Shown: in pieces, positions 1 to 64,000 of the stretch
Layout of the letters: every line of letters starts with the position of its first letter
Position numbering within the stretch: position 1 is the stretch's first letter
Assembly: GCA_009910795.1 (NCBI GenBank)
Contig: VMEE01000022.1
Location: 1 to 64,000, forward strand
Length of the DNA stretch: 64,000 nt
Source: Dehalobacter sp. CP
GTDB taxonomy: Bacteria > Bacillota_B > Desulfitobacteriia > Desulfitobacteriales > Syntrophobotulaceae
Direction of reading: 5' to 3'
Position numbers and translations under genes: made by a program
The notes under the pieces: model-generated
Databases searched by the model: none
Told to the model about the DNA's origin: nothing
What the model saw: the letters and a program-made list of their open reading frames with translations, nothing else

Positions 1-1029
1 AAACGGCTGGTAATCCAATGTCCCATAGTCTCCTAGGAAGGTTCCAAGCATGATGGCCACCCATAGGATGGTCGGCGCAGCCAGCTTCAATTTCTTGGTG
101 ACTTGCGGGGAAATCCCCAGGGATTTAAAACCTGCTGCTTTGTTAATAACTTCCTGGGCTGCTCCGAAAGGGCAAATCCATGCACAGTAAATGTTCTTTC
201 CTAAGAGGACAATGAAGCCCAAAGTTCCACCAATAAGCACGTACCATCCCAAATTGGTCAACCCGGGTATTTGCAGCGTTATTAAGGAGAACAAATTGCT
301 GGCTGCTACGAATTTTTTTACGAAAAATCCCATGATACCAAAGCTTGCTAAGAGTATCCAAATCCTCAGCCGCACGAGTTTCTTGATGAAAGCTGTAGCG
401 AGCGCGATGATATAGATCATCATCATCGCCAAATCCTGCCGATTAAATTGATAACCGTCATAGGGATTGCTCCAGCGCGTATTGAAGCATTTGGATGCGA
501 TATACGCAGTTCCTTTGTTGACAGCCTCGGCTACAGCATGAGACGATACGGTGGAACCGGTTACCCGGTCAATGTAGTTATTGGTTTGTCTTTCATTCAG
601 ATAACCGGAATATCCTGAGGCCCCTCCCAGATAAACAGGCTCTTTGACGGAGAGATTCTTAAATTGATCAAACAGTTTTCTGGTATAAAGTCTCTCAAAA
701 AAGATGGGAGTCTCTCCCTGCTGGGTGATAATCACTTTTTCCACCAAACCTTCTTGGTTGACGATGGTCATGGCTTCGATGCGGGATTGATATCCTACTG
801 CGGAGTCACAGACGGCATAATATTTCTTCCCTGCAGCATCAACTTGATAAGCACGTTGGGCCCCGATCATTTTCTCGATAGATGTGACACCAGGAATATT
901 CTGCTGAATAACCGCCTCGTAATCAATGGTTTTACTCGTCCAAAGAATACCGTAAAAGATCGCCGCTATCGCAGTTATAAATAGTACAGCCAAATAGTAG
1001 GTTTCCGGATTCTGCCTTTTCCCTTCCAC
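1..1029 (-). CDS. rdhC: RdhC/PceC-like FMN-binding, NosR-type membrane protein (3' end beyond window)
   Basis: The minus-strand frame is open from a GTG at 1029 to the left edge, so the C-terminus is missing. It matches the complete rdhC at 31140-32351 in order: an N-terminal membrane segment, an extracytoplasmic FMN-binding domain with the covalent flavin motif region (SGS-T near the middle), further membrane helices, and a CxxxCP cysteine motif. The last visible residues are DYGTLDYQPF. RdhC proteins are membrane flavoproteins proposed to act in electron transfer or maturation of reductive dehalogenases. The GTG start follows GAGGATGAAGAT, a weak ribosome site; the frame is closed by TAA eight codons before it. 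It is third in the order rdhA-rdhB-rdhC. Start choice is moderately sure, family assignment is firm. Confidence 0.85.
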   Translation of the reverse strand, partial: MEGKRQNPETYYLAVLFITAIAAIFYGILWTSKTIDYEAVIQQNIPGVTSIEKMIGAQRAYQVDAAGKKYYAVCDSAVGYQSRIEAMTIVNQEGLVEKVIITQQGETPIFFERLYTRKLFDQFKNLSVKEPVYLGGASGYSGYLNERQTNNYIDRVTGSTVSSHAVAEAVNKGTAYIASKCFNTRWSNPYDGYQFNRQDLAMMMIYIIALATAFIKKLVRLRIWILLASFGIMGFFVKKFVAASNLFSLITLQIPGLTNLGWYVLIGGTLGFIVLLGKNIYCAWICPFGAAQEVINKAAGFKSLGISPQVTKKLKLAAPTILWVAIMLGTFLGDYGTLDYQPF

Positions 1030-1080
1030 ATCTTCATCCTCATCTTATGTGTTTTTTGGACCATATGTTTGATAGGTACG

Positions 1081-1121
1081 GACACGCAAGCCACCTAATA
1101 CAACATAAGTGGCTGCGTGTC
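1081..1121 (-). other. Stem-loop between rdhB and rdhC
   Basis: GACACGCA and AGCCAC pair with GTGGCT and GCGTGTC, interrupted by a one-base bulge, around an A/T-rich loop. No T-run follows in the direction of transcription, so it may be a processing or attenuating hairpin that lowers rdhC expression relative to rdhAB rather than a full terminator. Confidence 0.5.
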
Positions 1122-1151
1122 TAAAACCAATCACGTTATTTTAATTTTTTC

Positions 1152-1472
1152 CTAAATTGTGTTAGCTTCACCTTTTTTTATGGTCGTCTTAGAGGAACGA
1201 TTTACCAGCCTATAGGTAATAATGGCCGGAATCAACGCTACACCGCCAAAGAAAAGAAAGCCCATAGCAACTGCTTGATATTCCCCTTCAACAAAACTGG
1301 CGTAACCCCAAGCCAAAGAAAATACCAAGAAAAAGTTTGCACAAAAACCGCCAAGTTGAAAACCAATCGTATTCTTTTCTTTGCTCTTCAAATACCGCCA
1401 AATGCCGTATTGAATTAAAAGCAATAATATGCCGAAACTCATCCAAGTCAGGACATCTACAATCGTCATCAT
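1152..1472 (-). CDS. rdhB: RdhB membrane anchor of the reductive dehalogenase
   Basis: A 106-residue protein with three hydrophobic helices (about residues 8-28, 40-58 and 65-85) and a basic cytoplasmic tail. This is the PceB layout: a small integral membrane protein thought to hold the Tat-exported RdhA on the outer face of the membrane. It keeps the motif QYGIWR-LKSK also seen in the second rdhB at 32527-32847, which has exactly the same length. It starts 18 bases after the rdhA stop behind TGGAGGTG, so it is translated from the same mRNA as rdhA. The adjacent ATG (codon 2) could also serve as start. Confidence 0.9.
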   Translation of the reverse strand: MMTIVDVLTWMSFGILLLLIQYGIWRYLKSKEKNTIGFQLGGFCANFFLVFSLAWGYASFVEGEYQAVAMGFLFFGGVALIPAIITYRLVNRSSKTTIKKGEANTI

Positions 1473-1490
1473 GATGAATTACACCTCCAA

Positions 1491-3146
1491 TTATTTTATC
1501 GGCTCCATGTTATTCCAGAAATCATTAACCTTGTTCTTAACATACCCGGACTCGATCCGTTCTTCGGGGTCTACCGGGCCGTTGTAGCCAAACCATTCAT
1601 CAAACTTACGCGCCGCATCTTGAACCAAGGGAACTTGGGTAGCGATTCTGGCAATATCATGATTCCATTGCCCGATCTTATTCCAAGAACATACTGCTAT
1701 ACATACTCCGCAATCATTGCCGTTATAAGCCCAGAATGAATTACAACGGTGAGCGTCAACTTCCCATTTTAATGTGTAAGGAACCTCAGACGGGCCACAA
1801 TCCTCCGGTTGCAAGACCTTTGCTTCTTTCTCGTGAGAAATGGCTTGAGCCGGGCAACCGTCCGCGCATTTCTTACATAAGCGGCAGAACTCACGCACCC
1901 CGAAACTTTTTGGCTTGTCAGGAATTAGTTCCAAATCTGTATAGACTTTGGCGATACGCGCCCGAGGACCGAATTTCTGAGTAATAAGCAACCCGTTTCT
2001 TCCGGCCTCTCCGAGACCGGCTTGGACTGCAATCGGAATGCTCATCCCTGTGTCGTTTCCTGATGGGATCGCGTTGTACCCCAGATCCCTTAAAAAAGTT
2101 GCAAGCTTGATGGTCATCTCTCCCATCTTTGAGTAGGCCATACCCGGTCCAGCACTCTGAAGGATCGATGGTGCAGTACGAAAAGCCTCGTAATTCATTT
2201 CAAACGCTACAGCAATCACGTATTTTGGCTTAAAGCCGGCATATCTTTCCCAATCCGCATCAAACTTATTCAGTCCGAAGACTTCCGCTCCCTCATTATT
2301 AAGTACTTTATCAAGGTTATACGGAACGTACACAGTCCTGCCATTAGGTAGTTTGAACGGCTTGTGTTTTGGTCTGCACCAGTTGGCGTAGGTCCAGCGG
2401 TCATCATAGGGTGCAATGCCTACAAGATCCGCCCCCAGATGGATTGCTGCTCTTTTAATATATTTTGTGGCTTCCTCGGCAGAGCTGAATTTCCATTGTC
2501 TTCCCTCATTCCGTCTTGCCTCTGCTAAGCTATTATCCCAGTTATAAATTCCCTGGACAGCTACCGGTTCTTTCGCCACTTCATTCGTTTCGGGGTTAAT
2601 GGGGTACTGATAAGATATTCCAGACGGGCCACTGCCTATCGCCGTAAATCCGCTGTACGACAGTTCCACGGCCCAGGCAGCGAAAGCCAAAGCCACATCT
2701 ATTTGACGCCACCCTTCTTCTCCATCGCGCAATGGTGGAACAGTGCCATCATGCTGGGCAATAACCCTAACCTCTGTCTCAGAAACGGTTGCCCGCCGGT
2801 CTTTTATTCCAAGTGCTTCAGCGTTAAGCTTTGGAAGGTCTTTCCCCGTGTCTTTTTTTCCCGTGATTGTAGAAACATCTTCGTTCACAAATTTGATCGG
2901 CGTCTTGTTTTCTTCGGGATCAAACGCCTTGATATAGTAGATCTTGTCACCCGGCAACCGTTGATACTTTTCATCCACTGTATAAGGAAAATCTGATGTT
3001 TCTTTAATAGGCGCCACGATGTCTGCCGCCTCAGCAACTAAAGGATTAAATGTTTCCTTTGCCACCGCAGCCGTTGCGACAGCGGCAGCGACGGTGCCCA
3101 TGAGTGAAGCTTTTAAGAAACTTCGTCTGTCTAAGTTGTTTCCCAT
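1491..3146 (-). CDS. rdhA: Reductive dehalogenase catalytic subunit, PceA-type
   Basis: A 551-residue corrinoid iron-sulfur enzyme that removes halogen reductively from an organohalide as terminal step of respiration. A Tat signal with DRRSFLKA (residues 6-13) and an Ala-rich hydrophobic stretch ends near AEA at about 41. Two 4Fe-4S motifs are visible: CRLCKKCADGCP from residue 421, and a second set C468, C479, C482, C486. Length and sequence are close to PceA/DcaA of Desulfitobacterium and Dehalobacter (for example NAEALGIK, GQAGLGEAGRNGLL-like core, KFDEWFGYNGPV). The substrate (chloroethene, chloroethane or other) cannot be read from sequence. The ATG follows AGGAGGAGATACTTAC. It heads the rdhABC set and has its own upstream region after the cprA terminator. 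Confidence 0.95.
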   Translation of the reverse strand: MGNNLDRRSFLKASLMGTVAAAVATAAVAKETFNPLVAEAADIVAPIKETSDFPYTVDEKYQRLPGDKIYYIKAFDPEENKTPIKFVNEDVSTITGKKDTGKDLPKLNAEALGIKDRRATVSETEVRVIAQHDGTVPPLRDGEEGWRQIDVALAFAAWAVELSYSGFTAIGSGPSGISYQYPINPETNEVAKEPVAVQGIYNWDNSLAEARRNEGRQWKFSSAEEATKYIKRAAIHLGADLVGIAPYDDRWTYANWCRPKHKPFKLPNGRTVYVPYNLDKVLNNEGAEVFGLNKFDADWERYAGFKPKYVIAVAFEMNYEAFRTAPSILQSAGPGMAYSKMGEMTIKLATFLRDLGYNAIPSGNDTGMSIPIAVQAGLGEAGRNGLLITQKFGPRARIAKVYTDLELIPDKPKSFGVREFCRLCKKCADGCPAQAISHEKEAKVLQPEDCGPSEVPYTLKWEVDAHRCNSFWAYNGNDCGVCIAVCSWNKIGQWNHDIARIATQVPLVQDAARKFDEWFGYNGPVDPEERIESGYVKNKVNDFWNNMEPIK

Positions 3147-3221
3147 GTAAGTATCTCCTCCTAAATGGTATTAATATTTCAGTTGTATTTTACTTCAGCT
3201 ACAATGATTGACTATATCTGG

Positions 3222-3271
3222 AGATACAATTATAAAAATATTTTCCATTAATATTTTCTTATTAATAATGG
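3222..3271 (-). promoter_or_regulatory. Candidate rdhA promoter with palindrome at about -41.5
   Basis: A perfect -10 TATAAT reads on the minus strand at 3234-3229, predicting a start near 3222. The palindrome TTATTAATAA (3259-3268) is centred at 3263.5, about 41.5 bases upstream, the class II position of Crp/Fnr activators. A larger AT-rich inverted pair CCATTA/TAATGG spans 3245-3271. It is not a good dehalobox (TTAAT-N4-ATTAA), so the regulator is uncertain. There is no convincing -35. Confidence 0.4.
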
Positions 3272-3385
3272 CAAACCTTAAAGAAGATTTTTGCTTTATT
3301 TTTTACACATACTAAATTTCTCTAAAACATTTCATGTTAAAATATTACGTGAACAAGCCATGGAAGAAGGTCTCCTCCCGTAATG

Positions 3386-3422
3386 GAATAAAAATTTAAG
3401 CGACGGGTTAAAAACCCGTCGC
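3386..3422 (-). terminator. Rho-independent terminator of cprA
   Basis: The stem GCGACGGGTT (3400-3409) pairs with AACCCGTCGC (3413-3422) around a three-base loop. On the minus strand it is followed by TTAAATTTTTATT. It separates cprBA from the downstream rdhABC set. Confidence 0.85.
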
Positions 3423-3456
3423 CTAGAGCGCCTTGTTCTATTACGAAGAAATATTT

Positions 3457-4854
3457 TTAATGAGCAGGAGGAGCTGCTGGGGCCGGAGCCGGAGCCGGAG
3501 GGATACTGGCAGGTATCTTATAAAGTTCCGGCCACTCCAACCACCACTTGTACTTCTCGATTTGTTCAGTGCCATAGCCGAACATATCGTCAATTGACTT
3601 GAGGAGCTTTGAATTGGCTTGCCCTCTGCTTCCAATCCACATCCCAGCTTCATGGAACCAAGAATCTTCCTTGGAGTTCCAGGGACAGACTTTCATGCAG
3701 CGTCCGCAGGAAGAACCTTCTTCATTGGATACACGGAATTCCGTGCATTTTTTCATGTCGCTGTTCCAACGTAAGTAACCGTTATATTCAATTGGGTCTT
3801 TGTCATGCGTGATGGCTTTGGATGGACATTCATCCGCGCATTTTCCACATACTCTGCAGAAATCCAACATACCAAAATCGATTGGTTTATTGGGAAGCAG
3901 TGGCAAATCTGTGGTAACAGCCGCTACTTTAAGGCGGAATCCGAGCCGGGGATGGGCTGCACAGTCTCCTGTTCTGGTTAATTCCCCCAGCCCTGCCGCC
4001 AATATTAGAGGTGGCATAACGGCCATATAGTTTCTTGCGTGGTGAGCTCTGGCATTATAGCCGAGGCTTCTGATATATTTTGCTATTATAACCGCAATAT
4101 TGCCCGTAGCATGATAGCTGCGCATAGATTGAGACGCACTGACTCCATCATAGCCAGTCGATCCCAACATGGTCTCCAGGTGTTGGTCAACCATTACGAC
4201 GATTACATAGGGATAACGTTGTGTTACTGGATAAACACATTCTTCTACCGGTAGGTAAGCTAAGTCCTTTGTGGGATAAACTTTATGAGAATAGTAAGCA
4301 TAAGGAGGCATTTCTCCAATGCCCACCTCATCAGCTCTCAGAAAATAGGCAAGGTCTCTAATATGCTGGGACATTTGCTCCGGGTCTGGAATCGGTAATT
4401 TTTCAGGCGCCGGTTTGCCGTCCACTGCATCTTCTGTGCCAACAAAACCGAGAGTCGCACTTATTGCTCCTCCCTGAGGATGTTTAGGAACGAAATTATA
4501 AACTCCTCTATGGGCTCTATCACTAATTAGCCCCCTCCGGGCCAAATTAAACCCCATATCAGCCTCATTGGTATTTTTTACAGTCCCAACAAGCTTAGAT
4601 GTCCCTAACCATTGATCATTATTTTCCGCAAACGTAACGCTAGCTCCGCCATAGTTATGCTCGGGATGAAGTTTCGACCATTGCCCTTTGGCCGGGGCTA
4701 AGTAGTTAACACTACTTGGAACAGCAGCATTCGCCAATTTTGCCGGAGCCTTGATCGCTCCTATGACCCCCATTGCTGTTGCGGCCATTCCAGCTTTCAG
4801 AAAATTGCGGCGGTTCATTTCTAATCTTTGTTTTTGATCGGTTTTTTCTACCAT
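3457..4854 (-). CDS. cprA: Reductive dehalogenase catalytic subunit, CprA-type
   Basis: A 465-residue Tat-exported reductive dehalogenase that resembles the chlorophenol enzyme CprA of Desulfitobacterium along its length ([11 protein letters not shown] in the signal, [34 protein letters not shown]). The Tat motif is [10 protein letters not shown]. The 4Fe-4S motifs are [12 protein letters not shown] and the later C-x(n)[10 protein letters not shown]. By family, it likely acts on an aromatic organohalide, but the substrate is inferred. The start at 4854 is chosen because AAAGGAGGTTATAACA precedes it; an upstream in-frame ATG at 4887 lies inside cprB and has no such site. The ribosome site overlaps the cprB stop, suggesting coupled translation. 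An odd point is the last 16 residues, a Pro/Ala run ([14 protein letters not shown]) that CprA as I remember it does not have. Confidence 0.93.
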
Positions 4855-4870
4855 TGTTATAACCTCCTTT

Positions 4871-5176
4871 CTAAGCTTGTGCAGCATTGCTTGCTTTTTT
4901 TACGCCGATAAAACCTAACAGACGAGCCAAAACAACCGCAAGTACTACAGAAATCCCTAGGAATAAAAATATTGCCGTACTTGTTGCTTTGACGTGGCCA
5001 ACGCTGGCATTAATGTAAACAAAGGAAATACCAGTCCAAGTAATGGCATACCATAGTACAAATAAGCTCCAGTTGAGAACCGTTTTCCACATTAATTCAC
5101 GCTTGGCACGGGGTTTAATGAAAATAATTCCGCCTAAAAATAACACGCCGGCAATAAAAATTAAAAATGTGCTCAT
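4871..5176 (-). CDS. cprB: CprB-type membrane anchor of the reductive dehalogenase
   Basis: A 101-residue protein with three transmembrane helices and a short basic/Ala tail, the anchor partner of CprA. The longer frame starts at 5218, but that ATG is almost at the predicted transcription start (near 5220), whereas AAGGAGGTGAAAAAT stands right before the ATG at 5176, so 5176 is the start ([10 protein letters not shown]). The order B then A is that of known cpr operons and the reverse of the rdhA-rdhB order next door. It is probably activated by CprK through the palindrome at 5235-5290. Confidence 0.9.
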
Positions 5177-5219
5177 ATTTTTCACCTCCTTCCAGTTAAT
5201 GAAGTAGACTTTGTTCATA

Positions 5220-5290
5220 CAAGTACATTATACAAAACAACAAGCAAATGAAGCTTTAAACCGGTTTAAAACTTCATTTGCTTGTTGTTT
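5220..5290 (-). promoter_or_regulatory. cprBA promoter with dehalobox inside a 56-bp palindrome
   Basis: Bases 5235-5290 form a near perfect palindrome (28-base arms, one mismatch). Its centre holds TTAAA-CCGG-TTTAA, the 5-4-5 spacing of the CprK dehalobox (TTAAT-N4-ATTAA). A perfect -10 TATAAT reads on the minus strand at 5232-5227; the box centre (5262.5) lies about 42 bases before the predicted start near 5220, as expected for CprK activation. In RNA the same palindrome is a long hairpin followed by TTTTG, so it can also end transcripts coming from cprK. Confidence 0.75.
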
Positions 5291-5312
5291 AAATAATTAA
5301 AAATTATCGCAA

Positions 5313-6029
5313 TTATTTTATAATTTTTTCATTTGTCGCTTCTAAAATATGTGTTTCATGTGTCAATATATTAAGCTTTGCCAAATTACGGATAATTATT
5401 TTGTTTTTCTTTTTTTCCAAGATATTCTGCCTTCTTAACCATCCCAATACTTTAGACACTGTTACATAGTGCGTCCCCGTAATTTCCGATATATCTTTCA
5501 TGGATAGATCAATATTAATCTCTATACAATCGTCTACTTCGATACCACTGGTGAGGCAAAGTTTATAAAGCAACCTTACAACTCTGACAGTAGGATTAAA
5601 ATAATCCATCTCTGTCACTTGTTTAATATAGTAGTTTATTTTGGATTGATAGCTCTTAAGAACATCAATAGCTACATCGTCATCTGCCCGAAAAATTTGT
5701 CTGATTTGCCGCTCGGAGAAAAAACAAACTCGGCTGTCTTCTGTGGCAACAGCATAGATTTCACTTAACTCTGTGAATAAAAGAGCCAGTATACAGTGCT
5801 GCCCAGCAAAATACAATAATTTTTCCCGTTCATCCTCAAAAAATGTACTGATTCTAAGTCTTCCATAAATTACATAACCTAGAGTCAGCATTTTATCTCC
5901 CGGAAAAACAACTGTACTTCCTTTCGGATAAGTTTTTACAGACCCCAAATGCGTATACTTTGCCAGTTTCTCAATTGGAAAGAATGTATCGGGAACCACT
6001 ACATTTAATTTTTCAAGGTCTTCTTTCAT
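5313..6029 (-). CDS. cprK: CprK-type Crp/Fnr regulator of dehalogenase genes
   Basis: A 238-residue Crp/Fnr-family activator: N-terminal cyclic-nucleotide-type beta-barrel effector domain (about 20-120), dimer helix, and C-terminal helix-turn-helix (SMKDISEITGTHYVTVSKVLGWLRR minus a few flanking residues, about 175-200). It resembles CprK, which binds halogenated aromatics and activates cpr promoters at dehaloboxes. It keeps cysteines in VCFFSER and YKLCLT, but has no Cys near position 11 nor in the C-terminal 50 residues, so the disulfide redox switch described for D. hafniense CprK appears absent. It lies directly upstream of cprBA in the same direction, and a dehalobox at 6276-6289 suggests autoregulation. 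The ATG follows GAAGAAGGGT, a modest site. Confidence 0.88.
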   Translation of the reverse strand: MKEDLEKLNVVVPDTFFPIEKLAKYTHLGSVKTYPKGSTVVFPGDKMLTLGYVIYGRLRISTFFEDEREKLLYFAGQHCILALLFTELSEIYAVATEDSRVCFFSERQIRQIFRADDDVAIDVLKSYQSKINYYIKQVTEMDYFNPTVRVVRLLYKLCLTSGIEVDDCIEINIDLSMKDISEITGTHYVTVSKVLGWLRRQNILEKKKNKIIIRNLAKLNILTHETHILEATNEKIIK

Positions 6030-6240
6030 ACCCTTCTTCCCCCCGTCATTTTTTCAACCGCCGGGCAATATGTTGGTCGCAATATGCTGTTTAAATTTCA
6101 TCTCCCCTTTGCTCACTTTATTTTGTATGAAATGTTTAAAATGTTTGCATACATTAAATATTTTTCTGAATATTTCATGATAGACTGAATGAGTAAAAGA
6201 ATAAAGTTAAGTCTTTTCCTATTTTAAGAATGTACTATAG

Positions 6241-6289
6241 CGCATATATTATACAATATTAACTTTTTTTATTGTTTAATTCGCGTTAA
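6241..6289 (-). promoter_or_regulatory. cprK promoter with dehalobox
   Basis: TTAAT-TCGC-GTTAA at 6276-6289 differs from the dehalobox consensus at one base. On the minus strand a perfect -10 TATAAT stands at 6253-6248, putting the start near 6241, which is 41.5 bases from the box centre at 6282.5. The cprK mRNA would have an untranslated leader of about 210 bases (6030-6241), in which I see only a 15-codon reading frame and no clear structure. Confidence 0.7.
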
Positions 6290-6392
6290 AGTTTCTATGC
6301 AATCCATAATGCTGCCGTTCAATTTTTTTGACATGGTTTACGTTACTTAACAATTCCATTACTGCACCTATTCTCAATTATGCAGGGTGAAC

Positions 6393-6427
6393 AAAAGACA
6401 ACCGGGATCAAACCCGATTGTCTTTTT
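6393..6427 (-). terminator. Terminator after the first methyltransferase operon
   Basis: GACAACCGGG (6397-6406) and CCCGATTGTC (6413-6422) pair with one mismatch. T-runs follow in both directions, so it can act on either strand; it closes the operon ending at 6451. Confidence 0.8.
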
Positions 6428-6450
6428 AATTTTCCCTTATTTTCTTTGTT

Positions 6451-6594
6451 TTAAAAGAGCGCTAGGAAAGTTACATAGGCAAAGATCATTTCCTGTCCGA
6501 TATCCCAGCTCATAGCCATTGCAGGATCTTTGTCTGCGAGTTCCGGATGCTCTTTAACGATATCACTCCAAGAGATCAACAATTGTTCTTCCAC
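6451..6594 (-). CDS. 47-residue conserved small protein, copy 1
   Basis: A small protein read from a GTG at 6594 behind AGGAGGTGCTTCACG, 17 bases after the methyltransferase gene. It is acidic, starts VEEQLLISW, has HPELADKDPAM in the middle and ends in the hydrophobic MIFAYVTFLALF. A nearly identical copy stands at the same place in the second operon (8692-8835), differing at about two residues, which supports real coding. I do not recognise a family. The hydrophobic tail could be one membrane helix or a docking surface for the methyltransferase or corrinoid protein; both are guesses. Confidence 0.75.
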   Translation of the reverse strand: MEEQLLISWSDIVKEHPELADKDPAMAMSWDIGQEMIFAYVTFLALF

Positions 6595-6610
6595 CGTGAA
6601 GCACCTCCTA

Positions 6611-7780
6611 TTAATAAATACCATACTCCATGACAAATTTGTTTACGGCAATAATGTTTTCTGCTTTAGCATCCTGCGGCGCGATAAGTTCTTTATCGGT
6701 ACCAAAAATGTATCCTCCGCCAGGTGCCAGATTATCCAATAATTCTTTTGCTTTGGCAATACATTCTTCCTTGGTGCCATATTGCAGTAAAGTCGCCGGG
6801 AAAAGTCCGATAAGACACATGGTATCTTGGAGCTTTTGTTTCATTTCTTTGGGATCTCCGTGTTCGAACCAGCCCATTGTTTTCTTAGCCGGAAGTTCTT
6901 GAAGATGATTGTAAAAACGTGACCAATCGCCTTCGTAGAACGGTATTACATAGACATTATGGGCAGCAAAAAATTCCATGATCATTTTAAACGACGGCCA
7001 GTAATACTTGTCGAAGTCCGCTACTTTCAGCATAGTAGGTAAATGCAGCGGTAAAAGAAGGACTTTCGGGTTTGGGCTCGGCGGTGCCATGTGCACCTGA
7101 CCCATGCCAAGCCTGATGACCAACGGTGTGAACGCTTGGATAGCCTCGGCAAATTCTGCCGGACGACGGTGAATGTCCCCGAATGCTCCTTTAATGCCCC
7201 TGAAGAAATCCGCAATCCAATCCATTGGGTGTAAAATAATGCCGTCAAATAGCACGGGCATTCCTTGCGCGGCAAGCGAACCCTTAATGGCTCCCTTTTG
7301 GGCGCCAAACATCCCAAACTTCATGGCGCCTTTGGCAAATGCTAAATCCCTCATCGGTGAATCCTTAGCCAGCTCGGCGTATTTTCGCGGCAACACCTTC
7401 TCTACCAAGAACCTGAACGGATCTTTGCTGAATTCCGGATATTCATCATCTTTCATTATCTGGGCAGATTCGTCGGAATACTGGACGATATTGCTGTCAC
7501 TTAAGTAGTGAAATGCCTTACTTCCCAACGCCTGATAAACGCCGCCGGGTCTGGCAAAAGGCTGATGAAGCATATCCATCGGAATATCATTCGCCATCTT
7601 CAGCATTGCTTTACCGCATTTATCCATGTCCCAATTCGTCTCAGAATCAGTATATCCTCCATAGTAAGCACCCCAAGTCCCATAAGTACCTAGCACTGGG
7701 ACGCGATCCGCTTGTTCCAACCTTAAAGTTTTGAAGACACGGTCCAAACGTTCTTGATAGGTATTCATTACTTCACTCAT
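6611..7780 (-). CDS. UroD-family corrinoid methyltransferase, copy 1
   Basis: A 389-residue protein of the uroporphyrinogen decarboxylase-like methyltransferase superfamily (MtaA/MtbA/CmuA type), a TIM barrel that moves methyl groups to or from a corrinoid protein. Visible family marks are the IPFYEGDW segment followed by ELPAKKTMGWFEHGDP, and the C-terminal LLQYGTKEECIAKAKELL and GGYIFGTDKEL. It starts 3 bases after the corrinoid protein gene. The methyl donor is unknown: methoxy aromatics are plausible because Desulfitobacterium O-demethylates them. No activating enzyme (RACE) is visible nearby. It is closely similar to the copy at 8849-10021. Confidence 0.85.
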   Translation of the reverse strand: MSEVMNTYQERLDRVFKTLRLEQADRVPVLGTYGTWGAYYGGYTDSETNWDMDKCGKAMLKMANDIPMDMLHQPFARPGGVYQALGSKAFHYLSDSNIVQYSDESAQIMKDDEYPEFSKDPFRFLVEKVLPRKYAELAKDSPMRDLAFAKGAMKFGMFGAQKGAIKGSLAAQGMPVLFDGIILHPMDWIADFFRGIKGAFGDIHRRPAEFAEAIQAFTPLVIRLGMGQVHMAPPSPNPKVLLLPLHLPTMLKVADFDKYYWPSFKMIMEFFAAHNVYVIPFYEGDWSRFYNHLQELPAKKTMGWFEHGDPKEMKQKLQDTMCLIGLFPATLLQYGTKEECIAKAKELLDNLAPGGGYIFGTDKELIAPQDAKAENIIAVNKFVMEYGIY

Positions 7781-7783
7781 TGA

Positions 7784-8419
7784 TCAACCCACCCATCCTT
7801 GGCATATTTTTACACCTTCAGCAGCGTTTGTCGAGAAGGCGTCGGCTCCTATGCTTTTACAAACAACCTCATTAACCGGTACTCCGCCGATAATCACCTT
7901 GACTGAACTTCTGAAGCCTGCTTCATTAAGCGCATCAACCGTTTCCTTCATACTATCCAGCGCCAAAGTCAATACGCCGCTTAATCCCACAATATCAGGG
8001 TTAACCTCTTTAACCTTGTCCACGATCTGGCTGACCGGAACATTAATCCCCAGGTCGATTACCTCAAAATTTGCGGCTTCAACCATTGATCTGAATATAT
8101 TTTTGCCTATGTCATGAAGATCTCCAAAAACTGTAGCCAGGACAATTTTTCCGCCTTTTGCTGAGGAACCTGCACTTAAAGCCGGTTTGAGCTTGTCCAT
8201 TACACTTTGCAACACTTCCCCGGCGAAGACCAGGTCTCCGATAAAGTACTCGCCCGAATCATAACGTTCACCTACCAGCGTCATACCTTGCTGACAGGCT
8301 TTAACAACTTCTTGAGCTGCGGCATTGTCGTCTTTGCTTAGTACTTCATCAATAGCCTTGTTTAACACGTCTTCGTCCAAATCGGACATCGCTTGAGTCA
8401 GGACTTTCAAATCCACCAC
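7784..8419 (-). CDS. Corrinoid-binding methyltransferase protein, copy 1
   Basis: A 211-residue two-domain corrinoid protein of the MtaC/MtbC/methionine-synthase type: N-terminal helical cap (about 1-85) and Rossmann-like B12 domain with the base-off cobalamin motif DLHDIGKNI (His102), followed by GLSGVLTLAL and a C-terminal IIGGVPVN loop. It carries the methyl group between the partner methyltransferases. The start is a GTG at 8419 after AAGGAGGATGATTTGAA (the next codon is also GTG). It is the first gene of the operon and pairs with the methyltransferase at 6611-7780. Confidence 0.93.
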   Translation of the reverse strand: MVDLKVLTQAMSDLDEDVLNKAIDEVLSKDDNAAAQEVVKACQQGMTLVGERYDSGEYFIGDLVFAGEVLQSVMDKLKPALSAGSSAKGGKIVLATVFGDLHDIGKNIFRSMVEAANFEVIDLGINVPVSQIVDKVKEVNPDIVGLSGVLTLALDSMKETVDALNEAGFRSSVKVIIGGVPVNEVVCKSIGADAFSTNAAEGVKICQGWVG

Positions 8420-8491
8420 TTCAAATCATCCTCCTTAAATTTTTTTGTTTAGTTCTGTAATTCTGAAATAATTTTATTATTCCATTAACTC

Positions 8492-8505
8492 GTCTATACA
8501 AGTAA
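8492..8505 (-). promoter_or_regulatory. Conserved upstream element, copy 1
   Basis: On the minus strand TTACTTGTATAGAC lies about 75 bases before the corrinoid gene. The same 14 bases occur at the matching place of the second operon (10751-10764) although the flanks have diverged. Its CTTGT...ACAAG-like half sites suggest a regulator site; the protein is unknown. Confidence 0.45.
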
Positions 8506-8606
8506 AGATATCATTTGCAAAAAACATATGAATTAGTGGGCGATAATTTATTCATAGGTCTTTTGATTTTTTCCAATGATAATCGTTAAGTCTCCCCTTT
8601 ATGATT

Positions 8607-8669
8607 AAACAAAACGGGGCCGTTGCAAACGAATTAAGATAATTCGCTAGCAACGGCCCCGTTTTGTTT
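8607..8669 (-). terminator. Terminator after the second methyltransferase operon
   Basis: A perfect 20-base stem: 8607-8626 pairs with 8650-8669 (core ACGGGGCCGTTGC/GCAACGGCCCCGT), with a second small stem CGAATTA/TAATTCG in the loop. The ends are TTTTGTTT on either strand. It lies between the two copies of the operon. Confidence 0.9.
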
Positions 8670-8691
8670 AGTCTTCCTTATTCTCTTTGTT

Positions 8692-8835
8692 TTAAAAGAG
8701 CGCCAGGAAAGTTACATAGGCAAAAATCATTTCCTGCCCGATATCCCAATTCATTCCCATTGCGGGATCTTTGTCTGCGAGTTCCGGATGCTCTTTAACG
8801 ATATCACTCCAAGAGATCAACAATTGTTCTTCCAC
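8692..8835 (-). CDS. 47-residue conserved small protein, copy 2
   Basis: The second copy of the microprotein, started by GTG at 8835 behind AGGAGGTGCTTCACA and ending with the same hydrophobic MIFAYVTFLALF. Only AMAMSW to AMGMNW differs from copy 1. The reading frame, start codon and ribosome site are kept in both copies, while the intergenic DNA beyond the genes has diverged, so selection on the peptide is likely. No known domain is recognised. Confidence 0.75.
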   Translation of the reverse strand: MEEQLLISWSDIVKEHPELADKDPAMGMNWDIGQEMIFAYVTFLALF

Positions 8836-8848
8836 TGTGAAGCACCTC

Positions 8849-10021
8849 CTATTTATAAATCCCATACTCCATGACAAATTTATTTACGGCGATAATGTTT
8901 TCCGCCTTACCATCCGCTGGTGCAAGAAGTTCCTTATCGGTACCAAAAATGTATCCTCCGCCTGCCATACCATCGATTAATTCTTTTGTTTTGGCAATAC
9001 ATTCTTCCTTGGTCCCATATTGCAGCAGAGTTGCTGGGAAAAGTCCGATGACGCACATGGTGTCTTTGAGTTTATCTTTTATCTCTTTAGGATCGCCATG
9101 TTCGAACCAGCCCCCTGTTTTCTTGGCCGGCAATTCTTGAAGATGATTGTAATAACGTGACCAATCGCCTTCGTAGAACGGTATGACATAGACATTATGG
9201 GCAGCGAAAAATTCCATGATCATTTTAAACGACGGCCAGTAATACTTGTCGAAGTCCGCTACTTTCAGCATCGTAGGTAAATGCAGCGGAAAAAGAAGAA
9301 CTTTGGGGTTTGGTTTCGGTGGCCCCATGTGCACCTGGCCCATGCCAAGCCTGATCACCAACGGGGTAAACGCCTGGATAGCCTCGGCCAATTCCGCCGG
9401 ACGACGGCGAATATCCATGAATACGCCTTTAATGCCCCGGAAGAAATCAGCAATCCAATCCATTGGGTGTAAGATAATGCCGTCAAATAACAAGGGCATT
9501 CCGTGCTGCGCGGCAAGTGAACCCTCAATGGCCCCCTTTTGGCCGCCATACATTCCAAACTTCATGGCGCCTTTGGCAAATGCTAAATCCTTCATCGGAG
9601 AATCCTTGGCCAGTTCGGCGTATTTTCGCGGCAAGACCTTCTCTACCAAAAACCTGAACGGATCTTTGATAAATTCCGGGTATTCATCCTCATTCATTAT
9701 TTTGGCAGACTCGTCAGAATACTGGACAATATTACTGTCACTTAAATAGTGAAACGCATTGCTCCCCAACGCCTGATAAACACCACCGGGCCTGTTATAG
9801 ATCATATGAATCATATCTACTGAAAGCTCATCTGCCACTTTCATTAGGGCTTTACCGCATTTATCCGTATCCCAATTGGTTTCTGCATCGGTATACCCTG
9901 CAAAGTAAGAACTCCAAGTCCCGTAAGTAGCCAGCACCGGAACGCGGTCTGCTTGTTCCAATCTTAAGGTTTTAAAAACACGGTCCAAACGCTCTTGATA
10001 GAGGTTCATAGCTTCACTCAT
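8849..10021 (-). CDS. UroD-family corrinoid methyltransferase, copy 2
   Basis: A 390-residue paralogue of 6611-7780, with the same domain layout and motifs (IPFYEGDWSRYYNHLQELPAK, YGTKEECIAK, GGYIFGTDKELL). Differences cluster in the N-terminal third (for example SVDMIHMIYNRPGGVYQ against PMDMLHQPFARPGGVYQ), the part expected to shape the substrate pocket, so the two copies may serve different methyl donors. It follows its corrinoid gene by 3 bases. Confidence 0.85.
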   Translation of the reverse strand: MSEAMNLYQERLDRVFKTLRLEQADRVPVLATYGTWSSYFAGYTDAETNWDTDKCGKALMKVADELSVDMIHMIYNRPGGVYQALGSNAFHYLSDSNIVQYSDESAKIMNEDEYPEFIKDPFRFLVEKVLPRKYAELAKDSPMKDLAFAKGAMKFGMYGGQKGAIEGSLAAQHGMPLLFDGIILHPMDWIADFFRGIKGVFMDIRRRPAELAEAIQAFTPLVIRLGMGQVHMGPPKPNPKVLLFPLHLPTMLKVADFDKYYWPSFKMIMEFFAAHNVYVIPFYEGDWSRYYNHLQELPAKKTGGWFEHGDPKEIKDKLKDTMCVIGLFPATLLQYGTKEECIAKTKELIDGMAGGGYIFGTDKELLAPADGKAENIIAVNKFVMEYGIYK

Positions 10022-10024
10022 TGA

Positions 10025-10663
10025 TCAACCCACCCATCTCTGGCATATTTTTACGCCTTCAGCGGCATTTGTCGAAAAAGCATCGGCCCCTATGCTTTTA
10101 CAGACATTTTCATTAACGGGTACTCCGCCGATAATAACCTTGACTGAATTTCTAAGGCCTGCTTCATTAAGCGCATTAACTGTTTCTTTCATACTATCCA
10201 ACGCCAAGGTGAGTACGCCGCTTAATCCTACAATATCAGGGTTAACCTCTTTTACCTTGTCCACGATCTGGTTAGCCGAAACATTGATTCCGAGGTCGAT
10301 TACCTCGAAACCTGCGGCTTCAACCATGGATCTGAAAATATTTTTGCCTATGTCATGAAGATCTCCGAAAACTGTGGCCAGAACAATTTTTCCGCCTTTT
10401 GCTGAGGATCCTGCAATTAAAGCTGGTTTGAGCTTGTCCATGACACTTTGCAACACTTCCCCGGCGAAGACCAAGTCTCCGATAAAGTACTCACCCGAAT
10501 CATAGCGTTCACCTACAAGCGTCATACCTTGCTGACAGGCTTTAACAACTTCTTGGGCTTCAGCGGCATTGTCGTCTTTGCTTAGTACTTCATCAATAGC
10601 CTTGTTTAACACGTCTTCGTCCAAATCGGACATGGCTTGAGTCAGGACTTTCAAATCCACCAC
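10025..10663 (-). CDS. Corrinoid-binding methyltransferase protein, copy 2
   Basis: A 212-residue paralogue of 7784-8419, nearly identical, with the cobalamin motif DLHDIGKNI and one extra residue in the cap (DNAAEAQE against DNAAAQE). GTG start behind AAAGGAGGATG. First gene of the second operon. Confidence 0.93.
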   Translation of the reverse strand: MVDLKVLTQAMSDLDEDVLNKAIDEVLSKDDNAAEAQEVVKACQQGMTLVGERYDSGEYFIGDLVFAGEVLQSVMDKLKPALIAGSSAKGGKIVLATVFGDLHDIGKNIFRSMVEAAGFEVIDLGINVSANQIVDKVKEVNPDIVGLSGVLTLALDSMKETVNALNEAGLRNSVKVIIGGVPVNENVCKSIGADAFSTNAAEGVKICQRWVG

Positions 10664-10750
10664 TTCAAATCATCCTCCTTTAAATTTTTCTTTCATACCG
10701 ATTGTGCTTGCGGTTCTTAGCCTGGAACAATATCCTCATTCCATTCTTTT

Positions 10751-10764
10751 GTCTATACAAGTAA
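10751..10764 (-). promoter_or_regulatory. Conserved upstream element, copy 2
   Basis: TTACTTGTATAGAC on the minus strand, the same sequence and similar distance as 8492-8505. In this copy the palindrome is better: CTTGT-ATAG-ACAAAAG. Confidence 0.45.
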
Positions 10765-10834
10765 ATATATCATATGCTAATAATATGTATCATAGTCAGG
10801 GCTAAATCTTTGTTCATATTTTTTAAATTTTCAG

Positions 10835-12121
10835 TTATATTTGCTCCATGATAATTTTACCGACTCTCTTCGCCATAGCCATTATCGTAAGTATGGGCGG
10901 GTTGCCCAAAGACTTAGGAAATAGCGTTGCATCGGCAACGTACAGGTTTTTAGGAAGCTTGGGATTGTGAAAGGTTTCCGCTTCCTGTCTTGTGAGCGGC
11001 AGCATGCCGCCGGGATGCCCGGCATTGATCGTTCCAAGGAAAATATTGTCCTTTCTTATATCATACCTGTTCAGTATCTCCTTGCAGATCCCGACTCCCT
11101 CCTGCAGTCTTTCTTTATCAATACCAGTAAGTGTTTTATTGATTTTTTTGTTATCAACACTTCCGGCATTTGAATCCGCCAGCTTGATCATCAGGGCCAA
11201 GGTATCCGAGGCAGGATACCGCCAGCTTTTATTAAAGAAAAAACTTAGATAATCAAAATACGGGGACAAGATATAATGTTCCCGCTGTACAGCAAAGGGC
11301 ATGGAAAGCTCCTTGTTCTGAAGGCTTCCCTTATACTCGGCAGCTACGCAGAGGATCGGATCAACAAACAATCTACTTTCGCATTCAATTCCCGAATTCT
11401 GAAGGATTACAGGGGTAGAAAAACCGCCTGCCGCTAGGATGACAATATCAGCCGGATAGAATACGGAATTCATGCCTTTTTGCGCCTGCACTCCCTTGAC
11501 GGAACCCTTTTCTGTAACTACCTTGGAGACCTTACAGCCTATAACCAGTTCCGTTCCTGAATCCTGTGCGGCCTTCAGAAATTGACGGCTGTCCCACTTC
11601 ACGCCGTACCGGCAGCCCAAGACACATCTTCCGCAGTTGGTACAGCGCTCATAATCTCCAAGCTTTGGTAAAGGTTGGGGATTCAGATCCATTTCTTTGC
11701 ATATTTCAAACAATTCCTTAGTGGTATCCCGCCATTTATTCTGATGATTATTTGTAACGGGAATCTCCCGATAAAGCTCCTCGAATTCATCATCCAGATC
11801 AATTCCAAGCTCCTTAAGCCCTTTGTCCATACGAAGCGCATTTCCGGCAGAAAGCGTGGTAGTCCCACCCAGGCCGGTCCCGCTGACCATAACCATGCCA
11901 TCTTCGGTTTTATGGACTTTCATGGACGGAAACAGCAGCTGTATTTCCCTTTCATCAAAGAACAGTCCGGTTTTCTTAAGCTTTTCCAAGGCAGGCCAAC
12001 TAGAAGAGAAAGGCTTAAATTCTCTGCCTGTCTCCAAGACAGTTACCTGAAATTTCTCCTGCAGCTTCTTGGCGGCGGCTGCTCCGCCCGCACCGCTGCC
12101 GACTACAATCGCTTTTTTCAT
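10835..12121 (-). CDS. GMC-type FAD-dependent oxidoreductase with cysteine motif
   Basis: A 428-residue flavoprotein. The N-terminus is a dinucleotide-binding fold (VVGSGAGGAAAA, residues 6-17), then the GMC-like GTGLGGTTTLSAGNALR, an insert CTNCGRCVLGC with four cysteines that may bind an iron-sulfur cluster, AAGGFSTPVILQNSGI, and a C-terminal GMC signature (GHPGGMLPL ... YVADATLFPKSLGNPP). It likely oxidises an alcohol or amine-like group on a small molecule or modified peptide. The start at 12121 is chosen over the longer frame (12316) because GGGAGAGTTGAA precedes it and the upstream part overlaps the previous gene. Last gene of the radical SAM operon. Confidence 0.82.
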   Translation of the reverse strand: MKKAIVVGSGAGGAAAAKKLQEKFQVTVLETGREFKPFSSSWPALEKLKKTGLFFDEREIQLLFPSMKVHKTEDGMVMVSGTGLGGTTTLSAGNALRMDKGLKELGIDLDDEFEELYREIPVTNNHQNKWRDTTKELFEICKEMDLNPQPLPKLGDYERCTNCGRCVLGCRYGVKWDSRQFLKAAQDSGTELVIGCKVSKVVTEKGSVKGVQAQKGMNSVFYPADIVILAAGGFSTPVILQNSGIECESRLFVDPILCVAAEYKGSLQNKELSMPFAVQREHYILSPYFDYLSFFFNKSWRYPASDTLALMIKLADSNAGSVDNKKINKTLTGIDKERLQEGVGICKEILNRYDIRKDNIFLGTINAGHPGGMLPLTRQEAETFHNPKLPKNLYVADATLFPKSLGNPPILTIMAMAKRVGKIIMEQI

Positions 12122-12122
12122 T

Positions 12123-12659
12123 TCAACTCTCCCTGCTGAAATATCCTTTACAGCAGCTGCCGCCCTCAGTGATTCTTTGCTTAAAGTACAGCCTGTCACC
12201 GCCTGAAAGTCCTGCCGCCAGTCCTTCATCCAGTGAAGAAATAAGCTTGCAGACTTCTGCTGAATAATATTTACTGAAAAAGCACTGCTTAATGCTAAAT
12301 TCGCCCTGCCTGTCATATTGAAAATCGATGCCGATAAGCTTATAAATAACCGTAAGTACCGTGACAGCTTCTTTCCAGGTTATAATATGAAGGCTTTTTC
12401 TTAAGCCTTGTCCAAAAATATAAGAATTTTGATACAACCGCTGTTTCAGTTCTTCAAGAGGGCGTCCACTCTGTAAATAGCTCTCGGCTTGTTCCTTGGT
12501 AAATATAGCATATTCCGACAAGCACTCGGTAAAAGAAAGCCCCTTATGCTCCGACAGCTCACATTGGAAGGCATCAGCCGTCAAGCGGAATAATTCATTC
12601 AGCTTTTTCTTTTTGATAAATTCAGGCATACGGAGCTGCATCATTTTCTGTAGCATCAT
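12123..12659 (-). CDS. Protein resembling the ATC hydrolase family
   Basis: A 178-residue soluble protein. The C-terminal part (FSKYYSAEVCKLISSLDEGL ... RITEGGSCCKGYF) resembles the L-2-amino-thiazoline-4-carboxylate hydrolase family, in which a conserved late Cys follows an R-x-x-x-G segment. The assignment rests on pattern memory and is tentative. The start ATG overlaps the stop of the upstream membrane protein gene (TAATG), and the stop is one base from the GMC gene start, so the genes are translationally linked. The next ATG (12656) is equally possible. Confidence 0.6.
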   Translation of the reverse strand: MMLQKMMQLRMPEFIKKKKLNELFRLTADAFQCELSEHKGLSFTECLSEYAIFTKEQAESYLQSGRPLEELKQRLYQNSYIFGQGLRKSLHIITWKEAVTVLTVIYKLIGIDFQYDRQGEFSIKQCFFSKYYSAEVCKLISSLDEGLAAGLSGGDRLYFKQRITEGGSCCKGYFSRES

Positions 12660-13060
12660 TAGACCCCTGTTTTTTTCATTTTCATAAGGATTACGGCTGC
12701 AATACCTATGCATCCGTCAATCACAAAGTTGGTAAGATATATTAGGTAATGCTGGTGCATCAGGAATAGATAAATTGAAAGAACCGAAGATGCCAGTTTG
12801 CCATGAGCCAATAAGAACGGATAAATCTTCTGCTGCGGATAGCGGTACATCAGAATTGCAAGCACCGTTACAAGATACATGTAAGCCGAAGCCAGCGTTA
12901 GATAAAAGCCGCTACCTTGTACCGGAGACTGGGGCAATCCGAAATAAAATGAAAACCTGTTGAAAAAAATCAAGGCCGAGTCGGGGAAAAATAGAAAAAT
13001 GAACCCTATAACGGCAAATATTACTGCTGCGGTAAGACTGAACAGTTTATACAATCTCAC
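12659..13060 (-). CDS. Four-helix membrane protein of unknown function
   Basis: A 133-residue integral membrane protein with about four helices (around 8-28, 50-68, 80-98, 104-124). No domain is recognised. GTG start at 13060 behind GGGGGTATAG. Its position between a radical SAM gene and the two enzymes, with a TAATG overlap downstream, suggests it belongs to the same pathway, perhaps as anchor or exporter part. Confidence 0.75.
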   Translation of the reverse strand: MRLYKLFSLTAAVIFAVIGFIFLFFPDSALIFFNRFSFYFGLPQSPVQGSGFYLTLASAYMYLVTVLAILMYRYPQQKIYPFLLAHGKLASSVLSIYLFLMHQHYLIYLTNFVIDGCIGIAAVILMKMKKTGV

Positions 13061-13150
13061 ACCTATACCCCCATCTTATATTGCTCGCTATTTGTTGTTC
13101 ACTATTTATTGCTCGCTATTCATTGCATCTAAGCAACTGTTCCTATCACT

Positions 13151-14344
13151 TTATCGTATCTGGTACAATCGTGAGAACTTGGACAGCGGGCTAAACCGGG
13201 CTTCCTTCATCATCTCCAAGGTATCCTCTTTGCTTAAAGGATACTTTCCCTGATAATATTTTTTCAGCAATTCATAGTTTTTGTTCATAAAACAGCAGCT
13301 CTCTGACGGAAAATGCGCTTTCATCTCTGAAAAAATGGCTTGCACCGGCTTATTCCGTACATTACCAAAGGTCATGGGCGTAAACACACAGGGGCTTACC
13401 TCCCCAAACGCATCAATATAGACCATTTTATGGCCTGCATTACAGCCGAAGTGCTCTCCCCCCTCAAAATGTCCAAGATAATTAACCGTGATTTTTCCCT
13501 CTTTATTGTATTTGTCCTGCAAGCTGACCAGGCTTAAGCGTTCCTCTTCGGTAATGACTGCAGCTTTGTTCCAGAATGTCTCTGACGTCGGCTTGGTTTC
13601 ACTTAGCCAGGCTTCATGGATATCAAGGCTGATCAGGAACTCAAGAAATTCCTTCACCTGATTTTTCTGAAGCATCTCTCTGGATATAACCGCTGATACA
13701 CTGACATGGACACCTATATTTTTAAATATATCTATCGCCTTGAGTGCCTTCTGATAAGCCCCAACGCAACCCCGGATCCGGTCATGTTCTTCTTTTTCCC
13801 AATGGTCCAGGCTGATTGAGACATACATAAGGCCTGCTTGCTTAAGCTCCGCTGCCAGCTGTTCCGTAATACCCATGCCTGTGGTAAACAGCTTTATGGC
13901 ACAATCATTTCCGACACTTTTTACAATCTCAACGATATCTTTGTTCAAAAGCGGTTCCCCACCGGTAAAGCCCAGCCAAAAAACGCCCATCTTCTTCAGT
14001 TCCTGGATGAGCTGCTTGATTTCAGCCGTACTTAGAAGCTCCCCGCTTCTATTCTTGTTGTAACAATATCGGCAATTCTGTGGGCAGACATTAGTCAAGC
14101 CGATTTGAGCGTGGGAGGGTCCCTCTGTCCTTGCCAGCAGATGCTCATTGATGAAGCGGGTAAAGGCTTTGCTGTTTACCGAAGGCAGATGCGAATGAAT
14201 GATCAGCTGCCCGCCTATATTCAACAAATTGAACTTTCCCATATATCTAGTCAGGAACCAATTAATCGAAGGTTTTACCCTAATGATCTGCGGGTTTGAC
14301 AACAATGCTTTGATCAGGGCAATTTGATTCTTAAATTTAGCCAT
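13151..14344 (-). CDS. Radical SAM protein with SPASM-like C-terminus
   Basis: A 397-residue radical SAM enzyme. The 4Fe-4S SAM motif is CPQNCRYC (C87, C91, C94), followed by GFTGGEPLL. Later cysteines (GCNAGHKMVYIDAFGEVSPC, SCCFMNKN) resemble a SPASM/twitch auxiliary cluster region, as in peptide- and cofactor-modifying enzymes. The long N-terminal extension before the motif (about 80 residues) is unusual. The ATG follows TGAGGT and overlaps the end of a small upstream reading frame. It heads an operon with a membrane protein, an ATC-hydrolase-like protein and a GMC flavoprotein. The substrate is unknown. Confidence 0.85.
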   Translation of the reverse strand: MAKFKNQIALIKALLSNPQIIRVKPSINWFLTRYMGKFNLLNIGGQLIIHSHLPSVNSKAFTRFINEHLLARTEGPSHAQIGLTNVCPQNCRYCYNKNRSGELLSTAEIKQLIQELKKMGVFWLGFTGGEPLLNKDIVEIVKSVGNDCAIKLFTTGMGITEQLAAELKQAGLMYVSISLDHWEKEEHDRIRGCVGAYQKALKAIDIFKNIGVHVSVSAVISREMLQKNQVKEFLEFLISLDIHEAWLSETKPTSETFWNKAAVITEEERLSLVSLQDKYNKEGKITVNYLGHFEGGEHFGCNAGHKMVYIDAFGEVSPCVFTPMTFGNVRNKPVQAIFSEMKAHFPSESCCFMNKNYELLKKYYQGKYPLSKEDTLEMMKEARFSPLSKFSRLYQIR

Positions 14345-14513
14345 GTGTTAATACCTCATCATTCACTTTATCTTTTGGCCCACTGACAAGCAATTCCGCT
14401 AATTCGTCTAATTCTGAAATACAATTCATCATAATTATTACACATATCAGCAGAATAGTCTGTATCAGTAAGTGATGACTTGGACTATTTGTATTAGATT
14501 CCCTCTTCCACAA
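14337..14513 (-). CDS. Possible small protein before the radical SAM gene
   Basis: An open frame from TTG at 14513 to TAA at 14337 (58 codons) that overlaps the radical SAM start by 8 bases. It has a hydrophobic stretch (LLIQTILLICVII) followed by CISELDELAELLVSG, which looks like a RiPP leader segment. An internal double ATG at 14432 would give 31 residues. There is no strong ribosome site for either start, so coding is unproven. Confidence 0.3.
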   Translation of the reverse strand: MWKRESNTNSPSHHLLIQTILLICVIIMMNCISELDELAELLVSGPKDKVNDEVLTHG

Positions 14514-14531
14514 GCTAATTAACTCAATCCC

Positions 14532-14822
14532 TTAAATGTTTTCAGTTTTGGATAGAAATTCCTCCAATGCTTCACTAATATCAATATTCATGCGTTCAGT
14601 CAAAATAATCAGCCACCATATGCATTCGCCAAGTTTATGTTCCAGTTCGGATACAGTCTCCCCATTTGTCGGCCAACGCCCCTGTTGAGACATTGTCAGA
14701 CGGACCACCAAATCGGTATCTGTCAAAAAAGTTAAGGCATCTTCTTCTACTGTCAATTCTTTTTCATGGTACTGCCTAAGCGCAAAGCATCTCAAAACTC
14801 TGCTTAGTGAATATATCGGCAA
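14532..14822 (-). CDS. MazG-like small protein
   Basis: A 96-residue frame starting with TTG at 14822. The C-terminal half (SELEHKLGECIWWLIILTERMNIDISEALEEFL) has the helix pattern of MazG-type nucleotide pyrophosphohydrolases, which normally show E-x-x-E-LGD and a second acidic helix; here it is ELEHKLGE, so metal residues are only partly kept. The first 20 residues (PIYSLSRVLRCFALRQ) overlap a DNA stretch repeated at 24763-24811, so the true start may be further in. Possibly a decayed or diverged gene. Confidence 0.5.
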   Translation of the reverse strand: MPIYSLSRVLRCFALRQYHEKELTVEEDALTFLTDTDLVVRLTMSQQGRWPTNGETVSELEHKLGECIWWLIILTERMNIDISEALEEFLSKTENI

Positions 14823-15031
14823 ATATTACAATCCCGCTAATACACATCAGGGCATTGAGTGCCAGACCCCTGTTCGGTCAATGGAATGGCCTATTTCTTC
14901 CGTTATCGGTTTTGATTTTTGATCCGGTTCTCGGAGGGTTGTATCACAACTTCAAGAAGCAGGCAGCTTGATTTATCGTACAACAAATTGTATTGGTTCA
15001 ACTGGATCATTTTTTTGAAGGCTACAAGGTG

Positions 15032-16537
15032 TTACAACAGGTACATTGTTGCCAGCAGGCCCGTAAGAGTCATAACGATAGCGTATGGCAGAGCCAGCTT
15101 TACCATTTCCAGGTAAGACAGGCGAATCAGCGGTGCAAGTGCAGAAGTCAAGATGAACAGAAACGCCGCCTGACCGTTTGGTGTGGCAACTGAAGGGATA
15201 TTTGTACCCATATTAATGGCAACTGCCAGCTTGTTATACTGCTCCAGCGCAATACCTCCGGCTTTAAATGCCTGCTGTGTTTCAGTCATATATACCGTGG
15301 CAACAAAAACGTTGTCACTGATTGCCGAAAGGACGCCGTTGGCCGTAAAAAAAGCGGCAAGCTGATTCTGTCCTTCGATGTTCAATACCCATTGAATAAT
15401 CGGCGTAAACAAATGCTGATCATGAATAACCGCAACGACGGCGAAAAATACGACCAGCAGCGCAGTAAACGGCAGCGCTTCTTCAAACGCATGACCGATG
15501 CGCTTTTCTTCAGTAACCCCGTTGAAGGCTGTAAGCAGGATAATAATCATCAGACCAATAATACCTACTTCCGCCAGGTGCAGTGCCAGGGAGAAGATCA
15601 GCACAACACCGCACAAAGCCATAACAATCAGGCGCACACGTCCGCGCATATTCCTGGCAGTATCTTTGACTTTTACATCATCTTCCATAACCTTTCGCAC
15701 AGACTCAGGAAGCTGGTAGCCGTACCCCCAGAACTTAGTAACTTCAAGGATAATGGTAGTCAGAAGACCAACGATCAATACCGGGATAGACACAGGGGCA
15801 CATTGTATAAAGAAATCTACGAAGTCCCATTGCATAATGGAGCCAATTAAGAGGTTCTGCGGTTCACCAACCAGTGTTATTGCTCCGCCCAGCGCAGTGC
15901 CCACAGCGCCATGCATCAGAAGATTACGCAGAAAACCACGGAACTCGTTCAGGTCCTCATGATGTTTTTCATCAACACTATGGTCGTGATTAATGTCATA
16001 CGTTTCGTATACTTTTTCGCTGGAAGCAAACTTGTGGAAGATGCAATAGAAACCATAGGCCACGGCGATAATCACTGCGGTTACGGTCAGCGCGTCCAAA
16101 AACGCGGAAAGAACCGCACCTAGAACAGCGAACAGGAATGAAAGCGCGACTTTAGAGTGTACTTTAGTAAGGAGCTTGGAAAACAGGTACACAAGACCTT
16201 CTTTCATAAAATAGATCCCGGCAACCATGAACATCAGAAGAAGAATAACCGGCAGGTTCATTTCAACCTCGTGATAGACCATATGAGGGTTAGTAAGTCC
16301 GAGCACAACGGCTTCAATCGCCAGAAGCCCACCGGCAGGAAGCGGATAACATTTTAACGCCATTGCCAAGGTAAAAATAAATTCGACAATCAACACCCAC
16401 CCGGTAACGTACATACCGGCGGTAACCATCAAAATTGGGTTTAACACCAAAAAAGCAAGAATTGTTCTTTTGTACCAGTCCGGAGCGTGACCCAGAAAAT
16501 TTGCTCTGAATGCTTGTCCGATGCCCATTTGTTTCAT
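15032..16537 (-). CDS. nhaB: NhaB-type Na+/H+ antiporter
   Basis: A 501-residue integral membrane protein that matches the NhaB family closely: FLGHAPDWYKRTILAFLVLNP, EFIFTLAMALKCYP, FMVAGIYFMKEGL, LSAFLDALTVTAVII, GGAITLVGEPQNLLIG and NMGTNIPSVATPNGQAAFLF. About 12 hydrophobic helices. It expels Na+ in exchange for H+. The start at 16537 follows AGGAGGATAGTACAT; the frame continues upstream to 16582 without a ribosome site. It is preceded by a c-di-GMP-I riboswitch, so its expression probably answers to c-di-GMP. NhaB is best known in Gram-negatives, so transfer is possible. Confidence 0.93.
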   Translation of the reverse strand: MKQMGIGQAFRANFLGHAPDWYKRTILAFLVLNPILMVTAGMYVTGWVLIVEFIFTLAMALKCYPLPAGGLLAIEAVVLGLTNPHMVYHEVEMNLPVILLLMFMVAGIYFMKEGLVYLFSKLLTKVHSKVALSFLFAVLGAVLSAFLDALTVTAVIIAVAYGFYCIFHKFASSEKVYETYDINHDHSVDEKHHEDLNEFRGFLRNLLMHGAVGTALGGAITLVGEPQNLLIGSIMQWDFVDFFIQCAPVSIPVLIVGLLTTIILEVTKFWGYGYQLPESVRKVMEDDVKVKDTARNMRGRVRLIVMALCGVVLIFSLALHLAEVGIIGLMIIILLTAFNGVTEEKRIGHAFEEALPFTALLVVFFAVVAVIHDQHLFTPIIQWVLNIEGQNQLAAFFTANGVLSAISDNVFVATVYMTETQQAFKAGGIALEQYNKLAVAINMGTNIPSVATPNGQAAFLFILTSALAPLIRLSYLEMVKLALPYAIVMTLTGLLATMYLL

Positions 16538-16620
16538 ATGTACTATCCTCCTAAGTGAAAATAAGATATAAAAAGAGAGCAATCCAAAATGGAACTACTC
16601 CCCCCCAGAAGTTCAAATTA

Positions 16621-16715
16621 CTTGCAGCCTGGCAGTCATAGCAACTTACAAGCAGCCTTAGACCCATAGCTTTAGCGTCCTTCACTTTCATGAAGTTTGC
16701 ACCAACCTGTACAAC
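16621..16715 (-). promoter_or_regulatory. Cyclic di-GMP-I (GEMM) riboswitch upstream of nhaB
   Basis: Read on the minus strand, the segment carries the GEMM-I hallmarks in order: GTGCAAAC at the start of P2, TTCATGAAAGTGAAG with a GNRA-like tetraloop, GGACGCTAAAGCTATGGG, TCTAAGG, and the distal CTGCCAGGCTGC of P3. It ends about 85 bases before the nhaB start. A G-rich run follows (CTGGGGGGGAG) that could take part in the expression platform. This is pattern recognition; no covariance search was done. Confidence 0.8.
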
Positions 16716-17245
16716 TATATATTGTTATTTTTGCTTAAGCTTTTATATTATAACAAAAAATTATTCTTTTGAATACCCAGTAGTATCCACTTTATGCTGA
16801 AGTGTCCAGGTATTTATCTTAAGTATTTTGCTTTTTAATATAATCCTTTAGCAAATCAGGCTATCTCTTATCCTTTGGAACATGGAACTGATTTTCATAA
16901 GCTTTACATTGACCAATTATTAATCCTGTACCATACATTTCTTCATTTTCCCAATAAAAATATCAATACAAGAAATATATCAACTAGGCACCTTCCCGCA
17001 GTGTCCATATCTTGCTGATATTAATCAACGTATAATGCGGCAAACTTTCAATAGATTTACTATTCCATTTTTTCTTCTCCACCTTCTTAAATCTGATATA
17101 AATCAAAACAATACAGATTACCTCTCGTTCTTCATCAATCCAATTACAAAAAGAATTTCATTCTCCTGTCTATAATGAGGTGTGTAACAAAACTTGTTGC
17201 CCGTTTATTTGTCGCCCTACATTCATTATGAAAATAGCCTAAAAT
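16716..17245. other. Gene-poor stretch between nhaB leader and opu operon
   Basis: AT-rich DNA without a convincing gene. On the minus strand about 16990-17160 holds an open frame without a usable start (EKKKWNSKSIESLPHYTLIN is part of it), which looks like a leftover of a longer protein that I cannot name. Confidence 0.4.
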
Positions 17246-17286
17246 GAACACCCTCATTCCACTATTATGGTAAATCGAGGGTGCTC
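17246..17286 (-). terminator. Terminator downstream of the abl-opu operon
   Basis: Stem AGCACCCTC/GAGGGTGTT with a 21-base loop, followed on the minus strand by ATTTTAGG. It lies 145 bases after the opuAC stop. Confidence 0.6.
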
Positions 17287-17429
17287 TTATATGGTTATAT
17301 TATACACTTTCGATTTTTTACTTTAAGTTTTAATATAGCCTCATTTGCATAGATGAGCCTACTTCGCCAATCTGCTTTTTTCTGTAAAAATATTTTTTAT
17401 AATTGGCGAACTAAATAATAACCTTAGAT

Positions 17430-18326
17430 TTACTTAAGCCAACCGTCAACAATATCCTTATTCTCATTTATCCACTTTCTAGCTGCATCCTCTGGTTTCA
17501 TTCCTTCATTGATTAAGCCTTCAAGACTGCCGATCTGAGCATCCGACATCTTAAATTTTTTCAGCATGGCAGCAGCTTCGGCTTGTTTCCCGCTGAAGTC
17601 TTTATTGGCCAGGATGTGAATCTCTTCTGCTTCTCCAAATTCTTTCTTTGGGTCATTCAGATATTTCAGATCATATTTAGCAAACATCCAATGCGGACTC
17701 CAGCCAGTGATCGCAATCCATTCATTCTTGCTATACGCTTTGTCCATGGCCGCCATCATAGCCGGCTCGCTGCCTTGCACAACTTCAAAACCCAATCCGT
17801 AGGTCTCATTCGCCCTTGATGATGCTTTCATGATTCCGGCGCCGGGATCGATTCCAATAATTCTATTATTGAATTTTGCTGCTTCATCTTTCATTTGGTC
17901 GATAGAATCAATGGTGACATATTTGGGTACGACAATACCGATCTTAGCCGGTTCCTGATACCAGATGCCGTAGTCTTCCAAATTATCCTTGTATTCCTTC
18001 CAATAGGTTTCGTGGGTAATTGGCAGCCATGCATCCATAAAGACATTAATATCTCCTTTACTTAAGCCCACAAAGAGAGGAGCAACATCAAGTTGGGTGA
18101 GTTCTACCCTATAGCCTTCATCCTCCAGAATCACCTTCCAGAGATTGCTTATTGCGATACACTCAGCCCAATTGACATAACCTATCTTGACAGTCCCTTT
18201 ATCTTTACTGGTATCGCCGTTTGACTGCTGCTGGGTACTTGAACATCCGGCGGTAAAGCTTAAGACCAGTACTGTAACTAATGCTAGAATGAGTAATTTC
18301 TGCCACCCTTTGTAATTTTGATTCAT
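17430..18326 (-). CDS. opuAC: Glycine betaine/proline ABC transporter substrate-binding lipoprotein
   Basis: A 298-residue OpuAC/ProX-type binding protein. The signal peptide ends with the lipobox TAGC (Cys near residue 29), followed by a Ser/Gln/Asn linker. Family marks include YVNWAECIAIS, GDINVFMDAWLP, IWYQEPAKIGIVVP, GIDPGAGIM and AITGWSPHWMFAKYDLKYL; the Trp and Tyr residues fit an aromatic cage for quaternary amines. It captures betaine outside the membrane. Start 18326 is chosen for AAGGAGG; an earlier in-frame ATG (18362) lies in the permease gene. Last gene of the operon. Confidence 0.92.
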   Translation of the reverse strand: MNQNYKGWQKLLILALVTVLVLSFTAGCSSTQQQSNGDTSKDKGTVKIGYVNWAECIAISNLWKVILEDEGYRVELTQLDVAPLFVGLSKGDINVFMDAWLPITHETYWKEYKDNLEDYGIWYQEPAKIGIVVPKYVTIDSIDQMKDEAAKFNNRIIGIDPGAGIMKASSRANETYGLGFEVVQGSEPAMMAAMDKAYSKNEWIAITGWSPHWMFAKYDLKYLNDPKKEFGEAEEIHILANKDFSGKQAEAAAMLKKFKMSDAQIGSLEGLINEGMKPEDAARKWINENKDIVDGWLK

Positions 18327-18342
18327 TTTTTTATTTTCCTCC

Positions 18343-19188
18343 TTATTCTTTATTATTATCATTCGTTCTTATCGAACGTCCGATCCCTTGAGAAAGTCTG
18401 TCCAAAATAATGGCCATAATCACCACGGCGACGCCATATTCAAATCCCATCCCTATCTTGAGCTGCCCAATAGCTTCTAAGACGCCTGCACCTAGTCCGC
18501 CGGCGCCGATCATGGCTGCAATAACCACCATGGATAAAGAAAGCATCATCGTCTGGTTGATACCGGCCATGATTGTAGGTAAAGCCACTGGAAATTGAAT
18601 TTTCCATAAAAGTTGTCTCGGGGTAGAACCAAAAGCCGCTCCTACCTCCACCAGTTCCAGCGGAACCTGGCGGATGCCGAGGTCAGTGAGCCTGATTGCT
18701 GGCGGCATAGCAAAGATTACGGTAGCAAACACCGCCGGCACTTTCCCAATGCCGAAGAACAGCAAAGCCGGAATAAGATAGACAAAAGAAGGCATCGTTT
18801 GCATAATGTCTAAAATTGGTGAAATCACATAATGGGCCCTATTGTTTCTTCCCGCAAAAATCCCCAACGGTAAACCGATAATAATGGAAACAACAGCCGA
18901 TATGATAACCAGAATAAGCGTATCCAGGAAAGATGGCCATAGCTTCAAATTATAGATTAAAAACAGACCGATAACTGTCCCGAGTGCAAGCTTCCAACCG
19001 TTGGCTTTCCATGCTAAAACAGCAAAGATGAGAATAATAACCCACCAGGGAATAACCGCCAACAAGTGCCCAAAAGCAAATATCCCTTTATTAAAAGCAT
19101 CGGAAAAAACATCCAGGTTGTCACCAAAGTTCGTTTGCAGCCATTTAACTCCCTGATCAACGAGCGCGGCTAAAGGGAACTTAGTCAT
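18343..19188 (-). CDS. opuAB: Glycine betaine/proline ABC transporter permease
   Basis: A 281-residue ProW/OpuAB permease with six or more helices and the ABC-permease EAA loop (GAAFGSTPRQLLWKIQFPVALPT). The IIGLPLGIFAGRN and QTMPSFVYLIPALLFFGIG segments are typical. The ATG at 19188 follows GAGGTGAAGACA and overlaps the end of the ATPase gene by 8 bases. Confidence 0.93.
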   Translation of the reverse strand: MTKFPLAALVDQGVKWLQTNFGDNLDVFSDAFNKGIFAFGHLLAVIPWWVIILIFAVLAWKANGWKLALGTVIGLFLIYNLKLWPSFLDTLILVIISAVVSIIIGLPLGIFAGRNNRAHYVISPILDIMQTMPSFVYLIPALLFFGIGKVPAVFATVIFAMPPAIRLTDLGIRQVPLELVEVGAAFGSTPRQLLWKIQFPVALPTIMAGINQTMMLSLSMVVIAAMIGAGGLGAGVLEAIGQLKIGMGFEYGVAVVIMAIILDRLSQGIGRSIRTNDNNKE

Positions 19189-20386
19189 TGTCTTCACCTC
19201 GTTTATGGGAAGCAAGCGCCGCGAGGACAGACCCCCGAACGATGATTCCAATCAATTTGTTTTCCTCATTGACCACTGCCATAGGGAGTTTGCTCTCCGC
19301 AATCACACCCAAAGTCTCCTGGACAGGTGTATTCTCATTAACAACAGGACCCTGGGCGAGTTCTATTTCATGCAAACTGGAAATCCCGGCATTCCTAGCT
19401 TCAACAGCTATATCTACTGTAATAATACCTTTATAATTTTTCTCCTTGTCCACAACAAATACACTGGATATCCCATGTTCCTTCATAATCCTCAGCGCAA
19501 CACCAGGGCCGTCACGCATCGTTATGAGCGGTTGCGGTTTCTTCATCACGTCCCTGGCAGTAAGGATCTTACTCCGATCCACCCCTCTGACAAATTTGGC
19601 GACATAATCATCAGCCGGATTCGTGGTAATCTCTTCAGGGGTTCCTACCTGAACTAAAGCACCATCCCTTAGAAAGGCAATTCTATCTCCCAGCTTAAGT
19701 GCTTCGTTTAAATCGTGGGTAATGAAAACAATAGTCTTGTTCATCTTTTGCTGAAGACTTAAAAGCTCATCCTGCATCTCTTCCCTAATCAAAGGATCAA
19801 GTGCACTAAAAGCCTCATCCATGAGAAGAATATCGGCATCATTGGTTAAAGCCCTGGCTAATCCAACCCGTTGTTTCATCCCCCCGCTCAACTGAGCAGG
19901 ATATTTCTCTTCCCAGCCTTTAAGACCGACGAGTTCCAATGTTATTATGGCTTTAGCTTCTCTGTCCTTTTTCGCAACTCCCTGAACTTCCAGCCCATAC
20001 ACCGTATTTTGGAGAACCGTACGATGAGGAAGTAACGCAAACTGCTGAAAAACCATGGCTGTTTTTTCCTGGCGAATCTTACGCAGCTCTCTTTCTTTCA
20101 ACTTGGTTATATTTACTCCATCAATAACGATTGAACCGGAACTTGGTTCAATCAGCCGATTCAGACAACGCAGAATCGTCGATTTCCCGCTCCCGGAAAG
20201 TCCCATCACTACAAATATTTCACCCTGCGTAACTGTGAAACTAACCTTGTTAATTCCTACTGTCTGTCCTGTTTCTTTAAGTATTTCGTCTTTACTTTTT
20301 CCCTCCGCCAATAAATTTAAAGCCTTTTGGGGATGGGGATCAAATATCTTAATTAAGTCTGTTACGACGATCTTCTCTCGAGTCAC
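19181..20386 (-). CDS. opuAA: Glycine betaine/proline ABC transporter ATPase with CBS domains
   Basis: A 401-residue ProV/OpuAA ATPase. Walker A GLSGSGKST (62-70), ABC signature LSGGMKQRVGLARAL, Walker B ILLMDEAF, switch His in FITHDLNEAL, then a C-terminal pair of CBS domains (about 275-395) that in OpuA proteins sense ionic strength or c-di-AMP. It is the energy subunit of the betaine importer. The start abuts the ablB stop, so osmolyte synthesis and uptake are in one transcription unit. Confidence 0.95.
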   Translation of the reverse strand: MTREKIVVTDLIKIFDPHPQKALNLLAEGKSKDEILKETGQTVGINKVSFTVTQGEIFVVMGLSGSGKSTILRCLNRLIEPSSGSIVIDGVNITKLKERELRKIRQEKTAMVFQQFALLPHRTVLQNTVYGLEVQGVAKKDREAKAIITLELVGLKGWEEKYPAQLSGGMKQRVGLARALTNDADILLMDEAFSALDPLIREEMQDELLSLQQKMNKTIVFITHDLNEALKLGDRIAFLRDGALVQVGTPEEITTNPADDYVAKFVRGVDRSKILTARDVMKKPQPLITMRDGPGVALRIMKEHGISSVFVVDKEKNYKGIITVDIAVEARNAGISSLHEIELAQGPVVNENTPVQETLGVIAESKLPMAVVNEENKLIGIIVRGSVLAALASHKRGEDND

Positions 20387-21247
20387 TTAGCATACTTCCT
20401 CCAGTAATATTTTTACCCAAATATTCATATCTTCAAAACCGCCGCAAATATGGCAGTTGTTGATTAGTCTACCCCGATACATATATCCCAGCTTGCTTAA
20501 AGACCTGTTGATTCCAAGATTGTTAGCTCTTGAAAGGCTATATGCTGTAGCAAATCCATTGCGTTTCAAGTGTGTTTCCAGTTGGAATATCAATTCGCTT
20601 AATATGTTTCTGCCTCTATACTTTGGATAAGTGGCGCAATCAGTTATTTCAGCGTTCATGTGTTGTTTGTCAAGATCCGCCGAAGCAATACTGATAATTT
20701 TCCCTTCTTCTTCCGCTACCATATACAAAATATGATCCTGCATGACTTTTTGAAGATACTCTCTGCTGAAAATAGGTGTTGGATAGGTTTCAAATGCCGT
20801 TTGAAAAAGCTGAATTATCTGGGGAATATCGTCCGGCACGGCCTGCCTCATCGTAAAGTTTTTATTCTTAGTCAGCTCGAATTTATTGGTATTCTTAACG
20901 CAATAATCGATAATTCTGTTTTCTTTCTCCTCATAGAGTGAATTTTTGCGCTTCGTATCAAGAAAAAGGGACATACAAGTTGCATCCTCTCCCTGAAAAA
21001 AACCGTCGATAACCCCCTCTGCTACAAACCCGCATTCCTCAAAGATACTAAGATCTTGTTTATAACAATTCGCAATAATCTTACCCAAATTTTCTTTTTT
21101 GGAATAATCAATAATCTCTTTGATTATCAACTCAGACAAAAGAGAATGACTCAATATTTTAAGCCTTTTATTGCGATAATCCACGTACATGTCCACACCC
21201 GAAAAGTTTGTATAGAAATTTTTACATTCGTCTTGATCTATATTCAT
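20387..21247 (-). CDS. ablB: Beta-lysine N-acetyltransferase
   Basis: A 286-residue protein with a C-terminal GNAT domain (about 140-285; YPKYRGRNILSELIFQLE is the acetyl-CoA loop region). Size and pairing with lysine 2,3-aminomutase identify AblB, which acetylates beta-lysine to N-epsilon-acetyl-beta-lysine, a compatible solute known from methanogens and some bacteria. The ATG at 21247 follows GGGAGGACTTCC and lies 26 bases inside ablA. Confidence 0.9.
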   Translation of the reverse strand: MNIDQDECKNFYTNFSGVDMYVDYRNKRLKILSHSLLSELIIKEIIDYSKKENLGKIIANCYKQDLSIFEECGFVAEGVIDGFFQGEDATCMSLFLDTKRKNSLYEEKENRIIDYCVKNTNKFELTKNKNFTMRQAVPDDIPQIIQLFQTAFETYPTPIFSREYLQKVMQDHILYMVAEEEGKIISIASADLDKQHMNAEITDCATYPKYRGRNILSELIFQLETHLKRNGFATAYSLSRANNLGINRSLSKLGYMYRGRLINNCHICGGFEDMNIWVKILLEEVC

Positions 21248-22505
21248 GGAAGTCCTCCCTCTTGTTAAGTCTTACGTTTGTACTTGGAATCAAGCACACT
21301 TGTTCATCTCTGTATAACTTTTCTAATCCCCGGTATTCTTTATTCTTGAATTTACCGCACGTGCCGCATTTTCGGCACTGGTGCGTTTTATCCCGAGGCT
21401 CGCTATACGTGCAAATTACACCTTCATAATTTCTAAGAATGACCTTTTCAGGGGAATATGAAATCAAGTATTGTGGATTGACCGGGATCTTCCCCCCGCC
21501 TCCAGGCGCATCTACTACAAACTGTGGAATAGCTAACCCTGATGTATGTCCACGCATCATTTCTATGATTTCAATCCCCACAGAAACCGGAGTTCTAAAA
21601 TGTTCAATTCCTTCTGAAAGGTCACACTGATAAAGGTAATATGGTCTGATTCTCGAGCTTACCAGTTTCTGAACCAAATCACGCATTATATAGGGGCAAT
21701 CGTTAATGTCTTTTAAAAGTACAGACTGGTTACCAATAGGTATTCCGGCATCAGCCAATTTTTCGCATGCTACCTTGGATTCAACTGTCAGTTCCCTGGG
21801 GTGGTTAAAGTGAGTATTCAGCCAAATTGGATGATATTTTTTCAGCATTTTGCAGAGCGTATCGGTAATTCTCTGAGGCATGACAACCGGTGTTCTTGTG
21901 CCTATCCGTATTATTTCCACATGTTTGATTTCTCGTATTGATCTTATAATTGCTTCCAGCCTTTCATCAGAGAGGCATAAGGCATCTCCACCCGACAAAA
22001 GCACATCCCTGACTTCTTTATGCACTTTAATATAATTGATTGCCCGATTGATATTATCAAGGGAAAGTGCCTTATCCTCATAACCGGCAAATCGTCTTCT
22101 GGTACAGTGACGGCAGTACATTGAACACTGATCAGTAATAAGCAAAAGCACCCTATCAGGATATCTGTGCGTAAGACCGGGAATTGGCGAGTCAGCTGTT
22201 TCATGCAGCGGGTCACTACTATCAAACTTGGATATTTTGGTTTCATGAATCGTTGGAATTGCTTGCCGTCTTGCCGGGCAATGTTCGTCATTTGGATCCA
22301 TAAGTGTAGAATAGTAGGGCGTTATTGCCATACGTAATTTTTTTAGACTTACCGCCACTCCCTGACGCTCATCCTGGGTAAGGTTGACTACTTGTTCCAA
22401 TTGATCAATTCTTGTGATTCTGTTGGAAATCTGCCACTTCCAGTCCTGCCACTGTTCTTCTGTTACATTTTTATATAAGGGTATATCCCTATAATTTCTT
22501 TGCAT
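21222..22505 (-). CDS. ablA: Lysine 2,3-aminomutase
   Basis: A 427-residue radical SAM, PLP-dependent enzyme that turns L-lysine into beta-lysine. The SAM cluster motif is CSMYCRHC (C127, C131, C134) followed by TRRRFAG; DVLLSGGDAL and the C-terminal zinc-type HQCRKCGTCGKF are also present. The start at 22505 is chosen for AAGGGGGAATTAAATAAT and gives the usual N-terminus of this family. First gene of the abl-opu operon, directly behind a ydaO riboswitch and terminator. Confidence 0.95.
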   Translation of the reverse strand: MQRNYRDIPLYKNVTEEQWQDWKWQISNRITRIDQLEQVVNLTQDERQGVAVSLKKLRMAITPYYSTLMDPNDEHCPARRQAIPTIHETKISKFDSSDPLHETADSPIPGLTHRYPDRVLLLITDQCSMYCRHCTRRRFAGYEDKALSLDNINRAINYIKVHKEVRDVLLSGGDALCLSDERLEAIIRSIREIKHVEIIRIGTRTPVVMPQRITDTLCKMLKKYHPIWLNTHFNHPRELTVESKVACEKLADAGIPIGNQSVLLKDINDCPYIMRDLVQKLVSSRIRPYYLYQCDLSEGIEHFRTPVSVGIEIIEMMRGHTSGLAIPQFVVDAPGGGGKIPVNPQYLISYSPEKVILRNYEGVICTYSEPRDKTHQCRKCGTCGKFKNKEYRGLEKLYRDEQVCLIPSTNVRLNKREDFHEYRSRRM

Positions 22506-22567
22506 ATTATTTAATTCCCCCTTCAGATTCTTAATTGAGGATTGCCTCCTCAATATTTAAGGTATAT

Positions 22568-22599
22568 AAAACAAAAAGCTGCAGAGAAGTATCTGCAGC
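22568..22599 (-). terminator. Riboswitch-linked terminator before ablA
   Basis: GCTGCAGA (22578-22585) pairs with TCTGCAGC (22592-22599), followed on the minus strand by TTTTTGTTTT. It stands between the riboswitch and the ablA start, so c-di-AMP binding probably favours termination. Confidence 0.85.
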
Positions 22600-22639
22600 A
22601 TATGCCAAAAATATAAACCTAAACTAAAGGTGTAATTAA

Positions 22640-22782
22640 GCATATCAATCACCTTCTCTTCCAACGCTTACGAGATTAGCTGACGGATTCGGGTCGAAAG
22701 AGCTAACCCTACCAAAGCACCCGCTTTGGATTCACCCCTATTGTTTGGGTCTCCCGTTCCATATGGATTCAGCGTTTAAATC
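22640..22782 (-). promoter_or_regulatory. Cyclic di-AMP (ydaO-yuaA) riboswitch
   Basis: On the minus strand the conserved ydaO elements follow in order: AACGCTGAATCC, ACGGGAGACCCAA, GGGGTGAATCC, GGTAGGG, CTCTTTCGACCCGAATCCGT, and CAGCTAATCTCGTAAGCGT. These are the classical consensus pieces of the c-di-AMP riboswitch, an OFF switch for osmolyte and potassium genes. It controls ablA-ablB-opuAA-AB-AC here. Confidence 0.93.
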
Positions 22783-23132
22783 TATTCAGTTATTTGTTGT
22801 CTTAAAAAGAATAAATAGAGGCGGATAGCTATACCAATATTTGGTAGCCTCCCACCCCAGAGCCCGCTTCTCTTGAAAATGGTAATAACCATTCCAACCG
22901 AAACTAACCTTATTAAATTTAACAATGTCTCTTACATTCAGTTAAGTAAATCAAAGATGATTAACTTATTTATTAATATAACATAAGCCTAATCGCCTGT
23001 CAATTAAATATGCCAATATTTGGAGTAACACTTAAGCATCACGTAATCATTTAACATCTACTTGTCACGTTAAATACCGTTTATTGTTATGTTTGATTAT
23101 TCGATATAGCAGGGTTTCAGATTAGTTTTGGT
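22783..23132. other. Leader and promoter side of the abl operon, no gene
   Basis: Non-coding. A hairpin-forming segment (GAGGCGGATAGCTATACC with TTGGTAGCCTCC, about 22816-22852) lies just upstream of the riboswitch on the same strand. I do not see a clear promoter. Confidence 0.4.
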
Positions 23133-23204
23133 TGAGATAATGAGATTCGAACCCACGACCTTTTACATGTAAAGCAAGCGCTCCCCCAGCTGAGTTACAT
23201 CTTT
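23133..23204 (-). pseudogene. Degenerate tRNA-Val(TAC)-like sequence
   Basis: On the minus strand a 72-base tRNA shape is visible: TAACTCAGCTGGGGGAGCG D-arm, loop TTTACAT giving anticodon TAC, and GGTTCGAATC T-loop. Base pairs fail at acceptor positions 1:72 and 2:71, at 10:25 and at 27:43, several T-stem pairs are G-T, and there is no CCA end. It is probably a decayed tRNA or an attachment-site relic. Confidence 0.6.
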
Positions 23205-23879
23205 TATATTCAAGGTTTAATAACATAATTAATTTGTTGATATGTATTGATTATAAAAAAATGCTATTAAATTATCATCTTAATTCCTTTGGATTTCTTT
23301 TAAAATTATATTTTTGGGGTAACATTATCAAAATACCCAATGTCATCTATAAAACAGCCTAAAAAAAACCAGCCGAAAAACGCACTTTTCAGCCCGATTC
23401 TTGCTCCTTTTTTACACCAGAACCACTACATATAGTGTTGACATTCCTTATTTGTCCTTAGAACCACAATACGTCATCATTATTATCGTCTCAACGTGTG
23501 TTATGGCAATAAGATGATACTAATGTGCGAAATCATTGCATTTTAACAAGGGGATCGGGAGGCTTTGTTATAAACATTTTCGCAAATAACCGTTGAAACG
23601 CCAACCACATCATATAGTCATTTTAATAGAAGCCTTACCGCTTCTCGTTGTGTTGCAAAATGATTCCATTCAGTTCATTAAAGCTTTTTATCCTCAGCAA
23701 GGAACTAAGAAGCACAAGTAAAATTACCTGACCTGTACTATAAGTTTCTCTCTGATTTTAGCAGAAAGAGATTTCTGGTAAAAGCTTTAAAAACTCGAAT
23801 TTGATATAATTTTGAAACCGATAGTAATACCAGTAAAATCAAGGGATTGAATGCAATAAAGTAATATGCTGCTGAAAAC
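23205..23879. other. Gene-free stretch
   Basis: AT-rich DNA with stops in all frames. It holds CTCAACGTG at 23490-23498, a motif seen again at 25201 and 29345. Nothing else is supported. Confidence 0.4.
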
Positions 23880-24272
23880 CTAAAAAATTTCAATTGCTGA
23901 TTTTTCTTCCAATATAATCTTAGTTCCTATTAGCAATGAAAATGCGCCAAAAACGAAAAGCCAAGAGCCGGCAAAATTCCATAAAAGCGGTCGAAGATAT
24001 CCTTTGGCTTTACCTGTTAACATTTGTAAGTTTGTCTGGTTCAATCTTACTGTTACGTTATAAGCAAAGATAAGAGTGGCTAAGGTTATGATTCCAAATG
24101 CAAATAAGGTTATTTGAATTGGAGAAGGAGTATAAGCAATTTCCCCTCCATTTTCTTTTTGAATTTCGATGTTTTCTTCTAAGATACTGGCTATAATTAT
24201 CATAACTGAAGCAATGGCAAAGAGTACGCCACCCAATATTTGATTTTGAATTAATCTCAGAGTAGAAATCAT
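23880..24272 (-). CDS. Small membrane protein of unknown function
   Basis: A 130-residue protein with four hydrophobic helices (about 12-30, 50-70, 88-106, 108-120) and a short acidic loop after the first. ATG behind TAGGTGATTACTAA. No family is recognised and there is no gene partner nearby. Confidence 0.65.
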   Translation of the reverse strand: MISTLRLIQNQILGGVLFAIASVMIIIASILEENIEIQKENGGEIAYTPSPIQITLFAFGIITLATLIFAYNVTVRLNQTNLQMLTGKAKGYLRPLLWNFAGSWLFVFGAFSLLIGTKIILEEKSAIEIF

Positions 24273-25300
24273 TTAGTAATCACCTATTTTTGTTAATATC
24301 TTATGGAATAAGATGGAAGTATGATACTGTTAGATCAATTAATTTTATTATTTAATTCACTAACTCTTTGATCTTTTAGGCACTATAATAATCCCAGAAA
24401 TCTCATGGAATCAGAGAATTCTTCGGAAAATCCATTTCATGCACAAAAATGCTTATGGACAAAACTCGATAAACTAACTTTGCTTGTAAAAAAGCGCTAT
24501 TCAAACAAAAGGATATGATTATCTATTAAATGCGTCAATCTAAAGGTTGCTCACATGATGGCATACATATTTTTATCGCTTTTTAGTGACTCAAAATATA
24601 ATCTTGATCAACTGCATTATAAAAGGCAGAAATAACCGAATCTAATTTTTTCAAAAATATCAAATACAAGAAGACAGGTTACTATTGTCCTTAGCAAAAT
24701 GATATTTGTGACGGGTTATTGGCATCCTCCACAGAGAATTCCTTGATTATTTCATTCCGTTAAGCGTAAAGCGTCTTAAATCTATGCTAAGTGAATATAT
24801 CCGAAAATTTCGTCCTATCGTCCAATGAATTAATTTGTTTATCGATCAAGTTTTTTTGCGCAAAGGACTTAAATACTTGAGCGCTCTTTTGGTTTGATTA
24901 GGTTACTCTGTTAACTCGTCATGTTGCTAGTGATAATTCTTTTGGTCTGTTTTTTTATCAATCTTACTCCTGATGATATTTTGAAGGCTACAGGGGTCTT
25001 TTTCTCCGTTTTCATTAAACAAATACTAAAAATACCCTTGAACTACGCGTAATTATTTAATTTTGAGTTTTTGTTTCCCCCCTACGTAAGAATTCCCGTG
25101 AAACTCTCGTCCACGGGAACATACAGCATAGTGAAATATTCTATTAAAATCTCCGGAACTGCTTGAAATAAAGCTATTTTAACTCTATCAATACGACTGT
25201 CTCAACGTGCCTTGAGGGTATAAAAGAGATGTTATACCCCTCTGCCTTATTAGTCTTCTTGCATATTTGCGGGTTTCTTCATATGAATCGCAAAGCCATT
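24273..25300. other. Gene-poor stretch with repeat copies
   Basis: No intact gene. 24763-24811 repeats the DNA at 14776-14826, and 24979-24995 repeats TTTTGAAGGCTACA(A/G)GG of 15013-15029, so a degenerate copy of the same 200-250 bp segment is present. A stem TTCCCGTG/CACGGGAA lies at about 25091-25117 and CTCAACGTGCCTTGAGGGTA at 25201-25220. Confidence 0.45.
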
Positions 25301-25723
25301 CTATGAGCGGTTAAGTTCATCTGTTAATTGACTCAAAGTTACTTTTGAAAGCTCTGCCTTCATAGCAGCTACAGCGTTGTCAAGATGCGGCGACAATAAG
25401 CCACGGACTTTACTTCCGATAGGACAGGTTCCTGATGTATTTGAGTGTATCTTAAATATTTCATCAGCGTCATCTGATTCCACCGCAGCGTAAATGTCCC
25501 ATAGCGTAATATCTTCAACGGGCTTGCCAAGAGCCGTTCCTCCAGTTCCCGCCTTTACAGACAGCAGGCCAGCTTTCTTCAGCTTACTGAAAATATTCCT
25601 TATGGTAACAGCGTTGCATCCAGCGCTTCTGGCTACTATGTCGCTTGTTACCCTTATATCTTTGAAATTCGCGATCATCACCAGCGCATGAAACGCAATA
25701 GGAAACTGTGTACTTACTCGCAT
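25301..25723 (-). CDS. Rrf2-family transcriptional repressor (YwnA-like)
   Basis: A 140-residue winged-helix regulator of the Rrf2 family: STQFPIAFHALVMIA, VTSDIVARSAGCNAVTIRNIFSKLKKAGLLSVKAGTGG minus flanks is the recognition helix and wing region. Only one Cys remains in the effector part (TCPIGSKV), not the three needed for an iron-sulfur cluster, so it is closer to YwnA/HypR-type thiol sensors. It is divergent from the nitroreductase gene and the shared region holds three matching operators, implying repression of both genes. Confidence 0.88.
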   Translation of the reverse strand: MRVSTQFPIAFHALVMIANFKDIRVTSDIVARSAGCNAVTIRNIFSKLKKAGLLSVKAGTGGTALGKPVEDITLWDIYAAVESDDADEIFKIHSNTSGTCPIGSKVRGLLSPHLDNAVAAMKAELSKVTLSQLTDELNRS

Positions 25724-25743
25724 CTGTGCTCACCTCGAACATA

Positions 25744-25829
25744 TTGTAACAAATATTTTTACAATAATCAATTGTAGTCATTGACACTACAAACCATTCG
25801 TGTTACTATTGTAGTGCAAGTTGCTACAA
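25744..25829. promoter_or_regulatory. Three Rrf2-type operators and nitroreductase promoter
   Basis: Three palindromes share one design: TTGTAA-N9-TTACAA (25744-25764), TTGTAG-N9-CTACAA (25772-25792) and TTGTAG-N9-CTACAA (25809-25829). The plus-strand promoter is TTGACA (25781-25786), 17 bases, TACTAT (25804-25809). The second operator covers the -35 and the third covers the start, a classical repressor layout. Confidence 0.8.
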
Positions 25830-25862
25830 ACAAAGTTAACGGATGAAAGGATGGATGTATTT

Positions 25863-26438
25863 ATGGATTACTTTGAATTACTGCGCTATAGGAAATCTAC
25901 CAGAAAGTTTACGCAGGAACAAATATCTCAGGACAATTTAGCCGATATACTGGTCGCCGCAAACAGCGCCCCGGTAGGCAGTAATCTGTACAAAGATATA
26001 CATTTGACCGTTGTGCAGAGCAGGGATGTACTGGATAAGCTCTCAGAGGCCGCCGCTAAACGCTGGGAGGATAAAGCCAAGATGAGCAATACTCCTAATG
26101 TTGAACTAAGCCAGAAAGCTTTCGACCCATTTTATGGCACTCCGACAGTGATTTTTGTATCCCACAGGAAACAGGATTTACAGCCTGGCATTGAGTTTTC
26201 AAATGTTGCATGCATTACCTACTCTATGCACCTGGCCGCCACAAGTCTTGGCTTGGGCAGCGTGTTTATGTGGGGTTCCCTTGAAGCAATGCGCGAAATC
26301 CCTGAACTTGACAAAACAGCGGTTCTGAACCTCCCCGATGACTTTGAACCCCTTTTAGGTATTGCCATCGGCCATCCGGAGCAGGAACTTAGCGCGCGGG
26401 ATCTAAAGACAGATAAAATATCAATTAATTACCTATGA
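25863..26438 (+). CDS. Nitroreductase-family FMN oxidoreductase
   Basis: A 191-residue nitroreductase: the FMN-binding start (LLRYRKSTRKFTQEQIS), AANSAPVGSNLYKDIHLTVV, ACITYSMHLAATSLGLGS and the C-terminal LLGIAIGHPEQE. It reduces quinones, nitro compounds or other electrophiles with NAD(P)H. The frame is open from 25821, but that ATG lies at the predicted transcription start; AAAGGATGG ten bases before the ATG at 25863 supports the shorter protein. It is repressed, by inference, by the divergent Rrf2 regulator. Confidence 0.9.
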   Translation: MDYFELLRYRKSTRKFTQEQISQDNLADILVAANSAPVGSNLYKDIHLTVVQSRDVLDKLSEAAAKRWEDKAKMSNTPNVELSQKAFDPFYGTPTVIFVSHRKQDLQPGIEFSNVACITYSMHLAATSLGLGSVFMWGSLEAMREIPELDKTAVLNLPDDFEPLLGIAIGHPEQELSARDLKTDKISINYL

Positions 26439-26465
26439 CAATCTAAAAGAGAAGCTTAGATGTAA

Positions 26466-26490
26466 GACACTCTTCGGAGTGTCCTTTTCT
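26466..26490 (+). terminator. Nitroreductase terminator
   Basis: GACACTC-TTCG-GAGTGTC followed by CTTTTCT, directly after the nitroreductase stop. Confidence 0.9.
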
Positions 26491-26518
26491 ATGGCCTTTT
26501 TGCGGAGGCGAAGAACAG

Positions 26519-26640
26519 ATGGCGGACAATTTCAGCCTGAAAATAGGGTTGGAGGACGAAAAGAAAATTCAAGCAGGCGCTTGCGGACATCAACCACTCC
26601 TTCAAGGTGCAGGGCAGCGAAATGGCCCTTTCTGCCTAGG
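26519..26640 (+). pseudogene. Fragment of a phage tail tape measure gene
   Basis: ATG at 26519 begins MADNFSLKIGLEDEKKIQ, the typical N-terminus of Siphovirus-like tape measure proteins. A one-base shift then continues as KQALADINHSFKVQGSEMAL, again as in these proteins. After about 40 codons the homology stops at a junction with a recombinase fragment. Prophage remnant. Confidence 0.7.
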
Positions 26641-26758
26641 TTTAACCCTTGTATCCATCCTTCATCTACAGTAGGAGAGTGTGGGCATACATCTTTACCT
26701 TTTTTGATTCGTTTCGCACATCTCCAAACGACCTTGCCTCTTTCAAAATAGCGTTTCT
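26641..26758 (-). pseudogene. Fragment of a large serine recombinase
   Basis: The minus strand encodes RGKVVWRCAKRIKKGKDVC followed by PHSPTVDE, the zinc-ribbon part of large serine recombinases (W-x-C ... C-x-SPT). Both ends are cut by unrelated fragments. Confidence 0.65.
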
Positions 26759-26865
26759 TGACCTTTCTTTATTCCCCGATCATCCCACTCGTCTGTAAGT
26801 TCCTTGCGCACTTGAATTGCCTGCAATCTTTGATTAATCCACTCGCGAGTGTATCCTTTTTCAGG
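26755..26865 (-). pseudogene. Fragment of a DinD/BRO-type antirepressor-like gene
   Basis: The minus strand encodes KGYTREWINQRLQAIQVRKE followed by LTDEWDDRGIKKGQE, as in DinD-like damage-inducible or antirepressor proteins (INQRL-x-S/A-I-EVRKELTDEW). It is joined to foreign sequence on both sides. Confidence 0.6.
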
Positions 26866-26882
26866 TATGTAGCAAGAGTACA

Positions 26883-27163
26883 AAACTGTTGAACAAAATT
26901 GATAGCATGGCCGCCTTCCTTTCGGCTGTGCCGAAACCACCGGCTGCCGCGAACAGTCACACTGTCGTACCGTTTCCATCGCCATTCCCGCCCGGAACGC
27001 ACCAACTGCTCTCCCTGTCGCTGAAGAAAATTAACCAGATCCACTGAATTGGCCCGCTGCTTTTGTTTGTCCGTAAAATAAATGTACGGCTTAGTCGGTC
27101 GTCCCCATTTACGGGCTTCCAGGATATAGTTGCAAACTGGATTTCCATGAAATTTGGTTAAGC
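26883..27163 (-). pseudogene. Fragment of a DUF3991/primase-like mobile-element gene
   Basis: The minus frame reads NYILEARKWGRPTKPYIYFT, then VDLVNFLQRQGEQLVRSG, then SVTVRGSRWFRHSRKEGGHA and INFVQQF. This is the N-terminal zinc-finger/DUF3991 pattern of toprim-primase proteins of conjugative elements and phages. It is open but lacks its start and all of its C-terminus. Confidence 0.65.
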
Positions 27164-27303
27164 AGAATTTTGTTGATACGAAGAAATTGAATACATATTC
27201 AAATCCTTCGTTTTTAAAACTTTTTAAGCTGCAAGTTCAGTTATTCCTACCATAATATTACACTCCTCATAATACTAATTTAAAATTTATATTTATCTTG
27301 CCT

Positions 27304-28307
27304 TTAGGCCTTTGCCAATTTCACAGCACACACTTTATACTCACCCGTTCCTGCAATGGAACATACATATGGACTTGTAAGATCGTTCGTCGGCGTCTCG
27401 GAATAATGGAATGACATCCTGATCACACCGGGCTGAACACGGTCGGTAACTTTCACATTAGTGGTCACCTCGCCGCGGCGGGAAGTTACTTTCATCTTGT
27501 CACCGGTAGTGAGTCCCAACGCTTTAGCTTCCTGCGGATGTACCTCTGTCATTTCCTTGCCCCAAACACTTTTGATCCCAAGCGTATTTTGCGTAGTGAC
27601 ATTGTAGTGCTGAAGAACCCTGCCGGTACACAGCAGTACTGGGTATTCCGCGTCAGGCAGTTCACCGGGTGGGATATGCTCGGAAGGCTGGAATAGTCCC
27701 TTCCCTCTCGTAAACTGCCCGGCATGCAAGTAAGGCGTCCCCGGATGCTCCGGATGCAGAAACGGCCACTGCAAAGATTCAATTTCCATGCGGTCGTAGT
27801 TAATTCCGGCAAATAACCCATACGGCTTACCATACCGCAGATTGTCTTCCAATCTGCCTGCCCGGCTAACGGTTCAATTGCTTTTCTAACTCTCTGGACA
27901 CGGCGTTCCGTATTGGTGAAAGTTCCATCGGTCTCTGCATAACTTGCCCCCGGAAGAACAACATCGGCAAATTCTGCAGTTTCCGTCATAAACAGCTCCT
28001 GAACTACCAGGAAATCGAGTTTGGCCAGTGCTTCCTTGATATGATTGGCATTCGGATCGGTTAAGGCCGGGTTTTCTCCCAGAATGTACATGGCTTTGCT
28101 CCTGCCTTCATGGGCAACTTCAAACATCTCGGGGATCTTCAGCCCTAATGTGTCAGACAATGGAACAACCCAAGCTTGTTCATGTTTTGCTCTGACTTCA
28201 TCCGATGTAACGCTCTGGTATCCGGAATAGACATTTGGCAAAGCACCCATATCGTTTACGTCGCCGGGAACATAAGCAAGACGCTTATGCAGTTCAACTG
28301 CGTTTTT
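27304..28307 (-). pseudogene. 3' fragment of a formate dehydrogenase-type molybdopterin oxidoreductase
   Basis: Two overlapping frames together give the C-terminal third of an FdhA-like protein: [54 protein letters not shown], then after a shift [29 protein letters not shown] and TDRVQPGVIRMSFHY. The shift near 27815-27850 comes with loss of about 15 codons. The 5' two thirds, with the iron-sulfur and Mo ligand residues, are missing; the break is at 28307 next to an ABC ATPase fragment. Confidence 0.85.
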
Positions 28308-28514
28308 CTAAGCGTCCTGCCCGAACAGCGCGACATTCCCGCTTGTCGCCTTAAGTATGCCGAGCAGACAGCGGATAGTGGTGCTTTTCCCCGCCCCATT
28401 GGGACCGAGAAAGGCATGAACTTTACCTTGCTTTACATTTAGGTTCACGCCGTCAAGCGCGGTGAACTTGCCGAATTTCTTAACAAGTCCGCTGATTCCA
28501 ATTACTTGTAACAT
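28308..28514 (-). pseudogene. 5' fragment of an ABC transporter ATPase
   Basis: ATG at 28514 behind AGGAGGAAAATTACA starts [20 protein letters not shown]; Walker [10 protein letters not shown] is intact, but the gene stops after [13 protein letters not shown] at the junction with the fdhA fragment. The signature and Walker B parts are deleted. Confidence 0.85.
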
Positions 28515-28550
28515 TGTAATTTTCCTCCTGCAATAATAATTACGGTGAAA

Positions 28551-28577
28551 GGCACGGCAGCCAGCCGTGTCTTTTTC
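28551..28577 (+). terminator. Terminator-like hairpin
   Basis: GGCACGGC (28551-28558) pairs with GCCGTGTC (28564-28571), followed on the plus strand by TTTTTCC. No intact plus-strand gene precedes it, so its former partner was probably lost. Confidence 0.6.
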
Positions 28578-28599
28578 CATCTCAAGCCGAAGCTGTAGA

Positions 28600-28801
28600 A
28601 TGAGAGAGCATGTGGCCTGACTATATTGACCAAGGGCCGTCGCGTCCGTAAGGGAGTCAGTCAGCCGGCTCTATCATTTGCAGCGTTCGATTTACGCAGC
28701 TTGTTCCGCCGGATACCGGTGCGTTCGTGTAACTCAGGAGATTGAATAGGCATCGAGTAAAGAACGGTCGTCATGCAAACTTCATCATCAGGAGGAATCG
28801 T
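28600..28801 (+). mobile_element. Non-coding 5' end of an IS110-family relic
   Basis: About 200 bases of non-coding DNA lead into the IS110 transposase fragment on the same strand, with paired GC-rich pieces. In IS110-group elements this position holds the bridge RNA. The outer border is not seen. Confidence 0.4.
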
Positions 28802-29053
28802 ATGAACGCAGTCGGTATCGATGTTTCCAAAGGCAAAAGCATGGTGGCGGCTTTACGCCCGATGGGGGAAGTAGCCATTACTCCATGCGAGATTCGCCAT
28901 GACAAAATCGGTTTGGAACATCTGGCAGACCTCGTTGTTGCTCTCAGCGAGGATACGCGGGTCATCATGGAGGCGACAGGCCGTTATCATGAACCTGTAG
29001 TCGCTGCATTGCACGAAGCCGGCATTTTCGTCAGTGTGCTCAATCCCATTCTC
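28802..29053 (+). pseudogene. IS110-family transposase, N-terminal fragment
   Basis: MNAVGIDVSKGKSMVAALRP begins the RuvC-like DEDD domain of IS110 transposases (first Asp in GIDVSK), continuing to VIMEATGRYHEPVVAALHEA and VLNP. ATG behind AGGAGGAATCGT. The homology stops near 29053 and the frame closes at 29089 in unrelated sequence, so about three quarters of the protein are missing. Confidence 0.85.
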
Positions 29054-29091
29054 ATTAGCCTATTTGCGCTTCTTCACATCAACAACTAACC

Positions 29092-29193
29092 GACCACACA
29101 ACCAAAATCGAAAAACATCTAAATTGACCACACGCAAACCGCTGACATCTATCCTGACCACACACCGAGCGCCGACATCAAAATCGACCACTC
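29092..29193. repeat. Four spaced GACCAC repeats, probable IS21-type end
   Basis: GACCACAC occurs at 29092, 29126 and 29156 and GACCACTC at 29186, with partly similar spacers (CGCTGACATC, CGCCGACATC). Spaced terminal repeats of this kind are found at IS21-family ends. No transposase remains. Confidence 0.45.
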
Positions 29194-29528
29194 GCACCCG
29201 AATTTCGCCCCTTGGACTTGTTCCCGCGATGCAATATTTTGACGATTTTCGCGCATTGGATTTTTACCCGAAATCCCCGAAAACTCCTTATTTACTGGGA
29301 TTTTTGCACACTTGTCAATTTACCCTTGACATCAATACCACGCACTCAACGTGACTTGAGGATACAATAATGATGACTTTGGAACCTGGTATCCCCTTGG
29401 AGGCCGAGTATATTCCTACCTTATCCTGTTGCAAGCTTTTTTGGCCAAATTTGACGTCGGATGCGGATGCCGGTACCAGACTATCAAGCTTTGCAAGAGG
29501 ATACCTAGGTAGTTGAATGGTTGTGATC
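29194..29528. other. Gene-free stretch before the regulator gene
   Basis: It holds CTCAACGTGACTTGAGGATA at 29345-29364, matching 25201-25220 with few changes, and no supported gene. Confidence 0.4.
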
Positions 29529-30236
29529 TCAGTTCAGCAAATCACCGTGAATGAATTGTCTTTGCCCCGTCGAGCGGATGTAGCCTTCCTGCTTCAATCG
29601 CTGAAAGAGCCTGCACACCGTTATCCTTGATGCGCCGATGATCTGCCCGATCTGCGTGTGAGACAGAGAGAAGGGCAGGGCATACCATCCATCATCAACC
29701 TCTTCCACAATTTCCTCTAAAGAATTAAATAGGTTTAATACTTTTTCACGAGATGTGTAAAGGTTGGAGAAAATATTGGCCGCTTCGCACAGGCTGCGGG
29801 TTCTGGCCGTTGCATTGGCAACCACTTCGACGCAAAGAGAGGGTTCGGCGTGCAGCTTCTCGATCAATTGCTCACGATGAATGCGATAGATTTCGCAGTT
29901 TTCCAGAGCCACGACGCTGAATGCGACGGGCAATTGGTCCAGAGCAGGCCCAATGGCAAAAGCCCGGCCCGGGATGCTTAAGCTGACAATTCGCGATTCG
30001 CCGTTTTTGTTGTTCAGATAAAAAGCGACCAAGCCTTGCTCCAGGTAATAAAAGCAAGACAAGCTATCTCTTTCTCGAATAAGGGTGGTCTTCTTTCGGA
30101 CCGGTTGCATAGTCCCTGCTTCGTAAAAAAAATTACGGAGCGAAAAGTTGACCGGTTTGTCGATCCATTGCGTGAGTCCGGCTTTATCCCCCACTAAACC
30201 TTTTCCTCCTTCGTCCACCTCAGCTGTCGTCGGCAT
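29529..30236 (-). CDS. Crp/Fnr-family regulator (RdhK-like)
   Basis: A 235-residue Crp/Fnr-type regulator: beta-barrel domain (about 35-130), dimer helix, and helix-turn-helix LSHTQIGQIIGASRITVCRLFQRLKQ minus flanks near 185-212. It is the last gene after rdhT, 39 bases apart, in the direction of the rdh operon, so it probably regulates the operon in response to an organohalide. It is only distantly like the CprK at 5313-6029: the recognition helix differs (ASRITVCRLF against THYVTVSKVL), so it likely reads another site. The start ATG has a weak ribosome site (GCGAGA). Confidence 0.85.
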   Translation of the reverse strand: MPTTAEVDEGGKGLVGDKAGLTQWIDKPVNFSLRNFFYEAGTMQPVRKKTTLIRERDSLSCFYYLEQGLVAFYLNNKNGESRIVSLSIPGRAFAIGPALDQLPVAFSVVALENCEIYRIHREQLIEKLHAEPSLCVEVVANATARTRSLCEAANIFSNLYTSREKVLNLFNSLEEIVEEVDDGWYALPFSLSHTQIGQIIGASRITVCRLFQRLKQEGYIRSTGQRQFIHGDLLN

Positions 30237-30275
30237 TCTCGCTGGCTAACTTACGGGAATGGAATCCGTCACTTT

Positions 30276-30998
30276 CTAATTTATCATGTTGGCCTGAAGC
30301 AGGTATTCCGTCGCTTTATGGCGCAGGAGAAATGTCTCCGCTTCAGAAAGCATGGCTTCTTGGCCTTCTGGTTGAGGTTGGCCGATGTTTTTTTCTAGTT
30401 TCTCGCTCAGATGCTGTTTTTCCTGCTCGGTAAGCTGAATTCCTTCGCGGGTAATGACCAAATCTAAAATAGCATTCCTGGCAATTCTCCGGGCAGCTTC
30501 CTCCCTGCACTCTAGGAGAAACTCCTCAGCGGTCAGTTTTTTGCCGATTAAATAAACGATCATTTCCATTCCGTCATTAGCCCGGAGTTCAGCGGCAAAC
30601 TCTTTGTACACCACCTGCGCGCCTTTATCCAATTCTTCAGCGTCGTATTCATAGGTGCATTCCGCAATCAACCGCTGAAATAAGATAAGGGTATCAGCTT
30701 GTTTCTGCCGATTCACTTTATGCCAATGGATCACTTCTCTGAGTTTCTCTTTCAGTTCATCCAGCGTATGAAGCCCCGGCGCGATCTCCTGAATCTCGCC
30801 GGGGGATAACGGGCGCTCCGCACTTTGCTCTTGCACATGGAAAGCCGGCACGCCCAAGCACTCTGCTTCCTGTTCCGCTGCGGCGTTTCGCAGATAAGCA
30901 AGCGCTTCGTCGATCTCTTCGTCTTTAGTATTTGTAGAAAAACTCTTAATATTCAATCCGGTATAGCGTCCCAACTGAAAATTTTTCATAGTCATCAT
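30276..30998 (-). CDS. rdhT: RdhT/PceT trigger-factor-like chaperone lacking the PPIase domain
   Basis: A 240-residue protein. Residues 1-50 (LGRYTGLNIKSFSTNTKDEE onward) match the segment that precedes the FKBP domain in trigger factor and PceT. From about residue 62 it matches the C-terminal chaperone domain (PGLHTLDELKEKLREVI ... KHLSEKLEKN). The FKBP-type PPIase domain between these is absent, as is the ribosome-binding domain. PceT is the dedicated chaperone that holds RdhA before Tat export. Start at 30998 behind GGAGAAACGGGG; two further ATGs follow within four codons. Fourth gene of the rdhABCT operon. Confidence 0.82.
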   Translation of the reverse strand: MMTMKNFQLGRYTGLNIKSFSTNTKDEEIDEALAYLRNAAAEQEAECLGVPAFHVQEQSAERPLSPGEIQEIAPGLHTLDELKEKLREVIHWHKVNRQKQADTLILFQRLIAECTYEYDAEELDKGAQVVYKEFAAELRANDGMEMIVYLIGKKLTAEEFLLECREEAARRIARNAILDLVITREGIQLTEQEKQHLSEKLEKNIGQPQPEGQEAMLSEAETFLLRHKATEYLLQANMIN

Positions 30999-31139
30999 CC
31001 CCGTTTCTCCATAACTCCTAAAACCCAGATACGGTCATCTCTTTTCACCGGTCGGCACGGAGTACTCCCGCCGATTGGAGCATCACTGCAATCTGAGCAG
31101 CGGCAAGCAGCAAAATGAGCACACCGAAGAACAGCTCCT

Positions 31140-32351
31140 TCAATTTACCCTTGTAATCCCTTTTCTCCAGATCAGTTTCATTTTTTGGCACGCTTTCACC
31201 CCTTTATTGCGCCAACGGGTCAGAAGATTGTACAGGAAGCCTACCGGGCAGAAAAACTGGCAGTAGAATCTCTTGTAAAATAGAGACATCATCAATAAGA
31301 CGGGCAATATCAGCCACAGAACCCAGGACCCACGGAAAAGGAACATGGCGCCGAACGGTTGATAATCCAAGGTCCCATAATTATTCAAGCCTGTACCGAG
31401 CATGATGGCCAGCCAGAGGAGAGTCGGTCCGGCCAGCCGCAATGTCGCGAGCAGCGGAGGACTCACAGTGAGAGGCCCAAACCCAGCTAACTTGTTCAGC
31501 ACTTCTTGCAGCGCGCCGAATGGGCAGATCCATCCACAGTAAATGTTCTTTCCGGTGAAGAGGATCAAGGCCAGTGAACCGACCAGGAGCACATACCATT
31601 TGATATTGGTGACCCAAGGGATCTGCAATTGGCTTACGGAGTACAGCATGGGAAGGGTGACAAACTGGTTGGCGGTAAAACCTAAGAGGGCGATACTGAC
31701 GACCAGAAACCCCAGTCTCAGACGGCTCAGTCTTTTAACGAAAGCTCCCAGCAAAGCCAGTAAAAACACGAGAATCACCGCCATAGTATTGCCGTTTATC
31801 TCAGGCTGATCGTAAGGATTGATCCAGGCGGCGGAGAAATACATCCTGGAGATAGTGAAACTTCCTTTATTGACTGCTTCGGTCACCGCGTGAGTAGAAA
31901 TTGTGGAGCCGCTGACGGCGTCGATGTAATTATCTGTAGGGGTATTCCCCAAGTAACCGGAATACCCCGGCGCACCTGCGAAATAAATTGGCTCTTTGAC
32001 CGATAACCCCTTGAATCCGTCGAAAAAGCCGCGCTCGTAGAGCCGCCGGAAAAAAATAGGCGTCTCATTTTGTTTGGTAATCAGCACGGATGCCAAGCGA
32101 CCTTCCTTATCGGCGATCGACAGGGTCTCCACCTGGGACTGATAGCCCGAAGCCTTGTCCACCGCCGCGTAGTAACGTCCGTTGGACGTATCGATCACAT
32201 ACAGCGGCTTTATCCCTAAAATTCTCTCGATTTTCTGTACATCTACCAAATTTTGCTGGATCAAGGCTTCATAATCGATCGACTGCTCCCGGATCAACGA
32301 GTTATAGAGGAGCGCCGCAAGGCCTGTTAAAAGAAGAAAGAGCAAATACAT
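31140..32351 (-). CDS. rdhC: RdhC/PceC-like FMN-binding, NosR-type membrane protein
   Basis: A 403-residue membrane flavoprotein. First helix (1-20), extracytoplasmic FMN-binding domain with the covalent flavin site region DAVSGSTIST (about 145), then five helices and two cysteine motifs CGWICPFGALQE and CQFFCPVGFLYN typical of NosR/polyferredoxin-type proteins, though each lacks the full CxxxCxxC set. Possible role: electron transfer to, or maturation of, RdhA. The start is uncertain: ATG 32351 lacks a ribosome site, and the frame is open 16 codons further up without another start codon. The first copy at 1-1029 is clearly related. Confidence 0.88.
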   Translation of the reverse strand: MYLLFLLLTGLAALLYNSLIREQSIDYEALIQQNLVDVQKIERILGIKPLYVIDTSNGRYYAAVDKASGYQSQVETLSIADKEGRLASVLITKQNETPIFFRRLYERGFFDGFKGLSVKEPIYFAGAPGYSGYLGNTPTDNYIDAVSGSTISTHAVTEAVNKGSFTISRMYFSAAWINPYDQPEINGNTMAVILVFLLALLGAFVKRLSRLRLGFLVVSIALLGFTANQFVTLPMLYSVSQLQIPWVTNIKWYVLLVGSLALILFTGKNIYCGWICPFGALQEVLNKLAGFGPLTVSPPLLATLRLAGPTLLWLAIMLGTGLNNYGTLDYQPFGAMFLFRGSWVLWLILPVLLMMSLFYKRFYCQFFCPVGFLYNLLTRWRNKGVKACQKMKLIWRKGITRVN

Positions 32352-32482
32352 CGGTTCCCACTTGATGTATTTACTTTTCGCATGTTTTTTCGTAGCCCAT
32401 CACTTCCTGACTGTACTTCGGCTTATCGGCTGGCAATGAAGTACAAGAGATTGCGGGAACCTTTGCCGGTCAAGCCAGCCTC

Positions 32483-32582
32483 AAGCCTTGTCCTGGGACA
32501 CATGTTTTTTCTGAGTGATTTTTATTTTATAGCGAAGTATTTTCTGCCGCCTTGTCTTGGGACACACGTTTTTTCCGGGTGG
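32483..32582. repeat. Direct repeat of the rdhB 3' end
   Basis: About 31 bases around CTTGTCCTGGGACACA (32487-32518) repeat those around CTTGTCTTGGGACACA (32551-32582) with some four changes, 64 bases apart. The right unit encodes the KKRVSQDKA end of RdhB, the left lies after its stop. Confidence 0.65.
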
Positions 32583-32847
32583 CCAGGCGGTAGGTGATGA
32601 TGATCGGGATGAGTGCGGCGCCGCCGAAGAAGACAAAGCCCATCCCCGCAGCCTGAAATTCGCGTTCGGCCAGACTGGCATAGGCCCAGGCTAAAGTGAA
32701 AATGACCAAAAAATTCGCGATGAATCCGCAGATCTCCAGAGGTAAGGTATTGCGGTCCTTGCTCTGGAGAAAGCGCCAAATACCGTACTGGAAGATGACT
32801 AAGAGAATCCCGAGCATTAACCAGACTGCTACGCTAGAAATTGCCAT
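32527..32847 (-). CDS. rdhB: RdhB membrane anchor of the second reductive dehalogenase set
   Basis: A 106-residue, three-helix membrane protein like the one at 1152-1472 (QYGIWRFLQSKDRNT, FFGGAALIPIIITYRLA). It should anchor the RdhA of this operon. Start at 32847 is chosen for GGAGGGAAAACACATT; the frame is open to 32883 inside rdhA. The C-terminal KKRVSQDKAAENTSL tail is unlike the first copy and lies in the duplicated stretch described at 32483-32582. Confidence 0.92.
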   Translation of the reverse strand: MAISSVAVWLMLGILLVIFQYGIWRFLQSKDRNTLPLEICGFIANFLVIFTLAWAYASLAEREFQAAGMGFVFFGGAALIPIIITYRLATRKKRVSQDKAAENTSL

Positions 32848-32866
32848 AATGTGTTTTCCCTCCTCA

Positions 32867-34513
32867 TTATTTGATTGGTTCAAGGGTATTCCAGAAGTCC
32901 AGCGTCATATTAGCGATATATCCGCTCTCAATCCTTTCAGCGCTGTCCACCGGACCGTTGTAACCGAACCATTCGTCAAATTTGCGGGCTGCGTCTTTAA
33001 GCAGCGGTACCTGAGTGGAGATTCGGGCGATGTCATGGTTCCATTGTTTGATTTTATTCCAGGAACAGACGGCGATGCAGTTGGAGCATCCAGCGTTATG
33101 GGCAAACCAGGAGATACAGCGCTCGAAATTAACTTCCCACTTCTCGGTATAGGGGTTCTCGGAGGTTCCACAGTCCTCCGGCTGCAATATTTTGGGCGCG
33201 TCTTCGTGGGAAATGGCCTGTCCTGGACATGAGTCGCAGCATTTCTTGCAGAGGCGGCAGAACTCCCGCACGCCGAACTGCCGCGGCTTATCCGGGGTGA
33301 TTTCCAGATCGGTGTAGACTTTGGCCAGGCGCACCCTAGGCCCGTACTTCTGAGTGACAAGCAATCCATTGCGTCCTGCTTCCCCTAAGCCCGCCTGTAC
33401 GGCTGTCGGGACGCTCAGTCCGGTATCGTTTCCGCAGGGAACAGCACTGTAACCGAGCTGCCGGAGAAATACCGCCAACTTGTAAGATATTTCTCCCATT
33501 GCCGAATAGGCTTTGCCGGTGGTCGCTTCCACCAGCACCCCGGGAGAGCAGCGCATGGCGGCATAGTCTTCTTCGATGGCAATGACGATGACACTCTTTG
33601 GTGTGAAACCGGCGTATTTTTCCCAGTCCGCCTCGAAACGGTAATGCCCGAATACCTTGGCTTCATGGTTTGTCAGAAAGGCTCGGGCGTCGAAGGGCTG
33701 ATTGATGATTACGCCGTTGGGCTGTGGAAACGATTTGTATTTGATCCTGGCCCAGTCAGCATAGACCCAGCGCTCGTCGTAGGGCGCTACCCCGGCAAGA
33801 TCCGCCCCGAGGAAAATAGCTGCTTTCTTGATGGCTTTGTTGGCTTCTTCCGGGGAAGTGAATTTCCATTGTTTCCCGTTTTTCTGCATAGACAGCGCTG
33901 CCGAGCTGTCCCAATTATACATTCCGTCCACGAAAACAGGTTCCTTCGACCTTTCATTCGTTTCCGGATTGATGGGGTAACGCGAGATCAGGCCACCGGG
34001 TCCGCAAGCCGGGGCCGTGAACCCATTATAATTTCGCTCTACCGAAAAAGCTGCTTCAACCAAGGCTGATTCCAGTCGCCGATAACCGACCTCTTCTTCC
34101 CGGGGTGGGGACGCCAGCCCATTCGACATGGTGAAATAACGGACACCGGTTTCGTTCAGTGTCAGCGGTCGGCCTTTAATACCGAGCTGCTCCGCGTTCA
34201 GAAGAGGAAGGTCTTTGCCGGTGTCCTTTTTGCCGCTAATCTTGGAAACGTCGTCGTTGACGAACTTAATGGGGGGCTGATTCGGATCGAACAACCTCAT
34301 CCAGCCGACATTGAGGCTCGACATGCGTTGATACCGGCTGTCGACCTGATACGGAAAGTCCGTAGTCGTCGTGACAGGCGCCACGATGTCTGCTGCTTCC
34401 GCGACCATGGGATGCACGGCATCCTTGACTACAGCGGTCGAAGCAACGGCTGCCGCGGCTGCCCCCAGCAGCGAAGCCTTCAAGAATCCTCTCCTGTCCA
34501 TATTTTGTGCCAT
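32867..34513 (-). CDS. rdhA: Reductive dehalogenase catalytic subunit, PceA-type, second copy
   Basis: A 548-residue paralogue of 1491-3146. Tat motif DRRGFLKAS with an Ala-rich signal; first 4Fe-4S motif CRLCKKCCDSCP from about residue 419, second with C466 and CSNCIAVC. The C-terminal third is nearly the same as the first copy, while the middle (substrate-binding part) differs more, so a different substrate range is likely. Codon use is visibly more GC-rich than in the first copy. Start 34513 is chosen for GGAGGTATGTTT. It heads rdhA-rdhB-rdhC-rdhT-regulator and sits between insertion-sequence remnants, suggesting acquisition by transfer. Confidence 0.95.
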   Translation of the reverse strand: MAQNMDRRGFLKASLLGAAAAAVASTAVVKDAVHPMVAEAADIVAPVTTTTDFPYQVDSRYQRMSSLNVGWMRLFDPNQPPIKFVNDDVSKISGKKDTGKDLPLLNAEQLGIKGRPLTLNETGVRYFTMSNGLASPPREEEVGYRRLESALVEAAFSVERNYNGFTAPACGPGGLISRYPINPETNERSKEPVFVDGMYNWDSSAALSMQKNGKQWKFTSPEEANKAIKKAAIFLGADLAGVAPYDERWVYADWARIKYKSFPQPNGVIINQPFDARAFLTNHEAKVFGHYRFEADWEKYAGFTPKSVIVIAIEEDYAAMRCSPGVLVEATTGKAYSAMGEISYKLAVFLRQLGYSAVPCGNDTGLSVPTAVQAGLGEAGRNGLLVTQKYGPRVRLAKVYTDLEITPDKPRQFGVREFCRLCKKCCDSCPGQAISHEDAPKILQPEDCGTSENPYTEKWEVNFERCISWFAHNAGCSNCIAVCSWNKIKQWNHDIARISTQVPLLKDAARKFDEWFGYNGPVDSAERIESGYIANMTLDFWNTLEPIK

Positions 34514-34549
34514 AAACATACCTCCATTGATTAAGAATATTAATATTAC

Positions 34550-34597
34550 TAAGTTCATTATATTTCATTGTCAGGCAAGTACCTATATCGCTTGATA
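34550..34597 (-). promoter_or_regulatory. Candidate promoter of the second rdh operon
   Basis: On the minus strand -10 TATAAT at 34562-34557 predicts a start near 34550. TATC-GCTT-GATA (34586-34597, centre 34591.5) lies 41.5 bases upstream, the same place as the boxes before cprB and cprK. The site is inside the reading frame of an IS66 transposase relic, so it may be chance or a recruited promoter. Confidence 0.45.
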
Positions 34598-34900
34598 CAG
34601 GTCGCAGGCAAGTCTTTTAAGAATTCCATACGCTGACCATCAAATCTCTTTCTTTGGTAACTTTCGACCTGTTTTAAGTCTGGTTCTTTCGCTTTCGAAT
34701 CGGCCTCAGTTTCCGCCTCATTAAAAAAAGACAGCTGTCCCGATATAAGGACGGATGTCTTCTCAGAGCTTCTTCCATAAAGTTTACGTGTTAAAATGGT
34801 GAACAGATTCCAGGAGAAGTTTGTCTTCCTTCTCAGTTCGGATATACGATTTTCGAGAGTTTGGATCTGCTCGGCTTACTCATAAATCGTAAATCCTTTA
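34558..34900 (-). pseudogene. IS66-family transposase, N-terminal fragment
   Basis: The minus strand encodes TRKLYGRSSEKTSVLISGQL followed by SFFNEAETEADSKAKEPD and FLKDLPATCIKRYRYLPD, the usual N-terminal part of IS66 TnpC. It is broken by a stop at its 5' side (near 34880) and ends at TAA 34558. Confidence 0.8.
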
Positions 34901-35056
34901 CGCTTTTCATTGTATTAAGCATAACATAAAAATGTCAGAAAATTCAGTATTTACGAGGCCACTGAAAAAGTCAAAGAAGCAATTGCCTAAGAAGCAGTGG
35001 CTTCTTATTACGAAAAATGGGATAATTGAAGAGTAAAAAATGACTAAAAAGAGGGC

Positions 35057-35319
35057 TTGGAGAATGTTGCGGACAGACAATCAGATGAAATTATCAGAAT
35101 ATGGGAATCTATACGATGTAGTGGTCCAAAGGACAATCTGCTCAGAAAAATCAAAGAAAACATAGATTTCAGCTTTGTAAATCCTATATTAAAGAAACAA
35201 TACTGTGAAGCTTTTGGCAGGCTGGCGAAAGAGCCGGAGATGATGTTCAAAATTATGTTTTTAAAGCGCATGTATGATATGTCCGACGCGAGATGCAGTG
35301 TAATCCCCGGGTGTATCCC
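35057..35319 (+). pseudogene. IS1182-family transposase, N-terminal fragment
   Basis: From TTG 35057 the frame gives DNLLRKIKENIDFSFVNPIL, then KEPEMMFKIMFLKRMYDMSD, as in IS1182-family transposases. Similarity ends about 35295, shortly before the IS256 element border at 35320. Confidence 0.75.
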
Positions 35320-35370
35320 GAACTCTGTGTAAACTCCAAAATTGATGTAAAATAAGGCGAATATTTTATG

Positions 35371-35407
35371 GGAGCAATAGCTTGAATAAGTCTATCGCTC
35401 CTTTTGT
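35371..35407 (+). terminator. Terminator inside the IS256 element end
   Basis: GGAGCAATAG (35371-35380) pairs with CTATCGCTCC (35392-35401), followed on the plus strand by TTTTG. It would stop outside transcription entering the element antisense to the transposase. On the minus strand no T-run follows. Confidence 0.65.
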
Positions 35408-35412
35408 CTTGC

Positions 35413-35440
35413 ATTATACAAGAATACTACGGGTTGTCAA
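35413..35440 (-). promoter_or_regulatory. Outward promoter in the IS256 element
   Basis: On the minus strand perfect consensus boxes TTGACA (35440-35435) and TATAAT (35418-35413) with a 16-base spacer. It points out of the element towards the rdhABCT operon 900 bases away. Confidence 0.75.
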
Positions 35441-35453
35441 TCGACCCCAGATA

Positions 35454-35581
35454 AGACTTGATATGGGGGCGGCGGATGCTACCCTTAAGAACGGGATGGG
35501 GCTTACCCCAAAGGAATACATCCTTTGAGCCGCATCCCACGACCCATTGAAGCAGCCGCCGCAGGGTCCCATGTCAAGTCT
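35454..35581 (-). ncRNA. Highly structured 128-base element after the transposase gene
   Basis: Nested pairings: 35454-35467 with 35568-35581 (14 pairs, one G-U), 35469-35480 with 35551-35562 (GCGGCGG core, one mismatch), GGGATG 35493-35498 with CATCCC 35533-35538, and CAAAGGA 35509-35515 with TCCTTTG 35521-35527. It lies between the transposase stop and the outward promoter. No known RNA family is recognised. Confidence 0.5.
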
Positions 35582-35598
35582 CTGCCCCAGAGCGGGTT

Positions 35599-36843
35599 TT
35601 AGCTGAATTGCTCCAATCGGTCTTCAAAATAGATTTGCAGTTGGGAATGAATTAGCCCCCAATCCTGCCTCCGGCCAGTCCATTTTTTCGTTATATCCAT
35701 CATGGCCAGATAAAGCATTTTCAGTAAGCTGTCGTCGGTTGGAAAGACGGATTTGCTTTTAGTGACTTTGCGGAGCTGACGATTAAAGCCTTCAATAGCG
35801 TTTGTGGTGTAAATCAGCTTTCGAACTTCCTGGGGATATTTGAAGTAGGTGGCTAAATTGGCCCAGTGCGTTCGCCAGGATACCGCGATTTTGGGATATT
35901 TGCTTCCCCATTTCTCATCAAAGGCATCAAGCTCATAAAGGGCGGTTTGTTCATCAATAGCTGCGTAAATATTCTTCAGATCGGCAATGAGAGCCTTGAT
36001 GTCTTTGTAGGAAACGAACTTCGTTGTGTTCCGGATCTGATGGATGATGCACTGCTGAATTTCTGTCTTGGGAAATACGGCTTCAATGGCGCTGGTGAAA
36101 CCTGTGAGACCGTCTACGCAGGCAATGAGGATATCTTCTACGCCACGGTTTTTGATCCCGTTCATCACGGAGAGCCAGAATTTTGCGCTTTCATTCTCGC
36201 CGACCCACATGCCCAGTACATCTTTGACACCGTCCATCTGGATACCGATGGCGATATACACAGCTTTCTTGACGATCTGACCCTCACTGCGCACATGGAA
36301 GTGGATGGCGTCCATAAATACGACTGTATAAATACTTTCCAGCGGGCGGCTTTGCCATTCTTTTACTACCGGCAGGATTTTATCGGTGACACGGCTTACG
36401 GTACTGTCGGATACTTCAATACCATAAATTTCACGTATATGACTTTCGATATCTCCGGTGGTCATTCCTTTGGCATACATGGATAGAATCTTTTCTTCAA
36501 TGTCTCCTGAGAGTGTTGTCTGCTGCTTTTTGATGATCTGCGGCTCGAATTCGCCTTTGCGGTCACGGGGGATGGAAATATCCATATCTCCCAGGCTAGT
36601 CTTTACGGTCTTTTCGCTATAACCGTTCCGGCTGTTGTCTGTTTCTTTATTCCGGTAGTCGTATCTGCTATAGCCCAGTTCGTCTTCCATCTCTGCTTCC
36701 AGGCCGTTTTCCAGGACGGTACTGACCATTTCTTTGAATAGATCCTGTACTCCTGAAACATCGTTGATTCCTGCTGCCTGCAGCATCTCCAGTAACTTTT
36801 TACGTTGTTCTCTTCTCTCAGGGGTGATTCTCCTCTTGGCCAT
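35599..36843 (-). CDS. IS256-family transposase
   Basis: A 414-residue mutator/IS256-type transposase: VSTVLENGLEAEMEDELGYS near the N-terminus, DMDISIPRDRKGEFEPQIIK, the catalytic region VVFMDAIHFHVRSEG (first Asp) and ACVDGLTGFTSAIEAVFP (second Asp), and TNAIEGFNRQLRKVTKSK with the final Glu. It is full length with no stop or shift, so probably active or recently active. Its start is 60 bases inside the right end. Confidence 0.95.
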   Translation of the reverse strand: MAKRRITPERREQRKKLLEMLQAAGINDVSGVQDLFKEMVSTVLENGLEAEMEDELGYSRYDYRNKETDNSRNGYSEKTVKTSLGDMDISIPRDRKGEFEPQIIKKQQTTLSGDIEEKILSMYAKGMTTGDIESHIREIYGIEVSDSTVSRVTDKILPVVKEWQSRPLESIYTVVFMDAIHFHVRSEGQIVKKAVYIAIGIQMDGVKDVLGMWVGENESAKFWLSVMNGIKNRGVEDILIACVDGLTGFTSAIEAVFPKTEIQQCIIHQIRNTTKFVSYKDIKALIADLKNIYAAIDEQTALYELDAFDEKWGSKYPKIAVSWRTHWANLATYFKYPQEVRKLIYTTNAIEGFNRQLRKVTKSKSVFPTDDSLLKMLYLAMMDITKKWTGRRQDWGLIHSQLQIYFEDRLEQFS

Positions 36844-36903
36844 AAATAAAAACCTCCATGTGATGCTCTTATCTTACACCACTCTGGAGGTTTACACAAA
36901 ATC

Positions 36904-37330
36904 TGAAACGGTCTCGAATCCCCACTCGATCTTAACCTTTTCTAGTCCTTTTAGCAGGAATCTTCGCATGCCGTGGTTCCCTTTAATGTCCCCAAAGACA
37001 CTCTCAACCTCGACCGGTCTTAAGCTTCTCATACGCAAACCTTCTTCTGAGCACAGATTCCTACGGGGCTGTTCTTTATAGGCATTAAGTTTACGTATAC
37101 GCATAAACCAATAACTTGGTCATCATGACAGGGTGAAAACTGGAACGTCCGCCTCCAGGATATTTGGCAAACAAGGGTTCAATATTCATTTGGTCGATGG
37201 CACTACTTACAACTCGGGCGACATGATTTTGAGAAATCAGGCTGCCGATGCTTAAAGGCAGTGTTTGTTGTTCCTGCACATAAGGTTTAAATACTTTCTT
37301 GGTATGTACTTTCTGCCCTTTCTTAGACAT
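36904..37330 (-). pseudogene. IS1182-family transposase with large internal deletion
   Basis: ATG 37330 starts an N-terminus (TLPLSIGSLISQNHVARVVS ... HPVMMTKLLVYAYT) that stops at 37091; directly after it a C-terminal piece reads LCSEEGLRMRSLRPVEVESV, FGDIKGNHGMRRFLLKGLE. Several hundred codons between are gone, and the last codons are cut by the IS256 element at 36903. Confidence 0.85.
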
Positions 37331-37725
37331 TCAAATACCTCCAAATATGGCATTATTTATATCTATAGACATTATACCACATTAACGTCAAAATATCTCC
37401 CTATATCTGCTGATTTCTTCAAATATTGCAGACTTGCACAGATTCACAAGCGGACGTTAGTGGCAGCAGCGTTAAAAAACAGAAATCCTCAGCATTAAAG
37501 CATGCCAACGGTTAACTTGCAGTAAGCAGCGGGGTTTTGGATATTAGCGAGGGTTTCTGTTTTTAGCTGCGAGAACGGGGGAGCGGTGGACTGTGCGAGT
37601 CTGCACTACCCCAAAAAGGAAAGACGCCAGTTTTTATTATTTAACTTGTCTACCTAGTAGGGAGCATATCAATCTTTGTCTGTAGCAGCTTTTTTTGTTA
37701 TTCATTATTCGAGATATTTTTTCTA
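37331..37725. other. Gene-free stretch with a long inverted repeat
   Basis: Arms of about 22 bases face each other: 37466-37490 (GCAGC ... ACAGAAATCCTC) and 37549-37570 (GAGGGTTTCTGT ... GCTGC). It may be a decayed MITE or a transcript end. No gene is seen. Confidence 0.5.
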
Positions 37726-38511
37726 TCACATATCCATTTTATTCTCAAGCAAATAAGCGGAGACACAAAAGAAAACGGCACCCAGCACCACCTGAATCAA
37801 AATTTGAATCGAAAGAAATGTATAACTTGGCACTCCTGGACCGATCATCGAATTGGCATTAAAGATATCCACTGTCAACGTGTTTGTTATGGCACTGTCA
37901 GCCCAAGCTAACAGCATAAAGATGATGAAGCTGATCAAACCGCCGAATTTCCTCTCGGCAAGAATGCTCTTACGAATGGATATGGCAGCATAGATCATTA
38001 AAAACAAGCCTACAATCGATACAAACATCATCAACAGACTCACTGCAAAATAAGAAGTCAGATTAATCCCTTCCAGATGGACTTGACTGATAACCTTAGA
38101 AAAGAAATCACTTCCGACCAAAGCCCGAAGAGGCCCTCCGTAAAACCCCATAAAGCTGCCCGCAAGCAGCAGAATATAGACCAGTAGAAACAGTAATCCT
38201 TCCAATATTGCAGTAACAACCTTGCTCCCAAGGATTTTGTAGCCACTGTTCGGTGTCAGCATAAACATATATCCTGTCTTATGATCAAGATCGCGGCTGT
38301 ACATCATAATCACATCAATAATATACAGCACAAAAAAGATGCCAAGTATTCCTGAAAAAAATGCCCCCAGCACAATCATCTGTTCTTCGGGTGTATGCGT
38401 ACCGATTTGTAGCTTCACCAAAACAAATGCATTCAGGATCAGGACAATGGCCATAAAAATGCCCAACACCCTCCATTTTCGGATAAATTCATATTTAATC
38501 AGATTAACCAT
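37726..38511 (-). CDS. ABC-2 type transporter permease
   Basis: A 261-residue membrane protein with six helices, the first after KYEFIRKWR, as in the membrane subunits of YtrA-type or CcmB-like ABC-2 exporters. Start 38511 follows AAGGAGGTTTACC and overlaps the ATPase stop by 8 bases. Together with the ATPase and a GntR regulator it forms a three-gene operon, a common arrangement for cell-envelope stress exporters; the cargo is unknown. Confidence 0.88.
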   Translation of the reverse strand: MVNLIKYEFIRKWRVLGIFMAIVLILNAFVLVKLQIGTHTPEEQMIVLGAFFSGILGIFFVLYIIDVIMMYSRDLDHKTGYMFMLTPNSGYKILGSKVVTAILEGLLFLLVYILLLAGSFMGFYGGPLRALVGSDFFSKVISQVHLEGINLTSYFAVSLLMMFVSIVGLFLMIYAAISIRKSILAERKFGGLISFIIFMLLAWADSAITNTLTVDIFNANSMIGPGVPSYTFLSIQILIQVVLGAVFFCVSAYLLENKMDM

Positions 38512-39202
38512 GGTAAACCTCCTTATACAGTGCCTCAATTGAACAGGATTTCTCCAGTCTGAATTTTTCCGCATCACCGGCTAGTACAACCGTTCCGCGG
38601 TCCAGGAAAATTACTTCATCCAGAACCGTTTCCAACTCACTAACCAAATGGCTGGAAATAATCACTGCACAATCATCCCGGAACGCACCCATGATCATCT
38701 TTATAATTTTTTCCCTGGAAATAGGGTCGATTCCATTCAGCGGTTCGTCCAGCAGATATAGTCTGGCCTTCCGGGCCATCGTCACAGCCAGCTTGAGTCT
38801 GGCTTTCATACCTGTAGACAGGCTGCTGACCTTCATCTCTTCCTGCAATTCCATAAACGTTAAATATTCCAATGCTTTATTCCGGTCAAAGTCTTCATAC
38901 ATGTCGGCGTAAAAATCAAGGATCCTATTAATTTTCATCCAGCCAAACAAAAAATCATCCGTTGGCATAAAAGCCGTGAGTTTTTTGGTTTCTGCCCCGA
39001 TGGGGTAATCCATAACCGTCATTCTACCGGAGGTTGGTTTAAAAAGCCCTGCGGCAATCTTGAAAAAAGTGGTTTTCCCGCTGCCGTTAGGACCGAGCAG
39101 CCCGTATACTTTGCCCTCTTCAATCTGCAGATCCAGGTCACGCAGTGCCTTGTTCCGAAAAAATCCTTTACTGACATTTTCAGCAACTAATACAGATGTC
39201 AT
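38504..39202 (-). CDS. ABC transporter ATPase
   Basis: A 232-residue ATPase: Walker A GPNGSGKTT, signature LSTGMKARLKLAVTMA, Walker B LYLLDEPL, switch SSHLVSELE. It is the energy subunit for the permease at 37726. Its ATG overlaps the regulator stop (ATGA). Confidence 0.93.
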   Translation of the reverse strand: MTSVLVAENVSKGFFRNKALRDLDLQIEEGKVYGLLGPNGSGKTTFFKIAAGLFKPTSGRMTVMDYPIGAETKKLTAFMPTDDFLFGWMKINRILDFYADMYEDFDRNKALEYLTFMELQEEMKVSSLSTGMKARLKLAVTMARKARLYLLDEPLNGIDPISREKIIKMIMGAFRDDCAVIISSHLVSELETVLDEVIFLDRGTVVLAGDAEKFRLEKSCSIEALYKEVYHG

Positions 39203-39567
39203 TGAACAGCCCCCTTATCCAGCCTGCTTTTTATCAGCTCGATCATTTCATTGGATGAGAATCCGAGCTCCTGCATCCCTTTGACAAAATTCCTAATCAT
39301 CTCTTCGGCCATTTCTCTCTTCATATTTTCCACCTTTTCTTTGGATTCTGTGATAAATGTCCCGACTCCCCGCTTCGTAAATGTGATACCTTCCCGTTCC
39401 AGCTCCCCAAAAACCCGTACCATGGTATTGGGATTCACATTCAAGTTCTGGGCATATTCCCTCGCAGAAAGCAGCTTCTCCCCTAAGTCTAGTTTGCCAT
39501 GGATAATATCCTTTTTAATATGGTTCATGATCTGAACATAGATGGGTACATTGTTTTCAAAATTCAC
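39199..39567 (-). CDS. GntR-family (YtrA-type) transcriptional regulator
   Basis: A 122-residue short GntR regulator: winged helix IYVQIMNHIKKDIIHGKLDL, LLSAREYAQNLNVNPNTMVR, REGITFTKRGVGTFI and then a short helical tail, the YtrA subclass that represses neighbouring ABC exporter genes. GTG start at 39567 behind AGAGGTGAGCAT; the longer frame to 39678 runs through the operator. It likely represses its own operon through the palindrome at 39581-39616. Confidence 0.9.
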   Translation of the reverse strand: MNFENNVPIYVQIMNHIKKDIIHGKLDLGEKLLSAREYAQNLNVNPNTMVRVFGELEREGITFTKRGVGTFITESKEKVENMKREMAEEMIRNFVKGMQELGFSSNEMIELIKSRLDKGAVQ

Positions 39568-39580
39568 ATGCTCACCTCTA

Positions 39581-39616
39581 TTCACTAGTTTACTATTTAT
39601 ATAGTAAACTAGTGAA
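39581..39616 (-). promoter_or_regulatory. Palindromic operator of the GntR/ABC operon
   Basis: Two 16-base arms (TTCACTAGTTTACTAT and its complement) around TTAT, with one centre mismatch. It starts 13 bases before the regulator start codon. AGT-x-TACT-type half sites fit YtrA regulators. Confidence 0.75.
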
Positions 39617-39662
39617 GTGAACGTGTCAAGCAATTCTCTACGAATGATTGATTGGCCGTCAA

Positions 39663-39696
39663 AAAGACCGATTAACATTGCTGAAGATCGGTCTTT
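39663..39696 (-). terminator. Terminator of the hemerythrin gene
   Basis: AAAGACCGAT (39663-39672) pairs with ATCGGTCTTT (39687-39696), and the minus strand continues as TTTTTGACGG. Confidence 0.85.
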
Positions 39697-39731
39697 GCAG
39701 ATAAAATATAATTAAGATGTAGCTTATGGAC

Positions 39732-40124
39732 CTATTTAGCTTGCAGTTGTTTATCACTTTGCAAGATGTGGTTTAGAACCCAGTCGAAGATAAATATCAT
39801 CAACTCTCGAATAAACTGATTTTGGTTTTCATCCATTTTATCGAGTTCAATACTTTCGATTTTATCGATAAAATCATCATGCTCAACTTTTTGGCTAAAA
39901 TATCTTGGGTATTTGATTTCCAGCATATATTCTTCTTCACATTTAAAGTGATATATTGTATATTCTTTTAGTTGTAAGATGATTGAGGCAATTTTGTCGT
40001 ATTTATCGTCTAACATATAGTTTTCCAACAGATCATAGATCTTGTTGCCAATCGTAAAAAGCTGCCGGTGCTGCTGATCAATGGTTTCTACACCAATTGA
40101 ATATTCTTCTTTCCACTCTAACAT
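39732..40124 (-). CDS. Bacteriohemerythrin
   Basis: A 130-residue hemerythrin-family four-helix protein that binds O2 at a di-iron site. Ligand residues are visible: His in DQQHRQLF, H-x-x-x-E in HFKCEEE, His in KVEHDDF, and the late H-x-x-x-x-D in NHILQSD. In an anaerobe it probably serves in O2 sensing, scavenging or delivery. A single-gene unit. Confidence 0.92.
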   Translation of the reverse strand: MLEWKEEYSIGVETIDQQHRQLFTIGNKIYDLLENYMLDDKYDKIASIILQLKEYTIYHFKCEEEYMLEIKYPRYFSQKVEHDDFIDKIESIELDKMDENQNQFIRELMIFIFDWVLNHILQSDKQLQAK

Positions 40125-40376
40125 TTTTTTCCACTCTTTTTGTGTTTAAACAACGTGTATAAAGGTGATAATTCTTTATAAGTGTCAAATCTCCTTCCAT
40201 TCTATAAAGTAACTATAAATAAATAATTAATACAAATTATCCGGGAATTTTGCATGTCAGATTAAGATATACGAAATCAGCTCTTTTCAGAAAACAGACC
40301 CGTATTCTAAAAACATGAAAGCCAAGTCTAAAAATATAATAATTGAAATGATAGCAGAGCTATTGATAGGAGAATT

Positions 40377-41831
40377 ATGGATAACCTTAAGCAAATTATC
40401 ACGTCACAGCAAGAAGATATGATCAAATCCCTCCAGGAATGTCTCAGAATCAAAAGCATTACAGGCCAGCAGGATGGGGTCATCGAGGTTTTGGAATTTT
40501 ATCTCGGTCTCGCTCAGAAAATGGGCTTTAAGGCCTCTAATTTGGATAATCTGGGCGGGATCATCGAATTCGGGCAGGGAGATAAGACCATTGGCATGAT
40601 CGTCCATCTGGACACGGTACCCGAGGGAACCGGCTGGAATCATCCTCCTTTCGAAGGAGAGCTTCAGGACGGAAAAATCTTTGGGCGGGGAGCGATTGAT
40701 GATAAAGGACCAGCGATCGCCGTCCTCTATGCGCTGAAAGCAGTCAAAATGGCCGGGATCCATCCCTGCTGCAAAGTACAGATCATTATCGGTCTGGACG
40801 AGGAAAATGTCTGGAATACGACGCCTAAACTGCTCGAAAAAATTGAAGAACCGGATTTTTCTTTTGTGCCTGATTCTGTATTTCCGGTTGTCTGTGCCGA
40901 AAAAGGACTACTCTGGCTGGAGCTGAAAAAAGAATTCCGGAAAGATACGAATCAGCTGGACGGCCGGCAGGGCCATAAGGACCGGCAAAGCCGGCAGAAT
41001 TACCAGAACCGACAAAACGGGCAGTCTTCCATGACAGTCAAACAGCTTTCCGGCGGAGCAGATTCCCTGAATATTGTCCCTGACTTTTGCGAGGCAGTCC
41101 TGACTGCTGATCTGAGTCAGGTCCAAAGTGTCCGCCAGGCGTTAAAAACTTTTCTTGCTGAGACCAAGTATGATCTTCAAGCTGAGGAGCAAGAGGAAGG
41201 GCTCAAGCTTATTTCCCGCGGCAAGTCCGTCCATGCCTTTAACTGTCAGGAAGGTAGCAATGCAATCTCCCAGCTCATCGTATTTCTCAGCAGGCTCCAT
41301 ATTGATGAAGATCAAAAAAACTTTATCAGGATCTATGCTGAGAAAATTGGTATGCAATGCTTTGGCGAAGCCCTGGGCCTTGATCTCGAGGATAAGCTGA
41401 CCGGAAAGCTTACGTTAAGCCCCGGTTATATCCAGATGGATCCGGCTTCCGTCGACCTGAAAATGGATCTGCGCTTTCCGTCCAGCCATCACCTGAAGGA
41501 AGTCCGGTCTCTAGTGGAATCAGCATTCGCTGTTTTTCAGGCAGATCTTGCGGTTTTGGATGCACTCGAGTCTTTGAATTTCCCGGAGGATGACCCACAT
41601 ATCCGTAAACTGATTCAGGTATACCAGGATCACACCGGAGACAAAGAAGCCCATCCCCTTGGGATGGGCGGTACTACCTTTGCCAAAGCATTTCAGCGGG
41701 CGGTTGCGTTTGGTCCTTCCTTCCCCGGAATGCCCAAAATCGAGCACCAGCCGAATGAATATATGGGAACGGATCATCTGATTAGCTGCACGGAGATTTA
41801 TGCCCGGGCGATCGTCGAACTAACCCGGTGA
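40377..41831 (+). CDS. M20-family dipeptidase (PepV/Sapep-like)
   Basis: A 484-residue zinc peptidase. Metal ligands: HLDT (H78, D80), GRGAIDDKGP (D109), GLDEENVW (catalytic E142/E143) and the C-terminal HPLGMGGTTFAKAF and EHQPNE. It likely cleaves dipeptides. Residues about 190-218 are a hydrophilic, Gln/Arg/Asn-rich insertion of repeat-like character that other family members lack. The ATG follows TAGGAGAATT with short spacing. Confidence 0.88.
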   Translation: MDNLKQIITSQQEDMIKSLQECLRIKSITGQQDGVIEVLEFYLGLAQKMGFKASNLDNLGGIIEFGQGDKTIGMIVHLDTVPEGTGWNHPPFEGELQDGKIFGRGAIDDKGPAIAVLYALKAVKMAGIHPCCKVQIIIGLDEENVWNTTPKLLEKIEEPDFSFVPDSVFPVVCAEKGLLWLELKKEFRKDTNQLDGRQGHKDRQSRQNYQNRQNGQSSMTVKQLSGGADSLNIVPDFCEAVLTADLSQVQSVRQALKTFLAETKYDLQAEEQEEGLKLISRGKSVHAFNCQEGSNAISQLIVFLSRLHIDEDQKNFIRIYAEKIGMQCFGEALGLDLEDKLTGKLTLSPGYIQMDPASVDLKMDLRFPSSHHLKEVRSLVESAFAVFQADLAVLDALESLNFPEDDPHIRKLIQVYQDHTGDKEAHPLGMGGTTFAKAFQRAVAFGPSFPGMPKIEHQPNEYMGTDHLISCTEIYARAIVELTR

Positions 41832-41919
41832 ACCCATGTATCTCAGCTTCCCTGCAGGTGAATGCTCCCCTGATTGGCATGCCCGAATCCTTTTTTCGTT
41901 TACATCTAAAAAAAGCGGA

Positions 41920-42630
41920 TTACAGGATATTTCCCTGTGAATCGATAATGACTTCGTCATACGGCACCGAAATGCCGGCCTGGACCATGGCTGTCTTTAC
42001 AGCCCGTACAATCCCGGAACAACATGGTACATCCATCCGGACCACCTTGACACTCTGCGGATGATTGATTCTGATGATCTCCGTGATCTTTTCCGTGTAA
42101 TAATCATTGTCATCCAGTTTGGGACAGCCGATCAGCGTGATTCTGTCCTTCATGAACTTCTCATGGAAAGAAGCATAGGCATAGGCGGTACAATCCGCCG
42201 CAATCAGCAGATCAGCATTTTGCAGGTAAGATGCCTGCGGGTTAATCAGATTCAGCTGAACCGGCCATTGCCTGAGTTCCGAAGGGCGTTCAGCCCCGAT
42301 GTCTCCGGAATCCTGTTCTTTCTGGTCAGCCGGTATTTTTTCGATCATTGTGGCCATGGTGCCTGGGCAGGAACAGCCGGATTTTTCTTCCTTTCGGGCG
42401 AGTTTCGCTTTAACTAGCTCTTCATTATAGTCTGCGGCTTCTCTTTCGATAATCTGAATTGCACCTGTCGGACATTCCGGCAGGCAGTCGCCAAGCCCGT
42501 CACAATATGCGTCACTGACCAGAACGGCTTTACCATGAACAAGCTGCAGCGCGCCTTCATGACAGGCGTTTACACACAATCCGCAGCCATTGCATTTTTC
42601 CTGATCGATTTCGATGATTTTTCTAATCAT
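41920..42630 (-). CDS. 4Fe-4S ferredoxin-type protein with C-terminal cysteine domain
   Basis: A 236-residue protein: two 4Fe-4S motifs at the N-terminus (CNGCGLCVNACHEGAL; CDGLGDCLPECPTGA), a CSCPGT segment, then a domain with DLLIAADCTAYAYASFHE, TLIGCPKLDD and MDVPCCSGIVRAV. This layout is known from ferredoxins of anaerobes; the function is probably electron transfer. Start 42630 (ATG) follows AAAGGTGATAAAA; the GTG at 42639 is inside that site. Confidence 0.88.
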   Translation of the reverse strand: MIRKIIEIDQEKCNGCGLCVNACHEGALQLVHGKAVLVSDAYCDGLGDCLPECPTGAIQIIEREAADYNEELVKAKLARKEEKSGCSCPGTMATMIEKIPADQKEQDSGDIGAERPSELRQWPVQLNLINPQASYLQNADLLIAADCTAYAYASFHEKFMKDRITLIGCPKLDDNDYYTEKITEIIRINHPQSVKVVRMDVPCCSGIVRAVKTAMVQAGISVPYDEVIIDSQGNIL

Positions 42631-42792
42631 TTTTATCACCTTTTTCCTTGATTTTCTGTTATTTGGCGTATCTTTACTCTAGAGCAATAATGATTAAAAA
42701 TCGGTAACCTGCGTTACAACAACTCCGATACTAAACACCAAATAAAGACAAGAAAGTCAATTCAAAAAGGACCTGGCATCAAAAAATGATAG

Positions 42793-43224
42793 TTATAACT
42801 TCTTCTTGATTTCTTCGTAGCGGCGAAACCATTCAGGAAATGCTTTTTTGAATTGGACAGGCTTAAAATTGTCTTTCCGGACCAGAATATGTTTTGTGGT
42901 TCCTTCAGCGCAGACTTCACTGCTGCCATTAACAACCTTGTAGCCGTATACCGTCCACAAACCCTGATTTTCTTCGACCCAGGTTTTCACAAACACACGC
43001 TCACCGTAGTGTACCGCTTTTTTATAGGTTACTTCGACTTGATAGACCGGAGCATAATACCCGGCTTCTTCCATATCCAGATAATGATACCCGGCATCTT
43101 CGACCAACTGGCATCTTCCGAGTTCAAACCATTTCAGATAGTTGGCGTGGTAGATTACGCCCATCATATCGGTATCGGCATAACTTACCTGGATTTCTTT
43201 TGTCGAAATCAAATATAGTTCCAT
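42793..43224 (-). CDS. Acyl-CoA thioesterase, 4HBT/YbgC family
   Basis: A 143-residue hotdog-fold thioesterase: VSYADTDMMGVIYHANYLKWFELGR minus the flanks carries the catalytic Asp of the 4-hydroxybenzoyl-CoA thioesterase type, followed by YKKAVHYGERVFV. It hydrolyses short acyl- or aroyl-CoA esters. Confidence 0.92.
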   Translation of the reverse strand: MELYLISTKEIQVSYADTDMMGVIYHANYLKWFELGRCQLVEDAGYHYLDMEEAGYYAPVYQVEVTYKKAVHYGERVFVKTWVEENQGLWTVYGYKVVNGSSEVCAEGTTKHILVRKDNFKPVQFKKAFPEWFRRYEEIKKKL

Positions 43225-43278
43225 TTCTTTCTCCTATTCTCAACTTTTGATATTTGACAGCTAAGCATCAGGTATCTG

Positions 43279-43737
43279 TTATTTACTTTTCTTTTTAGCC
43301 TCCAGCATTTCAACCACCTTTTGAATCCGATCCATTCTGGTTTCCAATTTTTTGGCACTGGTGATCCACAGGACATAGTCTTTCTTGTGCGTATACGAGA
43401 GGGTTTCAAAGAATGCCAAAGCATTCGGAGCATCCTGCATCTGTGCCAGTAAGTCTTCCGGTACCTCGACCGTACGTTCATGCTCGTCTTTTTCAACTTC
43501 GACATTTACCAAATCTCCGGGTTGCTTCCCAATCTTACTGCGTATAGCCTGCGTCAAGCCAAGCAAAAAAACTCCATTCATTCTGACTATTGACCCCTGA
43601 TATTCCACCCCATCAAAGGTAGCTTTTACTTTCACCCGTCTAGCGCCAAATACCGCCTCAACGTCAAAGGGGATTTCGACATATGCCCCGTCAAGGCCTT
43701 CACGTTTTTTGATTTCCGTAATAAACTTCTGTTTCAT
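43279..43737 (-). CDS. DUF1905/YdeI-type protein
   Basis: A 152-residue protein. The N-terminal DUF1905 barrel (YVEIPFDVEAVFGARRVKVK, then GSIVRMNGVFLLGLTQAIR) is followed by a YdeI/OmpD-associated helical part (VPEDLLAQMQDAPNALAFFE, LSYTHKKDYVLWI). The function of this family is not established. Start 43737 follows GGGGTGAACAG. Confidence 0.85.
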   Translation of the reverse strand: MKQKFITEIKKREGLDGAYVEIPFDVEAVFGARRVKVKATFDGVEYQGSIVRMNGVFLLGLTQAIRSKIGKQPGDLVNVEVEKDEHERTVEVPEDLLAQMQDAPNALAFFETLSYTHKKDYVLWITSAKKLETRMDRIQKVVEMLEAKKKSK

Positions 43738-43890
43738 CTGTTCACCCCGGTTCAAAGTTTCATGGAGATCCGTTCGCTGGAAATCAGGAAATATTTTCTT
43801 CCGGCTGCGTCATAATCGTCGCCTTATTACAGTCTATTTTAGCAAGAAAACGCATACAGATCAAAATGTTGTGAAAGGATGGTTGGAAAA

Positions 43891-46050
43891 ATGAAACGTC
43901 ATCACTGGTTTATACTTCCTCTGGTTTTTGTTTTGATCTTCCAGCTGCCGGTACCGCTTTTGGGCGCTGATATGGGAACGCCTCAGACAGGTTCGGCGGA
44001 AACAAAAATCTCCCTGGAACAAGCCTTGCAGATTGTCAAACAAAATTTTGAAATTTCCAAAGAACTGATCGAGTTTACTTCAAGCTTCAGCAATTATCAG
44101 TCCCGTCAGGTTTGGTCGCTGGACTGGAACACTTCCGGCAGCTCCGGTGGTAATTTTTCAGCCCAGGTCGACGCTGTCAGCGGAGAAATTCTGTCCATAT
44201 ATTCCTGGCAGTCTGTCCAGGGCAATCAGGCCTATACACTTCCGCGGATAACCCCGGAACAGGCCAGGCAAGTCGCGGAAACTACTGTCCAAAAATTAAC
44301 CGGGCCGAAATATGCCAAATTGAAATTCCTCGAGAATAAGGCGATTGTTCCGATCAATCTCTATGGCGAGACCGTTTACAGCTACAATTGGCAGCGGTTT
44401 GAAAACGGCATCCCGTTCCAGGGCAACCTGGTCAGTGTACAGGTGAGTGCTTCGAGCGGCAAGGTCACTGCTTATAACATCATCTGGAATGATCTTAAGA
44501 TCCCTGAAGTGAATAATATCATCAATGCCGGGCGAGCAACTGAATACTTTAATACCACTAAACTTCTGGAACTGCAATACTTTTTGGCACCGGCTTATAA
44601 GCCATTGATCACAGCACAAAACAGTGAGAAAGTCCAGCTGGTTTATACCCTGAAAAACGGTGGAACAATCGATGCATTCACCGGAAAACCCTTGGTCCTG
44701 AACTCCGGTCAATGGCTGTTTACGAATGACCGGGCGCTGGGTGGACTTAGCTCGGCTGAAAGCGCAGCCAAATCTATTCTTTTAACACCGCAGGAACAAA
44801 AGGAAATCGCCGAAAATGCAAAACTTTTGACCAGGGAAAAAGCGATTGAGGCCGTCAAGCAGTGGGTAGAAATCCCTTCGAACGTTACGTTGAAAAGCAT
44901 CAATCTTTACCAGGACTACAGTCTACGCGGCGGAAAGGTATGGTCCTTTGAATGGGGAACCCCAAGCGGTCCCCGGGCCCAAACGATTAATGCCAGGGTC
45001 AATGCAGCCAGCGGCGAATTAATCTCTTTCTCTGTTTACTCCTCTTCCGCAAACGCCGACGGAAGCCTGAATGCGATTACTAGTGAACAGGCCCAGACCA
45101 TTGCGCAGGATTTTATCAGAAAAATCCAGCCAACTAAATCTCAGCAGGTTAAACTCAATGCGGACAACACAGCCGATTCCGTCAAATCAGCAGAACTCAC
45201 CAGCATCACGTTCAATTATGAACGGATCGTCAACGGCATTCTGTTTCCTTCCAATAACATCAGCATTACTGTTGATTTACAGACGAAGAAAATCACTTCT
45301 TATTATCTGAATTGGTGGAATCTCGATTTCCCGCAATTGTCGGAAGCAATGTCTCCAGCCAAAGTCCGGGAAATACTCTTCCAGGCTAGACCTATGCAAT
45401 TGACCTATGTTCTATTGTACGACCAAGGAGAAGCCAAGGAAGTCCGGCTTATCTATCAGCCTTCCTCAGAAAGCAGTCAGACCTCCGACCTGATGGATGC
45501 CAGAACCGGATCATTTTTAGATTTCCAGGGAAATTCCTTAAAAGATCAGCCTCAGGCTCATATCTTCACGGATATTGCCGGAAACACTGCGGAAAAAGAA
45601 ATCACCGTGCTGGGAATGGCTGGATTATTCGGTGAATACGGAAGCCAGTTCCGTCCGACCGAAAATATCACTGCCAGTGCCTTCCTGCGGGCTCTTTACA
45701 CAATAAAAAACGGCTCGGAGAACAATCTTTCCGATACCGATGTCATGAAAAAAGCTAAAGAAGAAGGATGGATTCAGGATAACCTGGCCTCGTCCCAAAT
45801 CGTTACCAAAGAACTGTGCAGCCAAATCATCGTCCGCTTCCTCGGACTCGAAAAGATTGCCGCGCTGAACCCATTGTTCCAGACTTCCTTCGATGATGTC
45901 CCGTTTGAAGAGTGCGGATACGCTTCACTCGCCACAGGTCTCGGCATTCTGAAAGCGGACAACAGCAAATTTTATCCGCTTCAGCCTATGACCCGCGCTG
46001 ATACGGCTTACGCCCTGATCAGAGCGTTTGAAACCGGGTTTAAATCTTAA
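43891..46050 (+). CDS. Exported YcdB/YcdC-repeat protein with SLH domain
   Basis: A 719-residue secreted protein. Signal peptide (residues 1-26), then two or more PepSY-like YcdB/YcdC domains (ISLEQALQIVKQNF; LTREKAIEAVKQWVEI; each followed by NAASGE/DAVSGE turns and SGKVTAYNI-type strands), and a C-terminal S-layer homology part (RPTENITASAFLRALYTI; PLQPMTRADTAYALIRAFE). It is probably bound to the cell wall by the SLH part and may inhibit or chaperone peptidases. Start 43891 is chosen over 43879 for spacing to AAAGGATGG. Confidence 0.85.
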   Translation: MKRHHWFILPLVFVLIFQLPVPLLGADMGTPQTGSAETKISLEQALQIVKQNFEISKELIEFTSSFSNYQSRQVWSLDWNTSGSSGGNFSAQVDAVSGEILSIYSWQSVQGNQAYTLPRITPEQARQVAETTVQKLTGPKYAKLKFLENKAIVPINLYGETVYSYNWQRFENGIPFQGNLVSVQVSASSGKVTAYNIIWNDLKIPEVNNIINAGRATEYFNTTKLLELQYFLAPAYKPLITAQNSEKVQLVYTLKNGGTIDAFTGKPLVLNSGQWLFTNDRALGGLSSAESAAKSILLTPQEQKEIAENAKLLTREKAIEAVKQWVEIPSNVTLKSINLYQDYSLRGGKVWSFEWGTPSGPRAQTINARVNAASGELISFSVYSSSANADGSLNAITSEQAQTIAQDFIRKIQPTKSQQVKLNADNTADSVKSAELTSITFNYERIVNGILFPSNNISITVDLQTKKITSYYLNWWNLDFPQLSEAMSPAKVREILFQARPMQLTYVLLYDQGEAKEVRLIYQPSSESSQTSDLMDARTGSFLDFQGNSLKDQPQAHIFTDIAGNTAEKEITVLGMAGLFGEYGSQFRPTENITASAFLRALYTIKNGSENNLSDTDVMKKAKEEGWIQDNLASSQIVTKELCSQIIVRFLGLEKIAALNPLFQTSFDDVPFEECGYASLATGLGILKADNSKFYPLQPMTRADTAYALIRAFETGFKS

Positions 46051-46098
46051 TTCAGTACAAAATTAGTAAGGAAATCCCTACGAAGCCCACAGGCAAGA

Positions 46099-46425
46099 CT
46101 AATAATAGACAGTAAAAATGTAGCCGAGCGCTATCCCAAGGACGGCCAGTGTGAATCCACCAAATTTGAATCCTGTTTTAATTAGCGGGATTCTTTTTTG
46201 ATTTCTGACTAAAAAGTCTTCATTCTCTTTCTTCAGTACTTCCATCATTTTTTTTGGCTGTATAAAAGCAAAAAGACCAAGGATGACATACGCGCCGAAT
46301 CCCGCATAGACAAGGATGTCCAGATCCACATTGCAGCCAACTAAGAATGCTATCAAGCTCAATATAACCAAGGTTAAGAAAATTTTCTCGAATAGGGTCG
46401 TCGATCTTTCAAAAAGAGGTTTCAC
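46099..46425 (-). CDS. Small membrane protein of unknown function
   Basis: A 108-residue protein with three helices (about 13-30, 35-54, 85-106) and a charged loop between helices two and three (KKMMEVLKKENEDFLVRNQK). No family is recognised. Confidence 0.65.
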   Translation of the reverse strand: MKPLFERSTTLFEKIFLTLVILSLIAFLVGCNVDLDILVYAGFGAYVILGLFAFIQPKKMMEVLKKENEDFLVRNQKRIPLIKTGFKFGGFTLAVLGIALGYIFTVYY

Positions 46426-46506
46426 CTTTATTATCCCACCTGCTGCAGTTGTATTGTATACGTACTCATCTATTATAAAACAAGTCCGCAGTAAATTGTC
46501 CAGGTA

Positions 46507-46547
46507 AATAAAGACAATCCATGCTTAATAAAGACAATCCCATGCTT
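46507..46547. repeat. Tandem duplication of a 20-bp unit
   Basis: AATAAAGACAATCCATGCTT is followed directly by the same unit with one extra C (AATAAAGACAATCCCATGCTT). Upstream of the transglycosylase gene; role unknown. Confidence 0.8.
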
Positions 46548-46636
46548 GCTTTCAGCGTCTGTTCATCGCATAATAATAGTCAAGACAAGCAGTACGTTTC
46601 CATTTTTCTAAAAACAATGATTACCGGGGTGATCGT

Positions 46637-47470
46637 ATGAAAATCAATGCTCAAAACGAACTGCTGCAGCTGCAAATTCAAAATATGGTCCAGGCCCTGG
46701 AAGGCACTTCTGAAAACTCCGAAGCTTTTCAGATGGTTTATAAAATGCTGTTGGAGACCATACAGGAAGACAGCAATATTACGTCGGATCTGTCAAGTCA
46801 GACAAATCAAACGGAGCAGTCCGATTCGTCTGACCAGATGCAGATGCTCTATCTCTATAACCTTATCAATCTGCAGAATTCACTGCTAAACACAGGAGAC
46901 GGAACCGAAAGCCTGATTAGAACCAGGGACTTCCTAGGAACAAATAACATGACCTCATCCGGGCAGACATACAGCAGTGCTTACAGTGCTTACAACATGA
47001 ATAACACGAATAATACAGACAGCTCTTTCAACGCGTCTTCGATTGATGCTTCAATTAAAGCTGCGATTACGGGAGCTTCGGAAAAATACGGTGTGGAAAA
47101 GTCTTTGATATCAGCCGTCATTCGTCAGGAATCATCCTTTAACCCGAACGCGGTCTCTTCAGCAGGCGCAATCGGCCTGATGCAGCTGATGCCGGCAACA
47201 GCCTCAGGACTGGGCGTAACCGACCCCTTTAATATTGAACAGAATGTTGACGGTGGAACACGTTATTTACGGCAGCTGATCGACCGTTACGGATCCACGG
47301 AAATGGCTCTGGCTGCCTATAATGCCGGATCAGGAACAATCCGGGCCAGAGGCGTCCAGGGACCGGAGGACCTTGTGAAAATGCCTGCCGAAACAAGAAA
47401 TTTTGTTCAAAACGTTATGAATTACTATACAGTATCGAAAGAGGCTGCCACTTATTCTGGCAGCCCCTAA
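46637..47470 (+). CDS. Lytic transglycosylase with SLT domain
   Basis: A 277-residue protein. The C-terminal SLT domain (about 140-255) shows ISAVIRQESSFNPNAVSSAG with catalytic Glu, AIGLMQLMPATASGLGV, and MALAAYNAGSG. It cleaves peptidoglycan. The first 135 residues are a low-complexity Gln/Asn/Ser/Thr linker, and no signal peptide is seen, so export may go by another route such as the flagellar one. ATG behind GGGGTGATCGT. Confidence 0.9.
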   Translation: MKINAQNELLQLQIQNMVQALEGTSENSEAFQMVYKMLLETIQEDSNITSDLSSQTNQTEQSDSSDQMQMLYLYNLINLQNSLLNTGDGTESLIRTRDFLGTNNMTSSGQTYSSAYSAYNMNNTNNTDSSFNASSIDASIKAAITGASEKYGVEKSLISAVIRQESSFNPNAVSSAGAIGLMQLMPATASGLGVTDPFNIEQNVDGGTRYLRQLIDRYGSTEMALAAYNAGSGTIRARGVQGPEDLVKMPAETRNFVQNVMNYYTVSKEAATYSGSP

Positions 47471-47548
47471 ATCTTTATTCGAACAAATTGAAAAATGAAG
47501 TGGTCTTGACAGTTCTCAATTGATAGTATCCAAGGATAAAGATAAAGG

Positions 47549-47896
47549 TTACTTATCTCCTTCTTCAGGTACAATGCATAGGAATGAAAATTCTTTCCCG
47601 GAATGATTCTGAAACTGATGAAGAGCACCTCCGGGAACATAGGCATAAGCGCCTTCCTTCAGGGCATAATCCTGACCGTCTAAATGCAGCGTACCTTCGC
47701 CTGAAGCAATATAATTAATATGGGGCCAATCGTGCGTGTGTCTGGGTGTAAAGCCACCCGGTTCAAGCGTAAAGAGCCGCATCGTCCAGCCATTCCAGCC
47801 TTCTTTGGGAGATACCAGTACTTTTTTGGTGGCACCCTGTATTCCTGCTCCCTGCATAGGGATCCCTGCCAATTCGTTCACATGTCCGACGATCAT
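47549..47896 (-). CDS. Cupin-domain protein
   Basis: A 115-residue single cupin: TPRHTHDWPHINYIASGEG (metal-binding His motif 1) and YVPGGALHQFQNHSG (motif 2). The function is not set by sequence; many act as small-molecule binders or dioxygenases. ATG behind GGAGGCGAAACG. Confidence 0.9.
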   Translation of the reverse strand: MIVGHVNELAGIPMQGAGIQGATKKVLVSPKEGWNGWTMRLFTLEPGGFTPRHTHDWPHINYIASGEGTLHLDGQDYALKEGAYAYVPGGALHQFQNHSGKEFSFLCIVPEEGDK

Positions 47897-47950
47897 CGTT
47901 TCGCCTCCGATCTCATTTCTCTATTTTGTTATTTCTCTATTTTATAATTT

Positions 47951-49138
47951 TTACCTATTTTGTTTATCTGACGGATAATTTCCGAGCATCTGGAAGTAAG
48001 CGCTCTCTTTCTCGATCCCCTCAACGGCTTTCTTGACCACACGATTATTCAGATTACCCTCGAAATCAATATAGAAGAGATATTCCCAGGTCTTATCCGT
48101 CATCGGCCGGGATTCGATCTTCATCATATTCAGCCCGTTGCGGGCAAAGTGACTGAGGACCCTGTACAATGAACCGGGTTCATGGGAAATGGCGACAACG
48201 AGACTGATCTTGTTACACGCACCTCTAAGCTCAGGTTTTCTGCCGATGATGATAAACCGGGTGAAGTTCGCCGGATTATTGTTGATCTTTTCGGCCAGAA
48301 TGTCCAGGCCATAGAGCTCCGCCGCTCGCCTGCTCGCAATGGATACCAGGGCTTTCGAGCCTGCATCGGCAACTTTCTTGGCACTTACCGCGGTATTGCT
48401 GCAGGTTACCTGGTTCCATTCGGGATGTTTTCTTAAAAAAATACTGGACTGCTGAAAACCCTGGGGATGGGAGCATACTTCCCTGATATCTTCGAGCTTT
48501 GTTCCTTTAACCGCCAGCAGGTTATGATCGATCTGGATACATTTTTCACCGACGATATAAAACCCAAACTGACAAAGCAGGTCATAGACGTCGGCAATAC
48601 CGCCGGTAAACGAATTTTCCAGCGGAAGAACCCCGTAATCAATCTCTTCTGCAGCCAACGCCTGAAACACATCTTCAAAGTTCACATAATTCTTGGCATT
48701 CTTGCCTTCCCCGAAATATTCCTTAAGCGCCTGTTCACTATAGGAACCCGGAATTCCCTGGAACCCGATCACATTTCCGGAAACACATTTCCCCAGTTCT
48801 CCGGTTTCCGACTCCTCTTCAATTTCCGAAATTTCCTGCCAGGAACCGGTTTCTGGCCTAAAAAAGCGTTCAGCCTGAACACCTTTACTAATACTCATGA
48901 CGGCTTTGAGGAATTCTTCTGCAGTTTTAACTAGATCCTTGTTTTTGACCTGCTCAATTTTTTGCAGGACTTTATTCTCCCTGGATTCATCCAAGATATT
49001 AATGCTGTTCAAAATCTTATATTCAGCTACCTCAATGACGGTCTCCATTCTTGCTTCAAAAAGACGAAGCAGCTCGGTATCAATTTCATCTATCTTAGAC
49101 CTGAGGTCCTGTAGTCTCCGATTTTTTAGTTCATCCAC
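47951..49138 (-). CDS. pheA: Chorismate mutase/prephenate dehydratase (P-protein)
   Basis: A 395-residue bifunctional enzyme of phenylalanine synthesis: AroQ chorismate mutase (1-85, LRSKIDEIDTELLRLFEARM), prephenate dehydratase (about 115-290, GIPGSYSEQA; VLPLENSFTGGI; SNTAVSAKKVADAG) and ACT domain with the ESRP motif (HFARNGLNMMKIESRP). Start: GTG at 49138 behind GGATGGGGTAAC, overlapping aroC by 13 bases; the frame upstream of it is aroC sequence. Last gene of the aromatic operon. Confidence 0.94.
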   Translation of the reverse strand: MDELKNRRLQDLRSKIDEIDTELLRLFEARMETVIEVAEYKILNSINILDESRENKVLQKIEQVKNKDLVKTAEEFLKAVMSISKGVQAERFFRPETGSWQEISEIEEESETGELGKCVSGNVIGFQGIPGSYSEQALKEYFGEGKNAKNYVNFEDVFQALAAEEIDYGVLPLENSFTGGIADVYDLLCQFGFYIVGEKCIQIDHNLLAVKGTKLEDIREVCSHPQGFQQSSIFLRKHPEWNQVTCSNTAVSAKKVADAGSKALVSIASRRAAELYGLDILAEKINNNPANFTRFIIIGRKPELRGACNKISLVVAISHEPGSLYRVLSHFARNGLNMMKIESRPMTDKTWEYLFYIDFEGNLNNRVVKKAVEGIEKESAYFQMLGNYPSDKQNR

Positions 49139-50223
49139 GTTACCCCATCCTTTTCTATCATCAAGTCCAATAAGGCCAGTGCAGCGGCGCTTTCTACGAC
49201 AGGAACCGCCCGGGGGACGATGCAAGGGTCGTGTCTTCCCTGAACTGTGATTTGCGTCTCTTCCCTGGCGGCCATATTCACCGTCTGCTGCACTTTGCCG
49301 ATCGAAGGCGTCGGTTTCACGGCAGCCCGGAATATCAAAGGCATGCCATTCGTGATCCCTCCAAGGATTCCGCCATTGTGATTGGAAAGCGTCACCACTT
49401 TATCTGTGAAAGCGAATGGATCATTAGCTTCAGACCCTTTCATCTGCACAATTGCAAACCCAGCGCCGAATTCGACTCCCTTCACCGCCGGAACAGCAAA
49501 CAGCAGATGGGCAATTTTGCTTTCAGCTGAATCAAAGAATGGCGACCCCAAGCCGACAGGCAAACCTGCTACCGCTGTTTCAATCACGCCGCCGACAGAG
49601 TCCTCCTCGGCTTTGGCCTGAAGAATTTTCTGTTTCATCCGGGTACCCGCTTCTTCGGACAAAACTGGGAATTCTTGTTCTGTCAGTTCACGGAGTAGAC
49701 CTGAATCAATTCGAAGGTCATCAAAACGATCCTCTCCAATACCACCGATATTTAAAATATGGCTGCCAATCACAATGCCCTTCTTTTCCAGGATTTGTTT
49801 GGCAATGGCTCCAGCCAGCACCAATGGTGCAGTTAGTCTGCCGGAAAAATGGCCTCCACCCCGGTAATCGTTGAAGCCCCTGTGTTTTACCATCGCGGTA
49901 TAATCCGCATGGCCGGGCCGCACCGTGTCTTTCAATTCGCAATAATCCCCGGAGTGCTGATCCTTATTCCAGATCACACAGCAGAGCGGGGCTCCGGTCG
50001 TAAATCCATGAAAGAAACCACTCAGGATTTCAAATTCGTCTTTTTCTTGCCGCGGGGTTGAAAGCGCGTTCTTCCCCGGTGCCCTTCTGGCCAGTTCCCG
50101 GCTGATGAAGGGCAAATCGAGCTTTAATCCCGCCGGCAGACCATCGAGCACGATCCCGATGCATTTTCCGTGTGATTCCCCAAACAGCGATAGTTTAAGG
50201 GTTTCACCCCATGTTCCACTCAT
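49126..50223 (-). CDS. aroC: Chorismate synthase
   Basis: A 365-residue FMN-dependent enzyme that makes chorismate from EPSP. Signatures: GESHGKCIGIVLDGLPAG, RQEKDEFEILSGFFHGFTTG, KHRGFNDYRGGGHFSGRLTA and GRHDPCIVPRAVPVVE. It overlaps the aroA end by 20 bases with GGAGGTAGAGCTG as ribosome site. Confidence 0.96.
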   Translation of the reverse strand: MSGTWGETLKLSLFGESHGKCIGIVLDGLPAGLKLDLPFISRELARRAPGKNALSTPRQEKDEFEILSGFFHGFTTGAPLCCVIWNKDQHSGDYCELKDTVRPGHADYTAMVKHRGFNDYRGGGHFSGRLTAPLVLAGAIAKQILEKKGIVIGSHILNIGGIGEDRFDDLRIDSGLLRELTEQEFPVLSEEAGTRMKQKILQAKAEEDSVGGVIETAVAGLPVGLGSPFFDSAESKIAHLLFAVPAVKGVEFGAGFAIVQMKGSEANDPFAFTDKVVTLSNHNGGILGGITNGMPLIFRAAVKPTPSIGKVQQTVNMAAREETQITVQGRHDPCIVPRAVPVVESAAALALLDLMIEKDGVTWMN

Positions 50224-51499
50224 CAGCTCTACCTCCCAATTTGCAAAAATCCTGCCAGAAATGCGGATATGATTTTTTGACGGCTTCGGCTCCGGTCAGA
50301 AACACAGGCTCTGTACACCTGATGGAGGCCACAGCCATAGCCATCGCGATCCGGTGATCGTTCCAGCTGTCGACGGTTCCGCCATGCAGGGTTTCTACCC
50401 CTTCGATGAGGAGCCCTTCCTGCAGTTCCTGAATCCTGGCCCCAAGCTTGTTCAGCTCTGATGCCGTTGCTTTGAGTCTGTCCGATTCTTTGATCCGGAG
50501 TCTTCCAGCATTAATGATTCTGGTTGTGCCTTTGCTTAAAGAAGCCAGGACTGCAAGCACAGGTACCAGATCCGGACACTGTCCGGCATCAATTACCATT
50601 CCCTCAGTCGGACCACCCAGCACTTCTAGATTGTCATCTATCCAATAAATTCGGGCACCCATCCCCAGCATCATATCAAGAATCGCCCTGTCCCCCTGCA
50701 GGGACCGAGCATTTAGATCCAGACATTTCAGACCGGACCCCAGTGTACCTGCCACCAGCCAGAACGCAGCCTGGGAGTAGTCTCCTTCAATGCGGCAATT
50801 AATTGCCTTATACCGCTGCTTTCCTGGAATAAGAAATTCCCGGTAGGCGTTGTTTTGTACGGTTATTCCCGACTTTTCCAGCGCATTAATAGTCAGGTCA
50901 ACATAACCGCGGGATTCTAGTTCCGTTGTAACGACAATTCTGGAATCTCCGTCCAAGAGCGGCAGCAAAAACATAAGTCCTGTAATAAATTGAGAGCTGA
51001 CATTGCCTTTCAGTTTATACTCACCCGGTGAAAATCTCCCTTTGATCGTCAAGGGCAAATATCCGTCCCGGGTCTGATATTCAATTCCGTGCAGTTGAAA
51101 CAGCTCATAATATGCGTCCAGGGGGCGCTCCACCAGCTTGCCGGCACCGGTAAAGGTCACCGGGCCTCCTGTCAGTGTGGCCAGCGGTATCAGAAATCTC
51201 AGCGTAGATCCGGATTCCCGGCAGTTGATTGTTTCCTGCGCGATTTGAAGCTTCGGGTTCCCTTCCAGCCAAAGCGCGCCTGGTTCACCAGGGTTCGCCG
51301 AGACTTCCCCGACGGTTGTACCCAGAGACACCAGCCCGTCCAAGGTTGCAGAAATATCTTCAGAAAAAACAAGATTGTCAATGCTGCTGGTCCCTTCAGC
51401 CAGCGCGGCGCAGATGACTGCCCGGTGACTGATGCTTTTAGAAGGAGGTATCCTGATCTCCCCGGTTAAAGTTGAAGGTTGCAAGCGTAAGCACGTCAA
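50204..51499 (-). CDS. aroA: 3-phosphoshikimate 1-carboxyvinyltransferase (EPSP synthase)
   Basis: A 431-residue enzyme with PPSKSISHRA (PEP/shikimate site), NCRESGSTLRFLIPL and RIKESDRLKATASEL. It joins PEP to shikimate-3-phosphate. TTG start at 51499 behind AAGGAGAGATTTTC, 12 bases after tyrA. Confidence 0.96.
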   Translation of the reverse strand: MTCLRLQPSTLTGEIRIPPSKSISHRAVICAALAEGTSSIDNLVFSEDISATLDGLVSLGTTVGEVSANPGEPGALWLEGNPKLQIAQETINCRESGSTLRFLIPLATLTGGPVTFTGAGKLVERPLDAYYELFQLHGIEYQTRDGYLPLTIKGRFSPGEYKLKGNVSSQFITGLMFLLPLLDGDSRIVVTTELESRGYVDLTINALEKSGITVQNNAYREFLIPGKQRYKAINCRIEGDYSQAAFWLVAGTLGSGLKCLDLNARSLQGDRAILDMMLGMGARIYWIDDNLEVLGGPTEGMVIDAGQCPDLVPVLAVLASLSKGTTRIINAGRLRIKESDRLKATASELNKLGARIQELQEGLLIEGVETLHGGTVDSWNDHRIAMAMAVASIRCTEPVFLTGAEAVKKSYPHFWQDFCKLGGRADEWNMG

Positions 51500-51511
51500 G
51501 AAAATCTCTCC

Positions 51512-52366
51512 TTAAAACTTTTCTCTGCCCCGACCGGCATTCTCAAGCATTTGTTTCAGCGAATCCCGATCCTTTTCTGCGACCGCCGTTCGGATCATCC
51601 GGACGTTTTCGATGAACACGTCAATTTGTTCTAAAATATTGTCTTTATTCTCGAGTAGAAGTTCACTCCAGAGCTCGGCATTCATTCTCGCGACCCGTGT
51701 TGCATCGCGGAAGCTGCCTCCGACAAAGCTGCCGGTATCCTCAGCACAGGAACTGTTCATCAGGGCGGCCGCAATGACATGCGGAAGTTGACTTGTCAGC
51801 GCAATTATTTCGTCATGTTTATGCGGTTCCATTCGGATCGGCTGTCTGCAGCCGAGACCAAGAATCAACCTTTCCACCAGTCTCAAGCTTTCATTCTTCG
51901 TGCCGTCGATTGGGGTAATCAGATAGTTGGCCCCCCGGAAAATCTCTTCAGAAGCATAGGCAAATCCGCTGGATTCTTTGCCAGCCAGCGGATGTCCCCC
52001 GACGAAGCTCAAATCTTCCCTTAAGACTGAACTAATCTCCTGAACGACTTGTTCTTTGAGTCCTGCCGTATCTGTAATCAGGGCACCGTGTTTAAAATAG
52101 GCCAGGTTGTCTTTCACAAACTGAACGGCAAGCTCCGGATAGATGCAGATCACAACAATATCCGAGCTTTGCAGCGGGATGCTTGCCTCCGTGAATCCTT
52201 TGCTGATCACACCCATTTTTTCTGCTTGTTCCAGCACGCTGCTGTTAACATCGACTGCCCAGATTCTCTTTGGTTTTAGTTTATTCAAAGCCATGGCGAA
52301 TGATCCGCCAATAAGTCCCAGACCCACCACCGTAATTTCCATACTACCAAAGTCCGGTTCTTCCAA
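51512..52366 (-). CDS. tyrA: Prephenate dehydrogenase
   Basis: A 284-residue NAD-dependent enzyme of tyrosine synthesis: VVGLGLIGGSFAMAL (nucleotide binding), TDTAGLKEQVVQEI, FVGGHPLAGKESSGF, LTSQLPHVIAAALMN. TTG start at 52366, eight bases after TGGAGG; the GTG at 52375 lies inside that site and is less likely. Confidence 0.93.
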   Translation of the reverse strand: MEEPDFGSMEITVVGLGLIGGSFAMALNKLKPKRIWAVDVNSSVLEQAEKMGVISKGFTEASIPLQSSDIVVICIYPELAVQFVKDNLAYFKHGALITDTAGLKEQVVQEISSVLREDLSFVGGHPLAGKESSGFAYASEEIFRGANYLITPIDGTKNESLRLVERLILGLGCRQPIRMEPHKHDEIIALTSQLPHVIAAALMNSSCAEDTGSFVGGSFRDATRVARMNAELWSELLLENKDNILEQIDVFIENVRMIRTAVAEKDRDSLKQMLENAGRGREKF

Positions 52367-52396
52367 GAAATCCACCTCCAGGGATCATCTCATTGA

Positions 52397-53410
52397 TTAA
52401 ATAATCTTGTTCTGTATAACCGCCAGCTGTCTCAGTGAGTCCATTAAAGCCTGAAATTTCTCCGGTTTGATAGACTGCTGCCCGTCACATTTAGCATTGG
52501 CCGGGTCGTTGTGCACTTCGATCATGACACCGTCGGCACCTACGACCATTGCTGCTTTAGCCATCGGTTCGACAAGCCACCACAGCCCTGCCGCGTGGCT
52601 TGGATCAACAATAACCGGAAGGTGACTCAGTTTCTTGATCACCGGCACAGCAGTCAGGTCAAGCGTATTTCGGGTGTAATTTTCGAAAGTCCGGATGCCT
52701 CTTTCACAGAAAATAACATTCTCGTTGCCATGCGCCAGAATATATTCCGCAGCGAGTAATAATTCCTCAATGGTCGAGGATAACCCTCTTTTTAGAATCA
52801 CCGGTTTTTGAATTTTTCCGACTTCTTTTAAGAGTTCAAAGTTCTGCATATTGCGGGCGCCGATCTGAATAATATCCACATCTTCAACGAATCTCTCCAG
52901 ATATTCGGTCGACATTAATTCCGACACGATTGGCAGTCCTGTCTTTGCCCTGGCTATTTTCAAAAGTTCCAGGCCATCCTCTCTTAAACCCTGAAAGCTG
53001 TACGGTGAGGAACGCGGCTTAAAAGCGCCGCCTCTTAAAAAAGCAGCTCCGGATTCCTTAACCGCTTCGGCAATGCCGACAATTTGCGTTTCACTTTCTA
53101 CCGAACACGGACCGGCAATCACAGCAAAGGTATCGCCGCCGATTTTTCTGTCCCCGACACTGATGACCGTATCTTCCGGGTGGAATAAACGGTTAACCTT
53201 TTTAAAAGGCTCCTGAACATGAATGACTTTTTCAACATAATCATTTGCATGCAGCGTGTCCGGGTCAATGCTGCTGGTATTCCCGATCAATCCAAGAATA
53301 TGGTAGTTCACGCCTAAAGACTCATGAACCTCACATCCCAGGTCCAATATCTTCTGTTTCATCTTCGCGATCTCCTCTGGTGGCGTCTTCGGCCTCATTA
53401 CAATAATCAT
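52397..53410 (-). CDS. aroF: DAHP synthase, AroA-beta type with N-terminal regulatory domain
   Basis: A 337-residue 3-deoxy-7-phosphoheptulonate synthase, the first step of aromatic synthesis. Residues 1-70 form the ferredoxin-like N-terminal domain of the Thermotoga type (MIIVMRPKTPPEEIAKMKQK); the barrel shows VIAGPCSVESETQI, RGGAFKPRSSPYSFQGL, QIGARNMQNFELL, KRGLSSTIEE and VDPSHAAG. First structural gene of the operon; it lies behind a leader-peptide attenuator. Confidence 0.95.
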   Translation of the reverse strand: MIIVMRPKTPPEEIAKMKQKILDLGCEVHESLGVNYHILGLIGNTSSIDPDTLHANDYVEKVIHVQEPFKKVNRLFHPEDTVISVGDRKIGGDTFAVIAGPCSVESETQIVGIAEAVKESGAAFLRGGAFKPRSSPYSFQGLREDGLELLKIARAKTGLPIVSELMSTEYLERFVEDVDIIQIGARNMQNFELLKEVGKIQKPVILKRGLSSTIEELLLAAEYILAHGNENVIFCERGIRTFENYTRNTLDLTAVPVIKKLSHLPVIVDPSHAAGLWWLVEPMAKAAMVVGADGVMIEVHNDPANAKCDGQQSIKPEKFQALMDSLRQLAVIQNKII

Positions 53411-53463
53411 TTTTCCTACCTCCTTAAACTGTCCTACTTACTTACATGATACTACTCAAGCTT

Positions 53464-53503
53464 GAATAAAAACAGAAGGCTCATTATTTCTAATGAGCCT
53501 TCT
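53464..53503 (-). terminator. Attenuator terminator of the aromatic operon
   Basis: TAATGAGCCTTCT/AGAAGGCTCATTA stem (53474-53486 with 53491-53503, 13 pairs, 4-base loop) followed on the minus strand by GTTTTTATT. It stands between the leader peptide and aroF. Its 5' arm (GCTCATTAG in RNA) is also complementary to CTAATGAGC at 53583-53575 in the leader, an antiterminator pairing. Confidence 0.9.
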
Positions 53504-53545
53504 TTAACAGTATCGTATTTCAACTTCGGTTTCTCTCGACCGGGG

Positions 53546-53716
53546 TCAGGCCGCAAGGCAATTTCCCGCCGGATGCTCATTAGTGAAGAGAGAAAGTATT
53601 CTATTGTAGAACAACCAAAAATAACCGGTGCTAAAATAAAAGTAATAATAGCACTGGCTAAAGCTTCTAAACACAAAAGTATTGATTTGTTCTAGCATTC
53701 TCTTACCGCTAAGCAT
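53546..53716 (-). CDS. Aromatic-rich leader peptide of the aro operon
   Basis: A 56-residue reading frame from ATG 53716 (ribosome site GGAG eight bases upstream) to TGA 53546. Residues 22-37 read CYYYFYFSTGYFWLFY: 11 of the 15 residues after Cys22 are Tyr, Phe or Trp. This is the mark of a leader peptide for transcription attenuation: ribosome stalling at aromatic codons when charged tRNA is scarce would free the downstream CTAATGAGC to pair with the terminator arm and let transcription enter aroF. It precedes exactly the genes for Phe and Tyr synthesis. Not a T-box: no AGGGTGGNACCGCG is present. Confidence 0.88.
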   Translation of the reverse strand: MLSGKRMLEQINTFVFRSFSQCYYYFYFSTGYFWLFYNRILSLFTNEHPAGNCLAA

Positions 53717-53790
53717 TTTACATTCTCCAAAAAGTTACTTTCGAGTTCTGTCCATTATACCGTATAGATTCTTTGGCTGTCAAACGAAAA

Positions 53791-54123
53791 TTATTGTATG
53801 CCTTTCTTTTTCTGCATTAGCTTTACTGGTATTTGGAGGATAATTATTGGCTTTCTTTTCTTATCATCCGCACAAGCATGAACAAATCTGCAAATTTGGA
53901 AGTATTTGTTAAATAAGAACATTGAAAATAAGCCCGCCAAACTTGCTTTTTTATTTAGCGGAGCCAGAAAATAGCGCCTCTCTATAGGCATTCGTAATTC
54001 ATCCATTTTTTTGAATACGTTTTCAAATATATAACATGTTTCAGGAGGAAATATACATTTTGTGGCGAATTTTACATAAAATTGGTTAAGCTGAAAGTTT
54101 CCCATGTCAAAATATCTTAGCAA
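53791..54123 (-). CDS. Doubtful 110-codon reading frame
   Basis: An open frame with no clear ribosome site and no recognised domain, rich in Phe, Lys and Cys. It is divergent from the ComX-like gene and overlaps its expected promoter region. It may not be coding. Confidence 0.25.
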   Translation of the reverse strand: MLRYFDMGNFQLNQFYVKFATKCIFPPETCYIFENVFKKMDELRMPIERRYFLAPLNKKASLAGLFSMFLFNKYFQICRFVHACADDKKRKPIIILQIPVKLMQKKKGIQ

Positions 54124-54167
54124 AGAACACCGCAGATGACTTGTGTTTAAAAAGGGGGGTTTTCTCG

Positions 54168-54362
54168 ATGAACTACGACAGTATTGCTAATTTGGTTCAT
54201 GATTGTGTTAGAAATCCCAAGATGTTGTTGGCACAAAACAGCAAACACGGTAACATGGTTAAGCCCACTGAGTTCACTACAATTCAGAACGTTTTATCCG
54301 ACTACAGAGTTTCTGGCGGCACTATTAGTATGACCGTATCTCCACTGGACAGTTGGCAATAA
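54168..54362 (+). CDS. ComX-like small protein, putative peptide signal precursor
   Basis: A 64-residue protein starting MNYDSIANLVHDCVRNPKML and ending SPLDSWQ, with the only Trp next to last. ComX pheromone precursors have this size, a hydrophobic/charged leader with a short NP-x-x-L segment, and a Trp near the C-terminus that is isoprenylated. It lies just upstream of a ComP-like sensor, as in comQXPA loci. No comQ prenyltransferase gene is beside it. The GGGGGG run gives a ribosome site for ATG 54168. The ComX call is inference from position and shape. Confidence 0.6.
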   Translation: MNYDSIANLVHDCVRNPKMLLAQNSKHGNMVKPTEFTTIQNVLSDYRVSGGTISMTVSPLDSWQ

Positions 54363-54420
54363 ATTAATCACTTATAACTTTCGGCTTGATTCAAATTGTG
54401 TTTCAAATGGAACATAAACA

Positions 54421-54460
54421 ATACTGCCAGGCACGATCGTAAAGAAATGCCTGGCAGTAT
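54421..54460 (+). other. Perfect hairpin between the ComX-like and ComP-like genes
   Basis: ATACTGCCAGGCA (54421-54433) pairs fully with TGCCTGGCAGTAT (54448-54460). No T-run follows, so it is more likely an mRNA-stability or partial attenuation hairpin than a strong terminator. Confidence 0.7.
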
Positions 54461-54486
54461 ACATCATTAGGGAAGTAGTTTGAGAA

Positions 54487-56868
54487 ATGAATATTTTACG
54501 GGAAAAAATTCAAAAAAAACAAATTTATTATCTTGCCAGCCTAATATTTATTTTAATCGGGCTCGTTTACTTCTTTTCCTGCTTTCAGCGCCCTTTTGTC
54601 GGTTTAGATATGAAGAACTCCAGCGGTCAGTGGTATGTGGTTAGTGCCAATCAAAATGGAGAAGGGTATCAATTGGGTATCCGGGTTGGTGATCAGATCC
54701 TTAAAATCAATTCGCAGGATGCGGGAGACTATCACCTGTTAAAGAAATGGGGGCTGGCCGAAGGCGCTCATAGTATCAGTTTTTCTGCTAACAATAATAC
54801 AACAGTACAGACTTTTACTATAGAAATTCTGCCTGCTTACCAAACGATATTTATACTTCCATATTTCATACTTGGGTTTATTTTCTGGTTCCTGGGATTT
54901 ATAGCCTGGTTGAAACGTCCTTTTTTAGTACAGGCCCGTGCTTTATTTTGGTTAAATTATTTCATTGGTTTAGCCATTCTTCTATCTCAAGCTTCCAGCC
55001 GCGCGTTGTTTCTAGGTAAAGAATTGCAGTACATCGCTTTTTTACTGACCGCAGTAGCCTTAGTTTATTTTTTCTCAATTTTTTCGGAAGGAAATAACAC
55101 GAAGGTTAATCAATTAGGCTGCAAACTTGTAACAGTTCTTGCCGTAGTATTTTTTATACTACTCGGTATACATGCCATATGCTTTTTCAGTCTTTCAAGT
55201 TATTTGGTTAAACTGGCATTATTTACGATGATTATCAGTATTTTATTTGTTGTGGTTAACCTGATTCTATTAAAATCGTCAAAAGATCAAGCAGCGAAAA
55301 ATGAAGCAAATATTATTCTCTTAGGGTTACTGATTGGCTTCTTGCCTTTTTTTCTTTTTACAGCGCTGCCTGCTCTTTTTGATTTTAAGCAATTGGTTTA
55401 TAGTTATGTAGATTCATTTTTTGCCCATTTATTGATTTCAGCTGTACCCTTCTCTCTCTACTTTGTAGTTGTTAATAAATATCTCCCGGATTACCGCCGG
55501 ATTTACGAAAGATTCATTATTTGTATTATCTCGTCGGTTTCTCTTAGCTTTATCTCGTTGTTAATCTTTTATATTTTAAAAATTGTGCCTTCTATCACGT
55601 TTGAAGTCTATATAGAAATGTTTTTCTTAATTTTTATCCTGATTGTTTGTTCATATTATCTCCAGATTATTTTAAGTAAACTATTTAAAAAATCAGGTTT
55701 TCTTCAGGAAAAGCAGAGCTTCAAACAAAGGATTGAGGAATTAAACGAGAATCTGACATCCCTGATTGCCGATGATCAAATACTCATAGAAATGGCCCAA
55801 AATCTTGAAATTGACGGGATTTTCCTTGTTACTGATAATGTCCATTTTCGTGGTCTCAATAAAGCTGTTGGCCGTTTCCAAGAGAATCTTGTTGAACGTG
55901 AAATATTGGAAGAATATTTTAACAACCATAACAAACTTGATATGGAAACGAAAGTACTTGCGGATGATTTTCCCGCTGAAGTTTTTGTTCCTTTTTCGTC
56001 TCATAATTCAGCATGCGGCGTTTTTTTCGGCCACCGCTTTTCAAGAATTAAGTTTATCCAGTCAGAATTATCTTTTCTGACGCTTCTTGCGGGTCAGCTG
56101 GTTTATCAATTACTGATATTAATTGTGATCAATGGCCTTAATAAAGAATTAATTGTGTTAAATGAACGTATAAACGATACGAAAACAATAAGCGAAACAG
56201 AAATAGAAAATACTATTCCCCCAAATTTTGTATATTCACTTTTTGCAAATATGAATAATCAAGATCGTCTGATTCCTAAATTATTAACCGGTCCGTACCA
56301 CTATATTCTCGATCAATACAGTTGGCTGGACTACTTGCAAAGAAAGAATTTACCGGAAAGTGTAAAACAGCAAACGATGCTGAAAATTGGGGAAATCGAC
56401 CGAGATATTAAGTTTGAAATTTTAGCAAAAATTGATAAGCGGAACCCGCCATTGTTAGATAAGTCAGGGCTATTACCAACTATTGAATTGTGGATTCAGG
56501 ATTTCATGCGTGAGGAATTGGCTTTAATCATTCTCAATACTTTTGGAATAGACAATAGCAATCGTTTTGATAAGCAAATTGAAACCGTAGCCTTTCGCTT
56601 TATCGAAAAAGGAATCATTAACGCCCTGCGGTATTCAGAGTCCCATGTATTTAAAGTTGATATTATTCTCATAAAGAATATTTTAGAAATCATAATCTGC
56701 GATAATGGTAAAGGATTTGATGTAAATGAACTGGAAACCTGGCTTATTTCCGGTGCTCATTCGGGTTTGGCTGTCATGAAGGAACGTATTGAAAGTGTTG
56801 GCGGACAATTGAAAATCACTTCACAAATAAATAAAGGGACAACACTAAAAGCAATTTTTCAAGTATGA
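54487..56868 (+). CDS. ComP-like multi-pass sensor kinase lacking the usual phospho-acceptor His
   Basis: A 793-residue protein. First helix (13-33), extracellular PDZ-like domain (about 38-112, GYQLGIRVGDQILKINSQDA), seven or more further helices to about 400, a GAF-like linker, then a histidine-kinase end. The ATP-binding boxes are kept: EKGIINALRYSES (N box), DNGKGFDVNE (G1) and SGLAVMKERIESVGGQL (G2). In the dimerisation helix the usual R-x-L-H-D-G-P is replaced by NNQDRLIPKLLTGPYHYIL: Leu stands where His is expected. The PDZ plus multi-helix layout is that of ComP. No response regulator follows. It may signal without autophosphorylation or use another His (PYHY). Confidence 0.75.
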   Translation: MNILREKIQKKQIYYLASLIFILIGLVYFFSCFQRPFVGLDMKNSSGQWYVVSANQNGEGYQLGIRVGDQILKINSQDAGDYHLLKKWGLAEGAHSISFSANNNTTVQTFTIEILPAYQTIFILPYFILGFIFWFLGFIAWLKRPFLVQARALFWLNYFIGLAILLSQASSRALFLGKELQYIAFLLTAVALVYFFSIFSEGNNTKVNQLGCKLVTVLAVVFFILLGIHAICFFSLSSYLVKLALFTMIISILFVVVNLILLKSSKDQAAKNEANIILLGLLIGFLPFFLFTALPALFDFKQLVYSYVDSFFAHLLISAVPFSLYFVVVNKYLPDYRRIYERFIICIISSVSLSFISLLIFYILKIVPSITFEVYIEMFFLIFILIVCSYYLQIILSKLFKKSGFLQEKQSFKQRIEELNENLTSLIADDQILIEMAQNLEIDGIFLVTDNVHFRGLNKAVGRFQENLVEREILEEYFNNHNKLDMETKVLADDFPAEVFVPFSSHNSACGVFFGHRFSRIKFIQSELSFLTLLAGQLVYQLLILIVINGLNKELIVLNERINDTKTISETEIENTIPPNFVYSLFANMNNQDRLIPKLLTGPYHYILDQYSWLDYLQRKNLPESVKQQTMLKIGEIDRDIKFEILAKIDKRNPPLLDKSGLLPTIELWIQDFMREELALIILNTFGIDNSNRFDKQIETVAFRFIEKGIINALRYSESHVFKVDIILIKNILEIIICDNGKGFDVNELETWLISGAHSGLAVMKERIESVGGQLKITSQINKGTTLKAIFQV

Positions 56869-56993
56869 TTTAAGTACATAAAAGAAAGATGTCTTTATTA
56901 CGACTTCTTAAATCTTCCCTTTTAAAAAGGCTTTTTCAGTGGCCTCATGTTAATAAGGACTCCAGCTGTTTTTCATAATCAGAACCGTCCCCG

Positions 56994-57605
56994 TTAACGC
57001 CATCCCCTGGTATAAGTCTCATTGCAGTCGGAACAGATAATTTTCCCTTCGACAAGATGTGCTTTGACTTCTGCAAATGGCTCCCTGCATTGGGAACATA
57101 CAACTGTCTGAAAAATTCTGGCCGATTCAATCCGGGGCATAGTGACTTCGGTAACCGTAAATAATCCATCAGCAGGCGCGGACAGAAATTTTTCAATTCT
57201 GTCCTTCTGCAGCGTCCCCCAGACTGCCTTTTCCTGATCACTGGCCGACCCGGCTGATATTTTTGCCTTCAATTCAGTATATTGTTCATCATCCGGTTTG
57301 TTGCCGAGTTTTCTTAATATCCTGACCGCTTTGCCGGATTTGCGGTTGGCTAACGTAACCGCCTGTTTGCCGGAATCCTTATAAATCAGATTGCCCTTTC
57401 CAAGCGTACAACCGGTAAGTACCTGAATCGCATCGACACCGCAGGCATCGTTTTCGACGACCGCAAACAGTTCTTCATCTGCGGCTCTCATTACACCAAG
57501 CGTATCGAGTCCGATAAACGCCTGTCTGAAGCCAATTGCAAGTCCCATGCATTGATGTCCATGAAATTCAACACATTTTTCCCAGGGTGTTTTTTCTCTG
57601 CACAT
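56994..57605 (-). CDS. FmdE-family protein with C-terminal zinc finger
   Basis: A 203-residue protein of the formylmethanofuran dehydrogenase subunit E-like family: FHGHQCMGLAIGFR, ENDACGVDAIQVLTGCTLGKGN, and a C-terminal zinc ribbon CSQCREPF ... CSDCNETY. In non-methanogens its role is not established, possibly linked to molybdenum enzymes or metal handling. ATG behind AAAGGACTGACCAATC. Confidence 0.9.
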   Translation of the reverse strand: MCREKTPWEKCVEFHGHQCMGLAIGFRQAFIGLDTLGVMRAADEELFAVVENDACGVDAIQVLTGCTLGKGNLIYKDSGKQAVTLANRKSGKAVRILRKLGNKPDDEQYTELKAKISAGSASDQEKAVWGTLQKDRIEKFLSAPADGLFTVTEVTMPRIESARIFQTVVCSQCREPFAEVKAHLVEGKIICSDCNETYTRGWR

Positions 57606-57928
57606 GATTGGTCAGTCCTTTCTTAAATAACGCGGTAAGCTCATTCAATCGTCTTATTGAGGCAGTGTAAATTGAGATAATAATTTATTTTTTGGGGATA
57701 GTCGTGGGCCACAATACTGCTTTCCGGCCATTGTGCCATCCATGGCACAAAAGGCCGCGCTGCGCACTCCATGCTCCGCTTACAGCAGAACTGTGTCCCC
57801 CAGACTGATCATAAGGTTACTTATGTAAGTCTGTAAGTCTATAAGTTTGTAAGTCTGCATGCCATAGACAGCTCATTATCTATGTGGTTACTTTAAGAAC
57901 TTTTTTACTAGAATGGTCATCGTAGATC
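57606..57928. other. Intergenic region with hairpin and 8-bp tandem repeat
   Basis: 57726-57756 form a stem (GGCC, then TTGTGCCAT/ATGGCACAA, loop CC). 57825-57856 is four units of GTAAGTCT (third unit ATAAGTTT). No gene is seen. Confidence 0.6.
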
Positions 57929-58771
57929 CTATCTTGTTGAAACTTTCCAGATAAATGTCCCGGCAAAGAATAGCGCAAGCACCAAAACAATGGTGGCGCC
58001 TGTTGCTGTTCCCCAAAAGTACGACAGGATGAGTCCTGCCAGACCTGAAATCAAGGCGATGATCACGGCAAAGACATGATACTGCCTTGTATTTGCCGCG
58101 ATATTCCGGGAAGCGGCTGCAGGCAGGACAAGCAGGGAACTGATAATCAGAATGCCTACCCAGCGGATCGCGAACGTTACCACAACGGCGATCACGATGG
58201 CAAATACAAATTCATAAAAGCGGACATGAATTCCCCGGCTTTTGGCCAGGGATTGATTGACACTTACCAGAAGCAGCTTGTTGAACCAGCCTGCCCAAAA
58301 CACCAGCACCAGCACAAAAATCAGGGCTAAAATTCCCAGCTCTGAAGGGGTTATGCTTAACAGATCACCGATCAAATACACGGAGTACTTGCTAAAGCCG
58401 CCGTTGCGTGACAGGAGCACGATACCCAATGCAACTGCCGTTGAGGAAAATACGCCGATGATCGTATCCGTCGATGCCGTATTGGCATTTTTAACACTAA
58501 TCACCGCAACCGCAAACAACACCGAAAAAACCAGCAAAGCCCAAAAAGGGCTTTGAATCCCGAGTACAACTCCCGCCGCAACGCCTGTCAACGCCGAATG
58601 TCCCAACGCATCTGAGAAAAAGGCCATCCGGTTATTCACGATCATTGTGCCTAGGATACCTAGAATGGGCGTCACCAGAAGAACAGCCAGCAGGGCGTTC
58701 TTCATAAAATCATATTCCAGCCAGGCCAGAGGAAGCAAGGCATCCAGCAGTCTATACCATTGTTCGATCAT
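57929..58771 (-). CDS. znuB: Zinc/manganese ABC transporter permease
   Basis: A 280-residue ABC-3 family permease with eight or nine helices: MIVNNRMAFFSDALGHSALTG, TDTIIGVFSSTAVALGIVLL, RWVGILIISSLLVLPAAASR. It imports a divalent metal. Start 58771 follows AGGAAGAACAAACC and overlaps the ATPase end by 20 bases. Confidence 0.93.
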   Translation of the reverse strand: MIEQWYRLLDALLPLAWLEYDFMKNALLAVLLVTPILGILGTMIVNNRMAFFSDALGHSALTGVAAGVVLGIQSPFWALLVFSVLFAVAVISVKNANTASTDTIIGVFSSTAVALGIVLLSRNGGFSKYSVYLIGDLLSITPSELGILALIFVLVLVFWAGWFNKLLLVSVNQSLAKSRGIHVRFYEFVFAIVIAVVVTFAIRWVGILIISSLLVLPAAASRNIAANTRQYHVFAVIIALISGLAGLILSYFWGTATGATIVLVLALFFAGTFIWKVSTR

Positions 58772-59579
58772 TGGTTTGTTCTTCCTCTTTTCTTTTGGAT
58801 TCAACGTTTCCTTTGGCCCACCCCATACCAAATGTTTCAATCACTTTCTCGTTATCGAAGACTTCAGCAGCGGTTCCACAGCATTCGATGGTTGCATGAT
58901 TCAGCAGTATCACGCGGTCCGCATATTTGGCCACGAGATTCAAATCGTGCGAAACAAGAATAATCGATAAGTCATAGTCCTGACGCAGCCTGGAGACAAT
59001 ATCATAGAACAGTTCCAACCCTTTCTGGTCGATACCCGACACCGGTTCATCAAGAAACAAGAGATTTGGGACGGGGTCAAGCGCCAGCGCGAGTAATACT
59101 CTTTGCAACTCCCCTCCGGATAGCGCACCTAGTTTTCTGTTAAGGAGATGTTCAGCCTGCACAAGCGTCAAATTCTTTTGAACGCGTTTTTTCGTTTTTT
59201 GAGAAGAACCGAGCCAGACGGGAAAACGGTTGTAAGTCGCCGTAAACAAATCCAGCACAGTGACCGGTGAACTGTTGTCAAAATCAAGTTTCTGCGGGAC
59301 ATAGCCGATGACCGGACAGCCCTTTTTATTGTCTTTAGGATCAAGAAATTCAATCATTCCCATGTGTGGAATTTCACCGAGGATGGCTTTAAACAAGGTT
59401 GTCTTACCAGCTCCGTTTGGTCCGATCACCGCAGTCAAATCACCGCAGTATATTTCAAGATTGATATCCCGCAGTATTTCTTTGTTATTCAGCGTCACCC
59501 CAAGGTGGCTGATCCGCGTGCGGCACAAGCCGCATCCGCATTCTTCATTTAATTCATGATTGCAGCATTTATTTTTCAT
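58752..59579 (-). CDS. znuC: Zinc ABC transporter ATPase with Cys/His-rich N-terminus
   Basis: A 275-residue ZnuC-type ATPase: Walker A GPNGAGKTT, signature LSGGELQRVLLALAL, Walker B LLFLDEPV. Before the ATPase fold it carries a short CCNHELNEECGCGLC segment, an unusual metal-binding looking extension. Its ATG overlaps the znuA stop. Confidence 0.93.
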   Translation of the reverse strand: MKNKCCNHELNEECGCGLCRTRISHLGVTLNNKEILRDINLEIYCGDLTAVIGPNGAGKTTLFKAILGEIPHMGMIEFLDPKDNKKGCPVIGYVPQKLDFDNSSPVTVLDLFTATYNRFPVWLGSSQKTKKRVQKNLTLVQAEHLLNRKLGALSGGELQRVLLALALDPVPNLLFLDEPVSGIDQKGLELFYDIVSRLRQDYDLSIILVSHDLNLVAKYADRVILLNHATIECCGTAAEVFDNEKVIETFGMGWAKGNVESKRKEEEQTNDRTMV

Positions 59580-60550
59580 TGGAGGGCCTCCTGCAGTGTC
59601 TGCAGATTTTTATCCATCAAATCAATATAAGCATCCATTTTCAGTGGGCCTGTGACGATCGGGTCAAGGTAATAGACCCGGGCACCTGTTTCGTTCGCGA
59701 TTGTCTCTGCCGTATCCGCAGAATACTGAGGCTCGGCAAACAAAGCCTTAACTTTTAATGCTTTGATTTTTTCGATTGTTTCAGTCAGTTCTCTCGGGCT
59801 GGGTTCTGATCCGGGCTCCCGCTCGATCACAGCTGCCACGTTCAAATGAAATTCTTCGGCAAAGTACGGGAATGCCTCATGAAAAGTCACGATATCCCGG
59901 TTCTTTACCCCATCCAGGGCCTGGTGCATTTTATTTTTTTCCTGTTCGAGCTTCGCAATATATTCTGCAGTATTTTCCTGATATTTTTCAGCATTTTCGG
60001 GATCAAGGGCCGCCAGCTTATCGCCAATGTTTTGAACCTGTCTGATCGCTTTAGATATACTCAGCCACACATGCGGATTTTTCCCTGTCTCATCCTGAAT
60101 CAGGGTAATCCCTTCACTGGCGTCGATGATCTCCAAATCCGGCATCTGCCCTGTAACCTTAGCGAGGAATGATTCCATTCCCGCGCCGTTGATCACCAAA
60201 ACCTTGGCATCTTCCAGGCTTTTCAGATCTTCAGTCGTCAGTGCATAATCGTGGAGACAGCCGGTTGTCGGTTTGGTCATATTGACGACGGTCACGTTCG
60301 AGATACCCTTCGTGATGTTTAAAGTAAATAGATAGATCGGATAAAACGAAGTCGCAATTTTCAGCGATCCTCGACTGTCATCCGTATTCACCGCGGTGCT
60401 CTCCTTCGCGCCGCACCCGCTTAAGGTTACCATGATTGCCAGCAAAGCCGCGCAAAAAGGTTTCGCCCACTTAAAAAACATTTTTGTCCTATTGGTCCTA
60501 TTTGTCCTATTCATTGCCGTTTTATCAATCATAGCCGTCTTTGCGGTCAT
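59576..60550 (-). CDS. znuA: Zinc ABC transporter substrate-binding lipoprotein
   Basis: A 324-residue ZnuA/TroA-type binding protein with lipobox LSGC near residue 46 and metal-binding histidines in HDYALTTEDL, HVWLSI and HEAFPYF, plus a late acidic residue in YLDPIVTGP. The signal is preceded by an odd N-terminal run with NRT repeated three times, so a later start (for example before FFKWAKPF) is possible. A Zur box stands directly upstream. Confidence 0.92.
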   Translation of the reverse strand: MTAKTAMIDKTAMNRTNRTNRTKMFFKWAKPFCAALLAIMVTLSGCGAKESTAVNTDDSRGSLKIATSFYPIYLFTLNITKGISNVTVVNMTKPTTGCLHDYALTTEDLKSLEDAKVLVINGAGMESFLAKVTGQMPDLEIIDASEGITLIQDETGKNPHVWLSISKAIRQVQNIGDKLAALDPENAEKYQENTAEYIAKLEQEKNKMHQALDGVKNRDIVTFHEAFPYFAEEFHLNVAAVIEREPGSEPSPRELTETIEKIKALKVKALFAEPQYSADTAETIANETGARVYYLDPIVTGPLKMDAYIDLMDKNLQTLQEALQ

Positions 60551-60570
60551 CAATTAATTTCCCCTAATTT

Positions 60571-60589
60571 GCAAATGATTCGCATTTGC
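60571..60589. promoter_or_regulatory. Zur/Fur box
   Basis: GCAAATG-ATTCG-CATTTGC, a perfect inverted repeat 20 bases before znuA, in the znuA-zur divergent region. It fits a Zur operator. Confidence 0.8.
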
Positions 60590-60846
60590 ATTAATATATA
60601 AATTGATTATACTACAAAAGTATACATTTTATTCCCCTTGATTAGAAATTATTCCAAATATTTTTTTTGCAAAGTCATTAATGCTTTGTGAAGCTGTGTA
60701 AAAGTATTACAATAGAGTCAGAGTCAGATATATAAGGTTGAAATCATTAAAAACCTTCTGGAGCGACTGACAAAAACAACCTCATGATCAATTCGGAGGG
60801 CATTGTTCCGTTGTGAGCAAAAACTTGACTAAAAGGACTGAATTCT

Positions 60847-61296
60847 TTGCCTGAAAACCAGCAAGACCCATTAAAAGAAATCATGAAAAAAGCAGGGATC
60901 AAGAATACCAAGCATAGGAACTTGATATTTGACCTGCTTCAGAATGCGGAAAAACCTCTGACGGCTGAGGAGATTTTTATTTCTCTAAAAGATAAAAGCT
61001 CGTCAATTTGCCTTTCTACCGTCTATCGTACGCTGGAAAAGCTGATGTCGTGCAATCTGCTTCTCAAAACGAATATCTCTGATGATGGCAAAGCCAGATA
61101 TGAACTGAATCATGACCAGCATAAACACTATCTGATTTGTATGAAGTGCAACAAACGGATCTCGATTGCGGACTGCCCAATGAAAGAATTCGAAAAGGCC
61201 CTGAAAGACCAGGCCGATTTCGATGTGATCCAGCACAAATTGGAAATCTACGGTTACTGTCAGGACTGCAAGACCTCGCCGCAGCTAAAAAGATAA
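60847..61296 (+). CDS. zur: Fur-family regulator, probably Zur
   Basis: A 149-residue Fur-family repressor: winged helix (SICLSTVYRTLEKLMSCNLL), the H-x-H-H-type site HDQHKHYLICMKC and the structural zinc cysteines CMKCN and CQDC. Its location divergent from znuABC implies zinc control. TTG start at 60847 behind AAAAGGACTGAATTC. Its 3' end overlaps addA by 37 bases on the other strand. Confidence 0.92.
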   Translation: MPENQQDPLKEIMKKAGIKNTKHRNLIFDLLQNAEKPLTAEEIFISLKDKSSSICLSTVYRTLEKLMSCNLLLKTNISDDGKARYELNHDQHKHYLICMKCNKRISIADCPMKEFEKALKDQADFDVIQHKLEIYGYCQDCKTSPQLKR

Positions 61297-64000
61297 AAGT
61301 ACTTTTCTTTGACTTTTTTCCCTGTCAGCATTTCCAGCGCCCTGGCGTAATAGAGAATCTGCTGGCGGTACCTTTCTAGAATAATGCGGGATCCGCCTTC
61401 CGGAATCTGGTCCGTCTTATAGTCAACCAGGACAATCCCATCCTCTTCCTCAAAATAACAGTCAATAATGCCCTGCAACAGGACGACCTCCTGCCCGCAG
61501 ACACCTGCCGCCATGTCGGAGAATACTTCCCTGCATGGTATTTCTATATTAAAGCGGACTTCACGGTTTACACTGCCTGAAGCCTTCATTCTGCATCCGA
61601 GCGGGGACTCGAGAAAAAACATTATCTTTTCCGGATCGACGCTTTCAGCCTGCTGCTCTGTGAGCAGTTCTTTTTTGACCATTTCCTGAATCTGATTCGG
61701 AATGTCATTGCGCTGAACATCCAGGTGCTGCATGACAAAATGCAGAATCGTTCCCACTTCTGCCGCATTTAGCCCTTTCTTTTCTTCGAGAAACAACGGC
61801 TTTTTGATCAGCTGCGGCAGGGAAGCCGATCCGTTTGCAAGCCCCAGCCCTGTCTCTTCCGAAAGCTCCGCTTCCAGCCGTCTCTTCAGTTCGGTGACAG
61901 AGACTTTGGGCGGAATTCGGGTACTGGCAGTGAAAGTATACTCCCAGCCAAGCCTTCGCGCAATCTCTTTCTTTACATCTCTGCGGTGGAGTCGATCACT
62001 GTCGCTGTCGTTATTATCACGATTATCTCTACTATCGTTATTATCGTTATTATCATCATTAACTTCGGTATCACCGTGATCTTCGGTCTCCTGATGTAAA
62101 CTAGCCAGCCATCGGATGAATGTTTCTTCTTCCTTTTCCTGAACGGCTGATCTGCCAAGAAGCTCATTTTTTGTCCACATGCGGATCTGCCATTCGGACG
62201 GATCGTCAAGCAGACCGTTTCCCGATGCTCCCTCTGTTACATCGGTAGGATACCCGAGCCAGCCGGCCCGAGTGGCAGTGCTGCAGCCCCGGTACTTTAT
62301 GAGTGCCGGCCCGATCCAGTCCAGATATTTTTCTCCTTTGAATACTTCGTATGCAGGCAGCTTTTCCGGATCACCTGCAGTAGCTTTAGACCATTTATTC
62401 AACGCCTTCCGAGCATTGGAAACTGCTCCGGAGATAATCAGCTTTTCCCTGGCTCTGGTCAAGGCCACATAGAGAATCCGCATTTCTTCCGATAAGGTCT
62501 CCATCCTGATTTGTTCCCGAATTGCATATTTAGGAACCGACGGATACGCTATCCTGAGCCTTGGATCCGCAACGTCAGGACCGAGCCCAAGCTCCTGGTG
62601 AAATAAAATACTCCTGTTCAAATCCTGAAAGTTAAATTTCTTGCCGCATCCGGCCAAAATGACGACGGGGAATTCCAGCCCTTTGCTTTTATGAATACTC
62701 ATGATCCGAACGACATTATCATTTTCCCCAAGAATTTTGGCACTGCCAAAATCACCCTGGTTGCTTTTTAGCTTGTCAATGAAATTAATAAAATTGAACA
62801 ACCCTTTAAAGCTCGTTTCCTCATATTGTCTGGCCCGTTCAAATAGAATTCGGAGATTGGCCTGACGCTGCACGCCCCCAGGCATCGCTCCGACAATCCC
62901 ATAATATCCGGTCTCGGTATAAAGCCGCCAGAGCAGCCTGTCTGCAGACAGATATTGAGCGGTGTCCCGCCATCTGTGAAGTTTGCTCAGGAACATTGCT
63001 GCTTTCTTTCTCAGCGTTTCTTTTTCAGGTATTTCGTTATTCATTTTTTCTATCTCAGATTTTCCGTCCGCGAGTTGGTCCTGAAATTTGATTTCCGGCT
63101 TACTGCTCTGTAATTCGTTATCAGGCTTTCCGTTCTCCGGTTCAGGAGTATCCTCTTCTGCCGTCTCTTCCACCAACTGTTTAAGCGCCTCATAGATCGG
63201 CACATGCCGTCTGCTAAGCCGCAGCCCGGCGAGTTCATCAGATGAGAAAGCGGCCAGCGGCGATCTCAGAACGGCCAATAACGGAATATCCTGCAACGGA
63301 TTATCAATGATCTGGAGCAGTGACAGGATCACCTGTACCTCGGAAGACTTGAAAAATCCTGTACCGGTATCAGCAAAGGCAGGGATGCCCGCCGCCGTCA
63401 GTTCCTCTGTGAATACCTCGGACCAATTCCGGGTGGTCCGGAGAAGAATGACAATGTCGCTGCAGCGCAGCTCCCGGTATGTTTTGCTTTCTTTATCATA
63501 AACGGCCGTCCTCCTGCCCTTTTCATTCGGATGAAACAGTTCCTGTATCCTTCTGACCGTAAAGCGGGCTTCACACTGGATCGCATCCAGCATATCCGGG
63601 TCAATCTGTTCCGTTTCATCAGAGAGGCTATTTGAGGTGTCCGCAGACTCCGTCAATTCCTGTTCTTCCAGACCTGAACTGTCAGAGAATCCGTTTCCCT
63701 GGTCCAGCCGTTCCGGATCGCCTGTTTGAATAAGATGAAATTCTACGGATCCGCCAACCGTCAGCTGTTCCTGGTCATTTTCGGCAAAGACGGCCCCTGA
63801 ATTCAAAGCCTCGTTGAGATTGTAGTCCAGTTCCCCGACCTGCACCGACATGATCTGCCTGAAAATGTAGTTAACAGCATCAACCACTTCCCGGCGGCTG
63901 CGGAAATTCTTATACAGGCAAATTTTTCGATGGCTGGCGCCTTGTTCCGGAGAGTAACTGTGATACTTCTCCAGAAACAGTTCCGGTTTAGCCTGTCTGA
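61260..64000 (-). CDS. addA: AddA helicase-nuclease, C-terminal part (5' end beyond window)
   Basis: The minus frame runs from the right edge to TAA 61260 (913 codons visible). It shows UvrD-type helicase motifs NFRSREVVDAVNYIF, MSIHKSKGLEFPVVILAG, LYVALTRAREKLII, and the C-terminal RecB-type nuclease LLQGIIDCYFEEEDGIVLVDYKTD. AddA with AddB forms the double-strand-break repair nuclease of Firmicutes. Two hydrophilic inserts are notable: a Glu/Asn-rich one and an Asn/Asp/Arg run (about 61990-62080) made of repeated short DNA units. Confidence 0.95.
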   Translation of the reverse strand, partial: RQAKPELFLEKYHSYSPEQGASHRKICLYKNFRSRREVVDAVNYIFRQIMSVQVGELDYNLNEALNSGAVFAENDQEQLTVGGSVEFHLIQTGDPERLDQGNGFSDSSGLEEQELTESADTSNSLSDETEQIDPDMLDAIQCEARFTVRRIQELFHPNEKGRRTAVYDKESKTYRELRCSDIVILLRTTRNWSEVFTEELTAAGIPAFADTGTGFFKSSEVQVILSLLQIIDNPLQDIPLLAVLRSPLAAFSSDELAGLRLSRRHVPIYEALKQLVEETAEEDTPEPENGKPDNELQSSKPEIKFQDQLADGKSEIEKMNNEIPEKETLRKKAAMFLSKLHRWRDTAQYLSADRLLWRLYTETGYYGIVGAMPGGVQRQANLRILFERARQYEETSFKGLFNFINFIDKLKSNQGDFGSAKILGENDNVVRIMSIHKSKGLEFPVVILAGCGKKFNFQDLNRSILFHQELGLGPDVADPRLRIAYPSVPKYAIREQIRMETLSEEMRILYVALTRAREKLIISGAVSNARKALNKWSKATAGDPEKLPAYEVFKGEKYLDWIGPALIKYRGCSTATRAGWLGYPTDVTEGASGNGLLDDPSEWQIRMWTKNELLGRSAVQEKEEETFIRWLASLHQETEDHGDTEVNDDNNDNNDSRDNRDNNDSDSDRLHRRDVKKEIARRLGWEYTFTASTRIPPKVSVTELKRRLEAELSEETGLGLANGSASLPQLIKKPLFLEEKKGLNAAEVGTILHFVMQHLDVQRNDIPNQIQEMVKKELLTEQQAESVDPEKIMFFLESPLGCRMKASGSVNREVRFNIEIPCREVFSDMAAGVCGQEVVLLQGIIDCYFEEEDGIVLVDYKTDQIPEGGSRIILERYRQQILYYARALEMLTGKKVKEKYFYLFSCGEVLQS
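61998..62065. repeat. Simple-sequence tract inside addA
   Basis: TTATC/TTATCG-like hexamer and trinucleotide repeats encode an Asn/Asp-rich linker in AddA. It may vary in length by slippage. Confidence 0.7.

Follow-up and report, generated by a model that had tools for sequence, protein, structure and literature searches.

What controls the aroF-tyrA-aroA-aroC-pheA operon of this Dehalobacter genome? In the window, by which we mean the whole 64-kb stretch of DNA that was analysed, the operon is preceded by a short reading frame rich in aromatic codons and by an intrinsic terminator (Table 1). The original prediction took these parts for a leader-peptide attenuator, and its proposal of leader-peptide attenuation with an antiterminator formed by strands 2 and 3 is strongly supported by the conservation and covariation described below. 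Judged by comparison of sequences, the locus very probably carries a ribosome-mediated transcription attenuator that controls the operon by reading the charging of tRNA-Phe and tRNA-Tyr jointly. The individual parts named in the prediction stand, but a conserved in-frame hairpin (P1) and a further pairing strand (strand 1) had been overlooked.

Table 1. Positions in the window of the leader elements and operon genes.
Feature	Position	Strand	Basis or detail
Promoter, TTGACA-18-TATAAT	53754..53783 (boxes 53783-53778 and 53759-53754)	minus	12/12 consensus positions
Ribosome-binding site of the leader ORF, GGAG	53725..53728	minus	sequence; 8 nt before ATG
Leader peptide ORF	53716..53546	minus	ATG start, 56 codons; homologous leaders in 14/14 loci (L001-L014)
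Strand 1 (AUGCUUAG), pairs with strand 2	53709..53716	minus	duplex -10.2 kcal/mol, p 0.037 in the window
P1 hairpin in the coding run	53624..53658	minus	GCCAGUGCUA (53658-53649) pairs with UAGCACCGGU (53633-53624); control codons form the loop
Control codons, CYYYFYFSTGYFWLFY	53606..53653	minus	codon density; loop codons 343/355 Phe or Tyr in the family
Strand 2 (CUAAUGAGC), antiterminator 5' strand	53575..53583	minus	2:3 pairing tests
Strand 3 (GCUCAUUAG), terminator 5' arm, partner of strand 2	53490..53498	minus	2:3 pairing tests
Intrinsic terminator	53464..53503 (stem 53503-53474; strand 4 in the 3' arm; U tract to 53464)	minus	13 pairs
aroF, DAHP synthase (B. subtilis type)	52397..53410	minus	NF006421, 498 bits, above cut-off
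tyrA, prephenate dehydrogenase	51512..52375	minus	NF005107, E 1.2e-56, under model cut-off
aroA, EPSP synthase	50204..51499	minus	TIGR01356, above cut-off
aroC, chorismate synthase	49126..50223	minus	NF003793, above cut-off
pheA, chorismate mutase-prephenate dehydratase fusion	47951..49225	minus	NF008865, above cut-off

The leader and its relatives

The predicted gene order agrees with the NCBIfam matches, those of tyrA lying under the cut-offs of its models; residues 38-117 of the pheA fusion also match TIGR01805, under its cut-off. These identities indicate that the operon serves phenylalanine and tyrosine. The 56-codon frame, its ribosome-binding site and the strong terminator ahead of aroF were all found as described. 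The consensus promoter came from a scan in which 1.0 looser match is expected by chance, and similar boxes lie upstream of the relatives' leaders as judged by eye. Translation of the leader ends in ...FRSFSQCYYYFYFSTGYFWLFYNRILSLFTNEHPAGNCLAA. Its 12-codon stretch YYYFYFSTGYFW holds nine aromatic codons and is the sole stretch with that many among the 77,134 stop-free 12-codon windows of the whole 64 kb, making the run noted in the prediction the densest in the window. A divergent large ORF with a histidine-kinase-like C-terminus (54487-56868, plus strand) adjoins the leader.

No Rfam 15 family exceeded its gathering threshold at the locus or at 15 related loci; the best sub-threshold match at the locus had an E-value of 1.3, and no match to the T-box (RF00230) was found there. 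Elsewhere in the window, on the minus strand, a Na+ riboswitch (22846-22899) is closely followed by a c-di-AMP riboswitch (22649-22784), and the tandem precedes the osmolyte genes ablA (lysine 2,3-aminomutase) and ablB (beta-lysine acetyltransferase) (20387-22899 in all). The gene for the sodium/proton antiporter NhaB is immediately preceded by a c-di-GMP-I riboswitch (16620-16711), likewise on the minus strand (15032-16711 in all).

Comparison of aroF upstream regions from relatives, along the lines of the check proposed with the prediction, yielded both a conserved aromatic run and switching stems. Among 30 relatives' loci, all of the first 14 (L001-L014) carry a homologous leader with 7 to 9 aromatic codons in 12. 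Recognizable leaders with 5 to 8 such codons occur at L016, L018, L020 and L021, and the leaders of L022 and L019 have five and six. L015 keeps the terminator, but its aromatic run is thin (some 4 codons in 12, judged by eye), and no convincing leader was found at L017 or at L023-L030, L026 being cut at a contig end. At least 8 aromatic codons in 12 were present in 40 of 104 aroF upstream regions, in none of 635 regions upstream of other long ORFs at the same loci, and in 0.17% of shuffles; at a looser threshold of 6 in 12 the counts are 65/104 and 27/635. The set of 104 omits two duplicates (L031, L032), a near-copy of the window (L001), L026 and three short regions.

The P1 hairpin and the amino acids sensed

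The window's P1 forms 9 of 10 pairs around YYYFYF codons. In a MAFFT alignment of all members (A1) the 5' strand of P1 was misaligned; 25 sequences were realigned with MAFFT, structure not being used (A2), and from these a covariance model of the aromatic core, R1, was built. On A2, 90.3% of cells in P1 were paired, compared with at most 40.0% when the strands were slid. Among 101 distinct matches, an alignment whose fitting to R1 favours the figures, the seven modelled pairs were formed in 93.8% of cells, a share that fell to 43.7% or less once the strands were shifted by one to three columns. Changes on both sides of a pair filled 36 cells in the same 101 sequences versus 10.1 +/- 2.5 in shuffles, and affected five of the seven pairs versus 3.3 in shuffles, a value equalled or exceeded in 20 of 500 shuffles. 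When 3' strands were permuted among sequences, the observed 313 of 390 paired cells stood modestly above the permuted 301.9 +/- 3.5, the excess being small because P1 strands are alike between sequences; shuffling of codons gave 246.2 +/- 5.4.

These changes leave their mark on the peptide. In L007 and L008 a C-G pair has become G-C and Cys...Ser has become Trp...Thr, and in five matches (L258, L264, L249:13437, L251:1363 and L267) a Gly codon is replaced by Asp together with a change from C-G to U-A. The loop behaves in another way: in 98 distinct sequences, 175 Phe and 168 Tyr codons account for 343 of 355 loop codons, and none encodes Trp. Of the 355, 350 have T or A at position 2 and 351 have T or C at position 3. 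The other two frames give Phe or Tyr in only 85/257 and 101/257 codons, and therefore it is the code itself that is selected, not U-richness alone. The model's frame is free of stops in 104 of 106 core matches. As read from these alignments, the codons of the P1 stem follow the RNA pairing and those of the loop follow the coding. Here and below, family counts of loop codons, terminators, and 2:3 and 1:2 pairings omit two out-of-frame matches (L261, L263) and one lacking aromatic-gene context (L249:1222).

The original prediction had the operon reading all three aromatic tRNAs, tryptophan included, and this is the likeliest of the alternatives to the joint Phe and Tyr reading, though its probability is low. 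Chorismate feeds tryptophan synthesis too, the window's leader has one Trp codon, and at least one occurs in 68 of the 106 core matches. However, of the 104 matches read in frame 36 have no Trp codon, and in 60 of the 68 that do it is codon 4, in the 5' strand of the P1 stem rather than among the loop codons; the other in-frame matches have Gln (22), Leu (18), Arg (3) or Pro (1) at this position. Among 14 leaders (the window and L002-L014), Cys or Ser takes the place of the window's own Trp (in FWLFY) in 8. Moreover, trpE-like genes stand behind a T-box in two genomes of the same genus, G003 and G005, the G005 protein having been matched to NCBIfam over its first 300 residues and the G003 protein being alike by eye. 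T-box matches number 12 to 15 per genome in five genomes of the genus (E <= 0.001, some under cut-off). The sequence evidence thus points to Phe and Tyr as jointly sensed and to Trp as dispensable, and the claim of a three-tRNA sensor is left without support.

A conserved, covarying hairpin that overrides the peptide, as where Gly yields to Asp with the change from C-G to U-A, is also what would be expected of a small-molecule riboswitch or a protein-bound RNA, in which P1 and the switch sense Phe, Tyr or a protein directly and the U-rich RNA gives rise to the aromatic codons incidentally. We consider this very unlikely given the stop-free frame and the Phe and Tyr content of the loop. A start codon with a Shine-Dalgarno sequence was also found in 95 of 102 members (the best-scoring start was picked, which favours this count), and in our judgement P1 is too small for a typical aptamer.

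Nascent peptides such as TnaC and SecM arrest the ribosome, and the leader motif FSxGxxFSAGYF, conserved across genera, might do so on binding free Phe, Tyr or an intermediate. This too has a very low probability in our estimate. Phe and Tyr are freely interchangeable in the leaders, and the conserved non-aromatic residues change together with compensatory bases in P1, so that their conservation is explained by RNA pairing.

Strand pairing and a proposed switch

The attenuator reading predicts that the leader can also pair with the terminator. The latter (-20.3 kcal/mol, z -6.1) is the only terminator-like site between 53380 and 53900, where shuffled sequences average 0.2, and 102 of 103 family members have a terminator at most 150 nt from the leader stop. 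As predicted, the nine leader bases CTAATGAGC (53583-53575) pair perfectly with GCTCATTAG (53498-53490) in its 5' arm. Taken alone this 9-bp match is borderline, and it is convincing because it is conserved. In a shuffle test passed when at most 10 of 200 shuffles reach the longest complementary run (the window scores exactly 10), 23 of 38 loci passed at p <= 0.05, the 38 being the 39 of a first set less L021, for which no terminator was found. In a second set of 37 loci, fetched after the pattern had been noticed and including one (L184) with the same leader as L044, 18 passed, and in every one of the 37 a terminator lay no more than 140 nt from the stop.

Scored by duplex energy, 63 of 102 members reach p <= 0.05, and 39 fail singly, the window among those that miss this level. 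Matched duplexes average -13.74 kcal/mol, compared with -10.64 +/- 0.28 when terminators were exchanged among loci. The members are related, so p-values overstate their independence; exchange controls are the better guide, with kinship still in them. Pairing persists where both sequences have been replaced, as in L018 (CUGCUGAG:CUCAGCAG), L204 (UCUUUCUAAGG:CCUUAGAAAGG), L190 (AAAGCUCGC:GCGAGCUUU) and L208 (GUUAUCAA:UUGAUAAC). A possible hairpin that would bridge strand 2 and the terminator (in the window, UUUCUCUC:GAGAGAAA) looked conserved by eye in the family, though we make no claim for it.

A simple two-state scheme, in which a ribosome at the stop codon masks strand 2, fails in the window, where the stop lies 26 nt past strand 2; it does fit loci such as L018, L182 and L187, where the stop follows within a few bases. 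Strand 2 has a second potential partner, strand 1, found close to the start codon and some 12-25 codons ahead of P1 (19 in the window). The first test with fixed windows gave p <= 0.05 in 8 of 27 loci; an earlier version, in which strand 1 was sought anywhere in the 90 nt preceding P1, gave a weaker result (7/27 by energy). Within the window's family only 2 of 11 loci, the window itself and L006, reach this level. Family-wide, at the 63 loci where strand 2 is clear (the window not among them), matched 1:2 duplexes average -11.39 kcal/mol versus -7.49 +/- 0.34 for mismatched ones, with p <= 0.05 in 26 of the 63.

Nineteen chosen loci were folded in three states. With a ribosome at the last aromatic codon, 13-27 nt upstream of strand 2, the probability of the 2:3 pairing before arm 4 is made was 0.85-0.99. 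With a ribosome at the stop, strand 2 fell inside the footprint in three loci, whereas in the others it was taken up by pairing with the leader's 5' part (0.40-0.99). When no ribosome was present, 2:3 prevailed over 1:2 ahead of arm 4 synthesis at 12 of the 19 loci (0.71 versus 0.19 in the window), and therefore termination is not predicted for those 12 loci when the leader is untranslated. Once all arms were present the probability of 2:3 was below 0.5 in 17 of 19 loci (0.00 in the window); as the terminator outweighs 2:3 at equilibrium, antitermination would have to be kinetic, with the antiterminator forming first.

From the features computed here (the ORF, the codon run, the terminator, and the covarying P1, 1:2 and 2:3 pairings across genomes), we infer ribosome stalling, read-through, a pausing role for P1 and a response to Phe and Tyr. 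RNA polymerase would start near 53750, judging from the promoter, and transcribe the leader. If Phe or Tyr is short, the leading ribosome would stall in the run of aromatic codons, open P1 and stand between strand 1 and strand 2. Strand 2, 25 nt past the last aromatic codon of the run, would then be free to pair with strand 3 as soon as the latter is made; the terminator (3:4) could not form, and the operon would be transcribed. If both amino acids are sufficient, the ribosome would pass strand 2 and reach the stop 26 nt further on, permitting 1:2 to pair behind it and 3:4 ahead of it, whereupon transcription would end; in some relatives, the ribosome at the stop would cover strand 2 directly. 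Strand 1 might also be covered by a ribosome that is initiating, or waiting in a queue, at the start codon.

The geometry suggested by this scheme is unusual in that strand 1 lies behind the stalled ribosome, which would act by separating strands 1 and 2. Coupling of transcription and translation is thought to be loose in bacteria of this kind, and P1 probably slows the polymerase so that the ribosome keeps step. To a simple finder, P1 with the U-rich codons that follow it resembles a terminator or pause site in L008, L009, L014 and L019.

Distribution of the leader and comparison with known systems

Within the window's class, R1 matched 23 of 82 genomes at E <= 0.01 (19 of them at E <= 1e-5). 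Strong matches occurred in 17 of 25 genomes of the window's family, in 2 of 45 of a sister family (f2) and in none of 12 others. Larger searches, run with stricter filters that may miss weak members and with a subset of matches examined, found the leader in the class that includes Clostridium magnum (53 of 393 genomes, E <= 1e-4), in the class to which a Phascolarctobacterium genome belongs (Negativicutes; 50 of 150) and in the window's phylum (16 of 299, with four from the window's genus); matches below about 30 bits are mostly chance (L219-L225). On this evidence from sequence matches, the leader family occurs in many anaerobic Firmicutes, spanning the window's genus and family, Clostridia and Negativicutes.

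A DAHP synthase gene lies downstream in 40 of 53 examined matches, including eight re-fetched loci of the first set, and in 35 of 46 of a further set. Ten of the remaining 24 precede other genes for shikimate, Phe or Tyr synthesis, two of them by likeness only: aroB (L187), shikimate/homoserine-kinase-like (L210, and L212 by likeness), tyrA-like (L202), aroA (L228), aroE (L254), prephenate dehydratase (L253), tyrA (L260) and shikimate kinase (L249, and L251 by likeness). Most of the scores for downstream genes fall under whole-protein cut-offs because only the first 136-200 residues were tested. The genes downstream of L214:478 (at 1e-3) and L250:4699 (at 1e-10) matched no family, L145 is at a contig end, L248:6518 has no downstream ORF, and the last ten matches are weak or lack aromatic-gene context. 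That the ORF, with its promoter, ribosome site and terminator, is an ordinary small protein or toxin gene unrelated to aroF regulation is extremely improbable, given its placement before aroF and other shikimate genes across classes, the aromatic loop codons, and a strand 2 that is complementary to the terminator and covaries with it.

Some genomes carry several copies, before different shikimate-pathway genes or close together, as in C. magnum (G083), which has four (L168, L210, L211 and L212), and at L248, L249 and L250 from the Negativicutes search. Fourteen aroF loci (L065, L067, L068, L072, L073, L078, L084, L086, L087, L088, L092, L101, L102 and L107), from metagenome-assembled genomes of Clostridia and from Brachyspira, have a leader ORF with at least 8 aromatic codons in 12 and no R1 match at E <= 0.01, many with a terminator after the leader. 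These are candidates for a second class without P1, or for degenerate members.

A wider picture, to which we give somewhat less than an even chance, is that of an old and widespread family of Phe/Tyr attenuators in Firmicutes, governing in some species much of the shikimate-Phe-Tyr regulon, with the ribosome as a wedge between strands 1 and 2 and with P1, together with the U-rich codons after it, as an intrinsic pause signal by which the polymerase is held level with the ribosome. Should P1 indeed cause pausing, the leader offers a natural system for gauging the extent of transcription-translation coupling in Firmicutes.

Leader-peptide attenuation itself is an old kind of system, already known in Firmicutes for other amino acids. 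The original prediction was fair in remarking that most descriptions of such attenuation concern Proteobacteria, but the remark needs qualifying, as leader-peptide attenuators for His are reported in Firmicutes, including Clostridia, in the portions consulted of two articles (PMC2965389, PMC9413887). Those leaders differ from the Phe/Tyr leader in having His codons, his or hisS genes downstream and lineage-specific motifs, and the same portions contain no Phe/Tyr system (PMC2965389, PMC9413887). A Leu-rich attenuator peptide is named in the title of a report on Staphylococcus aureus (PMC5794164). In the open-licence literature we found no description of the family beyond one possible relative, the uORFC-13-1 motif. 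According to the excerpt consulted, this motif, represented by 24 sequences from Acholeplasma and environmental sources only, lies upstream of aroF with a uORF encoding at least one Phe and a proposed role in attenuation (PMC8632094). Compared by description only, it resembles the Phe/Tyr leader in its uORF with Phe codon or codons before aroF, its extra hairpin and its adjacent terminator, and could be related to it (PMC8632094, same excerpt). A proposed riboswitch family of Lactobacillales, likened by description only, is another cis-regulatory RNA that precedes an aro operon in a Firmicute. A 2003 study by Panina and colleagues reportedly treats aromatic regulation in low-GC Gram-positive bacteria and could contain related predictions.

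The Phe/Tyr leader is a likely answer to how Phe and Tyr synthesis is controlled in many Clostridia and Negativicutes, and the present analysis provides a covariance model and a directly testable switch. It also shows T-boxes and a leader-peptide attenuator occurring together within single genomes. T-boxes likewise control amino acid genes in these organisms by sensing uncharged tRNA; T-box leaders need no ORF, and the Phe/Tyr leader locus has no T-box match. A close parallel in logic is with the enterobacterial pheL, trpL and his leaders, which combine codons for the end product, mutually exclusive 1:2, 2:3 and 3:4 pairings, and a terminator before the biosynthetic genes, as does the Phe/Tyr leader. 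In leaders of the E. coli trp type, strand 1 overlaps the control codons, whereas in the Phe/Tyr leader it is situated at the start codon, and the codons are enclosed by P1, a separate conserved hairpin that distinguishes this leader from its enterobacterial counterparts.
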